This document shows positions 1-64,000 of a DNA stretch of 64,000 bases, one piece after another (position 1 is the first letter of the stretch; every line of letters starts with the position of its first letter). The position numbers and the translations under genes are program-made. The notes below the pieces were generated by a model. It saw nothing but the letters and a program-made list of their open reading frames with translations, was not told the origin of the DNA and ran no database searches. Source of the DNA: Carettochelys insculpta (taxonomy: Eukaryota > Chordata > Testudines > Carettochelyidae); NCBI RefSeq assembly GCF_033958435.1, contig NC_134145.1, positions 37,227,501 to 37,291,500 on the forward strand, in the 5' to 3' direction.

Positions 1-1145
1 TGCCTTTTTGCACTCTTGCTTTATTTCCTGCAACCCTTGCATATGAACAGTTTGAGATACCCCATGCAGATTGATTCTTTCACTTCCCATCTACAGCAAT
101 AAGCTTCTATTGCTTTTAGCTCCTCCATGTAGGTTACGGGTATGAGCTAGGTAAGGCATGGACATCTGTAAGGCACTAAAGCAATACATGTCTCAGAGCT
201 GTAAGGGTACATCTGTGCTGTGTTTTCAATAAGTCCCAGAGTTTGAGTCTCCAGACCCAACCTTGTACTATGTCACTAAAAACAGCTGTGTACATTCAGG
301 CTCCAGCATCCAGGGAGTGGATTTTAGAGCCCAAATTGCAATTTCTACAGAGCTGTTTTTAGTGGCAGAACTCAAGTCTGAGTCTGCAGACCCATGTTCT
401 AAAAGTCAGTACCTTGGATTTTAAAACACGGTAGACACAGCCTACAGCAGTAGGTTAGGAAGCTAAACAAGGCATAAGGCTCCAAAGCCTCCACCTACTC
501 CTGGTCAAGTGTGCAGCCCCAGCTCATAAGAGAATGCTGCAGCAACTAAACCCCTCATATGCAGCCACAAGATTTTAGTCTGTAGCAGAGGAACATCTGC
601 AGCTGTGTGACCACAAGAGTACCATAGCAACTGACAGATATGTTTGAGTAAAATGCCTAGTAAGCTATGTGAGAATTGTGCCTCGCTATTAGCAAGATGA
701 GGAAATACAAAGAAGGAAAAGGAAGAAACCTCTACTGAATATGCATTAGGCATAGCGGAATCAGCATGACACATAAAAAGTTGCATCCCAGCATGTGCAG
801 TTCACAGCAGGGAGGGATGTAGCTCTTGGATGATGCCAGGATGAGGAAGATAATGGCAAACATGGATACTCACATGTATATTATCTCTACCTATCTTACT
901 GTTCTGAAGTGTGCGTGACCCTGTGAACTATACTAATAAAACCTACTATAAATATAGCATATCTTAAAAGTGAGAGAGTTGCAACTGTGCTATTACCACA
1001 AATAATCATTCTAATTCTGGGCCTGATCTTGGAACAAGAACCTATCAAATCTAGGTGTTAACTTGGAATTCTTTTTTCAAACTTTTTTTAACCTCCCCCA
1101 ATGCTGCAGGTATATAAACCCTGAGTTCTATGTTTCTACTCCATT
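1..1145. other. Single-copy DNA, no gene seen
   Basis: AT-rich sequence with no convincing coding region, repeat family or regulatory motif. Reading frames here are short and look like chance. Confidence 0.5.
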
Positions 1146-1230
1146 TTTCATCTGAAGAAATGGGTCTTACCCAAAGACCTAATCAATTTGTTAGTCTGTA
1201 AGATGCTACAGGACTGCTTGTTATTTGAAA
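1146..1230 (+). repeat. Degenerate Penelope-like 3' tail
   Basis: The segment reads like the tail found at 11927, 22900 and 62793: a GAAGAAATGGGTCTTACCC stretch, then AATTTGTTAGTCTGTAAG, then ATGCTACAGGACTGCTTGTT. The shared core is TTAGTCTnTAAgGTGCcACA. Assignment to Penelope-like retroelements is from memory of sauropsid repeats and is uncertain; membership of one family within this window is directly visible. Confidence 0.65.
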
Positions 1231-4154
1231 TTCTTAAGTGACTAGTCCCCTTTCGTCTAGAGACCATCCCAGGGTTACACTCATATGTATTTTATTAAAT
1301 GCCACTGTTGGATTAAAGGAAAAAAGGGAACGAGCTTTCAAGCACATACCTACACACACTCGTACCCTCTGTCACTCATACATTTACACAGGCAAATTCA
1401 GACAGGCAAAGATTTGCATAGAGACAGTGTAGGAGGCGAAGGTATAGTGGGTCTGGTATGTCTGCCTGCAGTCATGAATCCAGGGCAGCAAGCAGATTGT
1501 ATGACCCACTTGTAAGCTTGCTCCCTTGTCAGTGTGGTACTCAGGAGCAGCCAGTATCATCCTTCCCAGACAGTAGAGGTGGAGAACAGTCCTGCCTCCT
1601 CAGCCAGCTGGGACTAACTCCTGCAGAGTGGTGATGGCAAGAAGTCTCTTACACCCATCTTTTTATATGTTTCTTTCTGTAGCTCTTGTCTTGTCCCACT
1701 GCCCCAGAATGCTGTACTACCTTGATTCATCACCACTATCGCAGGAGTCTGTATGACCCTGATTTGTCAGCTAACAGCAGGTGGGACTTTGATCTTTTCT
1801 TGATGGAGCCTTTTTATCTTTTTTGGATGGATTCTTTTTGAGGGCTCAGCTCCTATATTCTTTGGCCATCAGGTGCTACTGGCAGCTGCTGATCTAAACA
1901 GGCTGGCTTCAGGGGTTGATTCCATTGCACACACACATCTGTATTCACACCCTTAAATGAAATTACAGACACACCTAACTTTCTAACAGCCAGGCTTTCT
2001 TAGGGTCTTATGGTATCTATAAACAATTTCTTACTTAGTTATACTTAACATAGGCCTCTCAGCTGCTATCGAACAAAGTTTACCATAAGTTACGGAACTT
2101 AAATCCAGTGATGACTGAAAATTACAGAACTGTATCTGCATTGTACTGGGCTGAATGGAGGCTTTATACAACAGCGAATATATAATCCATGGATCAGGCA
2201 AGAGGTATCATACCTGAACTGGGAATCCACATCTTTGGTAACTGTCACAACCACTGATTCTCCAGAGTTCGGGACCTCTTTCTCTTCAGCTGTTCCCCTT
2301 TTCTGTTACTTTTGCTTCTACTACAGTACTTCTACTTAAAAAAAAACCAAAAAGAAATAGCAGACTCCCATTATAATAGCTGGATGCATATGCCCTCCTG
2401 TGGGAACAGTCTGTGTCTCTCACCCTTTCCTCTTTCCCCTCCTGGAAGAACACTCCAGATCTTGAATTGCACATTTTTGGCATTCCAGAGATAGACTAGG
2501 ACCTTCATGGATCACGAACTATCTTCCCACTTCTAGGTCAGCATAAGAATCATTAATATGAGGGTGTGCACATGATATGGAACGTCAGCCTTTTGCACTC
2601 TAGTTGCAGTCTCATTTATTGTTAGTGACTACACATTTGTGTTCGACATCTCAAGAAGGGGATTCCATATAGCTTGGGGGTACAGCTTGAGAAGTTGAAG
2701 TGTTTAAGAATAAGTTAAAACTACCCAAACTGAATAAGCAGTAGCATCAGGGCCCAGTACCCCATAGTTTGAGCTGCGAGGGAGTTGTTTTTATTTTAGC
2801 CAACAACAGGCCACAGTAATTTAGAATCTGTCCAGATCTCTGAATAGACTGGTACAGCTTAGCAAAGGTCCCACAACTTTTCCACACTGCAATCCTGATC
2901 CATCATGAAGAAACCATGCAAGCTTGCAACTAAGTGTCAAAGTGCCTGGTTGGTGTCAACCAGGTAAATAGCAGTAGGACAGCATGCTAACTAACAAAGG
3001 AAGAGAGGGAAGCAGTTTCTGCAGCTTAACTTCCAATGTATGCCTTCCCCCTGCATCCAAGGGCAGTTGGTGCCTGTGGGGAGAGAGAGTGCAGGGAAGT
3101 CCACAGTGGGGGGGGGCATATGGGGCACCCCATTTAGCAGTTAAAATTTTGGCAGAGGTATAGGGGATCGTGCACATCCTACCACAAGCCTCCTATGCCT
3201 CATCTAATACGGACAGAACCTTCTTAGCCTTTGGGAGAATTCAGAATTGAAAATATGTTGAAATCAGCGCACTTAACTAGGCGAGAAGGATATTGTTTGG
3301 GGAGGGACACTTCCACATTAATTGGTAAGTATTGTGGAGACTTATGAATGAGTGAGTGAGGAATCATCAAAGACTTCTGGTGACCCAGCTATGGTAGCCT
3401 GAAACATAAAGGTAGTTCTGTACGAACACACTCTAATGATCATGGAGATTACATAAAAACGGAATACAGCCAACCTACTTTTTAAGTCACCTAATCCAGA
3501 GGGTTTCATGTGTCATGGTTTAATGCAATAGTCGGGGGTCTGGGATGCTGCGTCACAGTGGCTCCAAGCAGCTAATGTACTTCCAAAGTACAGTGGAAGA
3601 GACTAAAACAAATATGGTACGTACTGAAAGTCCAAAGAAAAAGAAACCTCCAATTACTAGAAAAGATAGAAAATTTAGCTCCCTGTGGGTCTGAGAGATC
3701 TTGTAACTGTGCATTTTGCAATCCATGTTTAATTTCTTGTAATCAGGCAGGCCAGCAGTCGCCTCTTTTAACTGTAATTCCTCAGTAATCTTTGGCAACA
3801 AAAGGAAACAGGAAAAAAGTCAAAGGCACTTTGGCCAGGAACCAACATGTTGCAAAAGAGAAAGTGCACATGTGAAAAAAAAAAAATTAAGCAAATTGCT
3901 TTGGCTGAAGTTAAAACTGGTGACCCATAAAATACCTTAAATATATTTTAAAATCAAAAAATATTAGTAAGATAGAAGGTTTGTCATCCTTTTAGACAAG
4001 GCTATGCCTTACATAAATATACAACAGGAGTTTCATAAACTGGAGTGGGGTAAAATAAACACTGCTCACTAGCTCTCTAACCTGGAGGTTTGGCCCGGGA
4101 GGAGAAATAAGAAAAGAATCAAAGGTAAAATCCTTAGGTACAATTGAATGTACA
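1231..4154. other. Single-copy DNA, no gene seen
   Basis: Mostly AT-rich unique sequence. It contains an A-rich run near 2337-2345, a G-rich run near 3108-3116 and an A12 run near 3876. No exon, RNA gene or transposon was recognised. Confidence 0.5.
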
Positions 4155-4588
4155 AGCTGTGTCTACATGGGCCCCCTCCTTTCAGAGAAGGCATGTTAAT
4201 GAGACACTTTGGAAGTTGTTAATGCGGTACAGACATGAATATGTAGTGCCGTATTAGCATAATGGCAGCTGTGCATGATTCACAAGTGCCGCTTTTGGAA
4301 CACTGCTGCCTGTGTAGACAGGGGCCTTTCCAAAGGACTCCCCCTGTTTCAAAAGCCCCTTCTTCCTAAAACCAAATAAGAAGAAGGGCTTTTGAAGTCA
4401 GGGTCCTTTCAAAAGGCCCCCCCGTCTACACAGGAGGTGGCGTTCCGAAAGCAGTACTTTCAAATTGTGTGCAGCTGTCATTGTGCTAATGAGGTGCTGC
4501 ATATTCATGTCAGTGCCTAATTAGCATCTTTGGAACTGCCTCATTAACATGCCCCTTATAAAAGGAGAGAGCACATGTAGACACAGCT
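4155..4588. mobile_element. 434-bp fold-back DNA element (GCATGTTAATGAG family)
   Basis: The two ends are inverted copies: AGCTGTGTCTACATG at the left and CATGTAGACACAGCT at the right. The symmetry continues inward (GGCATGTTAATGAG left, CTCATTAACATGCC right; CCTTTCCAAAGG and CCTTTCAAAAGG near the centre), so the whole element can fold on itself. There is no protein gene. The flanking triplets are ACA and CCA, a possible 3-bp target duplication with one mismatch. The arms resemble 53460-53697. Confidence 0.8.
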
Positions 4589-5024
4589 CCAACTGTTCTG
4601 TTGCCTGCATGGTCCAAATTGCAGCCACAAAACTTAACTGGGTTCAATTTTTCAGTTGTTAACTTATTCTTTATTAGTTGCTAGGCTGGACATCATTATC
4701 CCAAAATGAAGTATCAAGTTAGGTATGTTTGGAATTTCAGCTAACACAACTCTGATAAAGGAAGCTAGTAACATAGACAGGAATTACTAAAGCCTCTAAT
4801 ATAACATAGGAGATTAAGTTTTGGTTATTACTATAGGTCCTGATTCAAAGTAAAATATTCAACTTTTTCCTAGTGGTTTTTTTTTTAATGTTTCCTAAAT
4901 GAGCCATGTGTTACTATCATTCAGCCCATTTGTGTTTTTAATATAGGATTGTGATGGGGAATCTGCCTCACACTGGTGGAGAAGGGATTAAAAACTCCCC
5001 GAGGGAGGCTGCATGGGACCCTAG

Positions 5025-5090
5025 CCAATGAGAAGTGTGCTTATAGAGCCACCCAATGGGAAGAAAGGTCAGTGAGGGCCATATATAAAG
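5025..5090 (+). promoter_or_regulatory. CCAAT-CCAAT-TATA cluster
   Basis: CCAAT occurs at 5025-5029 and again at 5053-5057, followed by CATATATAAAG at 5080-5090. The order and spacing match a compact RNA polymerase II promoter firing to the right, with initiation expected near 5115. No coding region follows closely. The best guess is the U3 part of an LTR. Confidence 0.4.
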
Positions 5091-5242
5091 GGTGGCGCAG
5101 CAGAGCAGAGGGTATTCTCTCCCTGGAGGAGAAATGACTGTCTAAAGCAGTGCTGGGCAGGTGACAAAGAGGGAGCTGCCAGACTGGGGCCCTGATGTTA
5201 TGGCAGAGAAGGTATTGGGGTTATGGGGATGTGCCCAGGGAT

Positions 5243-5281
5243 TTGAAGGAGATACAGTGGGGACTTGAAGGAGATACAGTG
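5243..5281. repeat. Two-copy tandem duplication, 22-bp period
   Basis: The 17-mer TTGAAGGAGATACAGTG is present twice, at 5243-5259 and 5265-5281, separated by GGGAC. This is a local duplication within the LTR-like block. Confidence 0.85.
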
Positions 5282-6107
5282 TCTGGCTGCTGCCTAGCGT
5301 GTCCATGGGTTGGTGCCTGGAGGAGAGGGTGGCCATGGGTCTCCCCACTTTTGCCCAATGTTTCACTGAGGTGAATGGCTACTATATGACCTGCAGCCTG
5401 CCACTAAACCATGCCTAGAATGGTGACTGCAGCAGTCTAGCTGGACTATAGACTGCCTGTTCCCCTAAAAGGTGGGGACACAGCAAAGTAGGGCCCAGCC
5501 AGCAGGGTTTGCCTATAAAAGGATGCTTCAGTCTAGGGAGCAAGGCACATCACAGCTTGATGGCAACAATGTGAAGACATCACTCAAGGAAGGAGGTCTG
5601 TTGAACGAGAGCTGATTCCCCAGATGGCCAGCAAGAGATGTAGTGGTAGTGAATTCTATGCCATGACATGTATGTGATGAGAGAAAACACCTCTACTACC
5701 TAATCAAACTAACTGATTTTTATAGGCAAACGAGTGGCAATTAATAATTTTAGCCCTGAGAGTTCCTGGACTTGCTCTAAACATCAGTGTTTAATCCTCT
5801 GGTTCTGGTCTCTTGTGGGTTTTCCTTGCTTTCTAATATGTTTTGGTTTACATGCTGATACAATGATGGCATCATTATATGCTTGGTTTTCTTTGGGTCA
5901 TGACCAGTTTTACAGACTTTGCAACAATGTGTACACATAAAGATATATGAATATTAGAAATACTACGTTATCACACTATTTCGGTATAATAATCAGGCTA
6001 TGACCACCATTGGTATATTTTTATAGTTCAGTATTTAATTTTTTGTCAAATGTCAGTTAAATATAGGTATAATTGCCTCAGTGAATACTTGTATACAAAA
6101 GTGTAAA

Positions 6108-6670
6108 ACATGTATGAGTCCGTTTACATCATGCCCTCTAGGTCTTCATTTGCCAAATATCTTTGCTTACAAGCGTTCACTGTATCCTTGCAAAGTGATT
6201 TTAGATTCTTGTCAAGAAGTTTAGCAGGATCCAGATTAAAAGTAAGAAGGTGATTGAACGCACCACAGTAATATTGAAGAAGGATTAACCATATCACAAT
6301 GTTTTATCATGTAACGCTGTTATAAATTACTAAACATAGCCAATGCAGATATAAATAGGGGAAAAAAATCTGGTTTCAGCTAATATAACAAGGTGGCGCG
6401 AGTAATCATCAAGATTGTCATCCATCCCAGGGGTGGGAGATGTGTGTATGAACTGCACAATAGATGAAAATAAATTAAGTTTTAATGTTTTGTCTGGGCA
6501 TACAATGTCCTTAATTTGTGTTATTCTGTTATGTAAGGGTTCACCACTCAGCTGGCCCTCAAGTATGTAAAAACACTTAGTAGCCCATTGAAACCCTTTG
6601 CAAATGTACAAGCAAAGATATTTGACAAATGAAGACCTAGACGGCATGATGCAAACAGACTCATGCATGT
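6108..6670. repeat. Inverted repeat with about 64-bp arms
   Basis: The arm at 6108-6171 is the reverse complement of the arm at 6606-6670 with only a few substitutions; both contain TCTAGGTCTTCATTTG in their own orientation. The 434-bp loop and the right arm are open on the minus strand (6330-6695, 121 codons), but no family is recognised. Arms that keep a similar peptide (MPSRSSF, KYLCL) on both strands are what a duplication followed by inversion would leave. Confidence 0.75.
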
Positions 6671-6673
6671 CAG

Positions 6674-7315
6674 CCAACCTGTCACACCCATTCAATCTCT
6701 TTGAGGGATTGTCATTTTTACCTTCCCTTAATCATTTAAGATACTATATTTTTCATAGTAGATAATGGCATTTCTGTTAACAAAGCAGAAGCTTAACAGA
6801 GACAGAAGTTACAGATATTTTTCTAGCTGAGGGCTTTGATTAAAGAAACCATATTGGCTACATATTTCAATATTGTTACTTTGTATTAAATTAAAGTTTC
6901 CCTTTCCTTATCACCCATGGTTTTGGGGATCTAGTGAAAAGAATCAAATGAAAAGTGAGTACATTCTCATGATATCAATTCATTCAGGTTTGTACCAGAA
7001 AAGAGGTTTGAATTTGCAGGTATTCAACAAAAACTCCACGATCCTCAGAGGAAACAAGCCAAAACTGGCCCTAACTAGCAGCATTTTTTCCTCTTTAGCA
7101 GCTTTACATACTGACAGTTGATTTGACAAGGCACCTGGCCATTCAGCTAAATACAGACTCTCAACTTCAGTATTTGACTTTCATGTGGAGAAAACAAATG
7201 AACTTTAATACAGAACTCCAAACAGCGTGAACTGACATTGTTATAACAGTTAACTAGAGCCAACAGCAGCCATGTGCTGTAAGAACATGTCTCCCGGAAC
7301 AATGTTTTTTCTCAG
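6674..7315. other. Single-copy DNA, no gene seen
   Basis: AT-rich sequence without a recognised gene or repeat. An 82-codon open frame at 6873-7121 has no family likeness and is probably chance. Confidence 0.45.
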
Positions 7316-7757
7316 GATAGAATCATAGAATACAGACATAGATTCATAGAATCACAGGGTTGGAAGAAACCTAAGGAGGTCATTGAGTCCATCCCCCTGC
7401 CGAAGACAGAACCAATACTAACTAAATCATCCTAGACAGGGCTTTGTCAAGTTGGGACTTACAGACTTCTAGGGAAGGAGAGTCTACCTACCACCGCTTT
7501 AGATAATGCATTCCAGAGTTTCACCTCTCTCCTAGTTAAATACTTTTTCCTAATATCCAACCTACACCTCTTCCACTGCAACTTGAGTCCACTGTTCCTC
7601 ATTCTTTTATCTGTCAACACTGAGAACATCCTCTTTCCATCCTCTTTGGATCCCCCCTTCAAGTAGTTGAAGGCTGTTATCAAATCCCTCCCCCCGGCCC
7701 CATTCTTCTCTTTGTACATTAAATAAGGTGAATTTCTGAATTTGGGAAGATTAATCA
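7316..7757 (-). mobile_element. CR1 LINE 3' end, truncated
   Basis: On the minus strand this encodes the C-terminal end of a CR1 reverse transcriptase protein (AFNYLKGGSKEDG, then LDIRKKYLTRREVKLWNAL), followed by the CR1 3' untranslated region with CAGGGTTGGAAG and the terminal ATAGAATCATAGAAT-like repeats. The 5' part is missing, as in most CR1 copies. The frame is partly open but the protein is a fragment with no activity. Confidence 0.9.
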
Positions 7758-8094
7758 ACTTAATGCTTCCCCATGTTTCAGTTGTCGCTTAAACTAATGG
7801 TATCAGCTTATATATTTAGAAAAATAGGGTTAAACCCTTTCTCCAGTAGTGTAATGAAGGCAAACAGTCCCTAATATGCCCTATAGCTACTATATATTTT
7901 AGAGCATTTGTCAGTTTAGTCAAGAATGTAGGAGTGAACCTTGGCTATGAGCTAGTGAATGTAACCATGTCACCTATGGTAAAACAGCTCTGACACAGTA
8001 GCTGGCTACCCCCTACATCCAGAGCAATGGTCCAGCATGTTCAATTTAAGCACATTCCTGTTAGTATGGAATATTGGACAAATTAAATTTTGAG
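7758..8094. other. Single-copy DNA, no gene seen
   Basis: AT-rich spacer between the CR1 tail and the next DNA element. Nothing recognised. Confidence 0.45.
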
Positions 8095-8322
8095 GAGTAA
8101 AGGGACTTCGAAGTTGCCCAGGCACTTCAAAGTACCGGCAGGTTAGCCGCGGCTACACGCGAGCCGGCACTTCAAAGTTTAACACTGCAAAGTTGCCATG
8201 GGGGAGAATTAGCTTAATGAAGTGCAGCATGTGCAGCACAGTGTTTCATTAATAATCTCCTGACACCCTACTTACTATGCTCCCTTCGAAGTAGGGAGTT
8301 AGTTTAAACAAGCCCTTGGTGT
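8095..8322. mobile_element. Partial TCGAAG-rich DNA element
   Basis: The segment has CTTCGAAG boxes, a GCGGCTACACGCG box, and a right end GAAGTAGGGAGTTAGTTTAAACAAGCCC that reads backwards like a worn GGGCTTGTCTACACTAACTCCC terminus. It looks like one side of a short TIR element related in style to the 682-bp family; the other end is not clear. Confidence 0.5.
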
Positions 8323-8917
8323 TGTACTTGTTTCCACTATTATTAAATTTGAAGAACTATTTCATCATATTTGTATATACACATAGTACTTGGAGAATGG
8401 CACTTTCTATTTGTTTTTAGTTGCATGTCTTATTTAAATGACATTCAGCATAATTAAAGAAATTCAGAAAAAAATCCACTTTTTCCTAATATGTGAAAAA
8501 TATAAGAAGCTTCAAGGAAATTACTTCCGTCGTATTTCTACTTTATGTATAAATCCCCAGATCCAACTGCAGACTCTCTAAAGCAGTTTTGTAACTTCCT
8601 TATATTTATAGCTTATTTAATACAATATTTCTTGTATCTGAGACAATTTTTACTTGGCAATTGGGGTAAAGCTACTGTAGATAATAAGGTAGACATCTAA
8701 CAGGAAACAGAGTTAGCCTCCCATCTGCTGTCAAGTAGTAAGACAATATATTTTCTGGGATTTCAAACAGAAGGCATGTACATCATCTGTTTTTTTCAAG
8801 GCCACAAAAATCTAAGCCAGGGGCCTCTTCCTTCCCTCTTAACAGGAGAGACTTGAGTTTCAAATTAAAATACAAAGAATTCTAGAAACATGCTCATAAT
8901 AAACATTAATACACAGT
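8323..8917. other. Single-copy DNA, no gene seen
   Basis: AT-rich unique sequence with no recognised gene or repeat. Confidence 0.45.
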
Positions 8918-8966
8918 TTGGTCCTTGTGGCACTTCAAAGAATGCAGCAGTTCGTTTATTCCTTAA
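8918..8966 (-). repeat. Weak Penelope-like tail fragment
   Basis: GTCCTTGTGGCACTTCAAAGA followed by GTTTATTCC matches, in reverse, the GTGCCACAAGgAC core and the upstream AATAAA-like part of the tails at 11927 and 62793. It stops where the small fold-back at 8967 begins. Confidence 0.45.
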
Positions 8967-9041
8967 GGCTGCATCTGGATGGCCGTTTAGCAGGGCATTC
9001 CCAGCAGCAGCACTGTGCTAAATGGCCATCTAGATGCAGGC
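8967..9041. mobile_element. Miniature fold-back (75 bp)
   Basis: GGCTGCATCTGGATGGCC at the left is mirrored by GGCCATCTAGATGCAGG at the right, with TTTAGCA/TGCTAAA continuing inward. It seems to be a short DNA-element relic with the usual GCATCTGGATG-type end. Confidence 0.6.
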
Positions 9042-9192
9042 AATATGCTTGAAAATGGCGTAAACTCCTGTTTATTTACAAATTTTTAACTAAACACAAA
9101 CTTTGTAAGTGCCTGATATCACTGGCATGTAAATAGTAAAGCTTTGTGTATTGACATAACAAAATAACCTTGAATAACTGATTGCTAGTATA

Positions 9193-9640
9193 ACCATGGC
9201 CTTACTCTAGTGAAGATTTGCCAGCAAAACCTTGGCTTTATCAACAAAACTCATGGAGTGTGCACACACAAAATGCATTCTGTCAACAATATCCAGACAA
9301 AACACAGCACTTTTGCCGGCAGCCTTCTGCCTCAAAGCTTTGAGGCATAATGCTGCTGTTGACACATTCTGTGGACAACAAAGCTGTGTGGCCATTGTGG
9401 GGAGGCGGGCAGTGGACAGACAGAGCGTCCACAGCAATAGGCAGCCCTGTCTGCCCTGCTTCTAGGGGCTAGTTTTGTCTACAGAGCATTCGGTCTAAAG
9501 ACCATCTGCTTTGTCGATAGAGCTGAGTGCTCTTCTGATTGGCTTTTGCATGCGGCCACACTCTGTCAACAGAAGTTTTGTCAGGTTAACTGTCCCAACA
9601 ATGACTTCTGTTGACAGAGTGCGTTAGTGTAGCCGTAGTC
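9193..9640. mobile_element. TGTTGACA-family DNA element, about 448 bp
   Basis: The right end AGTGTAGCCGTAGTC and left end CCATGGCCTTACTCTAG are degenerate inverted copies. The interior is full of TGTCAACA/TGTTGACA boxes. The same order of blocks recurs at 60452-60832 (GCTGTTGACA, AAGCTGTGTGG, TTGGCTTTTGnnTGnGGCC, CAACAGAAGTTTTGTCAGG), and relatives lie at 22931, 53092 and 40262. Open frames inside are not conserved. Confidence 0.75.
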
Positions 9641-9902
9641 TATGACTCCATTAAGTATATAATACCACAATTAAATGGGGAACTTATCTGGTAGTCTTCA
9701 AAGGGAACAAGAACTCTCCATAAACTTGAGACAGTATTCAAGAATTAGCTAAGCTAAACATAAAAATAAAAATAAAATAAAGATATTTAGACTTAAAACA
9801 ATTTCAACTCCTATTGAATGCTAATAAAAATAAAGAAATTTCTCAAATAGTGGGTTAAGTAAGAGTTTTAAATTGTCAGGGCTGTTGAGACAGTCACACC
9901 AA
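9641..9902. other. AT-rich spacer
   Basis: Short unique sequence with an AAATAAAAATAAAATAAA run near 9763. No gene seen. Confidence 0.45.
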
Positions 9903-10584
9903 GGCTACGTCTACACGTGAAGCCTACATCGAAGTAGCCTATTTCGATGAATAACGCCTACACGTCCTCCAGGGCTGGCAACGTCGATGTTCAACATCGA
10001 CGTTGGGCAGCACCACATCGAAATAGGCGCTGCGAGGGAACGTCTACACGCCAAAGTAGCACACATCGAAATAAGGGTGCCAGGCACAGCTGCAGACAGG
10101 GTCACAGGGCGGACTCAACAGCAAGCCGCTCCCTTAAAGGGCCCCTCCCAGACACACTTGCACTAAACAGCACAAGAGGCACAGAGCCGACAACTGGTTG
10201 CAGACCCTGTGTCTGCAGCATGGATCCCCAGCTGCCGCAGCAGCAGCCAGAAGCCCTGGGCTAAGGGCTGCTGCACACGGTGACCATAGAGCCCCGCAGG
10301 GGCTGGAGAGACAGCGTCTCTCAACCCCCCAGCTGACGGCTGCCACGGAGGACCCCACAATTTCGACGTTGCGGGACGCGGATCGTCTACACGGTCCCTA
10401 CTTCGACGTTGAACGTCGAAGTAGGGCACTATTCCGATCCCCTCATGAGGTTAGCGACTTCGACGTCTCGCCGCCTAACGTCAAAGTTAACTTCGAAATA
10501 GCGCCTGACGCGTGTAGCCGCGACGGGCACTATTTCGAAGTTAGTGCCGCTACTTCGAAGTAGCGTGCACGTGTAGACACAGCT
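9903..10584 (+). mobile_element. 682-bp TIR element, copy 1
   Basis: It begins GGCTACGTCTACACGTG and ends CACGTGTAGACACAGCT, flanked on both sides by CAA (9900-9902 and 10585-10587), a 3-bp target duplication. It has the same length, 682 bp, as the copies at 15040 and 30403, and is GC-rich with many TCGAAAT, TCGAAG and TCGACGTT boxes arranged as internal inverted repeats. Two overlapping frames (about 9947-10264 and 10198-10563) are open in this and two other copies, but they resemble no protein and I do not annotate them as genes. Probably a non-autonomous Harbinger-like element. Confidence 0.9.
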
Positions 10585-10587
10585 CAA

Positions 10588-11926
10588 GACACACAAATAC
10601 CACCTTGTTAAACATCTGAAAAGATTTCATATTGATGGGCTGATGTGACCAGAACTATTCAATAAAAGTTTAAAACCAATGAAAGTGTGTCCGTAAGAAA
10701 TATTTAAGTCCAGGTGAGGCTAAAGAAGTGTCTTTCACTCCCTCTCCTCCCAGTAAAGTGATGGAAAATGGAGAGTATAAATCTCTGAATTAAGCAAATG
10801 ACACACTCTATTCTATCTCGTTACTTCCAGCTGCATTCCTGTTTCACCTTTAACTCAGACTATTCATATAATCTCTTTCAAGCAAGCAAACAGTAACAAG
10901 ACAAAAGCCACAATTTCTTACACTGCCCTCACACAGTGGGAGGTCTGTCCCAGCTGTGTGTAGCCCATCCACTGAACTCCACAGATGAAGTTATGCTCTG
11001 CTTCTGCCTTTTGCTTCTTGTCCACAGGCTCATAGGACACATGGCACAGGTCTAGCCTTCAGAGAAAGCCTTGCCTAACACAACCAACTTTACTGTTACG
11101 CACATTATCAAACTCCTGTCTGTACTAAATCCAGCTTTGCATTTTTCTTTTTATTTCCCTCACTCTGTCAGCATATGGTACACCACACTCCAATCCAATT
11201 TAAACTCATATAGCCAGTTTCTGCCCATCAGTGGGGGGCCATTTCCTTCTATTAGAAATTAATTTCACAATTAAGAGATAAATGTAAAAGTTATGACTGG
11301 GAGTCTGCTTATTACTTCCTGCTGATCTTTATGTAATTCTATAAAAACAGTTTCACCACAGGAAGCGTTTTTGTACATCTTTTCAGAAAACAGACTTGAC
11401 TACTCTTGTATCTACTTCCATTTTCAATATTACATCACTTACTTTTACATTAAGATAATATAGAAGAAGCAGAAAATGTCTCCATTTTCCAACATGTACT
11501 GTCTTGTACTGTCTTTTATCCAGGCATAACGTGGTTCAGAGCCCCAATCTTCCAGTCATTTAACTAGTACAGTGGCTCTACTTGTAGGCACTGAAGTCTT
11601 CATCTAAGAATATCCTCTGGTGTACTTCTATTCACTGTGGCAAGTACAGGTGGCATCTTCCCAACACTGGTCTTGGTAGCATGATGTCCTTAAACAACAG
11701 AAACATGGCACCATCCATGAATCCAGTGAAAAGAATTGATGTGTGTCATTTTTTTTCACACGTCCACTGTTGCCTTTCTCCCCAAAGACACCACGACTGC
11801 ATCAGTTTATTTTGAAATGAACACCTCTCTTTTGTGGATTCAAACAGAGCAGTGTGCACTTCTCCCTCTAGTGGCACTTCCTTGTTCTATACAGCATTCA
11901 ACTACCATTTAATCTGATGGAGCAGG
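10588..11926. other. Single-copy DNA, no gene seen
   Basis: Unique AT-rich sequence. Several pyrimidine-rich stretches could act as splice acceptors, but no exon-like frame with family likeness was found. Confidence 0.45.
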
Positions 11927-12035
11927 TCTTTGCCCGTGAAAGCTTATGCTCCAAAATATCTGTTAGTCTATAAGGTGCCACAAGACTTCTTGTTGTTCTC
12001 GAAGCTACAGACTAACATGGCTACCTTTCTGATAC
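11927..12035 (+). repeat. Penelope-like 3' tail
   Basis: The sequence runs GTGAAAGCTTATGCTCC, ATCTGTTAGTCTATAAG, GTGCCACAAGACTTCTTGTTG, then ACAGACTAACATGGCTACC. This is the most complete plus-strand example of the tail in the window. Family name is from memory; the repeat identity is clear by comparison with 22900 and 62793. Confidence 0.75.
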
Positions 12036-14476
12036 ATTTAATTTAGGGCAACTTATTCTCATAGACAATTTGGTTTGTTTTATTGCAGAAGACCATCATT
12101 TTCTTGTGGTAAACAATTTTTGTAAAGCACAATAAATGTGGTTTTACCCATCAGGATTAGGAAGTTATCCCTTTGTTTATCAATCTAATTTTTATGGAAG
12201 TACTGGTTTAATCTAAGTTTGTTGCAAGAACCTCCCTCTTCCATCACGTTAGATACAGTCCATATTGCCAGATGTAGCCATTTTATATTCTTAACTGATG
12301 ACAAGGATGGGATATTTTTATGCTCACAGAAAAGATATTGTTAGATAAACATAAAATACTCTTTCTAGAAGGTTGCAACATAAAGTCATTTCTTAAGATC
12401 CAGAATGGTAATACACATGAACCAAAAATAGAGAAAGCAGGCTGCTCCCAAAACAGAGTCATGTAACTAACTATATATCAGTTCAAGATGGCTCTTCTAG
12501 TGCAGACTGATGGCAGAAAATCCAGATTTCATGTGTCCTGACCAGGCCTCCTGCCCTACTAGAAGGACAAGGAAATCCCTGAGAAACTTAAATTGTCACC
12601 TTTATAAATTTAAACAGTTTTCAGTACACTACATTATTAGATTTTAAATTTTATTGTAATAATTTGAGTGGGATATTCAAATTTAACTGAAGCATAGTTT
12701 TAAAGTAACAGCTTTTCTTGTCAGACCGAAAAGTTATTTAGACTGTATTCTTGAAAGGGACACATTCACAACCTCAAAGAAAGAGATTAAATTGGATGTA
12801 AGAATAGTACTAATTAGAGCTCCTTAAATGGTGTCTGTCAAATAAATGAATTTAAAAATTTTGCTTGGCTTCATAAGGATTAGTTGACATCACTCAACTC
12901 TGCCTATTTATAAATTGTTTCAGTTAACCATGTTAACTGAAAGAGAACTTTCCAACCCTTCAAACAAGATTCCTTTCCCATTCACAAAACAGTTTTCATT
13001 CTCTGATACAATACGGCAGGACTTACTTTATTTTCAAAAGTAGCAGGATTCTTTGATCTTGGCTCATTGAGAAAGAGATAGGCCCACTCCGAAGTATTCT
13101 GTCCCATGTCCCACCAACTCCAACCAGTAACTAAATCCATGTGCATCTCTACATAAATTTAGGAATGAGTGTTCGATTTAAATTTCCCTTAGGAAAGAAA
13201 TAAAATGTACAGCTTAAATCTGAATTGCTCATCTGCCCCTTTATAATGGGATTCAATAATGGTCTCCAGAGCAGGTAGCTATGCAGAATAACCCACTACG
13301 TCCTACCATACATAAGCACAATAGGATGTATTATGGGTAGAACTATAAATTCTTCTTTATGGAGAGGAGGCAAGATAGTAAATTCAAACCCTCATCATTA
13401 CTTTGACATGGCACTTGTGCTTTACAATTCCATAGCCAAATAAAACAAATTAAATAAATAAATAAAAATTACATAAAATAGCCACCATACAAGCTTTGAT
13501 AAGTATCCAAGTTCATTTTTTTACTAGAATGAACTGCTCTTTAGCGAGTTCACTGATTTATTCCAGCCATCTGTAGCAGTGTAAACAAAAGCTTGTCTCC
13601 AGAAATGCTTCATAATTTTTGGATGTAGCATGGACTAAAAATTTCAATATCAACATCATGTACAAAAAGTACAAGGGAAGAGAATACACATTTTCACACC
13701 ACAGATATATCTTAGATAATGGCAATCACAAAATTCAGACGCATTAAAAATAAAACATTCTTCTGGCATGGTGTAATACCATTCTATTTAAATGCCAGTA
13801 AATCTTTCTCTAAAATATTGTGGAATAACTTGGCACCCACTTCTTTCTGCCCATGGTAATGACACATTTCAGGCAGATACCATGTTGGTGATCTTGACTG
13901 TTTAAATCTGAGTACTAGCTTGATCTTGCTTGTGTTAAACTAGCATACTTTTCTCCATGGACACCTCTGTTGATCTGTCCACCTGCAGTTACACACTCTC
14001 CTGGCCCTTTTTCCCCAATGATACACTTTGCTTGCTGTGTTGCTAGAAAACAGGTGGTGAGGATATATAGCATATGTGTAATCAAACTACCACAAAGGTC
14101 TGATTTCCTTCAAAGGTACTGAGCACCTTCAAATGTTTTTGATGAGAGCTGGGGATATTTGGCATCCTTGCAACTCAGCCCCAATGTACTGTATATGTAT
14201 GAAAAATACATTAGGCTTTGTTTTAGAAATGCTAAGGAATAACTCAGTTACATAGAGAAAAAATTCCATGGAAGGGGTTTGGCCCAATGGTGACATGGTC
14301 CTTCCAAGTTTTCACAGTTATCCTATCAGGGATGAAGTAATTTGCCCTCTTCTCCCTATAGCTTGTGAAGCAAGCGGAAGGTGTGACCTACTTAGAGGAC
14401 CAAATTCTAATCTCCATAGGAAAAGTCTCATGGAGTTTGGAACTGTCATTATAGGCTGGTCCATTCATTCCATTTT
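12036..14476. other. Single-copy DNA, no gene seen
   Basis: Long AT-rich unique stretch with an (AAAT)n run near 13449-13467. No exon, RNA gene or transposon was recognised. Confidence 0.5.
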
Positions 14477-14811
14477 GGGTTGGTCTGCACTAGGAGTCAA
14501 TTTTGAAATAAGACCCTTTATTTCAGAATAAGAAGTAGAGCATCCACACTACCATGTTCATTATTTTGACATAACAGGCTGTTTATTTTGAAACTTGTGC
14601 TCCTGCTTTTTATGAGGAGTGATACTTTTTCTGAAATAACAGTAATTTGGATGCAGTGGTGCTCTTATTTTGAAATAATTGGCCTGTGGAGGCCTCTTGC
14701 AGCTGCAGCCCTGAGCGCTCTGGCCACAGCAGGCATCTCCACTGCTCCCCTCTCCCTGTGGAACTCCCAAAGGCCCATAAGGGGAGAAGGACTTGTCACA
14801 TGTGGCCAGCC

Positions 14812-16060
14812 ATGACAGCCCTGTGCAAAACACCATCCAAGGCCAGTACAAGTGACCCCAGCGTACCCTCTGATTTCTCAATGTCCGTCAGCATTCCTGC
14901 AGCTCCCATAACAGCCGCTGCCCAAGGATGCATGAGAGCCCTGGCTTGGGCTAGTGTGGAGATCCTGGACCTCATCAAGGTCTGGGGAGGAGACCAACCT
15001 CCAGGAGCTCCGCATCAGGAAGAGGAATGTGGACATCTAGGCTACGTCTACACGTGAAGCCTACATCGAAATAGCTTATTTCGATGAATAACGTCTACAC
15101 GTCCTCCAGGGCTGGCAACGTCGATGTTCAACTTCGACGTTGTGCGGCACCACATCGAAATAGGCGCTGCGAGGGAACGTCTACATGCCAAAGTAGCACA
15201 CATCGAAATAAGGGTGCCAGGCACAGCTGCAGACAGGGTCACAGGGCGGACTCAACAGCAAGCCGCTCCCTTAAAGGGCCCCTCCCAGACACAGTTGCGC
15301 TAAACAACACAAAATACACAGAGCTGACGACTGGTTGCAGACCCTGTGTCTACAGCATGGATCCCCAGCCACCACAGCAGCAGCCAGAAGCCCTGGGCTA
15401 AGGGCTGCCGCCCACGGTGACCATAGAGCCCCACAGGGGCTCGAGAGAGAGCGTCTCTCAACCCCTCAGCTGATGGTCGCCATGGCGGACCCCGCTATTT
15501 CAAAGTTGCGGGACGCGCAACGACTACACGGTCCCTACTTCGACGTTGAACGTCGAAGTAGGGCGCTATTCCTATCCCCTCATGGGGTTAGCGACTTCGA
15601 CGTCTCGCCGCCTAACGTCGAAGTTAACTTCGAAATAGCGCCCGGCACGTGTAGCTGTGACGGGCGCTATTTCAAAGTTAGTGCCGCTACTTCGAAGTAG
15701 TGTGCACGTGTAGACACGGCTCTACAGCCAGATCACTGCCAGCCTGCCTGACAAGTGGTACGCTGAGACCCTCAATCAGTGGTGGATGAAAATCAAGGAA
15801 TTGCAGGAGGCTGACCACAAGTCCAAGGAGCACATGGATGTTCTGATGAGGCACCGCACACCTCCTGCTACTACAGGTAGCTTGATGCCATCTTGAAAGC
15901 GGGGAGGCAATCACCTCCCCGTGCTGTCACCATTGAGTCCACCAAGGACACATCCCGTGTCAGTCTGCAGGAGTTTGGGGTGGCAGACAACAACGATGAT
16001 GAGGGTGAGGCCAGGCAGACGACCATGCCCACCAGCCCAGAGCTTCTTCTGACCCAGTAG
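14812..16060 (+). pseudogene. Myb/SANT-like DNA-binding protein of a Harbinger element (broken)
   Basis: The frame from ATG at 14812 reads into a Myb/SANT-like domain: ALAWASVEILDLIKVWG, then, after a shift, EETNLQELRIRKRNVDIY, SQITASLPDKW and WWMKIKELQEADHKSKE. This is the trihelical, tryptophan-bearing fold known from turtle Myb/SANT-like proteins, which in Harbinger elements bind the transposon ends and help import the nuclease. Four lesions are visible. There is a frame change near 14984-14990. The 682-bp element is inserted between the DI and YSQ codons (15040-15721). There is another frame change around 15850-15870, where CYYR and LDAILKAGRQS continue in a new frame. A TAG stop lies at 15878-15880, one base from CAG. 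The acidic tail ends with SPELLLTQ and TAG at 16058-16060. The pre-insertion product would have been roughly 190 residues, close to the second copy at 39495-40195. Confidence 0.75.
15040..15721 (+). mobile_element. 682-bp TIR element, copy 2
   Basis: The ends are GGCTACGTCTACACGTG and CACGTGTAGACACGGCT. The target duplication CTA is at 15037-15039 and 15722-15724. The element sits inside the Myb/SANT-like gene: the codons on each side join into one continuous reading frame if the element and one CTA are removed, so the insertion point is exact. It is the same length as copies 1 and 4. Confidence 0.93.
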
Positions 16061-17035
16061 TCGGCCCCCTCCCCAGGACATATCCCAGGCTTCCTCACTC
16101 CAAGAATGCAGAGCGGAGACCTCAGATAAGCTCCATAACTTTCCCTATTGACAAGCAGGGCAGATGACAGAATGTGGGAGGGTGCATGCTCCCTTCTTTG
16201 TCTACTAGGCCTGGAGGTCACGAAATAGCTCGTTCACACATCTGCACATGGAGTGCCAGTCCGGAGCACTCAGCTCCCTGAAGGTCTCACACAAGGACCC
16301 CTTGGTCCTTCCCATGGGTTCCTGGAGGGGCCTGCACCATTCCAGCCTCTGTGGTAGGATACTGTCTCACAACAAACCACCACTGAGTAGTCTGGGGTCA
16401 TGGACACACATAGCAATGCCGCTTATGACCCAGGGTCATCCCTGCACTCAGGCAGCATTTGATCCCAACCAAGTGCAGTGGTGCACAGGTGACTGATCTC
16501 ATACATGGGAACCTGCCAGGTGAGGAAGAAGAGGGGAACCCATTTGCCCTCTGTCTAACAAATGGTGTCTGCAGCTCACACACAACTCCTCCAACAGCAC
16601 CCAACCCCAAGTGGACAGGGATGGAAGTTCTCTCCCTGTGGGATGCCACAAGTGCCAGACCTGGCACTCACAGGACACAGAAGGATGCCAAGCTGCCCTG
16701 GCACATCACCCACCCCCCACTTTCAGGCTCCTGGCCTGGTCAGCACCTTCCCATGCCTGCCTGTCCCCAGGCCATGGGTGCTGCAATGTTTGGGATGTCT
16801 GTGCCCCACTGGCAAGTGCCTGCTGTCTAGGCAACATATGGCCTTGCTTGAAGCGTATCGCCATCATCTGAACTGAGGCTTTCAGAGTCATCTCGGAGGT
16901 CAGGGCTCGGCTTCATATATAGCATCTACTGTGAGGACTCGCATTGTAGCCTTTCTTCATAGCTGGGTGAGCTGCGATCTTGGGGTATCCCCAGTCTTGC
17001 ACACCATCTACCGTACTGCATGGGATCCACAGGCT

Positions 17036-17383
17036 GAAACACACTTGGGATGGCCTCATGAGGGAGCTGATGGCCTGCCTGAAGTCCCTTTTAGAGGGAC
17101 TCCAGGAGGAGCGCTGGAATCGGACTGCTGACCGGGAGCAGAGGAGGGCTGCCTGCAATAAGACCATGTTTTCCATCCTGACGTCAGTGACAGAGTGTAT
17201 GGCTTCCCCTCTGGGGGTCCCCTGCAGCTCCAAGGCCTCAGAACATGGAGCGGTAGGACCTCTAGGACAGCCAAAGCCTCCCAACAACCCGAAGGCAGGC
17301 CCCATCCCTGAGTCCTCCCTTTCCTCTTCCAGGTTCTGTTCCCAGTCCCTCCCCTGTTGTGTCCTGTCCCCACCCCCAATAAA
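17036..17383 (+). pseudogene. Coding-like helical segment and polyadenylation signal
   Basis: A plus-strand frame reads TWDGLMRELMACLKSLLEG, LQEERWNRTADREQRRAACN and KTMFSILTSVTECMAS, a charged helix-forming stretch. Turtle Myb/SANT-like proteins often end in a long Gln/Arg/Glu-rich helix of this sort, so this may be a second exon or the displaced C-terminus of the gene at 14812. AATAAA follows at 17378-17383. The link between the two pieces is inference; 16061-17035 between them has no recognised coding. Confidence 0.45.
17378..17383 (+). promoter_or_regulatory. AATAAA polyadenylation signal
   Basis: AATAAA lies just after the helical coding-like stretch and is followed by a GT-rich stretch (GTTGTTCC). 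About 30 bp further on, TTTATTG on the plus strand gives an AATAAA on the minus strand, as expected for two convergent genes meeting tail to tail. Confidence 0.5.
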
Positions 17384-17539
17384 GACTCCAGTTGTTCCAT
17401 GCATGATGATTTATTGTTTGCTGTACAGGGGAGGGGAGAAGGTGGGAAAGGAGAGCATGGGAAGGGAGGGGTGGGGGAAGACAGGCACGCACACAGAATG
17501 CACAGGCCCCTTGTGACACAGGGAAGAGTCTCAGAACTG

Positions 17540-17850
17540 GCCTCACTATGACTTCCTCGAGGCCTCTTTGACAAGCACAGCCCCTTAGTGTGCTCCCAGA
17601 TGGCACTGGCATCCAGCTACTTGTACTCCCTGGCCTCAGCCCTCTACCCTGGCAGAAACATCTCCCCCTTGGTCTCACATATGTTGTGGAGCCCACGAGC
17701 CCATGTTTGCATGCAGCTCTGGCTCCATGTTGTGCATGCTGTGGCATCTGCAAGGGCAACCAGAGCACTGGAAGTTGGGTGCCAATTGCATCCCATTTAT
17801 GTCCTGCATTGAAGAGGCAGTGGTGGAGTGGCTTGTGAGATGAGGCCATA
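17540..17850 (-). pseudogene. C-terminal remnant of a Harbinger DDE nuclease
   Basis: Read on the minus strand, the segment contains GLHNICETKGEMFLPG (LHNICE at 17674-17691), then a stop, then RAEAREYK, a second stop, and LDASAIWEHTKG. The LHN(I/L)xE motif close to the end of the protein is the hallmark of the Harbinger/HARBI1-type DDE_4 nuclease, following the last catalytic acid. Upstream, a FNAGHKW stretch and a VALADATAC stretch lie in shifted frames and resemble the preceding part of the domain (normally FNA...R and LDV). The catalytic residues are not preserved. The copy is convergent with the Myb/SANT-like gene, the usual arrangement. Confidence 0.65.
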
Positions 17851-18111
17851 CACAGGAACTCCTGGAAGCAGGCACTGGAGCTTGCCTGACCCACAGAAAA
17901 TACCCACTCTCCTGGTGCCTTCCCCAAAACATTTCCAGGGGTTCCGAATTTGAGGCAGGCTCCACTCCAGAAGGAGGTGCTATTTCAAAATAGTTCTGCC
18001 TTGTTTCAATACTTCCCCTTTGTGTGGACATGCTATTTCAGTTTAGTTATTTTGGGAACTATTAACTCTATTTTAGTTATTTCAAACTATATTCTTAATG
18101 TAGACATGGCC

Positions 18112-19082
18112 TATGTGTGGGAATAGTGGGAATAGGAGTAGGTAAGAAGGTAAGAGAATGGGGACCTTATCAGACACGTCAAGGGGCCTTCAGGTTTCAA
18201 GTGATGTGCTGGTGAGACAACTAGCCACCACTGCCCATGATTATGGTGCACCAATCCAACCATGCAGTACAGGGCTTCCTTCAATTTATACTCCAGTCTT
18301 ATTAGAAAAGCAAATGAAAGACACCTTGGATTAGGTCAGAACTGGAACATTTATTCAGGTAAATATTCAGAAGTGATGCCCTTACCTAGCTCATATGTAG
18401 CCAGAATAAAAGTCATCTGCATCTTCCAAGCCAGAGACACACATGGGGAGTTCACAAATAGGAACAGCTCTGAAAGACGCAGACATCTCATTGTTTGCAA
18501 CAGATCACCACTATACATATGACCAGGGACAAAAGTATTTAGGATTTTACTGAGCCCAGAATTCTGCAGTTTTAGTGGGGTCTGCAGATTAATAAAATTA
18601 AACAAAAATGCAGGACCTGAACTGATTGTTTATATTATTTGGAAATTAGTGTTGGTACTCTCTGCAACCAGAGTTCAATTGAACTTGATTGTGTTGGCTT
18701 TGCAAACAGCTCAGAAAATAAGAGCTTTTGACAAAAATGGCATTTGCAGTGCACTACTATTTCTGATTACCAGACAGCCACTTAATAAACAAGTTCTTTG
18801 CTTTCAAAGCATCTTCCCTTTTTCCCCAATTTCTAGATCGGAGAGATGACAGAAATACAATGCAGTTGCTTCTAATTTACAATATTCCTTTATAACTGCA
18901 ATTAACTCTTTGTATCTCAGTTACATCCAGAAGCTCTCATATGGTTTTTCATGAATTGACACCTCAGCCTTACACTGAGATAATGACCAGATCAGTTTTA
19001 GCTTCAGAAAGGAAGTAATGTTATTTTTTTCCTAAGAATACTTTTCAAATAAATTTAACTATTACTCAGGATTCTTTGTAAT
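18112..19082. other. Single-copy DNA, no gene seen
   Basis: AT-rich unique sequence. Short open frames on both strands (for example 18262-18522) have no family likeness. Confidence 0.45.
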
Positions 19083-19145
19083 AGTGAGGTAGCCGTGTTA
19101 GTCTGTATCCTAACAAAACAGAAACACAGTCATGTAGCACTGGAT
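19083..19145 (-). repeat. Penelope-like tail fragment
   Basis: GAGGTAGCCGTGTTAGTCTG is the reverse complement of the CAGACTAACAYGGCTACC end seen at 12012-12030. It is followed by AACAAAACAGAAACACAGTC and TGTAGCACT, as expected for the tail read backwards. Confidence 0.65.
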
Positions 19146-19724
19146 TCTTAAAGTAAGATATTAGTAATTACATTAAAATAGAAAGAACAGATGTTAGCAT
19201 GTAATATCCACTAATATGGCAAAACTATTTTGCAGACTGGGTTTAAAAAGTTTTAATAATAAAGACAAAGTTACATCATCTGATCTTGTAAACAGACCTT
19301 TTTCCATCACTCTTTCTGGCAGAAGCATATGTGACATATGACTCCCCGCAGAAGTGTGTTTGCATAGAGTCACAGACCTCGCTCAAAATATAAACCTATT
19401 TTCTTGGATTAGAGGTGACATGATTTACATGTTGTATGAATTCTTTAGTGTATGTCTGAGCACATGTTAGCTAATATTAAAACACATTTTCAATTTGGAG
19501 TTATTGCATAAAAAAAATCACTTCTCTTTTTTTCTTTGAAGCCAAATACATGCTGGCTTTTCATTTAAATGATATGTGTGAAATATCCACCTTTACCATT
19601 GCGCCTTGAAAATGGGATAAACAGGACTTTGAGAGTTTTCTTGTCTTTTTTTAAATCAATGAACAGACTGTAAAAGGAGTCTATGAGTTACTGTCACATG
19701 CAGATTTCCATTAACTTGCAGTTA
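19146..19724. other. Single-copy DNA, no gene seen
   Basis: AT-rich spacer; nothing recognised. Confidence 0.4.
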
Positions 19725-20165
19725 TGTTCACATTGGGTTGTGAATGTAGCAGGGTGTCCAATATGTTTGCCACTTGCCACATAGTGAATAGGACACTGCG
19801 ATGTGGTGAATGTGGGGGTGGCCAGCCTGCTGCTCTTGGAGCCTTTAAATGCAGCTCTCCTGAGAGCCATGCATGGGGAGTTCTGTCCACCCACTGCGTG
19901 CACGTGCCCCACCACTTGGTGGGAGAAGTGCATGGTGGCTCTTGTGAGTTGTCAGCGTGGAATTAGAGTGGGGGAGGGCTGAGGGTGCCTGCAAGAGGGC
20001 ATTCAATTAGACAAGGCAGGGATCTGGGGGCGCCTGGCTCTGGGGGAGTGGATTTATTTCAAGTGGTGGGCTTGGAGTGCCTGGTTTCAGGAAAGCCTGG
20101 CTCTGGGGCAGTGGGAGGGGCATTTATATAGAGCGGGGGAGGGGCGGAGGGGCAAATATGATATA
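19725..20165. other. Unclassified GC/G-rich block
   Basis: A sharply G-rich block in AT-rich surroundings with loosely repeated GCCTGGCTCTGGGG and GGGCATTTATATAGAGCGGG motifs. It may be an old hAT-like or other repeat, or decayed retroelement DNA; I do not recognise it. Confidence 0.35.
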
Positions 20166-21750
20166 ATGTGGCAAATATGGAAAGATGACAATCACAAGTG
20201 TGACAATCTTTGAATTCCGACTGGACACTGCTGCTCTAATTTTACAATTTAACAATCAACGTGCTGCTTCTAATTTAACAGTTAAAACACATAGTTTAAA
20301 AATATGATATTAAAAATCTCTTTAGGTCTGGGACTGTGCCTTTCTGTGAGTCTACACTGTATGTAGCACAGAAGGGCTCTCATCTTGAGTTGGGCTGCTA
20401 GACTCTATCAAAAGTAGTAGCTGTGGATAAGCACAGTAATAAATATTTCAATGAGACATTTTTGGAAAAACCCTTTAGGTCAGGAAAGTGCTCTTTAGTC
20501 CTTTCTTTTTAGGGCTACATAAGTCATTGCTGACCGCAAAGTCAGTGACTGGTGAGAGAAGAGCATACTGGAGGGAAGTTGAAGAAGCCAGCTCCCTGCT
20601 GTGTGTGAACACGGGAAGGCGAAGCAAGTACAACACAGGTGGAAATGGTCAAGAAACATAGTCTGGAACCTAAATATGTACTTGCGCAATAGGACTAAGG
20701 CACCTGATCTGGTTAGGCACTTTGGAGGGCACCTAGTAGAACTTATCTGTATCTTTAGGAACCTAATTACTTTTCAAAGTCTGGTTCATGGTGGACCCAC
20801 TGCAGGCCTGCCTCCTCCCCACAACCCATGTTAATTCCATTTGGAAACCTCTAGAAATTTTGCAGAAAGATTGGGTAGTAATGGGAAGAGAGAAGGAGTG
20901 AGGAATAATCACATTCCATAGAATGCTTTCTTGGGAAATTTATTTTTAGAATCAACTTCGCTCTCAATTCATGCTGACTATAATGGAGAAATATTAGAGT
21001 AGGGCTTCTTCAAAGTCTCCTGGCATGCACAGGCTTTAAGACAATAATATCCACACTGGAAGTAGACATTAGAAATTAGAATATCTATATCTATATCTAT
21101 ATCTATATCTATAGTGGATGGAATGACCACAAAACCTATTGTGCAGTAGAAGGCAGCATGCCTGCATACAAAGCATTTTAAACACTTATATTTTCTCTGA
21201 ACAAAACAGAATTAGAAGGATCTGGAGAAGGCCCATTGGACTCTCAGATTTATCCATAAACTATTCTAGGGACTTTACCTCTAATAATTCGGGCAGCATT
21301 TGACTAGATGACAATAAAAGCTGAGAGGAGAATGTAATGTTGTTTAATGTTCAATCTCTTAAAAATGTTCTCATTTCTTTTTCTTATATCAGAAAGAAAA
21401 ACATTTCTCTTCTCCTCCAGCTTGCAGGAAATATTTCCCTCTTAGAATATTGACTTTTCTTTGTCTTAACAGTGGAAATGTATTCCTCTGTGCTGTCTGT
21501 TTGATGGAAATTCACGTTTTGCTTAATAATTAGAACTTAATTACTGTTCAGGAAAATCTTTGTGGTCAGACCTACTGAAAAATATTAAGGTGTTTAAGAA
21601 GAATAAGACTATGTTTTTATGTGTGTATGTAACTCCTCTTAATAAGTTGCCAGGAAGGGCAGAATATATCTTATGCCTTAAACCATGTCTTTTTAACACT
21701 TCATAGAAATTCACATTTTGAAACAATTCTTATGTACTGCAATTTTCTAC
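20166..21750. other. Mostly single-copy DNA
   Basis: AT-rich unique DNA with one microsatellite (21081-21113). If the exon candidate at 21751 is real, this would be intron or 3' flank on the minus strand. Confidence 0.4.
21081..21113. repeat. (ATATCT)n microsatellite
   Basis: About five and a half perfect units of the hexamer ATATCT/CTATAT. Confidence 0.95.
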
Positions 21751-21996
21751 CAACATCAATTTTAATACATTCATCCAAATCCAGCATTTGAGGAGCATGA
21801 AGAACTGGAATCTCAACAACAGCCTCTTTTTTGACAGGACCAGCTGGAGTTCTATTTCTAATCTGCTGTAAACAATTAAGTAATTCTTTAGTAACCCATG
21901 CCCTAAAATATTTAACACAGAAGTCAACTGATTCTTGCAGTTCCACCACTTGAAAAGCTGCCCCCAATGTACTCAGTTTATCATTAATGTCTAGTC
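21751..21996 (-). CDS. Candidate internal host exon (unidentified protein)
   Basis: On the minus strand a 246-nt open stretch begins right after TTTAGTCTTTTCAG, a good acceptor with a pyrimidine tract, and stays open to a possible donor G|GTAGAA at 21750. The split codons match (one base borrowed at each side), making a symmetric phase-1 exon. The peptide looks like a real globular protein: GAAFQVVELQESVDFC, KYFRAWVTKELLNCLQQI, TPAGPVKKEAVVEIPVL, DLDECIKIDV. It is not a transposon protein I know, and I cannot name the gene. The donor is weak, and the frame remains open past it to 21701, so the 3' edge is unsure. It could instead be part of an old processed pseudogene, although the acceptor argues against that. 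No partner exon was found. Confidence 0.45.
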
Positions 21997-22122
21997 CTGA
22001 AAAGACTAAATAATAGCAATCTCAATGAAAAACTTCATGCTGCTATGATGCCACAATTATGACAGATTTTAACGACACCGGGGTGGGGGGTAGTGAGCAT
22101 TTTAGGAGTACTGGATCACTCC

Positions 22123-22561
22123 AGCTACGTCTAGACTGCCCCTCTCTTTTGAAAGGGGTATGCAAATACGGTGGATCAAAAATGCAAATGAGGAACTGAT
22201 TTGAATATTCAGTGCACCATTTGCATATTAGCCACTTACTGTTCCAGAAGTGCTCTTTCCAAAATGCAAAACAGCCATGTACACAGGGTTCCTTCGAAAG
22301 GAAGCCCCACTTTCAAAGGTACCCTTCTTCCAGAAAAAAAATTAGGACGAAGGGTGCTTTATAAAGCAGGGGGAGGGCTTCCTTTCAAAGGAACCCCCTC
22401 TAGATGGCTGTTTTGCATTTTGTTTGAAAACAGCACTTCCAGCAAGGGACTACCATTATTCAAATGAGGCACTGAATATGCAAACCAGCACGTTATTTGC
22501 ATTTTCAATCCACTCCATTTGCATGCCCCTTTGGAAAGGGAGGGGCAGTGTAGACATAGCC
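22123..22561. mobile_element. 439-bp fold-back DNA element with TCC duplication
   Basis: AGCTACGTCTAGACTGCCCC at the left is mirrored by GGGGCAGTGTAGACATAGCC at the right. TCC at 22120-22122 is repeated at 22562-22564. The arms stay symmetric inward: TATGCAAAT, AATGCAAATGAGG, GAATATTCAGTGC and, around the middle, TTCGAAAGGAAGCCCC with its mirror GGGGCTTCC-like arm. No gene. The half element at 38486 and element A at 46794 are similar in style. Confidence 0.85.
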
Positions 22562-22564
22562 TCC

Positions 22565-22816
22565 AAGGTTTACTAATAGGACAAGAAATTTCTCATCTCT
22601 GGCTCCCCATTTCACATGTAGTCCTAGTGGTGAATATATACTTGACAGCTGATCAATACCCTAGTCAGTATTTCACTCCAGTCCACAGTAGGCAAATATC
22701 CACAAGAGAGAAACCTGCCCTTTCACTGAAGAGAGGAAAGCAGCAGCAGTAAGTAACAAGACAAGCCATTATTATGCTATTTCACTCTTTCCCAATAATT
22801 ACCATAGTATAAATTT
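22565..22816. other. Short spacer
   Basis: Unique sequence between two repeats; nothing recognised. Confidence 0.4.
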
Positions 22817-23450
22817 ACCTGCACAAAACAATGAGGAGTCCCATGGCACCTTAAAGACTAACAGATTTATTTGGGCATAAGCTTTTCTGGGTTTTTGTCC
22901 ATGAAAGCTTATGCCCAGATAAATCTGTTAGGCTACATCTACACTAGAAGCCTCTGTTGATAGAAGTCACTGTCGGAAGGGATTTCCCAATAAAACTTAT
23001 GGCGACAGATTGCATCTACACATCAAAGCAAATTGAAAGAGCAATCCGCTTTGTGAGCGTAGAGCAGCCAGACTTCTCGGCCCTCTCTCAACAGGGCAGC
23101 TGACCAGAAACTCTGCAAACAGGGCTGCCCTGTGAACTGGAAGCCCTGTTTGTCAACAAAAGGGCCCCAAAGCATCTACAAAGCTGTTTGTTGACAGAAC
23201 ACTGTTGAGAGAGGTGATATATCTGAACAGGGAGAGGTATAATACTGCTGGAGGATGTGCTGGGTTTTGTCAACAAACTGTCAACAAAGCACATTTTGCA
23301 TGTAGATGCTCCTATTTTTTTCCTGGCAAAAGCCCTGTTTTGAGGAGAAAAGCCTCTTGTGTAGACATAGCCTTTGTCTTTAAGGTGCCATGGGACTCCC
23401 CATTGTTTTTTTGGATATGGACTATCACGGCTACTCTTCTGCTACTTGTT
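22817..23450. repeat. Head-to-head Penelope-like tails, interrupted
   Basis: AATGAGGAGTCCCATGGCAC through GGGCATAAGCTTTTC at 22830-22892 is the reverse complement of GAAAGCTTATGCCC (22906 on) plus GTGCCATGGGACTCCCCATT (about 23385-23405). The two tails are therefore inverted with a few bases between them. The right-hand copy is split by a DNA element at 22931-23372. Terminal inverted copies are known from some Penelope-like elements, but this may be a simple inversion. Confidence 0.7.
22931..23372. mobile_element. TGTTGACA-family element, 442 bp
   Basis: The ends are GGCTACATCTACACTAG and TTGTGTAGACATAGCC. It interrupts a repeat tail: ATCTGTTA before it and TTTGTCTTTAAGGTGCC after it rejoin as the intact tail motif CTGTTAGTCTTTAAGG, so the duplicated triplet was TTA with one copy now TTT. 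Interior TGTTGACAGA and GTCAACAAA boxes match 40262-40496 and 53092-53775. Confidence 0.85.
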
Positions 23451-23777
23451 GTCTGTGAAGAAAGATAGTGAAGCACCTCCACAGCAGATAGGCCCTTTGT
23501 TGTTTGGTGCTCAGAAAGCAATTAAAAAAAAGCACAAAGGCAAAACCTAAGTGAGGTTTTCCATAGAGGAGCAGTTTTAGGAAAGAAGTTGTTTTCTTAT
23601 TAGCTTGCTGTTGGCCAGGTTACTCTTACCTAACAAGGAGGGAACTGCTGTTTATTAGATTGCCTGGAAGCCATCTGACCTCTGTTTACCTAAGTTCTAC
23701 AAAAGCTGGTCACAGAGAACATGAAGGAAGATATACCTATAAATTATATTCACCTACATCCAAGGACTATTGTATAT
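23451..23777. other. Single-copy spacer
   Basis: Unique sequence, no gene or repeat recognised. Confidence 0.4.
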
Positions 23778-24487
23778 AGCCGTGTCTACACGTGCACGCT
23801 ACTTCGAAGTAGTGGCACTAACTTCGAAATAGCGCCCATCACGGCTACACGTGTTGGGCGCTATTTCGATGTTAACATCGACGTTAGGCGGTGAGACGTC
23901 GAAGCCGCTAACCCCATGAGGGGATGGGAATAGCGCTCTACTTCGACGTTCAACGTCGAAGTAGGGACCGTGTAGTCATTGCGCGTCCCGCAACTTCGAA
24001 ATAGCGGGGTCCGCCATGGCGGCCATCAGCTGAGGGGTTGAGAGACGCTCTCTCTCCAGCCCCTGCGGGCTCTATTGTCACCATGGCCAGCAGCCCTTAG
24101 CCCAGGGCTTCTGGCTGCTGCTGCTGCAGCTGGGGATCCATGCTGCAGGCACAGGGTCTGCAACCAGTTGTCGGCTCTGTGGATCTTCTGTTGTTTAGTG
24201 CAACTGTGTCTGGGAGGGGCCCTTTAAGGGAGCAGCTTGCTGTTGAGTCCGCCCTGTGACCTTGTCTGCAGCTGTGCCTGGCACCCTTATTTCAATGTGT
24301 GCTACTTTGGCGTGTAGACATTCCCTCGCAGCGCCTATTTCGATGTGGTGCTGCACAACGTCAATGTTCAACATCGACGTTGCCAGCCCTGGAGGACGTG
24401 TAGATGTTATTCATCGAAATAGACTATTTCGATGTCGCCATATCGAAATAGGCTACTTCGATGTAGGCTTCACGTGTAGACGTAGCC
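23778..24487 (-). mobile_element. 710-bp TIR element, copy 3 (reverse)
   Basis: Reverse-oriented copy of the 682-bp family, starting AGCCGTGTCTACACGTG and ending CACGTGTAGACGTAGCC, flanked by TAT (23775-23777 and 24488-24490). It is 28 bp longer because a TATTTCGATGTCGCCATATC block near 24422-24450 duplicates part of its end region. The antisense frame seen in the other copies (MTLSAAVPGTL) is open here, but the 105-codon frame is not. Confidence 0.9.
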
Positions 24488-24635
24488 TATATTAGGGAGA
24501 AGGACAATGAGGTGCATTCCCAATGGCAGATTGGATCAACAGATACTCAAAACTATAATAACAATAGTAGTAGGTAGGCATCCTTCAGTCTGCATAGACT
24601 ATGGATCGCGCCCTTTAAAGTTTCAATTGAGGACT

Positions 24636-25229
24636 TCATTTACAGCGTCTATTGTGACTATGAAGACCCACACGAGAGTGACAGTCCTTGCTGCATCTCT
24701 TGCAGATGTAGTGGGTGTCTGGCAAGTCCTTATTGTGCTTTCTGTGCGCTCGCTTCTCCTCTGCTAGCTGCCCGATCTTCATCTCACCCTTCTGAAGGCT
24801 CTTGTGTAACCCCTGCCTCCATCTGCTGCGATCGTCTGCTAGTTCTTCCCAGTTGTCCAGCTCTATGTCTTCCTCTCTGAGGTCTCTCTTGCAGACATCT
24901 TTGTAGCGCAACTGGGGGCGTCCGGGAGGTCTTTTGCCAGAGGCTAGCTCACCATACAGGATGTCTTTTGGAATCCTTCCATCATTCATCCTGTGGACGT
25001 GGCCAAGCCAGCGGAGTCGACGCTGCCTGAGGAGGGTGTGCATGGTTGGGATTCCAGCTTGCTCGAGGACGGCGGTGTTGGTCACTCTGGCCTTCCATGA
25101 TATTCCAAGGATGCGCCTGAGGCAGCGCAAGTGGAAGACATTCAGCCTCTTTTCCTGGCGGACATACAGGGTCCAAGTCTCGCTGCGATAAAGGAGGGTG
25201 CTGAGGATGCAGGCTCTGTAGACTTGCAT
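24636..25229 (-). pseudogene. LINE C-terminal domain with Cys/His motif
   Basis: 197 codons immediately after the stop that ends the RT piece, in the same frame. It begins MQVYRACILSTLLYRSETWT and includes RRLRWLGHVHRMNDGRIP and LYGELASGKRPPGRPQLRYK, a well-conserved C-terminal block in this LINE group. It ends with CKRCSKDCHSRVGLHSHNRR-C, a likely zinc-binding motif (Cys-x2-Cys with His and Cys further on) that may bind RNA or the target DNA. Natural termination follows at 24636. Confidence 0.88.
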
Positions 25230-25241
25230 TTTGGTCTGAGT

Positions 25242-26267
25242 TTACAGCTTGTTGTTATTCCAGACTCTCTTGCTGAGTCTGGACAGAGTTGTGGCTGCTT
25301 TTCCGATCCTCCTATTTAGCTCAGTGTCCAACGACAGGGTGTCAGTGATGGTGGACCCGAGGTAAACGAACTCGTGGACAACCTCTAACGTATAGTTGTC
25401 AATGCTGATTGATGGGGATTCAGCAACATCCTGACCGAGTATGTTTGTCTTCTTTAGGCTGATGGTAAGCCCAAAGTCCTTGCACGCTTTGGAGAACTGA
25501 TCCAGCAGTTTTTGAAGCTGGTCTTCTGTGTGAGACACTACAGCAGCATCGTCTGCGAACAGCATGTCTCTGATGAGGACTTCTCGCACCTTAGACTTAG
25601 CTTTCAACCTTGCAAGGTTAAACAGTTTCCCATCAGATCTTGTGTGCAGCAAGATGCCCTCTGTTGAAGATCCAAAGGCATGCTTCAGGAGGAGTGTGAA
25701 GAAGATCCCGAACAATGTCGGAGCAAGCACGCATCCTTGTTTGACGCCGCTCCTGATTCTGAAATCATCCGATAATGCGCCATCATATTGGATGGTTCCT
25801 CTCATGTCTTCGTGGAACGACTGCATCATCTTGAGTAACCGTGGAGGACAGCCTATCTTGTGGAGCAGTTTGAACAGACCATCCCTGCTGACCAAGTCAA
25901 AGGCCTTGGTCAGGTCGATGAAGGCTATGTAGAGTGGCTTTCTCTGCTCCCTGCACTTCTCCTGCAGCTGCCTTAGAGAGAAGACCATGTCAACGGTAGA
26001 CCTCTCTGCGCGGAATCCACACTGCGATTTGGGGTACACCCTCACAGCAATCTTCTGGAGTCTGCCAAGGATGACGCGAGCGAACAGTTTACCAGTGACG
26101 CTTAGGAGGGAGATTCCACGGTAGTTGTTGCTGTCGCTTCTGTCTCCTTTGTTCTTATACAACGTTACAATGTTAGCATCGTGCATATCCTGTGGAACCT
26201 CACCCTCTTTCCAGCACAGGCACAGTGGCTCATGTAGGGGTTTCAGGAGTGTGTTTCCGCGGCACAT
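25242..26267 (-). pseudogene. LINE reverse transcriptase core
   Basis: 341 codons with the RT motifs in order: NNYRGISLLSVTGKLFARV (about residues 47-65), QCGFRAERSTVDMVF (82-96), IAFIDLTKAFDLVSRDGLF (114-132), SGVKQGCVLAPTLFGIFF (173-190), and the catalytic FADD at 237-240 followed by DFGLTISLKKT. The active-site aspartates are intact. It would copy its own RNA at a nicked target. The frame ends in a TAA inside RVWNNNKL-stop-TQTK, where relatives read through. Shift from the upstream piece near 26250. Confidence 0.92.
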
Positions 26268-26752
26268 TTGATTACCTCTGGTGGTATACCATCCTGACCA
26301 GGAGCCTTTCCTGCTGCAATGCTGTCGATGGCTTTCTTCAGTCCATCCACAGTTGGTTCTTGATCCAGTTCGTCCATTACTGGTAGGAGCTCGACGGCAT
26401 CGAGGGCTGCATCAACCACAACGTTCTCGCGTGAGTACAGCTCGGAGTAGTGCTCAACCCAGCGCTCCATCTGTTTGGCTTTGTCAGCAATGACTTCACC
26501 AGATTTGGATTTCAGAGGTGCCATCTTGTTCTGGGTGGGTCCTAATGCCTTCTGCATGCCCTCGTACATTCCTCTGAGATTACCAAAGTCGGCACAGGTC
26601 TGGATGCTGCTGCATGGCTGGAGCCAGTGGTTGTTGGCACAGCGTCTGGCTGTCTGCTGTACTGTTCTTCTGGCCTCTCTAAGTGCTTGCTGGGTACTCT
26701 GGCTCGGTGAGCATTTGTTCTCCAAGTATGTGTGCCCTTGGCATCCTAACAA
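26243..26752 (-). pseudogene. LINE polyprotein, linker and start of RT
   Basis: Open for 169 codons on the minus strand. The recognisable part is the stretch just before the RT fingers: MERWVEHYSELYSRENVV, then KKAIDSIAAGKAPGQDGIPP, the AGKxPGxDGIP motif found in APE-type LINEs. The frame breaks near 26250 and the protein continues in the next segment. The far 5' end (endonuclease) is missing because the copy is truncated near 26755. Confidence 0.85.
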
Positions 26753-26755
26753 CCC

Positions 26756-28489
26756 AAAATCAGCTGATCATCTAATCTACTGGATCATTTTGACAAAGTT
26801 CCATGAGCACATTGGACCACAATATAACTACAATTATAAATGGCAATAATCGCTGCCTTCCTCAGCAGTCTCAACAGAGAGATGCTACTCCTGGTGTAAG
26901 TAGGAGGAATGAACTCTTGCTGGAAGTACCCACAAAACAGGATTGCAACACAGGAATGATGGAAATTTTCACTGCTGCTTCCAGAGAGAACTGCTTTCAT
27001 CTTCGTTTTTCCTAGTGAAAGTCATTAGGAAGAGCCAGCCTGTATCATCACTTCCCTTTTCATTTAATTAATTGAACAAGAGCTCACTACATCAAGCCAA
27101 GCTGAGTCAGTGTGATTAGAAAATCGTCTTTACCCAAGTTCTCACGCATTATGGCAAATAACCCTATATCACAAGTACCACCAATCAACGTTTAGTTTGT
27201 TAAAATTACTCCTTCCCTGTAACACAGCTAATGATCTGAGCCTGCCGTCAGGTGTAAGGGTATCATATTTCACCTTTCAAAAAAGAGGACACCTCTGAGA
27301 TGGAATGTTTCTGTATCCTTATCTACTAACTTACATTGTGTGTATGTACTATATATACTATATTACATTGATACAATGTGTGTTTGTAGATACTGATACA
27401 GATACACTCCTTCTCAGGAGTTTCCTATTTTTTATATAGTAACCCTAGGATAAACCATCTTGATATCTCCCATTTCCCCCTCCCCACCAAGAAAAAGCAC
27501 TCATGCCTCAGGTCAATTCCTCCAATATTTTCATTCTCACTGTTCCACACCGCTTTTTCAAATTCCCCTGTGCTAGCTCATCTTCCATTAAGCCCTATGC
27601 AGAGTATCAGTCCAGCCAACCACAACATTTGCAAATAGAACTTTTACACATAGCAATTCCCTCCCTTTTATACAAGTGCTGTTTCAGCCAGATGCTAGAT
27701 GAAAGGGGCTGTCACAAGAAAATCCCAAACTGCATGAACAAAATCAGAATCCACTATTGCCACATCATTCCTTTTTGCTCCATGCACTGTCTCAAGCAGC
27801 GCTGGAACTAAGCCAAGCAGCAACTGCGTGAGGTTGCTGAAGCTGTCTGTTAAGCTCATTTCACAAAGAGGTGCCAGCAAAATAATGTGACTTCTGCTCT
27901 TACATTCCATGTCCAATATATCCCAAAGCTCCCTTTCCCAGATCTGTAGGAATGATCACTTCTCATAATGACAGCTCCTAAACATTCCAGATTTTAGCCT
28001 GCCAAACTGCATAATAATCTCCTGTTATGACAGCTGAAGCCTTGTTTCTAAAACGATTGGCCCAGTTCAGCATAAATATACTTCAAGAAATCATTGGAAT
28101 TTCTTCCATATTCCTTGACATGTTTTAAGCACCCATACACCATCAAAGCAATTTCATATATTTTTTTAATTTTCAACAAGTGACATGATCAAAAACATTA
28201 CACTCATATTACACTCACTGCAAATTAGAGTCTGCATTGCTGCTGGGCATATTTAATATAATCAAAGTAAAAGAACACTGTATGAGAAACTTTCCATAGT
28301 CATAGAAGGAATAAATAATGGTCACATAACTGAAGCTATTATAAACAAATGAAGCAATGCACCATTGGGCAGATTTTAAGACAATGTAAACTGTCATAGT
28401 CTTATAAAAGTCAATGGAGCTATGGCAACATATACCAACTGAAAACATGCTCACTTCTGCAGTTTTACCGTGTTATAAGAGTTGTTCAT
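26756..28489. other. Single-copy DNA, no gene seen
   Basis: AT-rich unique sequence. A 102-codon frame at 27503-27811 has no family likeness. Confidence 0.45.
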
Positions 28490-28682
28490 ACAACCATAGA
28501 CTCCTAGGGCTGGAAGGGACTTCAGCAGGTCTTTGACTCCAACCCCCTGCCCAAAGTAGAATCAACCCTAACTAAATCATCCCGTCCAGAGCTTTGTCAA
28601 GCCAAGACTTAAAAACCTCTAGGGATGGAGATTCCACCACTTCTCTAGGTAATGCTTTCCAGTGCTTCACCACTCTCCTGGT

Positions 28683-29452
28683 AGTGGGTTCAATTGTTGG
28701 AACAAAGTCTGGACACCGTGTATGAAGCAAGCAGGAGGGTGTATTACACACAGTGCTGGTGGAGTGCCACTTCACCCATGAGGACTCAGTGAAGGACTGC
28801 CAGACAATAGATTACAATTGATTATATAGATTTTTGATGGACGGGGGGAAACTACAACATGGGTGTCACCCATGCTTGGATAGGTTCTAGCAGCAAGATG
28901 AAATGAGCACAGTAAGCCAATAATCTAAAAAGGTTACAGAGTATCTCCGCCCATAGCTTACAGAACATCTTATCTCTAGTACAGGTGGTTTCCTCTACAT
29001 GTTAAACAAAACAAATACACAATGACCGGTTCATGTCAAGATAGGATAGAGGATGCGGTGACACCTCCACACTGGTGCCTCCATGGGTGCGGGGCTTATC
29101 AAGAAGATTTAAAGCACAAGACATTAACAGCATACAACACTAACAATTGGTTTCCACATACAGGGCCTCTCCTTGGAATGTAGTTGCTAAGGCAGCTATT
29201 CCTCCCTTCAGACTTCAAGGCCCTTCCTGCCCGAGCTGGGATGTCCTTCTCTGGGTCTTGTGAGAGACAGGAGGGAGAAGGGGCCCAGCAAAGTATCTTG
29301 GGAGAGAGATAAGGGAGAAGGGGGCCCAGTGAGGTATCTTTCCACTCATGCTAGCTGGGTTTCTATATTATAGGCCCACTCCAGACTTTAAGAATCGAAT
29401 AGTGGGTCTTTAGCACAAATCATGGCCTCCCTGAGGAATTTTTTACCCTACA
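28683..29452 (-). mobile_element. LTR-like insert (possible solo LTR), 770 bp
   Basis: Splits the CR1 C-terminal coding between YFTR and RVVKHW. CCTGGT (28677-28682) and TCTGGT (29453-29458) flank it, a 6-bp duplication with one mismatch. Read on the minus strand it begins TGTAGGGTAAAAAATTCC and ends GAACCCACT. A TATAATATAG box is present. Six-base duplications and a TG start fit an endogenous retrovirus LTR left by recombination, but the CT end is not canonical and I see no clear AATAAA. No viral gene is present. Confidence 0.55.
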
Positions 29453-30402
29453 TCTGGTGAAATAGTTTTTCCTAATATCCAACATACACCTCTCCCTCTG
29501 TAACTTGAAACCATTGCTCCTTGTTCTGCCATTCGTCACTATTGAGAACATCCTCTCTCCATCCTCTTTAGAACCACCCTTCAGGAAGTTGAAAGCTGCT
29601 ATCAAACTATCCCTCACTCTCCTCTTCTGCAAATTAAATAAGCCCAGATCCCTCAGCCGCTCCTCATAGGTCATGTGCTTTAGCCCCCTTTTGATTGCCC
29701 TCCACTGGACCCTCTCCATACTGGGGGCCCCAGAACTGGATGTGATACTCCAGATGTGGCCTCACCAGTGCTGAGTAGAGCGGAATAATAACTTCTCTAG
29801 ATCTGCTGGAAATGCTTCTCCTAATGCACCGCAATATACCATTAGCCTTCTTGGCTACAAGGGCACACTGTTGACTCATATCCAGCCTCTCATCCACTGT
29901 AATCCCCAGGTCCTTTTCTGCTGCACTGCTACTTAGCCAGTCAGTCCCCAGCCTGTAACAGGGCTTGGGATTCTTACGTTCCAAGTGCAGGAATCTGCAC
30001 TTGTCCTTGTTGAACCACATCAGATTTCTTTTGATCCAATCCTCCAATTTATCCAGGTCACTCTGGATCCTATCTCTACCCTCCAACATATCTATCTCTC
30101 CCCCGAGCTTGATGTCATCCGCAATCGTGCTGAGGGTGCAATCCAGTCCCTCATCTAGGTATAGATAATAAAGATGTTGAACAATATCAGTCCTAGAACC
30201 AGCCCTTGAGGCATTCTACTTAAAACTGACTGCCAGCCAGACACAGAGCCACTGATCATTACCCATTGAGCCTGATCATCTAGCCAGCTTTCTATCCACC
30301 TTACAGTTCGTTTATCCAATCCATACTTCCTTAATGTGCAGGTAAGAATATTGTGGGAGACTGTATCAAAAGCTTTGCTAAAGTCAAGGTATATCACATC
30401 TA
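29453..30402 (-). pseudogene. CR1 RT, palm to C-terminus
   Basis: Starts with MIYLDFSKAFDTVSHNIL, continues with KYGLDKRTVRWIESWLDDQ, MPQGLVLGLILFNIF, then (after a frame change) the catalytic block in the form ADDIKLGG (30114-30122 gives ADD, in place of the usual FADD). The C-terminal part has LEDWIKRNLMWFNKDKC, EKDLGITVDERLDMSQQC, YSALVRPHLEYHIQFWGPQY, MTYEERLRDLGLFNLQKRR and LDIRKNYFTR. The rest (RVVKHWKALPREVV) lies beyond the LTR-like insert at 28572-28682. Confidence 0.9.
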
Positions 30403-31084
30403 GGCTACGTCTACACGTGCACGCTACATCGAAATAGTCTATTTCAATGAATAACGTCTACACGTCCTCCAGGGCTTGCAACATCGACGTTCAACTTCGA
30501 CGTTGGGCAGCACCACATCGAAATAGGCGCTGCGAGGGAACGTCTACACGCCAAAGTAGCACACATCGAAATAAGGGTGCCAGGAACAGCTGCAGACAGG
30601 GTCACAGGGCGGACTCAACAGCAAGCTGCTCCCTTAAAGGGCCCCTCCCAGACACAGTTGCACTAAACAACACAAGATCCACAGAGCCGACAACTGGTTG
30701 CAGACCCTGTGCATGCAGCATGGATCCCCAGCTGCCGCAGCAGCAGCCAGAAGCCCTGGGCTAAGGGCTGCTGCACTCAGTGACCATAGAGCCCCGCAGG
30801 GGCTGGAGAGAGAGCGTCTCTCAACCCCTCAGCTGAAGGCCGCCATGGCGGACCCCACTATTTCGATGTTGCGGGACGCGGATCGTCTACAAGTGCCCTA
30901 CTTCGACGTTCAACTTCGAAGTAGGGCGCTATTCCCATCCCCTCATGGGGTTAGCAACTTCGACGTCTCGCCGCCTAACGTCGATTTCAACTTCGAAATA
31001 GCGCCCAACACGTGTAGCTGTGACGGGCGCTATTTCGAAGTTGGCGCTGCTACTTCGAAGTAGCGTGCATGTGTAGACGCGGCC
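30403..31084 (+). mobile_element. 682-bp TIR element, copy 4
   Basis: The ends are GGCTACGTCTACACGTG and CATGTGTAGACGCGGCC, flanked by CTA at 30400-30402 and 31085-31087. It is inserted in the CR1 RT coding region, which reads through when the element is removed. Exactly 682 bp, as in copies 1 and 2; conserved inner boxes include CTTCGACGTTCAACTTCGAA and its mirror, and GCGCTATTTCGAAG. Confidence 0.93.
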
Positions 31085-31087
31085 CTA

Positions 31088-31310
31088 TTGACTTCCCCAT
31101 GTCCACAGAGCCAGTTATCTCATCATAGAAGCTAATCAAATTGGTTGGACATGACTTATCCTTGGTGAATACATGTTGATAATTCCAGATCACTTTCCCT
31201 TCTTCCAAATACTTCAAAATGGATTCTTTGAGGATCTCCTCCACAATTTTCCCAGGGATTGACATAAAGCTGACCATTCTATAGTTCCCTGGATTTTCCT
31301 TTTTCCTTTT
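31088..31310 (-). pseudogene. CR1 RT, upstream part
   Basis: Minus-strand frame with MSIPGKIVEEILKESI, EEGKVIWNYQHVFTKDKSCP, TNLISFYDEI and GSVDMGKS, the RT fingers of CR1. The next residues (IDVIYLDFSKAF) are on the far side of the 682-bp element; the codons join exactly after removing the insert and one CTA. Confidence 0.9.
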
Positions 31311-31518
31311 TTAAGATGTTCACTATATTTGCCTTTTTCCAATGATCCGGGACCTCTCCCGATCTCCATGAGTTTTCAAAAATAACAGCCAAAGGCATTT
31401 GTTGTGTCCCTCAGTATCTTTGGATGCATTAGACCAGACCCATGTATTTGTGTATTTCTAGTTTTTCTAAATAGCTCTTAACCTGTTCTTTCCCAGCGTA
31501 CGGCTGCCCACCTCCTTC

Positions 31519-32274
31519 TTATAGTGCATTGCCAGGTGCAGTAGTCTGGGAGCTGACCTTATCCATGAAGACACGGGCAAAAAAAGTATTGAGTGCTTCA
31601 ACTTTTCCCACATCATCTGCCACAAGGTTACTTTCCTCATCCAGCAAGGCCCCCACACCCTCCTTGATCACCCTCTTATTGTTAACATACTTGTGGAAAC
31701 CCTTCTTGTTACCCTTCACATTCCTTTCTGGCTACAGTTCCAACTGTGCTTTCTCCTTCCCCTTACTTCCCAGTATTCTTGAGCAACATATTTATACTCC
31801 TTCTTAGTCATCCATCCAAGTTTCCATTTCTTAGGTGCATCCTTTTTGAGTTTAAGCTCACCAAGGATATTCCTGGTAAGCCAAGCCAGTTGCCTACCAT
31901 ATTTGCTTTTCTTACTGCACATCAGGATGGTTTGTTCCTGTGCCTTCAGTAAGGCTTCCTTAAAATACTGCCAGTTCTCCTGGACTCCTTTCCCCTTCAT
32001 ATTAGCTTCCCAAGGGATCCTGCCCATCAGTTTTCTCAGGGAGTCAAAGCCTGCTCTTCTGAAATCCAGGGTATGTATTTTACTGCTCACCTTTCTTCCT
32101 TTTTGTCAGGTTCCTGAAATCTGCTATCTCATGATCACGGCAGCCCAGGTTGCCATCCACTTCTACTTCTTCTACTAGTTCCTCCCTGGTTGTGAGCAGC
32201 AGTTCAAGCTGCACATGTCCCCTGGTCAGTTCCTTCTGCACTTGTACTGGGAAGTTATCCCCAAAATTCTCCAA
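31519..32274 (-). pseudogene. CR1 endonuclease C-terminus and linker
   Basis: Broken frames give ELTRGHVQLELLLT, GCRDHEIADFRNL (the conserved SDH-like end of the APE endonuclease, here RDH), IHTLDFRRAGFDSLRKLMGR, WQYFKEALLKAQEQTI, LAWLTRNILGELKLKK, then NKKGFHKYVNNKRVIKEGVG and ALNTFFARVF. All are standard CR1 ORF2 blocks in order. At least three frame changes. The 5' part of the endonuclease is missing (truncation near 32290). Confidence 0.88.
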
Positions 32275-32295
32275 AAGCTTCCTGGATTGTCAACA

Positions 32296-33271
32296 GATCA
32301 CTTTGTTGTATTCACCTGTTATCCCATCTTATTCTTCGATTGTAAGCTCTGTGATAACACATAACAGACAGGGCCTTAATATATTTCTGGGGCACTTTGG
32401 TGATTCATTAATAAATATTATAACATGCTTTAGGCTTGGTCCTGTAGCCATTGCTTGTGTTGAATATATTGATGGGCCACCTAATAAGTGCTACTCATTA
32501 GGAATACAGGCTGTGATCATACAAGATATAGCTGAGTATCCTGGATGTGAGTGGTAGCTGCCCAGGGTCAGTGGGATTTGAAGATTCTCAATATCTCACA
32601 GGGCTGAGTCCTAACGGGTTTCGCTTTCTCTACTGCAACACAGTTTCTTATCAATCTTGCTCTCCAGCATATATTGCTTTTGCAAAAAAACCCGATGTGC
32701 ATGTAAAGTAGTTATATTGGAGAATGCAACTCTAAACTGGAGCCATACGCAGAAGAGAAAGCAGATATGAATATTGTAGGTTCTACATGTACTGATGACT
32801 TGTTATACATCTTTAAAAGGTGGAAACAGGAGATTTTTAAAAAAGTGATTGTCTAGAATGCCTTTGTCTAATGAACTACAGGAAAATATGGTTTGCAGTT
32901 AGAAGATTTCATAGCTTTTATTTAATTTAAAATATTTTATAAGTAGGGAATCATCTATGGATTATGATTTTTAATTTGGATTTTAATGGATTATGATTTT
33001 TAATTTTGAATTCAATGTTAATTTACTAGTTACTTTTACTACCAAGCAACTGATAAAGTTAAACAGTTCACTATGTTAACTTAGTGGTAAAACAAAATTT
33101 TAAAATTGAAAAGCCAATATAGTGATGAATATAGTGATGAATTTGTAATTCCTTCAGGAAAATGGCTGAAGGGATTTTTTCAAAGTGTATCTAAACATTG
33201 AAGATTTGTCTAGGCATTTCATAACTAGCTCCTAAATGAATCAGTTAGAAATGTTATCCATAAAGACATTA
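32296..33271. other. Single-copy AT-rich DNA
   Basis: No gene. Two small tandem duplications: GGATTATGATTTTTAATTT at 32959-32977 and 32988-33006 (29-bp period), and ATAGTGATGAAT repeated near 33119-33142. Confidence 0.5.
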
Positions 33272-33597
33272 CAGGTTGAACCTCTCTCATTCTGTAGCCT
33301 CGGGAGCTAACCAGTGCCAGATGAGAGAATTTGCCAGATGATGGGAGGTCAATGATTTTTAGCACATTACTGATATTTCCACTGCTTACTGGGATCTTAG
33401 AAGACATTTGGGGGTAAATGAGAGCTAGGTAAAACAACAAAACGCTGGAGACCATTACTGGTGACTGTAAACCAACTTTATGGAATCATGGGATATTTGG
33501 CCATGCCCACGATAAGTGGTCATCTGGCTAACTAAAGTCATGCCAGATTATGGATATTGCCAGATGAGAGAGTTCCAAATTAGAGAGGTTCAAGCTG
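33272..33597 (+). mobile_element. Tigger/pogo-like non-autonomous element
   Basis: CAGGTTGAACCTCTCTCATTC at the left is mirrored by AGAGAGGTTCAAGCTG at the right, with TA on both sides (33270-33271 and 33598-33599). The TIR resembles the CAGGTTGA..ATCCC ends of Tigger-type elements (Tc1/mariner superfamily, TA duplication). A second copy is at 41786. No transposase. Confidence 0.75.
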
Positions 33598-33807
33598 TAT
33601 TAAGTTCCAGAAAGACTGAGAACCTCCATAATGGAGCATTGGCAAAGTTGGACAACTTGGTTGCCTCAGGTTTAAATGACAAAATGTTGATGAAAGTCTC
33701 CCTCTGTTAAGTTTTCCCATTTAAGAGAAACCAGAACTGTCTATGTTTCTATTACAAGCGACTATTCAAGGAAAGAATACCCTTGGCGTTAGGGTTAACA
33801 TATGGAG

Positions 33808-34002
33808 ATACACATCTCATAGAGCTGGAAGGTACCTTGGGAGGTCATTGAGTCCAGTCCCCTGCCTTCTTGGTAGGACCAAGCACCCTCCCCTCCCCAT
33901 TTTCTATTTGCCCCAGATCCCTAGGTGGCCCTCTCAAGGCTTGAGCTCATAATGCAGGGTTTAGCAGGCCAATGCTCAAACCACTGAACTATCCCTTCCC
34001 CC
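33808..34002 (-). mobile_element. Cry I-like tRNA-derived SINE
   Basis: On the minus strand it starts GGGGGAAGGGATAGTTCAGTGG with a polymerase III A box (TAGTTCAGTGG, 33981-33991) and a B box (ATGAGCTCAAGCC, 33938-33950). A GGGGCAAATAG body follows, then a CR1-like tail (CAGGGGACTGGACTCAATGA, CCTCCCAAGGTACCTTCC). This is the layout of the turtle Cry I family (tRNA-Lys head, CR1-like tail, so it borrows CR1 machinery). Confidence 0.85.
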
Positions 34003-35357
34003 TATTTCATGCTAGCACACTCTAACTGCCTAAAGGCAGATCACCATGGTTTATTAGCTACTTTGCCAACCTATCCCTGAAGTCATTTTAAGGTGGATGG
34101 CAGCAATAGGTTATGTGACTAGTCATCCTGATGCCAGATATTCCCCTGTGATTATGGCCATACACTGGGCCCCATTGGCAACTGACATTAAAGCAGCCTG
34201 AGTTACACAGGGGAACTGGATCGACGCTCAGCCACCTCAGAATCAGAGAAATGAAATTTAATGGCAAGGTAAAGCTTCCTTTGCAACCTCACATTGCTGA
34301 GTGCTCCTCAGCCACAGCTGCAGATCAAGATCTTAATATTCTGTATACTGTATACATTGAAAGAGCAGCTGATTTATGTGCACTGTGAAATTCTAGAAAT
34401 ATGCTAATATGATTCAGTTTTCTGTTAACACAGGAAAAATTCAGAGAGATTGGTGGTTTACTTCAGATTTACTTTGAGTGAATTTTTTCCATGACTGAAG
34501 AGTGCTGTACTGGCAACCCTCAATACACAGAAGAGGTGAAATGCAGGTCCAACTGACATGAATCTGAGTTTTGCTATTGACCTCAGTGGGGCCAGGATCT
34601 CACCCAACATGCACAGCACAGGCACTAGCTCTGCAGAGTATTCAACGCTGTTTAAGTCCAGACCTGGGGCCTGGTTCATGTCTATATGATCTGTTCACAA
34701 GACTGCCGACAGTAATCCTTACTGGGAGGTAGATGGATGTCCAATAATAATTGCACTGACACAGATTCTTAAGAGGGTAACCTTGTGTAAGAGACGTACA
34801 ATATCAGTAATAGAGTATCACCCTGATTCTATCCCTGCTAACATCACTGGTGGCCCAATTAAACCTCATGTAGAGAGCTGAAGACTGCAAATGGGTTTTA
34901 AATATTTGCAATTCCATCCACACTAACGCTTACTGGCAATATTAGACATTCAAAGCTTTGTGTTTCCTCTGCAACTGTTGCTGAGATTATTAAACACAGA
35001 AGTGCAGTATGGTGTTCAGCCTTCAAATGTATCTGTCAGACTTTGTATACAGTAACCTAATATTAGGCACCTCAGTTAATGTTTATGCCTCTGAGTAATT
35101 GGCAATATTTTCAGAGGTGCTATGAGGTCACTTTGACTTTTGTTACTCATTAGGATTTAATTTTTTTTTTTTTAATTTTAGGCTCTTTAGGAGATTTGTA
35201 TCCTGGTTTTAAGACTGATGCCCAAAGCAGAATAAATTAGTCTCAAGATTCATCAGCAATATTAAGCCACCACCTTCTACTTGTTCTCTGCCCACCTCAA
35301 ATGAACAGTGCTTTGGGAGGTTTCTCAGAAATTCAGAAAAATGCCTAAATGTGTATT
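34003..35357. other. Single-copy DNA, no gene seen
   Basis: Unique sequence; includes T13 near 35162. Nothing recognised. Confidence 0.45.
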
Positions 35358-35837
35358 TGTGATAGTGGGGTGTGTGAGGATTTTCCCCCTGGTTAGGTTG
35401 CATGTGTTTCCTGTCCTGTAGCAACTGGAGGTGAGTGCCTCAGTTTCCCTAGGTGTGGAATCAGTGCATAGTTGGTGATGGGGGTTTCAATGTGATGACT
35501 TCTCAGTTGTACTCACTGACACTCATGCCCTTTGTAACTTAGGCAACCAGGTGATGCCTTTCTTCCCCAGGAAACAGGACAAAGGAGGGAGGAGGGGTCT
35601 GGCTGGTTTGAATGGAACTGGGCTGTTGAGTGGGGCAGTCTGGTCTGGTTGAAGCGTGGGGAAGGAGGGACCCCCCCCCGTCCCCAGAAATGAAGTTCCT
35701 GCTTCTGGTTTCTGTGCTGAGAAGTCTGTTCCATGCTGCGTCCCTGTCAACTAATAAATCTGTTCTCCCTGCTGAGTGGGAGTCACATCTGACTCAGGAT
35801 GGAGTGTAGGGCTTGGAAACCTGCACACACTGTGACA
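35358..35837 (+). mobile_element. LTR-like repeat, about 480 bp
   Basis: Starts TGTGATAGTGGGG and ends CACACTGTGACA, a small inverted repeat at the ends. AATAAA is at 35753-35758, about 80 bp from the right end, followed by TCTGTTCTCCC. This is the arrangement of an LTR with R/U5 at the right. There is no matching target duplication (GTATT and GTCAA) and no internal viral region, so it would be a solo LTR or another repeat. Confidence 0.4.
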
Positions 35838-38485
35838 GTCAAACTTTTTTTCATTTTCCATCACTCTTATGCTTTCTCAGGCCTCCCCTTTTCTCCATCC
35901 TACCCTGCCTCTTCCTGCTTGTGTTTAGGTTTCCTCCTTTTTCTTCTCCACCTCAATGCTTTTAAGTGGCAGAGTAGCCCCGCTTGCTCTCTGTGCTTGT
36001 CTCCCCAGCCTCTCTTTAAATTCCATGCCCTCCCAATATTCTGTTGGTCATTCCCTGGCTCCATTCTTATCTCTCCTGATCCTCTCTTGCTGCTTGTTCT
36101 GTCCTGGATGCCTTTCCCTCAGATGCCTTACCCTGGTATTCAGCACAACTACTCTCTCTTTTATTAATCTCAGATTGATTCTTCTGGGCCCCAGTGAGAA
36201 TGAGTAAACTCCAGTCCCAACTGGTTAAGTATGTGCTCTTTAGATAAATTGATACCTTGCTCAAGTAGTTCCTGAGATGATCTGTGTGGGTTTTTTTAAT
36301 GTAAATCTCATCTAATTGTGGGGTTTGGGGAAGTATTATTTCTAGTCTTGCTGCATTTATTCTAGTAAATAGCAGGTCCACAGGCATAAAGGAAGACTAC
36401 TGTTTTCAAAAAAGTTTTAAGATATTAAAGAGGGGAACCATTACCTTTTATCTGATGCATCCTGTTTGTTCTGGGCTACACAACAGCTGTGATGAGTGGT
36501 AGTCAAGTTTCTATTTGGAGAGAACCCAGGGCATTAAGGTGAATCTTGGTCAAATATCATGAAAGGGAAGGTTTGGAAATAATGTAATTAATCTAGCCAA
36601 AATACAAGATGGATTAGTGGTTCCTTCCAATCGGGATGATTTTACATACTGGTTAGCTTCTTGATTTTCAGCTGTTTAGAATAGGAAACATGCCAGTGGG
36701 ACATAGTACAGATTTTCCTTTCTTTATATTTGCCACAACAGAAAAACATTATTTCATGCATATCAAATTACTTTTATTTCTGTTGTATTTCACAATATAA
36801 GTCACCCCCTATTATCAAGAGCGCTGCAGCAAGGTGTGAAGCTAACATAACATCTTGGCTGCATAGGGAGGCATAGTTGTAAGCACTTTGCTGATAAAAT
36901 ATACATGCTCTAAAAACTAGGAGGCTATGGAGATGTCTAAGCTATACAGTTAAACGTGTTTCTCATTACTGCATGCACAGCGACCACATGAAATAGACCT
37001 CCATTCATTAAAAAGAAAAATAAAGTGATAGCAAACAGAGGAGTAAAGTTACCAGGACAGATTCTTAACTGTGGTAAGTGAGTATATTGCAATTGCAATT
37101 AAGACTAGTTGAGGATTTGGCCTCATATTTGTGACAGGCATAATTAGGTGAAGCACAGGAAATGCACTACTAGAAACTTTCAGATATAGGAGGGGGCTGG
37201 TTATCAACAAATCCTTTGGGCTAAATTCATGGTGTGGAATTCCGACCTTCAGAAATGCACCAGTACAAAACTGTTAAAAATGAATCCAACATCTACTTTT
37301 TTTCTCCTCCAGGGGGCTTCCTTGTCAGAACCCTCCCCAGTCTGGCAACTCTTTTTCAGTCTTCTCTCAGGCTGTCTGCTTGGCAATCTCCCTAGTGCAC
37401 TGTCTGCTACAGAAATCATCCAATTTCCTCTAGCTCTGTACTTCAGCTGAGACATCATGGGAAGCAGGAGCTCATCAGGCAGTCCCCAGATCCTTTCCCA
37501 GCTGGGTGTGCTAATCCCCTCTACAAGGCCCTAACAACTGTTTCGAAAGGGATCTACTTCAGAACAAATCAGTCTGGCTCGAGGCTCACTGGCTCTCAAA
37601 GAGACAGAGTACTTTTGTGCTTACATACTCTCCTACTTACATATTTTTCTGAAACAGGATCTAAACACAGAGAGCAGCAGCACCTCTAACTGAGCACTTG
37701 CCCTTTTGTCAGCAGAGACTGAACACAGTGCCAGATATGTGCATGTTTTTTGGGGACCTGAATATTTTGATGAAGCCAACAAACTCATTATCACTCAGAT
37801 TTGAATTGAAATCTCCCAAGCCAGTACCTAGCCTCTATATTGCAACTTTCCTCTCCAGGTCTAGTGGAAATCTGATTCTTCAAGTGTTTTTCCTGTGTGG
37901 TCCCTTTAAGTGAACGCTTATTTTGAATTGCTATACAAAGCTGAGCAGAGAGCCATCCTAACGAATACAGTAGATTATGAATTTGACAGCGCACAATGTA
38001 GATCAAAACAGTTTTAATCATTACCCCCCTTTTAATTACTACTTGACACATTATCTCTATTGTCCTTTTACAAGTATCCTTTTGAATTAAATATTAAAGA
38101 CGAGTCACAGCTGAAAATATATGCAGTCTACAAAGAAAGTGACTTTGAACTGTTTAAAATGATTTATTGTCCATATTTCTTTATGAATATTTATTTGCCA
38201 GAACGAAAGCTATTTATTGAAGAGAAAACATGAGGCCTGGTTAACTGAACATTTGCATATACTATTGCTTAGAAAAAGGAAGGAAAAAATGTAATGCTAA
38301 AATCATGCTAATTCGATATTTTTCCTGTGTTTAGTAGTTAATTCAAAACATTGCATGTGGACAGAATGCACAGGAATTGTTAGGAATTCAGAGACTGAAA
38401 AGGATTTATAAATGGCCTACAAATAAGTGTTCCAAACTTTTGTATTTCATTTGGACAAACAATGTTCTGACACACATCACAGCTG
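35838..38485. other. Single-copy DNA, no gene seen
   Basis: Unique, moderately AT-rich sequence. A pyrimidine-rich stretch lies near 35880-36060. No exon or repeat family recognised. Confidence 0.45.
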
Positions 38486-38700
38486 TATCTACGTGGCCCT
38501 CCCTTTTGGAAGAGGCATGCAATGAGCGAAATAAAAAATGCAAATGAGGCATGGATTTAAATATCTTGTGCCTCATTTGCATATTCCCACGTGATCTGGC
38601 TTCTGGAAGAGCCATTTCCAGAAGCCAAAGCAGCCATGTGGACAGGGTTCCATTGAACTAAACCCTCCCTTTCGAAAGCACCCGTCTTCCCAAAACAAAA
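38486..38700. mobile_element. Half of a fold-back DNA element
   Basis: Left terminus AGCTGTATCTACGTGGCCC followed by AAATGCAAATGAGGC, GCCTCATTTGCATATT, TTCCAGAAGCCAAAGCAGCC and CATGTGGACAGGGTTCC. The order matches the left half of 22123-22561. The right half is missing; GC-rich DNA of the next element begins about 38700. Confidence 0.65.
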
Positions 38701-40496
38701 TGCATGCCTCGGGAGATGGGGGCATGTCCTCCCTCTGCGGCACCAGTCCTGGTCCTGCTGGCTCTGGCTCCTCCCCAGGGCTGCCTGGCTGCATGGTGGG
38801 GCTGGCCTGGTGCTTGGATGGTGCAGCTGTGGGGATGGAAGGGGGGATAAGGAGTCCTTACTGCAGCATTGGTCCTGCAGCCAACACCACCCTCCTGCAG
38901 GCCATGGGCTGTAGCCCCTGCCCCTCAGCTGTGGGATGGGTCCGTGCAGAGCGTGTGTGCCTGTGCCCCTTGACAAGCAGGCCCTGCCGTTCACGGACAC
39001 CATGGTGTCATGGGCACCAGACAGAGCACACCCCCCCATTGGGCTGGGCTGAGGGGAGCATGGGGGAGTCAGTCACGGTGGGATCCACACTGGGGTGGTG
39101 GGTGAACTGGCTGCAGCCAGGGCCTCCCTGCCCCCCCACCACATGCAGCACATTGCACTGTCCAGCAGGGTGGGTGCTGCCTGTCACCTGTGGGTATGCC
39201 CAGCAGTGGGGTTGGGCACTCCGTGGTGGGGTGTGTGTGGCTGGCATGCTCCCAGGTGTGGCAAGGTCAGGTGCCACTTCCCCCGGTGGTCCTGGGAGTC
39301 ATATCGCCCGTCATGGAGCTGTGAGTGGGCCAGCAGCCATGCCTGGGGGTTGCCCATGGGGTCCAGGTGGGACGCCTCAGTGTGGACATGGTGCACGTGC
39401 CCATCCTAGGGTGTAGGTCCCTGCCTGTGCCAGCATGTCAGGGCCTGTGGCACCTCCTGCTCCCCCAGCCAGGTGTGTATGCCCCCTGTGGGACTCACTG
39501 GACGGTCCTGCAAATAGGTCCAGGTATGCTTGTGGCACTGGAGAGGCCAGAGGACAGGGTGATGACCATGGTGCCCTGGCTGGTGTTGGGGTCATAGGAC
39601 AGGTCACTGAGGGCCTTCAGCAATGATCTGGGGTCCGGGCTGAGCACCTCGGTTGGGGGACCTCTTCACCAGTGTTGAAGAGTTCACAACTTGGAACCCC
39701 ATCTTCACCCCCCAGCATTTGTTGCAGGGCCTGGTAGTGGGAGCAAGAGGGTATCCCTGATCCCAAGCAGTGCTGGGCATCCCTCACCCACATGGAGTCC
39801 TGTCGCAGAGCCTTGATTTTTGCATGCACCTGTTCAAGGGTGCATGCAGGGTGGCTGGGCTGTGACAGGGCTCCAGCTATGCGGTTGTAGCCGGAGGCAT
39901 TCTGGCACTTGAAGCTGGGGTCCAGGATGAGCAGCTTGTCTGCCCAGAGAGCCAGCAGAGCCCAGACCTCAACTCTGGACCAGGAGGGGGCCCGCTTACT
40001 GGTCCCCCAAAAGGGCTTCTGGGAAGTCTCTCGGGGGTCTTGGTAGGGGCCAGGCCAATCCTGGACAGCATGTGGCATGTTTGTAAGGTCAGGGGAGTTG
40101 CTGCTGGGGTCTGGGATTGGGTGTGTGCTGCCAGCATGCAGCCACACCTGCACCTTCCTGCACAGGGCTTCCTGGAGCCCTGTTCCTTTAAGCACAGGGG
40201 GGAAGCAGGGACCATAGAGCCCTGCTCACTGTGGAGAGGGCATCTCCCAGCTCTGGCTGCCAGCTGCCATGGAGGACCTGCTCTGTCGACAGAACTATCT
40301 ACACGGGCACTCTGTTGACAAAACATTGTTGACAGGTGCTATACCTGATCGGGGAGAAGTATAACACTGCCAACTGAACAGCTGAGTTTTGTCAACAAAC
40401 TCTTGACAGAGCGCTTTAACCATGAAGATACTTGGCAAGTTTTGTTGACAAAACCCCAGTTTTGTTGCCAGAAGCTACCTGTGTAGCCATGGCCAA
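38701..40496 (-). mobile_element. Harbinger-like element carrying a Myb/SANT gene (partial)
   Basis: The right end at 40496 (ACCTGTGTAGCCATGGCC) and the adjoining 40262-40496 match the right part of the TGTTGACA-family elements at 22931 and 53092 block for block (CTCTGTTGACAAAAC, GTATAACACTGC, TTTTGTCAACAAACT). Inside is a GC-rich region with a Myb/SANT-like gene reading away from that end. The left terminus was not found; the segment may abut the half element at 38486. No nuclease motif recognised in 38701-39490. Confidence 0.6.
39495..40195 (-). pseudogene. Second Myb/SANT-like protein gene
   Basis: A 192-codon minus-strand frame (40195 to 39617) opens with GTG. The first ATG is at 40078 (residue 40), which would give about 153 residues. 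The domain reads KRAPSWSRVEVWALLALW (about residues 67-84), CQNASGYNRIAGAL, CTLEQVHAKIKALRQDS, then CSHYQALQQMLGG. Line by line this matches the Myb/SANT domain at 14812: AW/SW, VWG/LW, IYSQI/GYNRI, KIKEL/KIKAL and YYRxLDAIL/HYQALQQML. After a frame change near 39640, a further stretch (SLLKALSDLSYDPNTSQG, MVITLSSGLSSATS) is open to a TGA at 39495. The core domain is open, unlike the copy at 14812. It is expected to bind transposon-end DNA; that role is inferred from the family. Confidence 0.7.
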
Positions 40497-41077
40497 AGTG
40501 ATTTGATCAGCTCAGGGGAGCTGACAGCCTCTGTGGTTCCCTGGGCAAAGTGCAGAAGTGGGGGCAGCTCTGTGCTCCTAGAAGGGATGGGGTATTGAGT
40601 GGAAGGGGTGGGGCTAGGCATAGCCAGTCCTCCATGAAGCCTGGACCGCAGCACTCTCTCCCTAGACCTCAGAGCCACAGGGAGTCCTCCGGCAGTGATT
40701 TAAAGGGTCCATGGTGCCATCCACTGCTTCTACTGCACTAGCAGAATTCATTTTCATATAAGAAAAGCAACCACACATTGAAATTACAGTGAAACACGCA
40801 CCTTGTAATGTCTTTGCCGCATTCTGATAGACAGGTACAAAATGGTCCTGGACAGAGCTGATAGTGATTTTCATCTTTTCTTTTTGATTTTTTAAAACCT
40901 ATTTCTTTTAAGTAGTAGAATGCAAACAAAAAAGCTGGATTAGTTTCAATAATTCAATAAGGATTTTCAACAGTTTTTAAATAATTTTTATTTATAACAA
41001 TTCTGTACATACTGTATTTGAAAAAGGTGAATTTAAGATGTAATAATAGTAGATTAAGGATTATTATGTGGTCGAAA
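40497..41077. other. Single-copy DNA, no gene seen
   Basis: Unique sequence with a GC-richer left half that may be element flank. Nothing recognised. Confidence 0.4.
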
Positions 41078-41250
41078 CACAGACCTTGGCCTTATCACTT
41101 AACCTCTGTGAACCTCAATTTCCTCCACAGTGAAGCTGAAATAATAATAATCCCCTACCTGAAAGCAGTTTGTGAGACTAATTCATTAACATTTGCAAAT
41201 TACGTTTTGATTCTCAAATGGAATGCACTCTAGGAGTGCAAAATACTATT
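41078..41250 (+). mobile_element. MIR-like SINE
   Basis: CCTTGGCCTTATCACTTAACC, then CTCTGTGAACCTCAATTTCC, then AATAATAATAATCCCCTACCT match the MIR core and 3' region order. The right part is diverged. Confidence 0.75.
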
Positions 41251-41663
41251 ATAATTTACTCTTTGGCTGTTTAGTTTTGCAGCAGAGAATGCACAGCATT
41301 GTTCTCTCTGATTCGTCTGAATACCGCATTCTAAAATACTAGCAGTTGAATTTTCCTTGTAGTCAGTAACAGACACTGCATTATTTGTAGTTTAGGTGCA
41401 GATTAACTCCCACGTCTTCTTTAAACTTCAGCTTTCATAGCATTTTACAAAGAGTTAGGTCTCAGGTGGCTCTGTGGTGTAATGGCCTTGGCCTTCTAGA
41501 GGGTGAAAGGATTCGGAAGTAGTGGCTTTGCACCCTGGCAGAGCTGCAGTTCTTCTTAACAGTGAGGTTAATTAACAGTAAGAACAAATTTCCCAGCATT
41601 GTGCTGGATTCTTTATCTATAGCGATTCTGAGATCAAGATCAGAAGATTTGTAGTTCAAATGG

Positions 41664-41752
41664 GAATTAATTCAGGGAAGTTCTATGGCTTATGTTATAT
41701 AAAGGTCAGACTAGATGATCACAGTGGCTTCATCTTGCCTTATGTTCTATGA
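41664..41752 (+). mobile_element. CR1-like 3' end (old)
   Basis: GGGAAGTTCTATGGCTTATG, AGGTCAGACTAGATGATCAC, and TTCTATGAATC form the classic old CR1 3' terminus, ending in the CTATGAAT tail. The stretch to the left (41462-41663, GGCTCTGTGGTGTAATGG) may be the head of a SINE that shares this tail, but I cannot show it. Confidence 0.7.
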
Positions 41753-41785
41753 ATCAAGATAATCCTGTTAGCTAGCTGAATAGTA

Positions 41786-42102
41786 CAGTTTGAACCTCTC
41801 TAATCCAGCACTCTGTTTCATCTGGCAGAATTCATAATCTGGCATGATTCTAGTTAGCGGGACAACTATCATGGGTGCAGACAAGTTTCCCATGGTACCA
41901 TAACTGTGTTTACCCTCCTGGCTATCAGTCTCCTGTGCTACTATTTATCTGTAATTTACCCCTCTCTGTCTTCTAAGAGCCCAGTAAACAGTGGAAGTCT
42001 TGGTAATGCTGCTAGACTATATTGCCATCTTGTGACATGGCAAATTCTCTCATTTGGCACCAGTCAGGTCCTGAGGGTGCCGGACTAGAGAGGTTCTATC
42101 TG
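41786..42102 (+). mobile_element. Tigger/pogo-like element, second copy
   Basis: CAGTTTGAACCTCTCTAATCC at the left and ACTAGAGAGGTTCTATCTG at the right, flanked by TA (41784-41785, 42103-42104). Interior TCTGGCATGATTCTAGTTAG and TTCTAAGAGCCCAGTAAACA correspond to ATGACTTTAGTTAG- and CTTAGAAG-like blocks in the copy at 33272. Confidence 0.78.
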
Positions 42103-42149
42103 TATTGCATTTACTGTGCCTATGAATAAACTAAATCACAGGCAATGTT

Positions 42150-42235
42150 TACATTGTGCAAGGTCACAGTTGGTATTAGAGCCAGGAGCTGACCTCAGGA
42201 ATTGTGACTCAAAGTCCCATGTTCTAAAATCGGTT
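42150..42235 (-). mobile_element. MIR-like SINE fragment
   Basis: GTGCAAGGTCACAGTTGGTA, TTAGAGCCAGGAGCTGACC, and CAAAGTCCCATGTTCTAAAA read as the antisense of the MIR core (GTGACCTTGGGCAAG and so on). Confidence 0.7.
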
Positions 42236-43570
42236 ATGTAGTTTGAAATAAATCTCATCATATATTCTGAAGTATTCTTTATTTATACATAACTGGAAAT
42301 ACACTGCATACAAAACACTTGCTTATGTTCGTGGATAACACAAATCTTTCTACATCTGATTGTCTACCAACTCCTCAGTTTACTTGCAAATATAACTGTT
42401 ATTCACAAGTGAAGCTATCCAGATATATTTCCTCTGGCTATTATTTGCTAGGTAGCTAGGCCCCCAATGACTAAAATCCATATCCTCTCAACACAAAAGC
42501 TATTGGATATGATACTAGTATCTTGTGGTTCCAATCAGCCTCCTGGTATTATAGCAGTACTTTTCTTTAACTGTATTTCTACTGAGCTCAATCTGCTAGA
42601 GTTATGCTAGTTATTTTACATGGCATCTGCTTTGTATATTGTGATAATTGAAAAGTCAACCCAGCCCTGAGGCAACATCACAATGGGATGGGAATAGTCA
42701 ATGGAATAACTCAGAAGAACAAGACAGGCAGACAACAACAGAGGGGAGCCACTGGCAACAGCTGAATGTATCTGCATAGCAGTCAGGTTGAATCAGTTAT
42801 TGGAGAAGGTTGGGTAACCCATGGAGCAAGACATGCCAAGGCTTGCAGTTTGGGCAACAACCAAACAAAGCAGTGCAGTAGTCAGAGAGAATCTGGACTC
42901 AGAATGTAATAACACCATGCGATGTCATGGTGCAGGGCAAGGGAGGCGTTGCTATCAGTGAATATCTGTGTCGCATACAAACAGCCCTTTACAGGGTAAC
43001 TCTGAACCATTTGCTCAATAGTTGCTTTTGACTTAGGGTTTATGTATTTCAGAAATGCCATATATGGCAATAACTGTCAGTTATCTGAATATTCCTGATC
43101 ACAATTAAATGACATTTCTCAAATTAAATGGCCAGAGTCAGGCAAAATATCTTTTCATATTAGTTGCTGTGGAAGGGAAATGACTGTAGATGTGGTAAAA
43201 TGTGAGTGGTGTGAAGACTTTAAATATTTTTGCCTGCATTGCCAACTCTTTCTTCTGTAAGTTCCTTTTCAGAAACTCAACCAAAATTAATTAGCATGTG
43301 ACATCTGTTCATGAGGCCAGAGTATAACCCTTGTGTCCTGAAATGCTGTGACAAGGGCAGGTGATTTTCTCCATGGAACTGGAAGGTAGGTCATTAAAGT
43401 CGGAGGTGCTAGGTTCTGGAGATGAACAGATGGAAGTCTGGTCTATCGAACCAAGCTAAAGTTGCAATCAAAGGCCCTACATACTGCAGCAATGCTACTG
43501 AAACCTGGACCATCACTACAGAGTACAACTGTATGTCATTGTAAGGGTAATTAGGTAATGGGAGGGAGGA
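42236..43570. other. Single-copy DNA, no gene seen
   Basis: AT-rich unique sequence; nothing recognised. Confidence 0.45.
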
Positions 43571-43939
43571 AGAACATAAGAATGGCCAGATTGACTCAGA
43601 CCAAAGGTCCATCTAGCCCATTGCTCTATCTTCCAACAGTGGGCAATACCAGGTGCTTTAGAGGGAATGATCTGAATAAGTAATCATTAAGTGATCCCTC
43701 CCCTATTGACAATTTCCAGCTTCTAGTAAACAGAAGCTAGAAAGACTATTCCTGCCCATCCTGGTTGATAGCCCTTGGTGGACCTAACCTCCATGAGCAT
43801 GTCTAGTTCTTTTTTTAAAAATCTCTTATAGTCTTGGCCTTCACAATATCCTTTGGCAGAGTTCCAGAGGTTCACTGTCTATAGTGTGAAGAAATACTTC
43901 CGTTTGTTTCTTTTAAACCTGTTGCCTATTAATTGTCTA
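43571..43939 (-). mobile_element. CR1 3' end, second subfamily
   Basis: AGAACATAAGAATGGCCAGA, GACCAAAGGTCCATCTAGCC, AGTGGGCAATACCAGGTGC, and AAGAAATACTTCCGTTTGTT are the hallmark blocks of a common sauropsid CR1 3' region (minus strand). The right part encodes the last residues of the CR1 protein (KYFFTLYTVN). It differs from the subfamily at 7316 and 28490. Confidence 0.88.
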
Positions 43940-45721
43940 ATTCAGGGTATCTTAATTTGTGGGGGCATCACCCAGAACTGGATTCCCAGAGATCAACGGC
44001 CAAGTCAAACTCCATTGGTTGGGAATCTCCTCCTTCAGGAAAAATCAGTAATATCACACAGAATTTAGCCCACTAGAAGCCAAGTCTGAAAAGCCAGGAG
44101 CAACTCATTTGCTTTCTGCCATCTGTCTCACTGCTACACTGCCCCTCTCTGTTCCATAGCTAACCCTGTGGCAGCTTCTCAGACCTCCTTTATCACCTCC
44201 TGTGTGAGTGCGCACTATCTGTATCACTGGGACTCCTGTAAGGATTTACTATTTGTGGTGCTGGGACAGACAATTTTAAGCCTGTCCATAAGTAAAGGCT
44301 CACCTTATCAATTAAGGAGGAACCACTGTGTGAGTACAGGGGATAAGAGAGAAGCCTTTTATCCCTGTCCATCCCACTAGATCCACCCTACACACTGAAT
44401 GTGTGGCTCCATCCCCATTTCTACACCTAGCCTGCCCATAGGAAACTTTTGCCCAGTATTGAAAGAAACCCATGTTTCTTGCTGTGACCCCAGTGTCTCA
44501 GACTTTTGAACTATGGGTGAATATATCACAATAAAAGAAGTCTGAAGGTGGGTTTTGTGTCCTGGGTGGAAAGAAGCTGAATATCAGTGGTCTAAATGGT
44601 AAATGCCCAGGTCTGAGATCTCGAATTCCTGGCTTGTGTCCCTTGCTCTTGTGACTTTTTGAAAGTAAAGATGTGGTGGGGGGGCAGCTTTGCCTTAGTT
44701 TACCCATCTGAAACATGCCTCTAATAATGCATATTTATTTGCAAAATTCTTGGAAATGCTCAGCTAATCAAAGTAATTATGTGTGCAAAGTATTGCTGCT
44801 ATTAATGATAAAATAATACACTACTTTTTATCTCTTTATTTCTGTCATTCTTCTTTTGCTCATTCTCCGCAATGTATAGGGAGACATAAGTATTCATTTT
44901 ATTGCAGAAAACTTTTTTACATAGTTCAATGGCAGGACATGTTACTTAGATCATCCAAGATAAATATTTTTAATTAAGCACATTTCTTATACAATTCACT
45001 ATGGACGATCTTCTCATAATGGGCATTGCTTCTTTACAGTAAATCTTAATCTTCACCAACTCCGAATGAACTTTGTACTACTCCTATATAAAATGTATGC
45101 TTATTACAATATTCCCATTGTAAAGCTGACAGCCTTTCTATTCAGCAATATGACAACAGCAAATTTTAGTGCCAGTCAAAATTCTTATCAGATATGTATA
45201 TGGCGTATTATTTTCAGGTTTTATTAAAAAGTTAAATTTGGATTATCATAAACTCTCTGTTCAGGTTCCTTAATAAAAAAATAATGAAATAATAATAAAA
45301 AAAACAGCTACAGTTAAAATCTGATGAGATTTCCTGGAAGTATTTCTTGAAGGATGTAAGAACAGTAGAGCTGGAAGGCCCAGTGCAGCAACAGTAAGTA
45401 TTTACTGAGCAAGAAACGAGTGCTCTTTTCTAGTTATTTTAATCATTTTACAGTGTATGGATTTTCTAAATCTGTATCTTAAAAAACCACTAGTGTAACC
45501 AATGCATTCTCCACCATTACTTTTTTCTAGAGACACCACAGTCCTTACTGTCTGTTCCATTATTCTGTTTATACCATACATCTGGCCAGATTCTGCTGCT
45601 TCTACTCAAACTGGGTATCCTCATATTTTGATCATTGAAACCAATGTAGTAAAGTATGACTAAGTGTGAGTACATGTGGTACGTGCTCTGAGAATTCAAT
45701 GAAATATTAATGTGGCCCAAC
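43940..45721. other. Single-copy DNA, no gene seen
   Basis: Unique sequence with A/T-rich runs near 45275-45305 and G7 near 44680. Nothing recognised. Confidence 0.45.
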
Positions 45722-46020
45722 AGAAAGACCACTGGACAGGGAATCAAGAGATTTGGATTCTTATTCCTAGTTATGCCACTGACCCACTGTGAGATCTTGG
45801 ACCAATGACTCAATTTCTCTGTGCCTCAGTTTTCTCTTTCTCCTTTTGTCTGTCTTGTTTCTCTTAAGATTATAAGATGTCCAGGGCCGAGAATAGCTCT
45901 CATTGTATGTTTCTGCAGTTTCTTGCATAGTATAGCTTCAGTTTCAGGGCCTCTAGCTGCTATCATAATAAAAACAAATTATTGTTATTTTTATTATTAT
46001 TATTATTATTATGATTATTA
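45722..46020 (+). mobile_element. MIR-like SINE with ATT tail
   Basis: AAGACCACTGGACAGGGAAT, TTATGCCACTGACCCACTGTG, ATCTTGGACCAATGACTC, TCTCTGTGCCTCAGTTTTC follow the MIR order. An (ATT)n tail ends it near 45985-46020. Confidence 0.8.
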
Positions 46021-46689
46021 ATGCATTTCTATAGTAGGGACTTAGTAAAGGAAAGGCCTTTTCTTTCAGGACTCTTCATCCTTTAGAAAAGTTCGCTCTT
46101 GGCTTTCTCAGCTGGAGTTGAGAGACAGGTCTGTAAATCAGACAAAACTTAGCATATAAATAGAAGCACACATCTTTGAGTATACTGAGTACTGCCTTGT
46201 CTACAGTTTACCCTCTCCGCAGTAAAGGACCCCACATGATCATGTAAAGAAATGATAGAGTGTATAATGTATGTGTGGATAGGAAAAAGGTATTTTGCAT
46301 TTAACTAGAAGATGATCATCAACAAAACAATGAAAATCTAGAAGAAAAATGTGTGAATATACAACAAACAAGCTACCCCAATGCTACCTTATATTTCATT
46401 GTTGCTCCTCTTGTTCATACCACTATAGCAAATCCTACTGTAACCTGACATATCTTCATTTTAGAAAGCTGTCAACCCTCTTTTAATTATATGAATATTT
46501 TTAAGCTATGTTCACATGCACTATTACTAGACAGCTTTGTCAGTTATGCCAGAAACCTTTTTAATTTTGGTGAGAAACTCCACATTTCACTACTGAAATC
46601 TCCCAAACTGTAGAGCTGTAAAGAATATTTTCAGAGATGTTAAAAACACTGGTGTTTTACTTCATAACAATACTGTGTTACTATTTACT
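46021..46689. other. Single-copy DNA, no gene seen
   Basis: AT-rich unique sequence; nothing recognised. Confidence 0.4.
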
Positions 46690-46793
46690 ATACTCCTGTG
46701 CAGCACTTGAAATCTCGAAGTAATTAACAAATATGGACCAGTGTCATTATCCTCATTAAACATCAGGGAAACTCAGTCATAGAGAAATTTAGT

Positions 46794-47482
46794 GCAGCTG
46801 CATCTACACGAGCAAGTTCTTTCAAAAGATTTTTCAAAACAAGGGGGCTCTTTTGACAGATCCAATGGGGCGTCTACACACAAAAAGCATTATTTTGAAA
46901 GTAAATCGAAAGAATGTGGCACTCCTTTCAGAATTGCTCTTAATTCCTGTTTCAGGAAGGCTGTTTCTATAAATGGCCCAAAATATGCTAATGAGGCATG
47001 GATGCAAATTCCCCGTGCCTCATTAGCATAAGGTCACATGATTTAGAGTCTGGAAGATGTTCTTCCGGACTTCAAAAAGCTGTTTAGAAGCACGGCCCCC
47101 GGGGGGGGGTCTTCCGGAAGGAAGTCTTTCTTCCAGATGCCCCCTCTTCCCAAAAATTTTCAGGAAGAAGGGGCATCCGGAAGAAGGACTTCATTCTAGA
47201 AGCTCCCCTGGGGGCTGCACTTCTAAACTGCGTTTGGGAGTCCAGAAGAACAGTCTTCTGGACTCCAAATCATATGACCATATGCTAATGAGGTGCAGGG
47301 AATTTGCATCCACGCCCCATTAGCATATTTCGGGCTGTGTATTACCATGCCACTTTCGAAGAAAGTGTCCTGTGTAGAAATGGCCATTGTGTGTGTGCAC
47401 ACGCTCTTTTGAAAGAAGTTCTTTCAGAAGAGATCTTCCAGAAAGGCTTCTTTCAAAAGATCTCTGTAGTGTAAACATAGTC
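46794..47482. mobile_element. Fold-back DNA element A, about 690 bp
   Basis: GCAGCTGCATCTACACGAGC at the left; TAGTGTAAACATAGTC at the right, with AAGTTCTTTCAAAAGAT mirrored by GGCTTCTTTCAAAAGATC. Long internal symmetry: ATATGCTAATGAGGCATGG left, CCATTAGCATATTTCGGGC right, and AAGTCTTTCTTCCAGATGCC against GGCATCCGGAAGAAGGAC. AGT at both sides. Confidence 0.75.
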
Positions 47483-47485
47483 AGT

Positions 47486-48263
47486 ATGTCTACACAGCAG
47501 TTATTTCAAAACAACGGATGTTATTTCAAAATATCTTTGCAAGTGTCTACATGACGCAACTGCTATTTTGAAATAAATCCACCTCTTTGTACAAGGAATA
47601 GCCCCTATATCAAAATAGAGCCTGTTTTGAAATAAGCCATAATGGCCGTGTCTACACTAGCCCCAACCTTTAAAATGGCCACGCAAATGGTCATTTCGAA
47701 GTTTACTAATGAAGCGCTGAAATGCATATTCAGCGCTTCATTAGCACGTGGGCGGCCACGGCACTTCGAAATTGACGTGCCTCGCCGCCGCACAGCTCGT
47801 CCCAACAGGGCTCCTTTTCGAAAGGACCCCGCATGCTTCGAAGTCCCCTTATTCCCATGAGCTCGTGGGAATAAGGGGACTTTGAAGTAGGCGGGGTCCT
47901 TTCAAAAAGGAGCCCCGTTGGGACGAGCCGCGCGGCGGCGAGATGCGTCAATTTCAAAGTGCCGTGGCCGCCCGCATGCTAATGAAGCGCTGAATATGCA
48001 TTTCAGCACTTCATTAGTAAACTTCGAAATGGCCATTTGCGTGGCCATTTCGAAGTTTGGGGCTAGTGTAGACATAGCCAATATGTCCAATGATTCTGTT
48101 TCAAAACAGGCTAGTTGTGTCTGGACGCACTATTTTGAGATAATGCTCAGCTATTTCAAAATGCATGTTGTGTGTAGCAGCATTATTTCGAAATAAGCTA
48201 TTCTGGAAAATCTCTTCCGGAATAGCTTATTTTGAAATAACATTACAGTGTTGACATAGCCTG
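47486..48263. mobile_element. TIR element B, host of the fold-back at 47644
   Basis: Left ATGTCTACACAGCAGTTATT (preceded by TCAGT) and right AATAACATTACAGTGTTGAC followed by ATAGCCTG are worn inverted copies. Runs of TATTTCAAAA and TTTTGAAATAA fill it, the same style as the 14477-18111 transposon. Its first few bases are missing or shared with element A. Confidence 0.65.
47644..48079. mobile_element. 436-bp near-perfect palindromic element
   Basis: GGCCGTGTCTACACTAGCCC left, GGGGCTAGTGTAGACATAGC-C right, target duplication AAT (47641-47643 and 48080-48082). Both arms carry TTTACTAATGAAGCGCTGAA or its mirror, GCATATTCAGCGCTTCATTAG, GGCGGCCACGGCACTTCGAA and AGGACCCCGC; the centre is near 47862. 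No gene. The relative at 53999 has the same order. Confidence 0.92.
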
Positions 48264-48360
48264 AGTGATCTGCCCAAGCTCACGCAGCAAGTCCATTGCA
48301 GTGTAGAAATACAGCAGAGCCTTTTAACTCCACATTCTGTGCTCTAGCTACTGCTGCTGC

Positions 48361-49500
48361 TTTTGCCTTTGAGATCTTGACATGTATGATATATACCAAC
48401 TTCTGTTACATCTCTGGTCATTTCTGTGTCTGGTTTCACTAACTTAACATTATTTGCATTGTAAGGTGAAATTCTGTGCTAAAATTCAGCGGATAGGGAC
48501 TGCTGGCAGTTTTCCTATAGATGTGTCTTTGATGGAAGGAACAATTCTATAATAAGCCCATGATGAAAAACCCATCAATTGACTTAGTACCACATTGCCA
48601 TGGCAACAATGTAATGTTAATGAAATTGTGACAGTTTATGGAACTTCATAAAAGGGGCTGCCTAAAAGAAGGAATCTGACTGGTCATCAAATATTTCAAA
48701 CTGTGGTAATGATATAACCATATGCATTGTGACTTGTTAGTGTAATTTAAATACATTTCTTTTTGCAAGAACAATGGGACCCTATAAGAAGTGAAATTAC
48801 ACAGTAAAGCCTGTTCTTTTAAGTGCTTGGTGGCAGATAGACTTCAGCTTTGTGCCCTTTCCTTCCCCACTCCATAAGAATTATGAATGTTGCTCAAAAA
48901 TTAGACAAAATCTTTTCAAATTTGTCTGAGGTCCCTCTTTCCCAAACACAACCCACTCTTCAACTGCCCTGTCAGCCAATTCTCTGTGCCAGGCTTTTAT
49001 CCCTGGAGGCAGTCTGCTCTTCCATCTAAAGTAATAAGAGTAATTTGGCTACAAATACTGATCTAGAGAACCAAGCTTTCTGTGACTTGATTAATTCCTA
49101 GCAGATGGAAGCCAAGATGCTCTCCTTTCCCCTCTCTGTTCCCTTCCTTTCTTTCCATCTCTCCCTTATTTTTGGGAGGCGGTTACGGGAAAATGAATTA
49201 GATGGATAGATAGATGAAGAATGAGTATCTCTTGGCACAACCACACATCTCTTGATATGTTGTTGTTGCATTTTTGTCATTACAGAAATTATAAAATAGA
49301 TTATCTAGCATTTTATCACATTATGTATATAGATTACCACTGGATAGAGTTGTTGAGACATTTTGTATGGAAACTTTTAATCAAAAATGCTGGTTTGTCA
49401 CAATCCTAATATTGTTTGCAGATATGTATCAATTTTGACAAGATTCTGTTGGTGGTAGCTCAGTGATCTTTGTGTCCCTCTACTTTCATGCCTCACCTCC
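48361..49500. other. Single-copy DNA, no gene seen
   Basis: Unique sequence with a small (GATA)-like run near 49200. Nothing recognised. Confidence 0.45.
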
Positions 49501-50560
49501 ATCTTCAGGCCCATTCTACTTGTCATATGGGTGTGACAGCAGGACAAAATAGCAGGGAGAAGCTATGAGGGACCAGAGAACAGCGGTGGTCATAAGTCCT
49601 GGATTGGACTGGTCCCTTCTGCGGGCATTTCTGAAGTCAGTGTTTTGCTTTGATTCGGAATGGAGCAAACTGTGAATCACTCAAAATTTCCCAGGGGACA
49701 GAAATTACCTTTTCAGGCCACCTTTACCACTTGTCAAGTTTGCTTCTTTTCCCCCTCCCCCCCAGCAAAACATTCATGTTTTTAATGTACTTGCTTCAAC
49801 CTTTCCTTATTTTAACCTTTTCAGTCAGGGCCCCAGGCATGGCACAGCAGCACACTCCTCTTCAGGGTCACCAAGAGGAGGGGGCAGGGCTTGGACAAGT
49901 GTCCAAGGCAACCTCCCTCATGCCTTTGGCCCCGACCTGCCCCTCCCCAGCTCTGGCCCTGATCTGACCTGCCCTCTGCTCCCAGTTAATGGGACCTCAG
50001 GATTACCTGGGGCTGAGGATTGGGCAGCAGAGGGAACAGGGGTCTCCTCCCTTCCACTCCATTGCACCTCCATCTTATTTTAGGATAGCTCTTCCACCAA
50101 AGATGGCAGAGATGCAGAGGTCCAGGAAGGCAGTGGAGCATAGCAGGGTGGAGCAGGCTGCCACTCCCACCACACAGGTGGTGAGTGTAGCAGGGAGACA
50201 ACCTCTGCTGCCTCTGTGGCACCCAGATAACACTCTGTCTGTCCCCTCCATAGGATGGTTGGGGTGACTGCCGTGAGACCCCCAAAAGTGCAGGGCCTGA
50301 GGCAGCCGTCCCAGTTTGTCCTATGGACAGGACAGCTCTGGCCATCCATAACAATCACTGACCCATGCCATAGGTTGGAATAATGGCTGCAGTCTGTCAG
50401 GTTACTCATGCTGAGGCCACTGTATTTACACAAAGGTGAATTTTGGGAACCTTTCTTATTCCTATCCCTGATGGGCCATCCACAGTGGCCTTTGTGGGAC
50501 AAGGTGCAGCCCCCTTTCCACAGCATATAGGCCCCATCACTGGGGTGAACTGCACCCAAG
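49501..50560. other. Unclassified GC-richer block
   Basis: Differs in base composition from its flanks. A pyrimidine run (CCCCCTCCCCCCCCAG) is at 49750-49765. Open frames on both strands (for example 50080-50559) resemble no protein I know. Possibly an old repeat. Confidence 0.35.
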
Positions 50561-50569
50561 ATATATGGA

Positions 50570-50800
50570 TAGGGATAATAATACCTAGCTCTTATATAGT
50601 GCTTTTCATCAGTGGATGTTAAAGATCTTTACAAAGGAGGTCAAAATTGTTATCCCCATGTTAAGGATGGGGAACCTGAGGAATGGGGAGGATGTGACTT
50701 GCCCAAAGTCACCCAGCAGTGCAGGACCAGAACCAGAAATTGAACCAAGGACTCCTGAATCCCAGGCCAGTGCTCTGTCCACTAAGTGCACCACCTTCAG
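50570..50800 (-). mobile_element. MIR/CORE-SINE-like repeat
   Basis: AATACCTAGCTCTTATATAG, TTATCCCCATGTTAAGGATG, GTGACTTGCCCAAAGTCACC, and TGAATCCCAGGCCAGTGCTC are the antisense of an ancient amniote SINE core and tail; the order is intact. Confidence 0.8.
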
Positions 50801-52782
50801 AATTTGCTCCTGATTTTGAATCTCTACAATACTCGACCAGAAGTAAAGAGGAGTGTTGAAAATGTCCATGGCAGGAAGCTGTGAAATAATGTAAGAAACA
50901 AAATCTTGTAGTGAGCACGCATTCACTTTCCAAATGAAACATACAGCTTAGCTATGTGTATTCTTCATATGACAGTGAATTTTACTCCAAATGTCTGAGC
51001 CCACAAACACATATTTAACAATAATAATATGGGTAAATTAAGTAATACATAATGTATATTAATATTGCTCCATTTGGTAACAGCTGGGTCCAGAACCTAT
51101 TAAAGTCAATGTGAGTCTTTCCATTAGCTTTAATGGGCTTGGATCAGTCCTTTCTACAGGTTCTTTTAAAAAGCTGGAATATTGTGGAGGAGTTGAAAAT
51201 GGATGATGTTACTCCAGCTTTGGTATCTCTCAGGCTTGTAGGAAAGATGTCACTGAATTTGTGAGCTGATAAAAATAATTTAACTTAATATCTATTTTGG
51301 TTGGATGGCAGTTTTATTAAGCAGAACCAACAGCCACCATTATTCAGGGTTGTAACTAGCTCATTAAAATTATCTCATTTTCCCTAATTTTAATTTAACT
51401 TTAAGATTAAGCCTTACTTGGATTGCTAAAATGGTTCCAGTTAGGCTTTTTAACACTTTAAATACTATGAAAGTGTAAGTCTTTGTAAAGTTAAGTGCAA
51501 TATTGCTGTTTGCTTGCTGTTAAAATGCTGCTAACGTTAGAGCCTTTAGAAGGCATTTAGGTGAAGTTTCATACAGTACAATTTAGGAATTACAGCACCA
51601 CCTTTAATTGCTTATTGCCTTTGATGCAACATTTCTAGGCCCTTAGTCTCACAAAATGTAAATAGATGATGATGAATTGCTGCTTTATTTCCAAGTCTGC
51701 GTATATACCTGTTTTAAAAAGAACTCAACAAAGCATCTTGTCAAAGGCACTGATGAAGAAACCTGACAGTAAGAAATATTTCTCAGACATCCAGTGACAG
51801 AGATGAAGGCACCAAGCATATTAAATTATCCTGTAATGAAAATATGATGGCAAACTGTGGCATCTAAGCAGATGTTAGCAGGATGTTATAGATGCTAACC
51901 CTTACCTAACAGGCTTAATGTTTGGATCATTCTCAATGTCCAAAGCAATTAAGCTAGCATGAATTCTTTAAATGTACTGTATTTAACATAAACAAAGTAA
52001 AGATAATATATTTACCAAAGCATGCTGGAGATAGGTCTACCTGTGATGAGCCTAAATGTCTTTGGATGTACCTTGAACAATCCTAAATACTTCTTGGGCT
52101 GTGTCTCGTATCCTTCCACAGAGATCAGAACAGCAATGTGGAATAATATCTTGGCCGAACATTTTGCATGTATGTCAGTCTTCCCTATAAATAAGTGACT
52201 GCAATTTCTGTAATGCAAAACAACACCAATTGCATAACTATTTTATTGCCCATGCCAGCATTGTTTACATTAGCAGATTTTGGGGCTTGCCAATTTAAAA
52301 GATATTTTTAAATGCATGACCCATAAGGAAAGAAAGAAAGAACCCCACATTAACCATTTAATATTGACAGACACATTCTTTGCAGGATAGTATGCAATAA
52401 ATTAGAGTTCTAAAGGCTTTGTTTACCATAGGATATCATTATATGTAGTTGTGAACCACAAAAAAAGGATTTTTCTTTATTTAATATTCCCCAGAAATTC
52501 TCTAGAACTGTACACAAAGTTAGATGCTTTTTAGGAGAGCATCCTATTTATGAAATATTTTTTCTTTAAATTCTGATCCCTTTCTAGTCAGCTGCAGTAT
52601 TTTTATTCAGCTATCAGGCTGTGCAGCGCAGTGTAGAAAAGTATTAATTAAGCTTTTACCCAAAGATAATTTGTAAGTGTAGTTTACTATCACAATAGTT
52701 TCAGCCATTATGGTCCCACTAGAAAGTATGACTTGCAACATCTTACATTATTCATGTTATCCCTATACTGGTGTCACTGTAA
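50801..52782. other. Single-copy DNA, no gene seen
   Basis: Long AT-rich unique stretch with a (GAAA)4 run near 52330. Nothing recognised. Confidence 0.5.
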
Positions 52783-53062
52783 GGCTATGTCTACACTGTA
52801 ACAAAACTTTGAAATGACCATGCAAATGGCCATTTTGAAGATTACTAATGAGGCGCTGAAATGCATATTCAGCGCCTCATTAGCATGCCACTGGCTGTGG
52901 CTCTTTGAAATTGCTGCTTTTTGCTGCCTTGCGGCTCATCCAGACAGGGGTCCTTTTCGAAAGGATCCCACCAACTTTGAAATCCCCTTATTCCTATCAG
53001 CATTTCAGCACCTCATTAGTAATCTGACCATTTCGAAGCTTTATTTCAACATAGATATGGCC
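52783..53062. mobile_element. Deleted copy of the palindromic element
   Basis: GGCTATGTCTACACTG left, AACATAGATATGGCC right; left half carries ATTACTAATGAGGCGCTGAA and CATATTCAGCGCCTCATTAG as in 47644-48079, but most of the right arm has been lost (280 bp remain). Flanking TAA and TAG. Confidence 0.8.
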
Positions 53063-53091
53063 TAGATGTTTACCTACATGTTATACACATA

Positions 53092-53775
53092 AGCTACAGC
53101 TACACTAGAAGCATCTGTTGACAATTTTTTTTTTGTCAGAAGACATTGTCAGACCAAATGTCTGTTGGCAGAGTGAGACCATACACTAAAGTCATTCAGA
53201 AGAGTGATCTGCTCTGTCAACAGAAAGCGGCCAGACTGTCTGCACCTCTCTTGGCCTTCGAATGGAAGCTCAGCAAAGGGGACTGCCCAGTGAACTGGAT
53301 TCCCTGTGTGTTGACAGAAGGCCCCCCACAAGAGCAGCCACACAGCTTTTTTGTCAACAGAATCTGTTGACAAAGTTTCTTTTCCTCATCTGGGAGAGGC
53401 AGAAGGGTGTTGGTGAAAGTGCTGACTTTGGTCGATATACTGTGAACAAAACACATTTTGGCTACGTCTACAAACCAAAATAGGAAGGAGGGGCTTTCAG
53501 AGTCCGGGGGTGTCCTTTCAAAAGGCCCCCATCTACACCAGGCGGTACGCAATTCAAAAGCAGTGTTTTCCAATTGCTTGCAGCTGCCATTGTGCTTATG
53601 AGGTGCTGCATGTTCACGACAGTGCCTCATTAGCATCTTCCCAATTCACTCATTACCATGTCCCTTCCAAAAGGAGGGGGCTAGTGTAGACGCAGCCTTT
53701 GCATGTCAATATTTCACCTGTTTTGTCAACAAAACTGGGGGTTTATTGAAAAAATTCTCAGCGTAGCCGTCGCCA
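53092..53775. mobile_element. TGTTGACA-family element, interrupted
   Basis: Left AGCTACAGCTACACTAG, right end near CAGCGTAGCCGTCGCC. Same block order as 22931-23372 (CAGCCAGAC- or GGCCAGAC-like, CAGTGAACTGG, TTGTCAACAGAATCTGTTGAC). It is interrupted at 53460-53697 inside the block that reads ACATTTTGCATG in the relative. Confidence 0.78.
53460..53697. mobile_element. 238-bp TIR element nested in the previous one
   Basis: GGCTACGTCTACAAACC left, GGCTAGTGTAGACGCAGCC right, TTT on both sides (53457-53459 and 53698-53700). Inside, GTGCTTATGAGGTGCTGCA and ACAGTGCCTCATTAGCATC match 4155-4588. The uninterrupted host sequence is restored when it is removed. Confidence 0.85.
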
Positions 53776-53998
53776 TGGTGTACAGTAGTGTAATCTCATC
53801 AAATTCCACAAACTAGGTGAGGCTAGTAATTGGATGGGACACCTCTGATGAACATGAGATACTGTAGGAAGTAGTGCTGGTGATGAGTCACTTTATGACA
53901 CTCCCCTGACTAGTCGGTAGTACAGGGCCAATGCGTCAGCATGCTAACAGTGAGCCAGTCTGTGGCTGTGCTGACTTGAAGATAAGGCCCAACACAAG

Positions 53999-54433
53999 GG
54001 CCGTGTCTACACTAGCCAAAAACTTCGAAATGGCCATGCAAATGACCATTTTGAAGTTTACTAATGAAGCGCTGAAATACATATTCAGCGCTTCATTAGC
54101 ATGCGGGTGGCCACGGCACTTCAAAATTGACACGGCTCACTGCCGTGCAGCTCGTCCACACGGGGCTCCTTTTCAAAGGACGCCGGCTACTTCGAAGTCC
54201 CCTTATTCCTATCTGCTCATGGGAATAAGGGGACTTCGAAGTAGCCAGGGTCCTTTTGAAAAGGAGCCCTATCTGGATGAGCCGCGCGGTGGCGAGCCAC
54301 ATCAATTTCAAAGTGCCACAGCCGCCCGTATGCTAATGAGGTGCTGAATATGTATTTCAGCACTTCATTAGTAAACTTTGAAATGGCTATTTACATGGCC
54401 ATTTCGAAGTTTGGGGCTAGTGTAGACATAGCC
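53999..54433. mobile_element. 435-bp palindromic element, second full copy
   Basis: GGCCGTGTCTACACTAGCC left, GGCTAGTGTAGACATAGCC right; the same arms as 47644-48079 with scattered differences. Flanking AAG and TAG. Open frames inside follow from the palindrome and are not genes. Confidence 0.9.
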
Positions 54434-57299
54434 TAGGTTCTAATCTAGTGAGAGACTTAAAAATTCCATGTTATTTTCACCAAATATTAAACCCTAGGGT
54501 TTCTCTTAACTTCTGACTGGGGCTATGAGAGTACGTAGCTGCTTAAATATCCCAGGTAACCTCCCTTCTATATTGCACTGTTTTCTTCACTCCCTAAAAT
54601 GTGACATGGTGTTGCTGCCCACAGTTAAACAGCTACTCCATCTCACCCAGATGTGCTGCATTTCAGTGTTGGGCGATGTTTTTCCTGTGCAGAGTTTGTG
54701 AAGTGCTTTGGGGTGTGGTGGTGTGAAAAGCATTACATACTACAATATATGGGGCTCAATTTGTTCAGGACTCTGCTCAGCGTAGCCTGTGGTGGAGGTC
54801 TCTGGTGAGAGAGCAGGGACATAGTCTGCCAGAGGAAAAGGATGCAATGGCTGAAAGCCTCACTTATACCCTGGAGATAATAAAGAGTCAGTGGAATCCA
54901 AAAGGTGGGAGACATTTAGACAGCTACAGAGCAGCCTTATTTAGAGCTTCTCTTTAGTGACTCCCATCTTTTCGATCCCCTGATCTTGGGCCAGCCAGGG
55001 ACAAGTGACACAGAGAGGCTTTAGGGTGACATGGATATTAATATGTGAAAGCATGAAGGTTAGCTGAGAGCAAAGGAGAGCTGGCCATACCGTGGGTGAG
55101 GTGGTGATGCTAACTTCGGGGTGAGAAAATACAAAGGTGGGCAGTGAATACAGTGAAGGTATAGATACACCCTGGTGAATTCTAAAAAGGGAATAGGAAA
55201 AAGCAGGAAGTGAAACTGTCTAAAACATAGAACAAAATCCTGAGCAGTTGGGATAACAGCAATAAATGACATGCACAGTGCTGAGACATCACTTCTGGGT
55301 AGATAAGCTGGGTATCTCAAATAAACCTGTGAATCAGATGTTCAAGGCATAATCTAGCCCACATAAATCCTAAGCCTGTGTGTCTTTGCAAAGCTGATTT
55401 TCATAAACGGGGAAATCAATCTCTAAAACTGTATTATAAATGTTGGGTCCAATCTTTGGGTGCTAAAGCTCCACTGAGGCTAATAGAATTATGCAGATTT
55501 ACATTAGCTGAGGAGCTCACCTGTCCCACAGACATATGGGAAATCACCTGTGTCCAGTGGTGAGAACTGAGTTTCGAGGCATAAGGAAACAGACAGCATT
55601 AGTGAGCTGCCCTTATTCTTAATGCTGTTACAACGTATCTACATCACAGTTCAAAAGTGTGATAAATTTCTCCCTTGAAAACGGTGCATGAAGAAATAGC
55701 TGTATTGCTCTTAAACTATTCACACAGATACAATGCTAGGCTCTTTGGTTCAGCTTCTCTTTGTATAACATGCTTGCACAAACCAACACCATTTGCCTCT
55801 GTGAGAATCAGGACTGAGCTACAAAGAGAATAATAGATGGTCTGCACTGATATACTCAGAAATAATTCTAGTGATGGTTTCTCCTTCCTCTTCTGATGTA
55901 TGGTGTCACTGGACATCAATATTTTCTACTCTGTGTGACTTCAACTAATTGTTTTTGTAATTTAAGACTATATAAATCCAAGAAAAGAATTTTATTATGT
56001 TGAAAATGTTGAAATTATCCCACCAATAGCAACAAAGCAATTGTTCATTTTCTGACAAAAAACTAACATGAAACTGTCTATTGTTGGGACAGATTAAAAA
56101 TTGTAGTTTTTTCTAATGGTAATCTGTCTATCTATCTATCTGTCTATTTAATCAAGCTTCTTTAAAGAAGTTGCAGTGAGTCATCCTGATGTGAGTTTAT
56201 GATGACATTTAAGGCCTTTACACAATTGTGACCCTTTGTTATTTGTCTGACCATTGTGATTTATTACACAAGCAACATAACACCCTTGTCCTTCCATAAT
56301 GATAACCACATCTGTTCTCAAGACTGTCTCATCACAAGATGTATTCAAGTGGTTGATTTCATCTTGAAGTGTGTGGCTCCAGAAGAACCTTTAGAGAATT
56401 TTGTCACCTAAAATCCAGAATTGAAATTGAAACCCAATTTCACGAAGATATCCAGGCTCTGACAGGATCCCTCTGACTAGAACTTAGGAGCGGGGTGGTA
56501 TCTGTGATTGCTGTGACCTTATTTTGATTTTGTTCTTTAATTTCAGACTGGACAGAACCAGCTAAATTTTCTGCAGCATTAGCGATAAAAATTAGTGGCA
56601 CAGTTTTGACTTCTAACATGCACATCAAGATGAACTCCGTGGTGATAAACAGGTTTCAGTCACTAGCTTCATTTACTAAAGATGAAACCAAAAGCTCAGC
56701 AGTCTACATACATTCTCCTGCCAAAAACTGAACAATTAGTAAACAATAGTTTTTCATTAAAAATTAGTATAGTGATATTGTGGCATCTGAAGGAGCATGA
56801 CAGGCCCAGTAGCACTCTAGGCATTCAACATCAGATGAATTAACAGGAATGAATGGCTGAATCTGTGGGCTCCATCATCCCACTAAGGACATGTATGTGC
56901 GATAAATGAGGAGTCAGGAAATCATGGTACAACCACAGCTGCAGGAGTTCTTCTGAAACCTTTTCAGCCTCTCTATAGCCCTGTAGCCTGTTGGAACACG
57001 TTCTGTATCTGCACCATCCTCTGAACATTGTCAGTGTTCAACAAATAGCCTACCCTATACACAGGGCTACATTCACAGGCATTGTGGCTGCTAGCCAGCA
57101 AAGCGTTGTTGTGGCCTGCCTGTGCAAAGGTTACCATCCAGGTTGGCACAAGCAGTCTCCACAGGGCTGATTGTGTGTGTGCTTAAGTATCAAGCTTGAA
57201 AATGATAGTGATAGCAAATCATGCCTTTACTTGGAAAATCCAGCCTAAGCATGTACACTGAAGACGCAAAGCTCACAGGACAGGGTGGGAGGATAGAAC
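54434..57299. other. Single-copy DNA, no gene seen
   Basis: AT-rich unique sequence with a (CTAT)n run at 56124-56147. No exon recognised. Confidence 0.5.
56124..56147. repeat. (CTAT)n microsatellite
   Basis: Short tetranucleotide run, CTGTCTATCTATCTATCTGT. Confidence 0.9.
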
Positions 57300-57490
57300 A
57301 GCACATATGGATGCAGAAAACCTGGGTTCTAGTCCACCATCTTGCTGGATGGCATTGGGCAAGTCAATTCATTGCTCTGTGCCTCAGTTTCCCTCTCTGT
57401 AAAATTGAGATAAGATAGTGACCTTGTTTGTAAGGCACTTTGAAATCTAGTGATGAGAGGTGTTCTGTGTGAGTTAGGTATTTGTATTAT
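57300..57490 (+). mobile_element. MIR-like SINE
   Basis: AACCTGGGTTCTAGTCCACC, ATTGGGCAAGTCAATTCATT, CTCTGTGCCTCAGTTTCCC, TCTGTAAAATTGAGATAAG, and AAGGCACTTTGAAATCTAG follow the MIR-type consensus order closely; the best preserved copy here. Confidence 0.88.
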
Positions 57491-60451
57491 CAAGTGCTGA
57501 TCCTTGTCCCTGGCAGTTTAGGTGCAACATGAGAAAACAGTGCACACAGTAACAGTGTAATCAGTCGGCTTTATTAGAACAAAAGTGGAAATTGCAAGAT
57601 TAGGTCAAAGCCACTATACTTCTCATGAGCCAGGTAACACCATATTCATACACAGTAGAATGGGCACACATCTCAGTCTATATATCTCAGAAAAAACAAA
57701 CAAGAGGAACATTCATATGATAGTTTACCTGTCCTTTACTGAGCTTTCCAACAAACACACAGCAGAATAAACTTTGCAGTAAACGCTTCTGTTAGACAAT
57801 CAATTTTACAAATGAATGTTATAAAGTTAACTGACCCACACCATTGTTTAGCATCACTCCAAATGCCACTGGAAATCAATCATCAATAGAAATGCATCTA
57901 GCAAAGAGATTGTCCACACCTGAAAAAGATTACTTACATATAATGAGCCTCTTTAAAATCAGGCCCAGAAGGCTGAATATCTCCCAGGTCCCCATCATTG
58001 TGCTACAGTGCATTGCCTACACAGAAGTTTGATTAGAATTACAAAGGCCTCAGAACAAAGACACACCTGTAACCCAGCAAAACAATGGATGGCACCTGTA
58101 TTTCTTGATAAGAATGTGCTGTGAGCTTAGATTATTCTCGGGTATGTAGCGAGCATGTTGTTGACTGAAAATGTATTGACACATCTGATTTTTTGGTCAT
58201 ATTTCAGCCAGAATATTATATGCCAAGCATTAGCTGTGATCTGGCAAAGGTAACAAGATGGTATGGAATAACTGCATTCAAGGTGTGCTCTGTTCTTTTG
58301 TCTTCCTGGTATCAATGCCACATATTCCAAATGCAGCACAAATGTCTCAGGAACTGGATGAATAATTAATCATTAGTTAATATGAAACAGCAAAGATATC
58401 AATCTGACTCTTCATGCTGCATGCTGTTGTCCCTAGTGGGTCATACTTTTAAACTCATTATGTCTCCAAACATTTTCAATTCCCCGACCACTACAGTATG
58501 TAGAGACCTGCTTATGCACTGTCTCTGAACTCAGCACCCAAGCCCCCATTGCCCTCCTCTAGAAATGTTTCATCCTACAGATCACCCAAGTAGGATTCTG
58601 TGAACCAGTTTGACAGCCACTATTTTACTTACTAATAAAGTAGGTTATGATACCATTAAAATTCTGACTTGTACTTTAAAATGCCATGAAATTCAGAATT
58701 AAGGCTACTCTGTGCATCCGCAGTTCATACAGTTCACCCTTAGTGCTGCCAGAAGAATAGCAAGTAAGATCACAGACAGACCTTAGCAACTGAAATATGC
58801 AGACATTCAGGCATGATAAAATTAAAGAACCTATTCCTGCAGGACTGACTCCGGCCAAACTCAAATTGGCTTCTCGGGGAGTCTGACCACCATCCAGACT
58901 ACAGGATGAGGCATTGTCTGAGAAACTTTAACTCTGAATTTCTCTAACGGCTTTAAGTCAATCTCTTACATACTATTGGGTCTGATGTTACAGCTGCCCC
59001 ATACAGAATTGTTATTGAGCTGTGTGTGTATGGAATGGATGCAGCCCATTACATTGCTTTTAATAGCTAGCAACCACAATATTAAGGCTGAAAATTTCCA
59101 GAAATCTTCAGGAATCTGACATCTAGTGTTATGGATCAGTATTTCAGTGACCACTTTTACTATATTTAGGCCCTATGTTCCATAGAACCTTAAATTAGTA
59201 TCAGCTAATGAAGAAAAAGTAAAATAAATAAACAGAATAAAATAAAACCATGACATTTTCAAATTTCAAGTAAGGTATTTTTTAAAAATTGGATAGATTA
59301 CAAAAAAAGGGAACATTTATATGTAAAGCCATAGTTGAGACTATTTGTTTTAGCCTTTGATCGTGGATGTTAGAGAAAGTGATGTCTATGTATTATATCA
59401 ATATACAGGCAGCAGGGATCCTTAATTCATGGATTGTTGGCATGATACCCCACTAAAGTCTACTGTGGCAAATGTTTGCATTTTTAGATTAACATCTGAT
59501 TACTATATTTTCAAGGAAAATTGCATATGACAAATCTTTTTTTATTAAATATTGAAAGACTTGACTCCACATTATTGACTGACAGGTTTTTGTTTTATTT
59601 TGTAGGCAAGCTCATCCACATTCTAACACCACCAGAAGTCTCCACAACCTCAAAATCACTTTTGCTTTCTTGCCTAGATTATTTTTAATATATTAAATGT
59701 AAATAAAAGCAATTTGGAGGTAAAACTGTTTCAGGGCTGGCCAGATGGCTAAGAAATAACTACCATGCAAAATGAGACTTAAAATATGATAATGGAATTG
59801 TTTGGGGAGACCTCAGCCACCATAGCTGCTCTCATGATTAATGTCCGTGCATGATGTAAATCTCAGTGCTAGTGATGGTAATTTGGTGATGTCTGTCAGA
59901 GGTGGTATTGCATTTTAACTGATTTCTACCAGCACAATCTGTACAGTTCATCGACACCTATCCATTACATGAGGTTATTGGCAAAATATCTCATTAGATG
60001 TTAAAATGACATAGAATTTTGGTGCTGGTAGATGTGAACTGATGTTACATGAGTTCATCAAGAGTACAAATCATGTTGCAGTGCGTACCATTTCACTTTT
60101 GCTATATCATGACATCAGGCTTACAATATTCGCTCTGGGGCCTATAGAGTGCCTGGTATCCATCTCTTGCATAAATAATTTAAGACTTTGTTGAGAAATC
60201 ATATCTAATTATGAGGATCTGCGCTCAGTAAGTGCCCTCGGATTTGAATTGTATTTGTGTTTTGATGGGTATTGATTTTCGGAGTTGGAGAGATGAATAA
60301 TACATTCTTCCTTTCTCCACTGTTCATAGCAATATGCTGAGAGAAGTAACAAAGGAACACATTTTTGACAGGAACAATGTTATTGGAGACCACAGCAAGA
60401 AAAAAAATAGAAAAGCCCATGGAAAAGATACAGGAACTCTGAAATCAGACA
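57491..60451. other. Single-copy DNA, no gene seen
   Basis: Long AT-rich unique stretch. No exon, RNA gene or repeat was recognised. Confidence 0.5.
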
Positions 60452-60832
60452 GCAAGTTTTGCTGACAAAACCCCAGTTTGTGGATAAAACTCAGCAGTTT
60501 CACCAGCAGCGTTGTTCCTCTCAGCCATGAGGCGTAACACTGCTGTTGACAGATTCTATAGAAAAAAAAGCTGTGTGGATGCTGTAGGGGGGCCTTTTCT
60601 TGACAGATGGGGCATCCAGGATAAGGGGCAACCCTATCTGCTGTGTTTCCAGGTGCCTGTTTTGTGGAGAGAGTGACCAGGCAGCTTGGCCTCTCTGTCA
60701 ACAGAGTGGAGCGCTCTTTCAATTGGCTTTTGTGTGTGGCCGCACTTTGTCAACAGAAGTTTTGTCAGGAAATGTCTTCTGACAGTGACCTCTGTTGACA
60801 GAGCACTGTCATATGTCTGTAGCCGCACAGTA
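60452..60832. mobile_element. TGTTGACA-family element, left-truncated
   Basis: CAAGTTTTGCTGACAAAACC through GAGCACTGTCATATGTCTGT, ending near AGCCGCACAG. Block order matches 9193-9640, but the left terminus is absent. Confidence 0.7.
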
Positions 60833-60867
60833 AGATAAGTCCAGTTAATACAGAGTTTTTCTGAAAG

Positions 60868-61055
60868 CTAGGAGTCTTGGATTCTGTCTTTTGCTGTGAG
60901 CTGACTTGCTGTATCAACCCTGGGTAAGTCATTTAACTGCTGAGTGCCTCTTTTTTTCACAACAGTAGAATGGGGATTTAAGTGCCCACCTTTGAAAGGA
61001 CTTTGAGATCTATGGATGAAAAGAGGTCATTAGTGTTAGTTAATATTACTAATAT
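60868..61055 (+). mobile_element. MIR-like SINE
   Basis: GCTAGGAGTCTTGGATTCTG, GGGTAAGTCATTTAACTGC, GAATGGGGATTTAAGTGCCC, and AAGGACTTTGAGATCTATGG follow the MIR-type order. Confidence 0.8.
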
Positions 61056-62792
61056 TCTGCACATATCTTTCCATGAAGCCTCCAAGCAATGATCAGTGAG
61101 ATTGGGACATGAAGCAAGATTTGCCTTCCTATGGAATAGGTTCAGGGAATGTGGTCTCCGGCCTCACAAATATCCCAAGATCCATAGTGAAATCAGGGCA
61201 TAAACGGAGGGCTGGGACATTTGCACAGAAGACTAAATCTCTGCACTGCATCTGAAAACTCCCACCCTCCCTGTCTGGGTGACTCCTCTAATTACTATTT
61301 ATGGAGTGTGAGTCATCTCCTCAGTCACATGGCTTTCCTTCTGTTGCCTGACTGGATGAACAAATTTTTAAGCCAGGGAATAATGATTAATTCAGAGTTA
61401 ATAGTGAACAAAGGACAACTCTTAATTGAGCAGATAGCCCTTTGTTCAGTTAACCATATAATGAACAGCCACTCCACAAAATATGTGTGAATATGGAAGG
61501 ACAGGGCAAAACCACAGTGGAAACGAACAACAGTTTGGAATTCAAACAGAAATTTATGAATGCTGTTTTTCAGCATCCAACCAGCTATAACAAATACAAA
61601 GCATGTGAGATAGTGATCATTAAGAAAGGCATAAAAAACTTTATTTTTCACCCAACATGTGGTCTCTGATTAGAAAGGAAAACAGTAGGCTCCATTGTGC
61701 AATACAATAAATCATGGCATCAAAGCAAGCATCAAAGTGCCCTCTCAGTTGCAGGGAAGCTATACCAGTCACAAGCAGAGAGACAATGAAAATACAATAA
61801 ATTGAAATAGTAATTTTTCAGCACAGTGTAAATACTACAGACATTTTTAATTCAAAGATAAGCAGGATCAGCAGTAGTGTAAGCTGTAGATTTGCTGAAT
61901 ATCAATGAGAAAACTGTAAAATGTATTCTCCCTACATGAAGTTGAAAGACCAAATGAGCAAAGACATTCTGCTCAAAACTGAGAGATTTCTTTTAATATG
62001 TCTCAAAGAGTCAGCGGGCTTAATTTTCTGTTCTTTTATCATCTATTTCACTGTAACTGAAGTGTCTGGTTTAGTAGGTACTGTACCATGCATATAAAAG
62101 TCACTTTATGGTCTTGTAAGAATAGAAATGATATTTAAGCAACTCTAATTATTATTTGAATACGCATCCTTAAAAAAAATCCCAGCATGCGTGGTTGGGA
62201 GTCAAGACTTTAAGCCATGTAATGGAAGGATCAGTTTTATGTTGAAGAACAGAGGATTCAGTATGTATTATAGTCCTCAGTCTCTCACAGGGGAAGATTT
62301 AAATAATGTATGGTGTTTCTTTGTGATGTGTTTCCTTTTTGGGTTGGTATTATACATTTTTAAAAGAAGTATTACCTGTATTTAAGGGCCACATTCATAT
62401 TTTAAAAATCATGACTGTTATGTAATTCATCTAAGTATCTAGTTAGATATTACTGTCAACAGCTTCAGAGAAATTGAGAATGGATAACAAGTGGATAAGG
62501 TGTTTTCGACCATGTAACTTGCCTAAGAATGGACCTGTGTGAACATCTTTTTTTTTCTCATTAAACATTCATCTGAGGAATTTTTCTGGGAGCCTTATTC
62601 AGTAAAGTAGCTCTACTTACTTTTTTGTTCCCCAAGTAGCAATGAAATGGAGGCACAGAAGGGAAAACACATCAGAGAGACCATTCTTTGTTCCTTCAGC
62701 CAGATGTAACAATTTACCTGTTGTGTTATCTTTTTACAATGGACAACAGGAGAAATATTAATTATACAAAAAACAGTCAAGTAGTCAAGTGG
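61056..62792. other. Single-copy DNA, no gene seen
   Basis: AT-rich unique sequence. The 108-codon minus-strand frame at 61325-61651 has no family likeness. Confidence 0.45.
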
Positions 62793-62918
62793 TTTGAAGA
62801 AGTGGGTCTGTCCCATGAAAGCTCACCTAATAAACTATTTTGCTAGTCTTTAAAGTGCTACTTGACTGCTTTTTGTTTTGATAGTGTATAGACTAGCACA
62901 GCGTCCTCTCTGTTGTTA
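62793..62918 (+). repeat. Penelope-like 3' tail, variant
   Basis: GAAGTGGGTCTGTCCCATGA, AAGCTCACCTAATAAACTA, TTGCTAGTCTTTAAAGTGCT, TAGACTAGCACAGCGTCC: the same block order as 11927-12035 but a distinct subfamily. Confidence 0.75.
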
Positions 62919-63055
62919 ATTATACAGAATGTACTTTACAAAGGAATAAACGTGTGTGATGTGCTTGCTAGCTATAACACATTCTTTTCAAACAAAATAA
63001 AATGTGAATGTATCGAGTTTGTCTTAAGAAAGCACCAGATAACAAATGCGTACCC

Positions 63056-63356
63056 TATACAGCAAGTGGTTCTGAACCAGGGGTCTGGTGCCCCCTATGG
63101 GGCTGTGAGTAGGTTTCCAAGCAGGTCCTGTGAGCCCAGGACAGAAAGCAGAAGCCCCACGACGTGAGGCTGAAGCCTGAGCAACGGACTTTTGTGGGTG
63201 GCCCTGGAGCATTGGGCCCCAGGCAACTGCCCTGCTTGCTACTCCCTTGCTTTCATATGCAGAAACCAGTTGTTGTGGCACAGATAAACCACGGAGTTTT
63301 TATAGCATGTTGGAGGGGGCTCAGAAAGAAGAATGGTTGAGAACCTCTGCTGTATA
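63056..63356. mobile_element. TIR DNA element, 301 bp (hAT- or Tc1-like ends)
   Basis: TATACAGCAAGTGGTTCTGAACC-type left end (first 20 bases TATACAGCAAGTGGTTCTGA) is mirrored by GGTTGAGAACCTCTGCTGTA at the right. CAGnGGTTCTCAACC-like ends are typical of hAT elements, but I see no 8-bp duplication; TA flanks would suit Tc1/mariner instead. No transposase. Confidence 0.7.
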
Positions 63357-63510
63357 GCAAAGTCTTACTCCCATTCAAGTCAATCACCAGAATAACTGTA
63401 CTGAATGCTAACATGCTCCATGGCTCCCAGATGTTTTCAATGAGGTTTGGCCAGCCTGATCCTCTGCTTCTGCTGCCTTATACATGTTTTATGTGATGTG
63501 ATTTCTTGTA

Positions 63511-63567
63511 CATATATATGTGTGTGTGTGTGTATATATGTGTGTGTGTATATATATATATATATAG
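63511..63567. repeat. (TG)n/(TA)n microsatellite
   Basis: CATATATATG, then two GTGTGTGTGT runs separated by TATATA, then (TA)8. Confidence 0.97.
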
Positions 63568-64000
63568 TATTTTGCATCACTGATCTTCTCAGCTCGTTTG
63601 TGAGTTGCACATCTTTTAGAATCTTAATGGAGAAGGAGCAACATGCAATTGAAAAAATAAATATTTTTAATGATAGAGAAAGTATATATTTCACCAAGAA
63701 AAGTATGCTTTAAAGTAGAACACAAGCTCCTGAAGCATCTAAATCCTCCATGTTTTCTGCAGTGCATGCTATAGCTATTGACATACTGTTGGTTTTATAT
63801 GTCCCAAGTTGCATGAATTATTACTGTCCTTCAACATTTTATATTCCTAGTTCCACAGCCTCCAGCAACACTTACTGTTAGCGGTTGCAGACTGTATCAG
63901 ACTTCTAGCAGTGCCTGTTATTGATTAAGCACTGTTCAATCTTTGCCTGCTAAGAAATGCAAGGATGTGCTAATTTTTTAAAACGTCAAATTCACGAGTT
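63568..64000. other. Single-copy DNA to the window end
   Basis: AT-rich unique sequence; nothing recognised. Confidence 0.4.

What the first reader, a model, noticed from the sequence alone, without database searches (positions are those of the whole stretch)
14477..18111. A two-gene Harbinger relic with ends like the local short elements
Seen: worn terminal inverted repeats in the GTCTACAC style, a Myb/SANT-like domain on the plus strand, and a convergent minus-strand LHNICE tail with polyadenylation signals facing each other. Known: PIF/Harbinger transposons carry a Myb/SANT-like protein and a DDE nuclease, both needed to move. Inference: this is a fossil of an autonomous parent for at least one of the short element families (the TTTGAAATAA style, element B).
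Basis: partly seen in the sequence, partly recalled or inferred. Interest (0 to 1): 0.75.

Follow-up and report, generated by a model that had tools for sequence, protein, structure and literature searches.

The report
Broken Harbinger transposon, nuclease core lost
This is an old, dead copy of a two-gene cut-and-paste transposon of the PIF/Harbinger kind in a probable turtle genome; its nuclease core has been deleted and a much younger short element has landed inside its DNA-binding gene, so it is an ordinary fossil.

Summary
In detail: worn ends at 14477 and 18111, a plus-strand Myb/SANT-like gene, a minus-strand LHNICE tail, facing poly(A) signals. The window copy alone gives no DDE or Myb hit; its relatives settle the kind. 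Genome copies, mostly at 66-76% identity, carry about 1 kb exactly where the window jumps from LHNICE to the 3' end. Pieces of it hit DDE_Tnp_4 and match turtle HARBI1-like proteins; Myb pieces hit Myb_DNA-bind_4. So it is PIF/Harbinger, but the window copy has lost nearly the whole nuclease, and a 682-bp short element (15040-15721, CTA duplication) splits its Myb gene. That element belongs to a younger Harbinger family: a two-gene 4754-bp copy with the same ends lies in L049. 'Parent of element B' is weakly supported: short derivatives with this family's ends exist elsewhere (L053, L056), and one short window element matches the end profiles weakly. The TTTGAAATAA style is perhaps CpG-decayed TTTCGAAATAA. 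New member of a known kind.

The parts
14477..18111 (.). Worn PIF/Harbinger element, family 'E' of this report; flanks TTT (14474-14476) and TAT (18112-18114)
   Evidence: Tips and flanks read; relatives
14477..14511 (+). 5' terminal inverted repeat GGGTTGGTCTGCACTAGG...TTTTGAAATAA
   Evidence: same tip in relatives
18077..18111 (-). 3' terminal inverted repeat (read on minus) GGCCATGTCTACATTAAG...TTTGAAATAA
   Evidence: same tip in relatives
14950..15036 (+). First half of the Myb/SANT-like domain (SVEILDLIKVWG, then EETNLQELRIRKRNVDI in the next frame: frameshift at about 14990)
   Evidence: translation; relatives' equivalents
15037..15724 (.). Nested young short element of family 'N' (15040-15721, 682 bp) with 3-bp duplications CTA at 15037-15039 and 15722-15724; splits the Myb gene
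   Evidence: absent at this place in L029, L035, L040, L041, L043
15725..15893 (+). Second half of the Myb/SANT-like domain (SQITASLPDKWYAETLNQWWMKIKELQEADHKSKEHMD)
   Evidence: no Pfam hit alone
15960..17155 (+). Rest of the Myb-gene side, matched in most of the fetched relatives
17378..17383 (+). AATAAA poly(A) signal of the Myb-side gene
17410..17415 (-). AATAAA poly(A) signal of the nuclease-side gene
17632..17691 (-). LHNICETKGEMFLPG*RAEA: C-terminal remnant of the HARBI1-like nuclease, equal to residues 347-366 of P0001, with one stop
17692..17706 (-). Deletion junction: relatives hold about 1.0 kb here (1020 bp L031, 977 bp L034, 998 bp L045) with the DDE domain
17706..18111 (-). Nuclease-side terminal region, upstream of the lost nuclease start

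Best explanation
The region is an old non-autonomous copy of a PIF/Harbinger DNA transposon. The parent family had two convergent genes: a Myb/SANT-like DNA-binding protein and a HARBI1-like DDE nuclease (shown through relatives). In this superfamily the two proteins act together on the element's ends, and the nuclease excises and reinserts the element with a short target duplication (established knowledge of the superfamily, not shown here). This copy lost about 1 kb from just upstream of the nuclease start to the end of the DDE domain (shown by comparison), so afterwards it could move only with helper proteins (inferred). Later a 682-bp short element of a different, younger Harbinger family inserted into its Myb gene, duplicating CTA (shown; the order in time between deletion and insertion is inferred from the age of the families). 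The copy is now inert (inferred).
For: Relatives: 56 matches in the own genome with 40 of 335 candidates scored. Of 20 fetched relatives, L031, L034, L044 and L045 continue across the window's junction with 977-1798 extra bases. DDE_Tnp_4: 6 of 6 nuclease fragments from 5 relatives at E 0.0027 or better, 3 of them above the curated cut-off; the window's own piece has none. A fragment from L034 found 14 proteins, 14 of 14 with turtle names and PF13359. P0001 matches the window only at residues 347-366 with E below 0.05, but L034 at 38-399 and L032 at 74-360 and 344-402. Myb_DNA-bind_4: of 7 relatives' pieces, 3 at E 2.2e-5 or better (2 above cut-off), 2 weak, 2 none. Nested insertion: identical 3-bp flanks and continuous relatives.
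Against: The window copy gives no DDE or Myb Pfam hit of its own (7 pieces; 1; 1). Its flanks TTT/TAT are not a perfect 3-bp duplication; of 5 family copies whose two flanks I could read by eye, only L053 has identical ones (TAA/TAA). The inverted repeat alone is not rare (22 of 5000 random pairs as good). A profile of the 3' ends found only the window's own 5' end among nine 5' ends in the right orientation (E 6.7e-4); the reverse test did not run, so beyond the tip the two ends differ.
Confidence: 0.94

Rival explanations
1. The element is the autonomous parent, now worn, of the window's TTTGAAATAA-style short elements. Its Myb protein and nuclease would have recognised and moved short elements sharing its ends.
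For: Short derivatives with both of this family's ends and no coding match exist: L053 and L056, 2 of 10 three-prime-end loci examined. The window element at about 47482-48261 matches the 5' profile at 47499-47634 (+) and the 3' profile at 48104-48258 (-) in proper opposed orientation; 12-mer block shuffles of 46701-48400 reached 20 bits with the 5' profile in 1 of 100 and 17 bits with the 3' profile in 0 of 100.
Against: The window copy lacks the nuclease. blastn of the whole element finds no short relative in the window apart from the nested family. L053 and L056 match the window only at this element's own ends and, through an insert in L056, at other repeats. The profile scores are low, and the 5' profile also matches the same region on the other strand (47395-47532, E 4.5e-6) and its own opposite strand at 14511-14685, which points to a shared AT-rich motif. 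The flanks of the 47.48-kb element (AGT and TGA, read) show no duplication.
Confidence: 0.25
2. Only the Myb-side gene and the ends belong together; the LHNICE tail is a chance match or comes from a separate Harbinger insertion.
For: The tail is only 20 residues with one stop.
Against: L031 and L044 have both ends, Myb side, LHNICE and DDE stretch in the same order, L034 and L045 the same without the 5' tip. The tail was matched at the same place by 12 of the 14 turtle proteins (the rows for P0008 and P0009 fell in the part of the output that was cut; P0014 only at E 0.019).
Confidence: 0.02
3. The Myb or nuclease part was co-opted as a host gene here.
For: Domesticated HARBI1 and Myb-like pairs exist (PMC9710019, passages read).
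Against: Frameshift and a 682-bp insertion in the Myb domain, a stop in the nuclease tail and loss of the nuclease core.
Confidence: 0.01

Closest known systems
PIF/Harbinger (PHIS superfamily) two-gene transposons; HARBI1-like proteins of turtles
   Same: DDE_Tnp_4 nuclease and Myb_DNA-bind_4 protein, convergent, inverted repeats with mostly GG-starting tips
   Different: Window copy lacks residues 1-346 of the nuclease and its Myb gene is split; target duplication not clearly TWA
NuwaII group of PHIS (C|TNA|G target, GG tips, one turtle listed; PMC4482050, abstract, part 1 of the results and passages read)
   Same: GG tips; element length of the same order
   Different: Only one E copy with a perfect duplication (TAA, which fits TWA and TNA alike); not decidable
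Family N of this report: the 682-bp short element and its two-gene 4754-bp relative in L049
   Same: Convergent Myb and DDE genes, GTCTACAC in the tips
   Different: Different subterminal sequence, nuclease matched in two stretches with a likely intron between, younger (four window copies differ by mean K2P 0.083 against 0.415 for nine E copies)

Membership tests
PIF/Harbinger | DDE_Tnp_4 (HARBI1-like) nuclease | tested here: met
   Relatives: 6 of 6 fragments from 5 loci, 3 above cut-off; window copy itself: a remnant of 20 residues only
PIF/Harbinger | Second gene with Myb/SANT-like domain | tested here: met
   3 of 7 relatives' pieces at E 2.2e-5 or better, 2 above cut-off, 2 of 7 none; window pieces none
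PIF/Harbinger | Terminal inverted repeats starting with G or A | tested here: met
   Window arms; tips of relatives read by eye; profile cross-test weak and half of it did not run
PIF/Harbinger | 3-bp TWA target duplication | tested here: inconclusive
   Family E: 1 of 5 copies read by eye at both ends has identical flanks, TAA; window TTT/TAT
PIF/Harbinger | Mobility needs both proteins | not testable with these tools
   PMC9710019 passages; no experiment here
NuwaII (PHIS) | C|TNA|G target | tested here: inconclusive
   Same 5 copies of E; family N, 16 copies, has TNA in 1 of 16
ISL2EU | Second gene with YqaJ domain | tested here: not met
   Second gene is Myb-like; no YqaJ hit in the Pfam scans made. 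The AT duplication was not tested
Family N, for the nested 682-bp element | Same ends as a two-gene element, and 3-bp duplications | tested here: met
   L049 matches pieces of nested 2-353 at its left end and 364-686 at its right end, 85-97%; 16 of 16 paired-end copies have identical 3-bp flanks

The most novel reading that the evidence does not exclude
Turtle Harbinger families of very different age share one tip (GTCTACAC) and subterminal motifs centred on TTCGAA, which would be the binding sites of their Myb-like proteins. CpG decay turns TTTCGAAATAA into TTTTGAAATAA or TTTCAAAATAA, so the 'TTTGAAATAA style' is the aged form of the 'TTCGAAATAG style'. In addition, family N makes 3-bp duplications that fit none of the target classes stated in PMC4482050 (16 of 16 identical 3-bp flanks; TWA 1, TNA 1, CWG 0, ANT 1, any-W-any 14), a relaxed target choice that would help explain its spread.
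Probability: 0.35. Interest if true: 0.45.

Novelty: new member of a known kind. Interest (0 to 1): 0.3.

Why it matters
It fixes what the locus is: an old deletion derivative of a PIF/Harbinger family, with a younger family nested inside. The useful by-product is the pairing of an abundant 682-bp short element with a two-gene relative that has the same ends (L049), which makes the question 'which proteins moved it' directly testable, and a simple possible explanation (CpG decay) for why short elements in this genome seem to come in two styles.

Tried and rejected
Rfam on the window: no match at the gathering threshold. Search of solved structures with one nuclease fragment: none. Paper searches: I recognised no paper naming this turtle family in the listings shown; two turtle or tortoise genome papers and one turtle horizontal-transfer paper hold no 'Harbinger' in the main text. 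This does not show that the family is unlisted: Repbase and Dfam could not be searched. I first scored duplications of family N with a start wrong by four bases (1 of 16) and repeated it with the right start (16 of 16). One half of the cross-test of end profiles failed because a file was not yet written and was not repeated. A preference of family N for old Harbinger copies was considered (insertions inside E copies in the window, L044 and L049) and is not claimed: no density control was made. Dating in years was left out for want of a rate.

Full report
What was checked. The window lies in an unnamed 2.18-Gb genome of 134 contigs (G000:C9:37227501-37291500). The 14 proteins found with a nuclease fragment of a relative all carry turtle names, so the genome is probably a turtle's; that is an inference.

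The observation. The two tips lie at 14477 and 18111. The arms 14483-14511 and 18077-18105 are 76% complementary over 29 nt; an equal or better alignment score came from 22 of 5000 random pairs of window pieces and 39 of 5000 shuffles. The flanks are TTT and TAT, two letters of three alike. The poly(A) signals face each other at 17378 (plus) and 17410 (minus). LHNICE is at 17674-17691 on the minus strand. Pfam finds neither DDE_Tnp_4 nor a Myb domain in the window's own seven pieces.

Relatives settle the kind. A search of the own genome with 15730-18111 gave 56 matches with 40 of 335 candidates scored; besides the window itself they are 66-76% identical, but for one short match at 81%. I fetched 20 regions picked from that list. 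Chained blastn shows copies that run from the 5' end through the Myb side to LHNICE and on to the 3' end: L031 and L044, and L034 and L045 without the 5' tip. Where the window passes from 17692 to 17706, they hold extra DNA: 1020 bp in L031, 977 in L034, 998 in L045, 1798 in L044, the last including a nested family-N element of 711 bp. L032 has 1179 bp up to a later point of the 3' end, and L047 3301 bp, part of it not identified. L038 and L039 have other internal deletions. The rest of the 20 show the ends, the Myb side or the nuclease in part.

The extra DNA is the nuclease. Of six stop-free fragments taken from five relatives (L034, L032, L037 twice, L044, L047), six match DDE_Tnp_4 at E 0.0027 or better, three above the curated cut-off. 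In L037 the three catalytic positions read GAIDG, LSDAAY and VVECAF; in L044 the second has become LSNAAY and in the L034 fragment it is missing (which residues are catalytic is recalled). The turtle protein P0001 (403 aa, named putative nuclease HARBI1) matches L034 at residues 38-399, and in pieces L032 (51-402), L045 (32-403) and L036 (49-400), but the window only at 347-366 (weaker window matches at E 0.098 and above are taken as chance). So the window copy has lost the nuclease from before its start to the end of the DDE profile; only the tail remains, with a stop in it.

The Myb side. Of seven pieces from relatives, three match Myb_DNA-bind_4 at E 2.2e-5 or better (two above cut-off), two weakly, two not at all; the window's piece does not. 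In the window the domain is cut by a frameshift at about 14990 and by a nested element at 15040-15721. L029, L035, L040, L041 and L043 run across this place without it.

The nested element belongs to a second Harbinger family, called N here. Four copies lie in the window (9903-10584, 15040-15721, 23778-24487 minus, 30403-31084). In the genome search, 39 of the 40 scored candidates (of 5452) are this element at 96-97%, the fortieth being the window itself (these are best hits). In L049 the same ends bound a 4754-bp element with a HARBI1-like nuclease on one strand (P0001 53-151 and 149-399, two stretches without stops in the matched parts), a Myb-like gene on the other, and CTT on both sides. 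Frames from it hit DDE_Tnp_4 (1e-38) and Myb_DNA-bind_4 (1.3e-12). It sits inside another copy of family E: E coordinates 15736-17152 lie on one side and 17230-17534 on the other. Of the copies of family N with both ends in hand, L049 included, 16 of 16 have identical 3-bp flanks; 1 fits TWA, 1 TNA, 0 CWG, 1 ANT, 14 have A or T in the middle. Target duplications stated for PHIS groups are TWA, AT, ANT, CWG and TNA (PMC4482050: abstract, part 1 of the results and passages read).

Ages, relative only. Nine copies of E differ pairwise by K2P 0.415 on average over 15958-17115 (36 pairs). The four window copies of N differ by 0.083 on average (6 pairs). By divergence the E family is roughly five times older, consistent with N nested in E.

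Is E the parent of short elements? Ten loci holding the 3' end were looked at (L052-L061, chosen from the 40 matches). Two (L053, L056) are short elements with both E ends and no coding match, each with a further insert; four (L052, L057, L059, L060) have nuclease matches beside the end; four (L054, L055, L058, L061) could not be told from the 1.0-1.5 kb in hand. In the window, profiles of the E ends match the element at about 47482-48261 at both ends in opposed orientation, weakly (E 2.3e-6 and 7.5e-5); the 5' profile also matches that region on the other strand (4.5e-6) and its own opposite strand, so shared AT-rich motifs play a part. In 100 block shuffles of 46701-48400, 1 reached 20 bits with the 5' profile and 0 reached 17 bits with the 3' profile; the reversed window gave nothing above 5 bits. 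I take this as a sign of distant kinship, not of parentage. A further short element at about 47644-48079 is nested in it, with AAT on both sides (read).

The motif. In the E ends, sites of the form ATTTNNAAAT read TG 13 times, CA 8, TC 1 and CG 0; one aligned column pair has 5 TG and 4 CA among 9 copies. Mixed TG/CA columns counted under a CG ancestor number 14 and 12 at the two ends, against 0 to 8 for five other transition mixes; counted under a TA ancestor they number 15 and 13, so the count itself does not tell CG from TA. CpG decay is the likelier reading, not a proof. The four N copies in the window carry TTCGAA two to four times each. That these are Myb binding sites is an inference; for zebrafish Harbinger3_DR the Myb-like protein binds a 9-bp subterminal motif (PMC9710019, passage read).

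A census of all nucleases was not obtained: the family search did not complete. The P0001 search scored 103 of 70511 candidates and returned 130 matches; of 27 two-stretch copies of the L049 type, 23 have no stop in either matched stretch.

Verdict. An ordinary fossil of a known kind.

Noticed in passing
G000:C2:280419117-280420199, C4:121395864-121396943: Two HARBI1-like nuclease matches in one uninterrupted frame without stops, 69-70% identical to P0001, the best of the own-genome search.
   Followed up: no
G000:C36:53558-54670: HARBI1-like match in an open frame of 593 aa without stops, 51% to P0001; may be a host gene or a recent element.
   Followed up: no
G000, 27 two-stretch matches listed: 23 of 27 copies of the L049 type have no stop in either matched stretch, which suggests that this family was recently active.
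   Followed up: partly
window 47482-48261: Short element with TTATTTCAAAA-type ends holding a second short element (about 47644-48079, flanks AAT/AAT).
   Followed up: partly
window 4155-4588, 22124-22560, 46976-47335, 53993-54434, 52782-53002: Further self-complementary or related short elements, most with GTCTACAC-like tips.
   Followed up: no
L049 3431-8184: Two-gene family-N element inserted into an E-family copy with a CTT duplication.
   Followed up: yes
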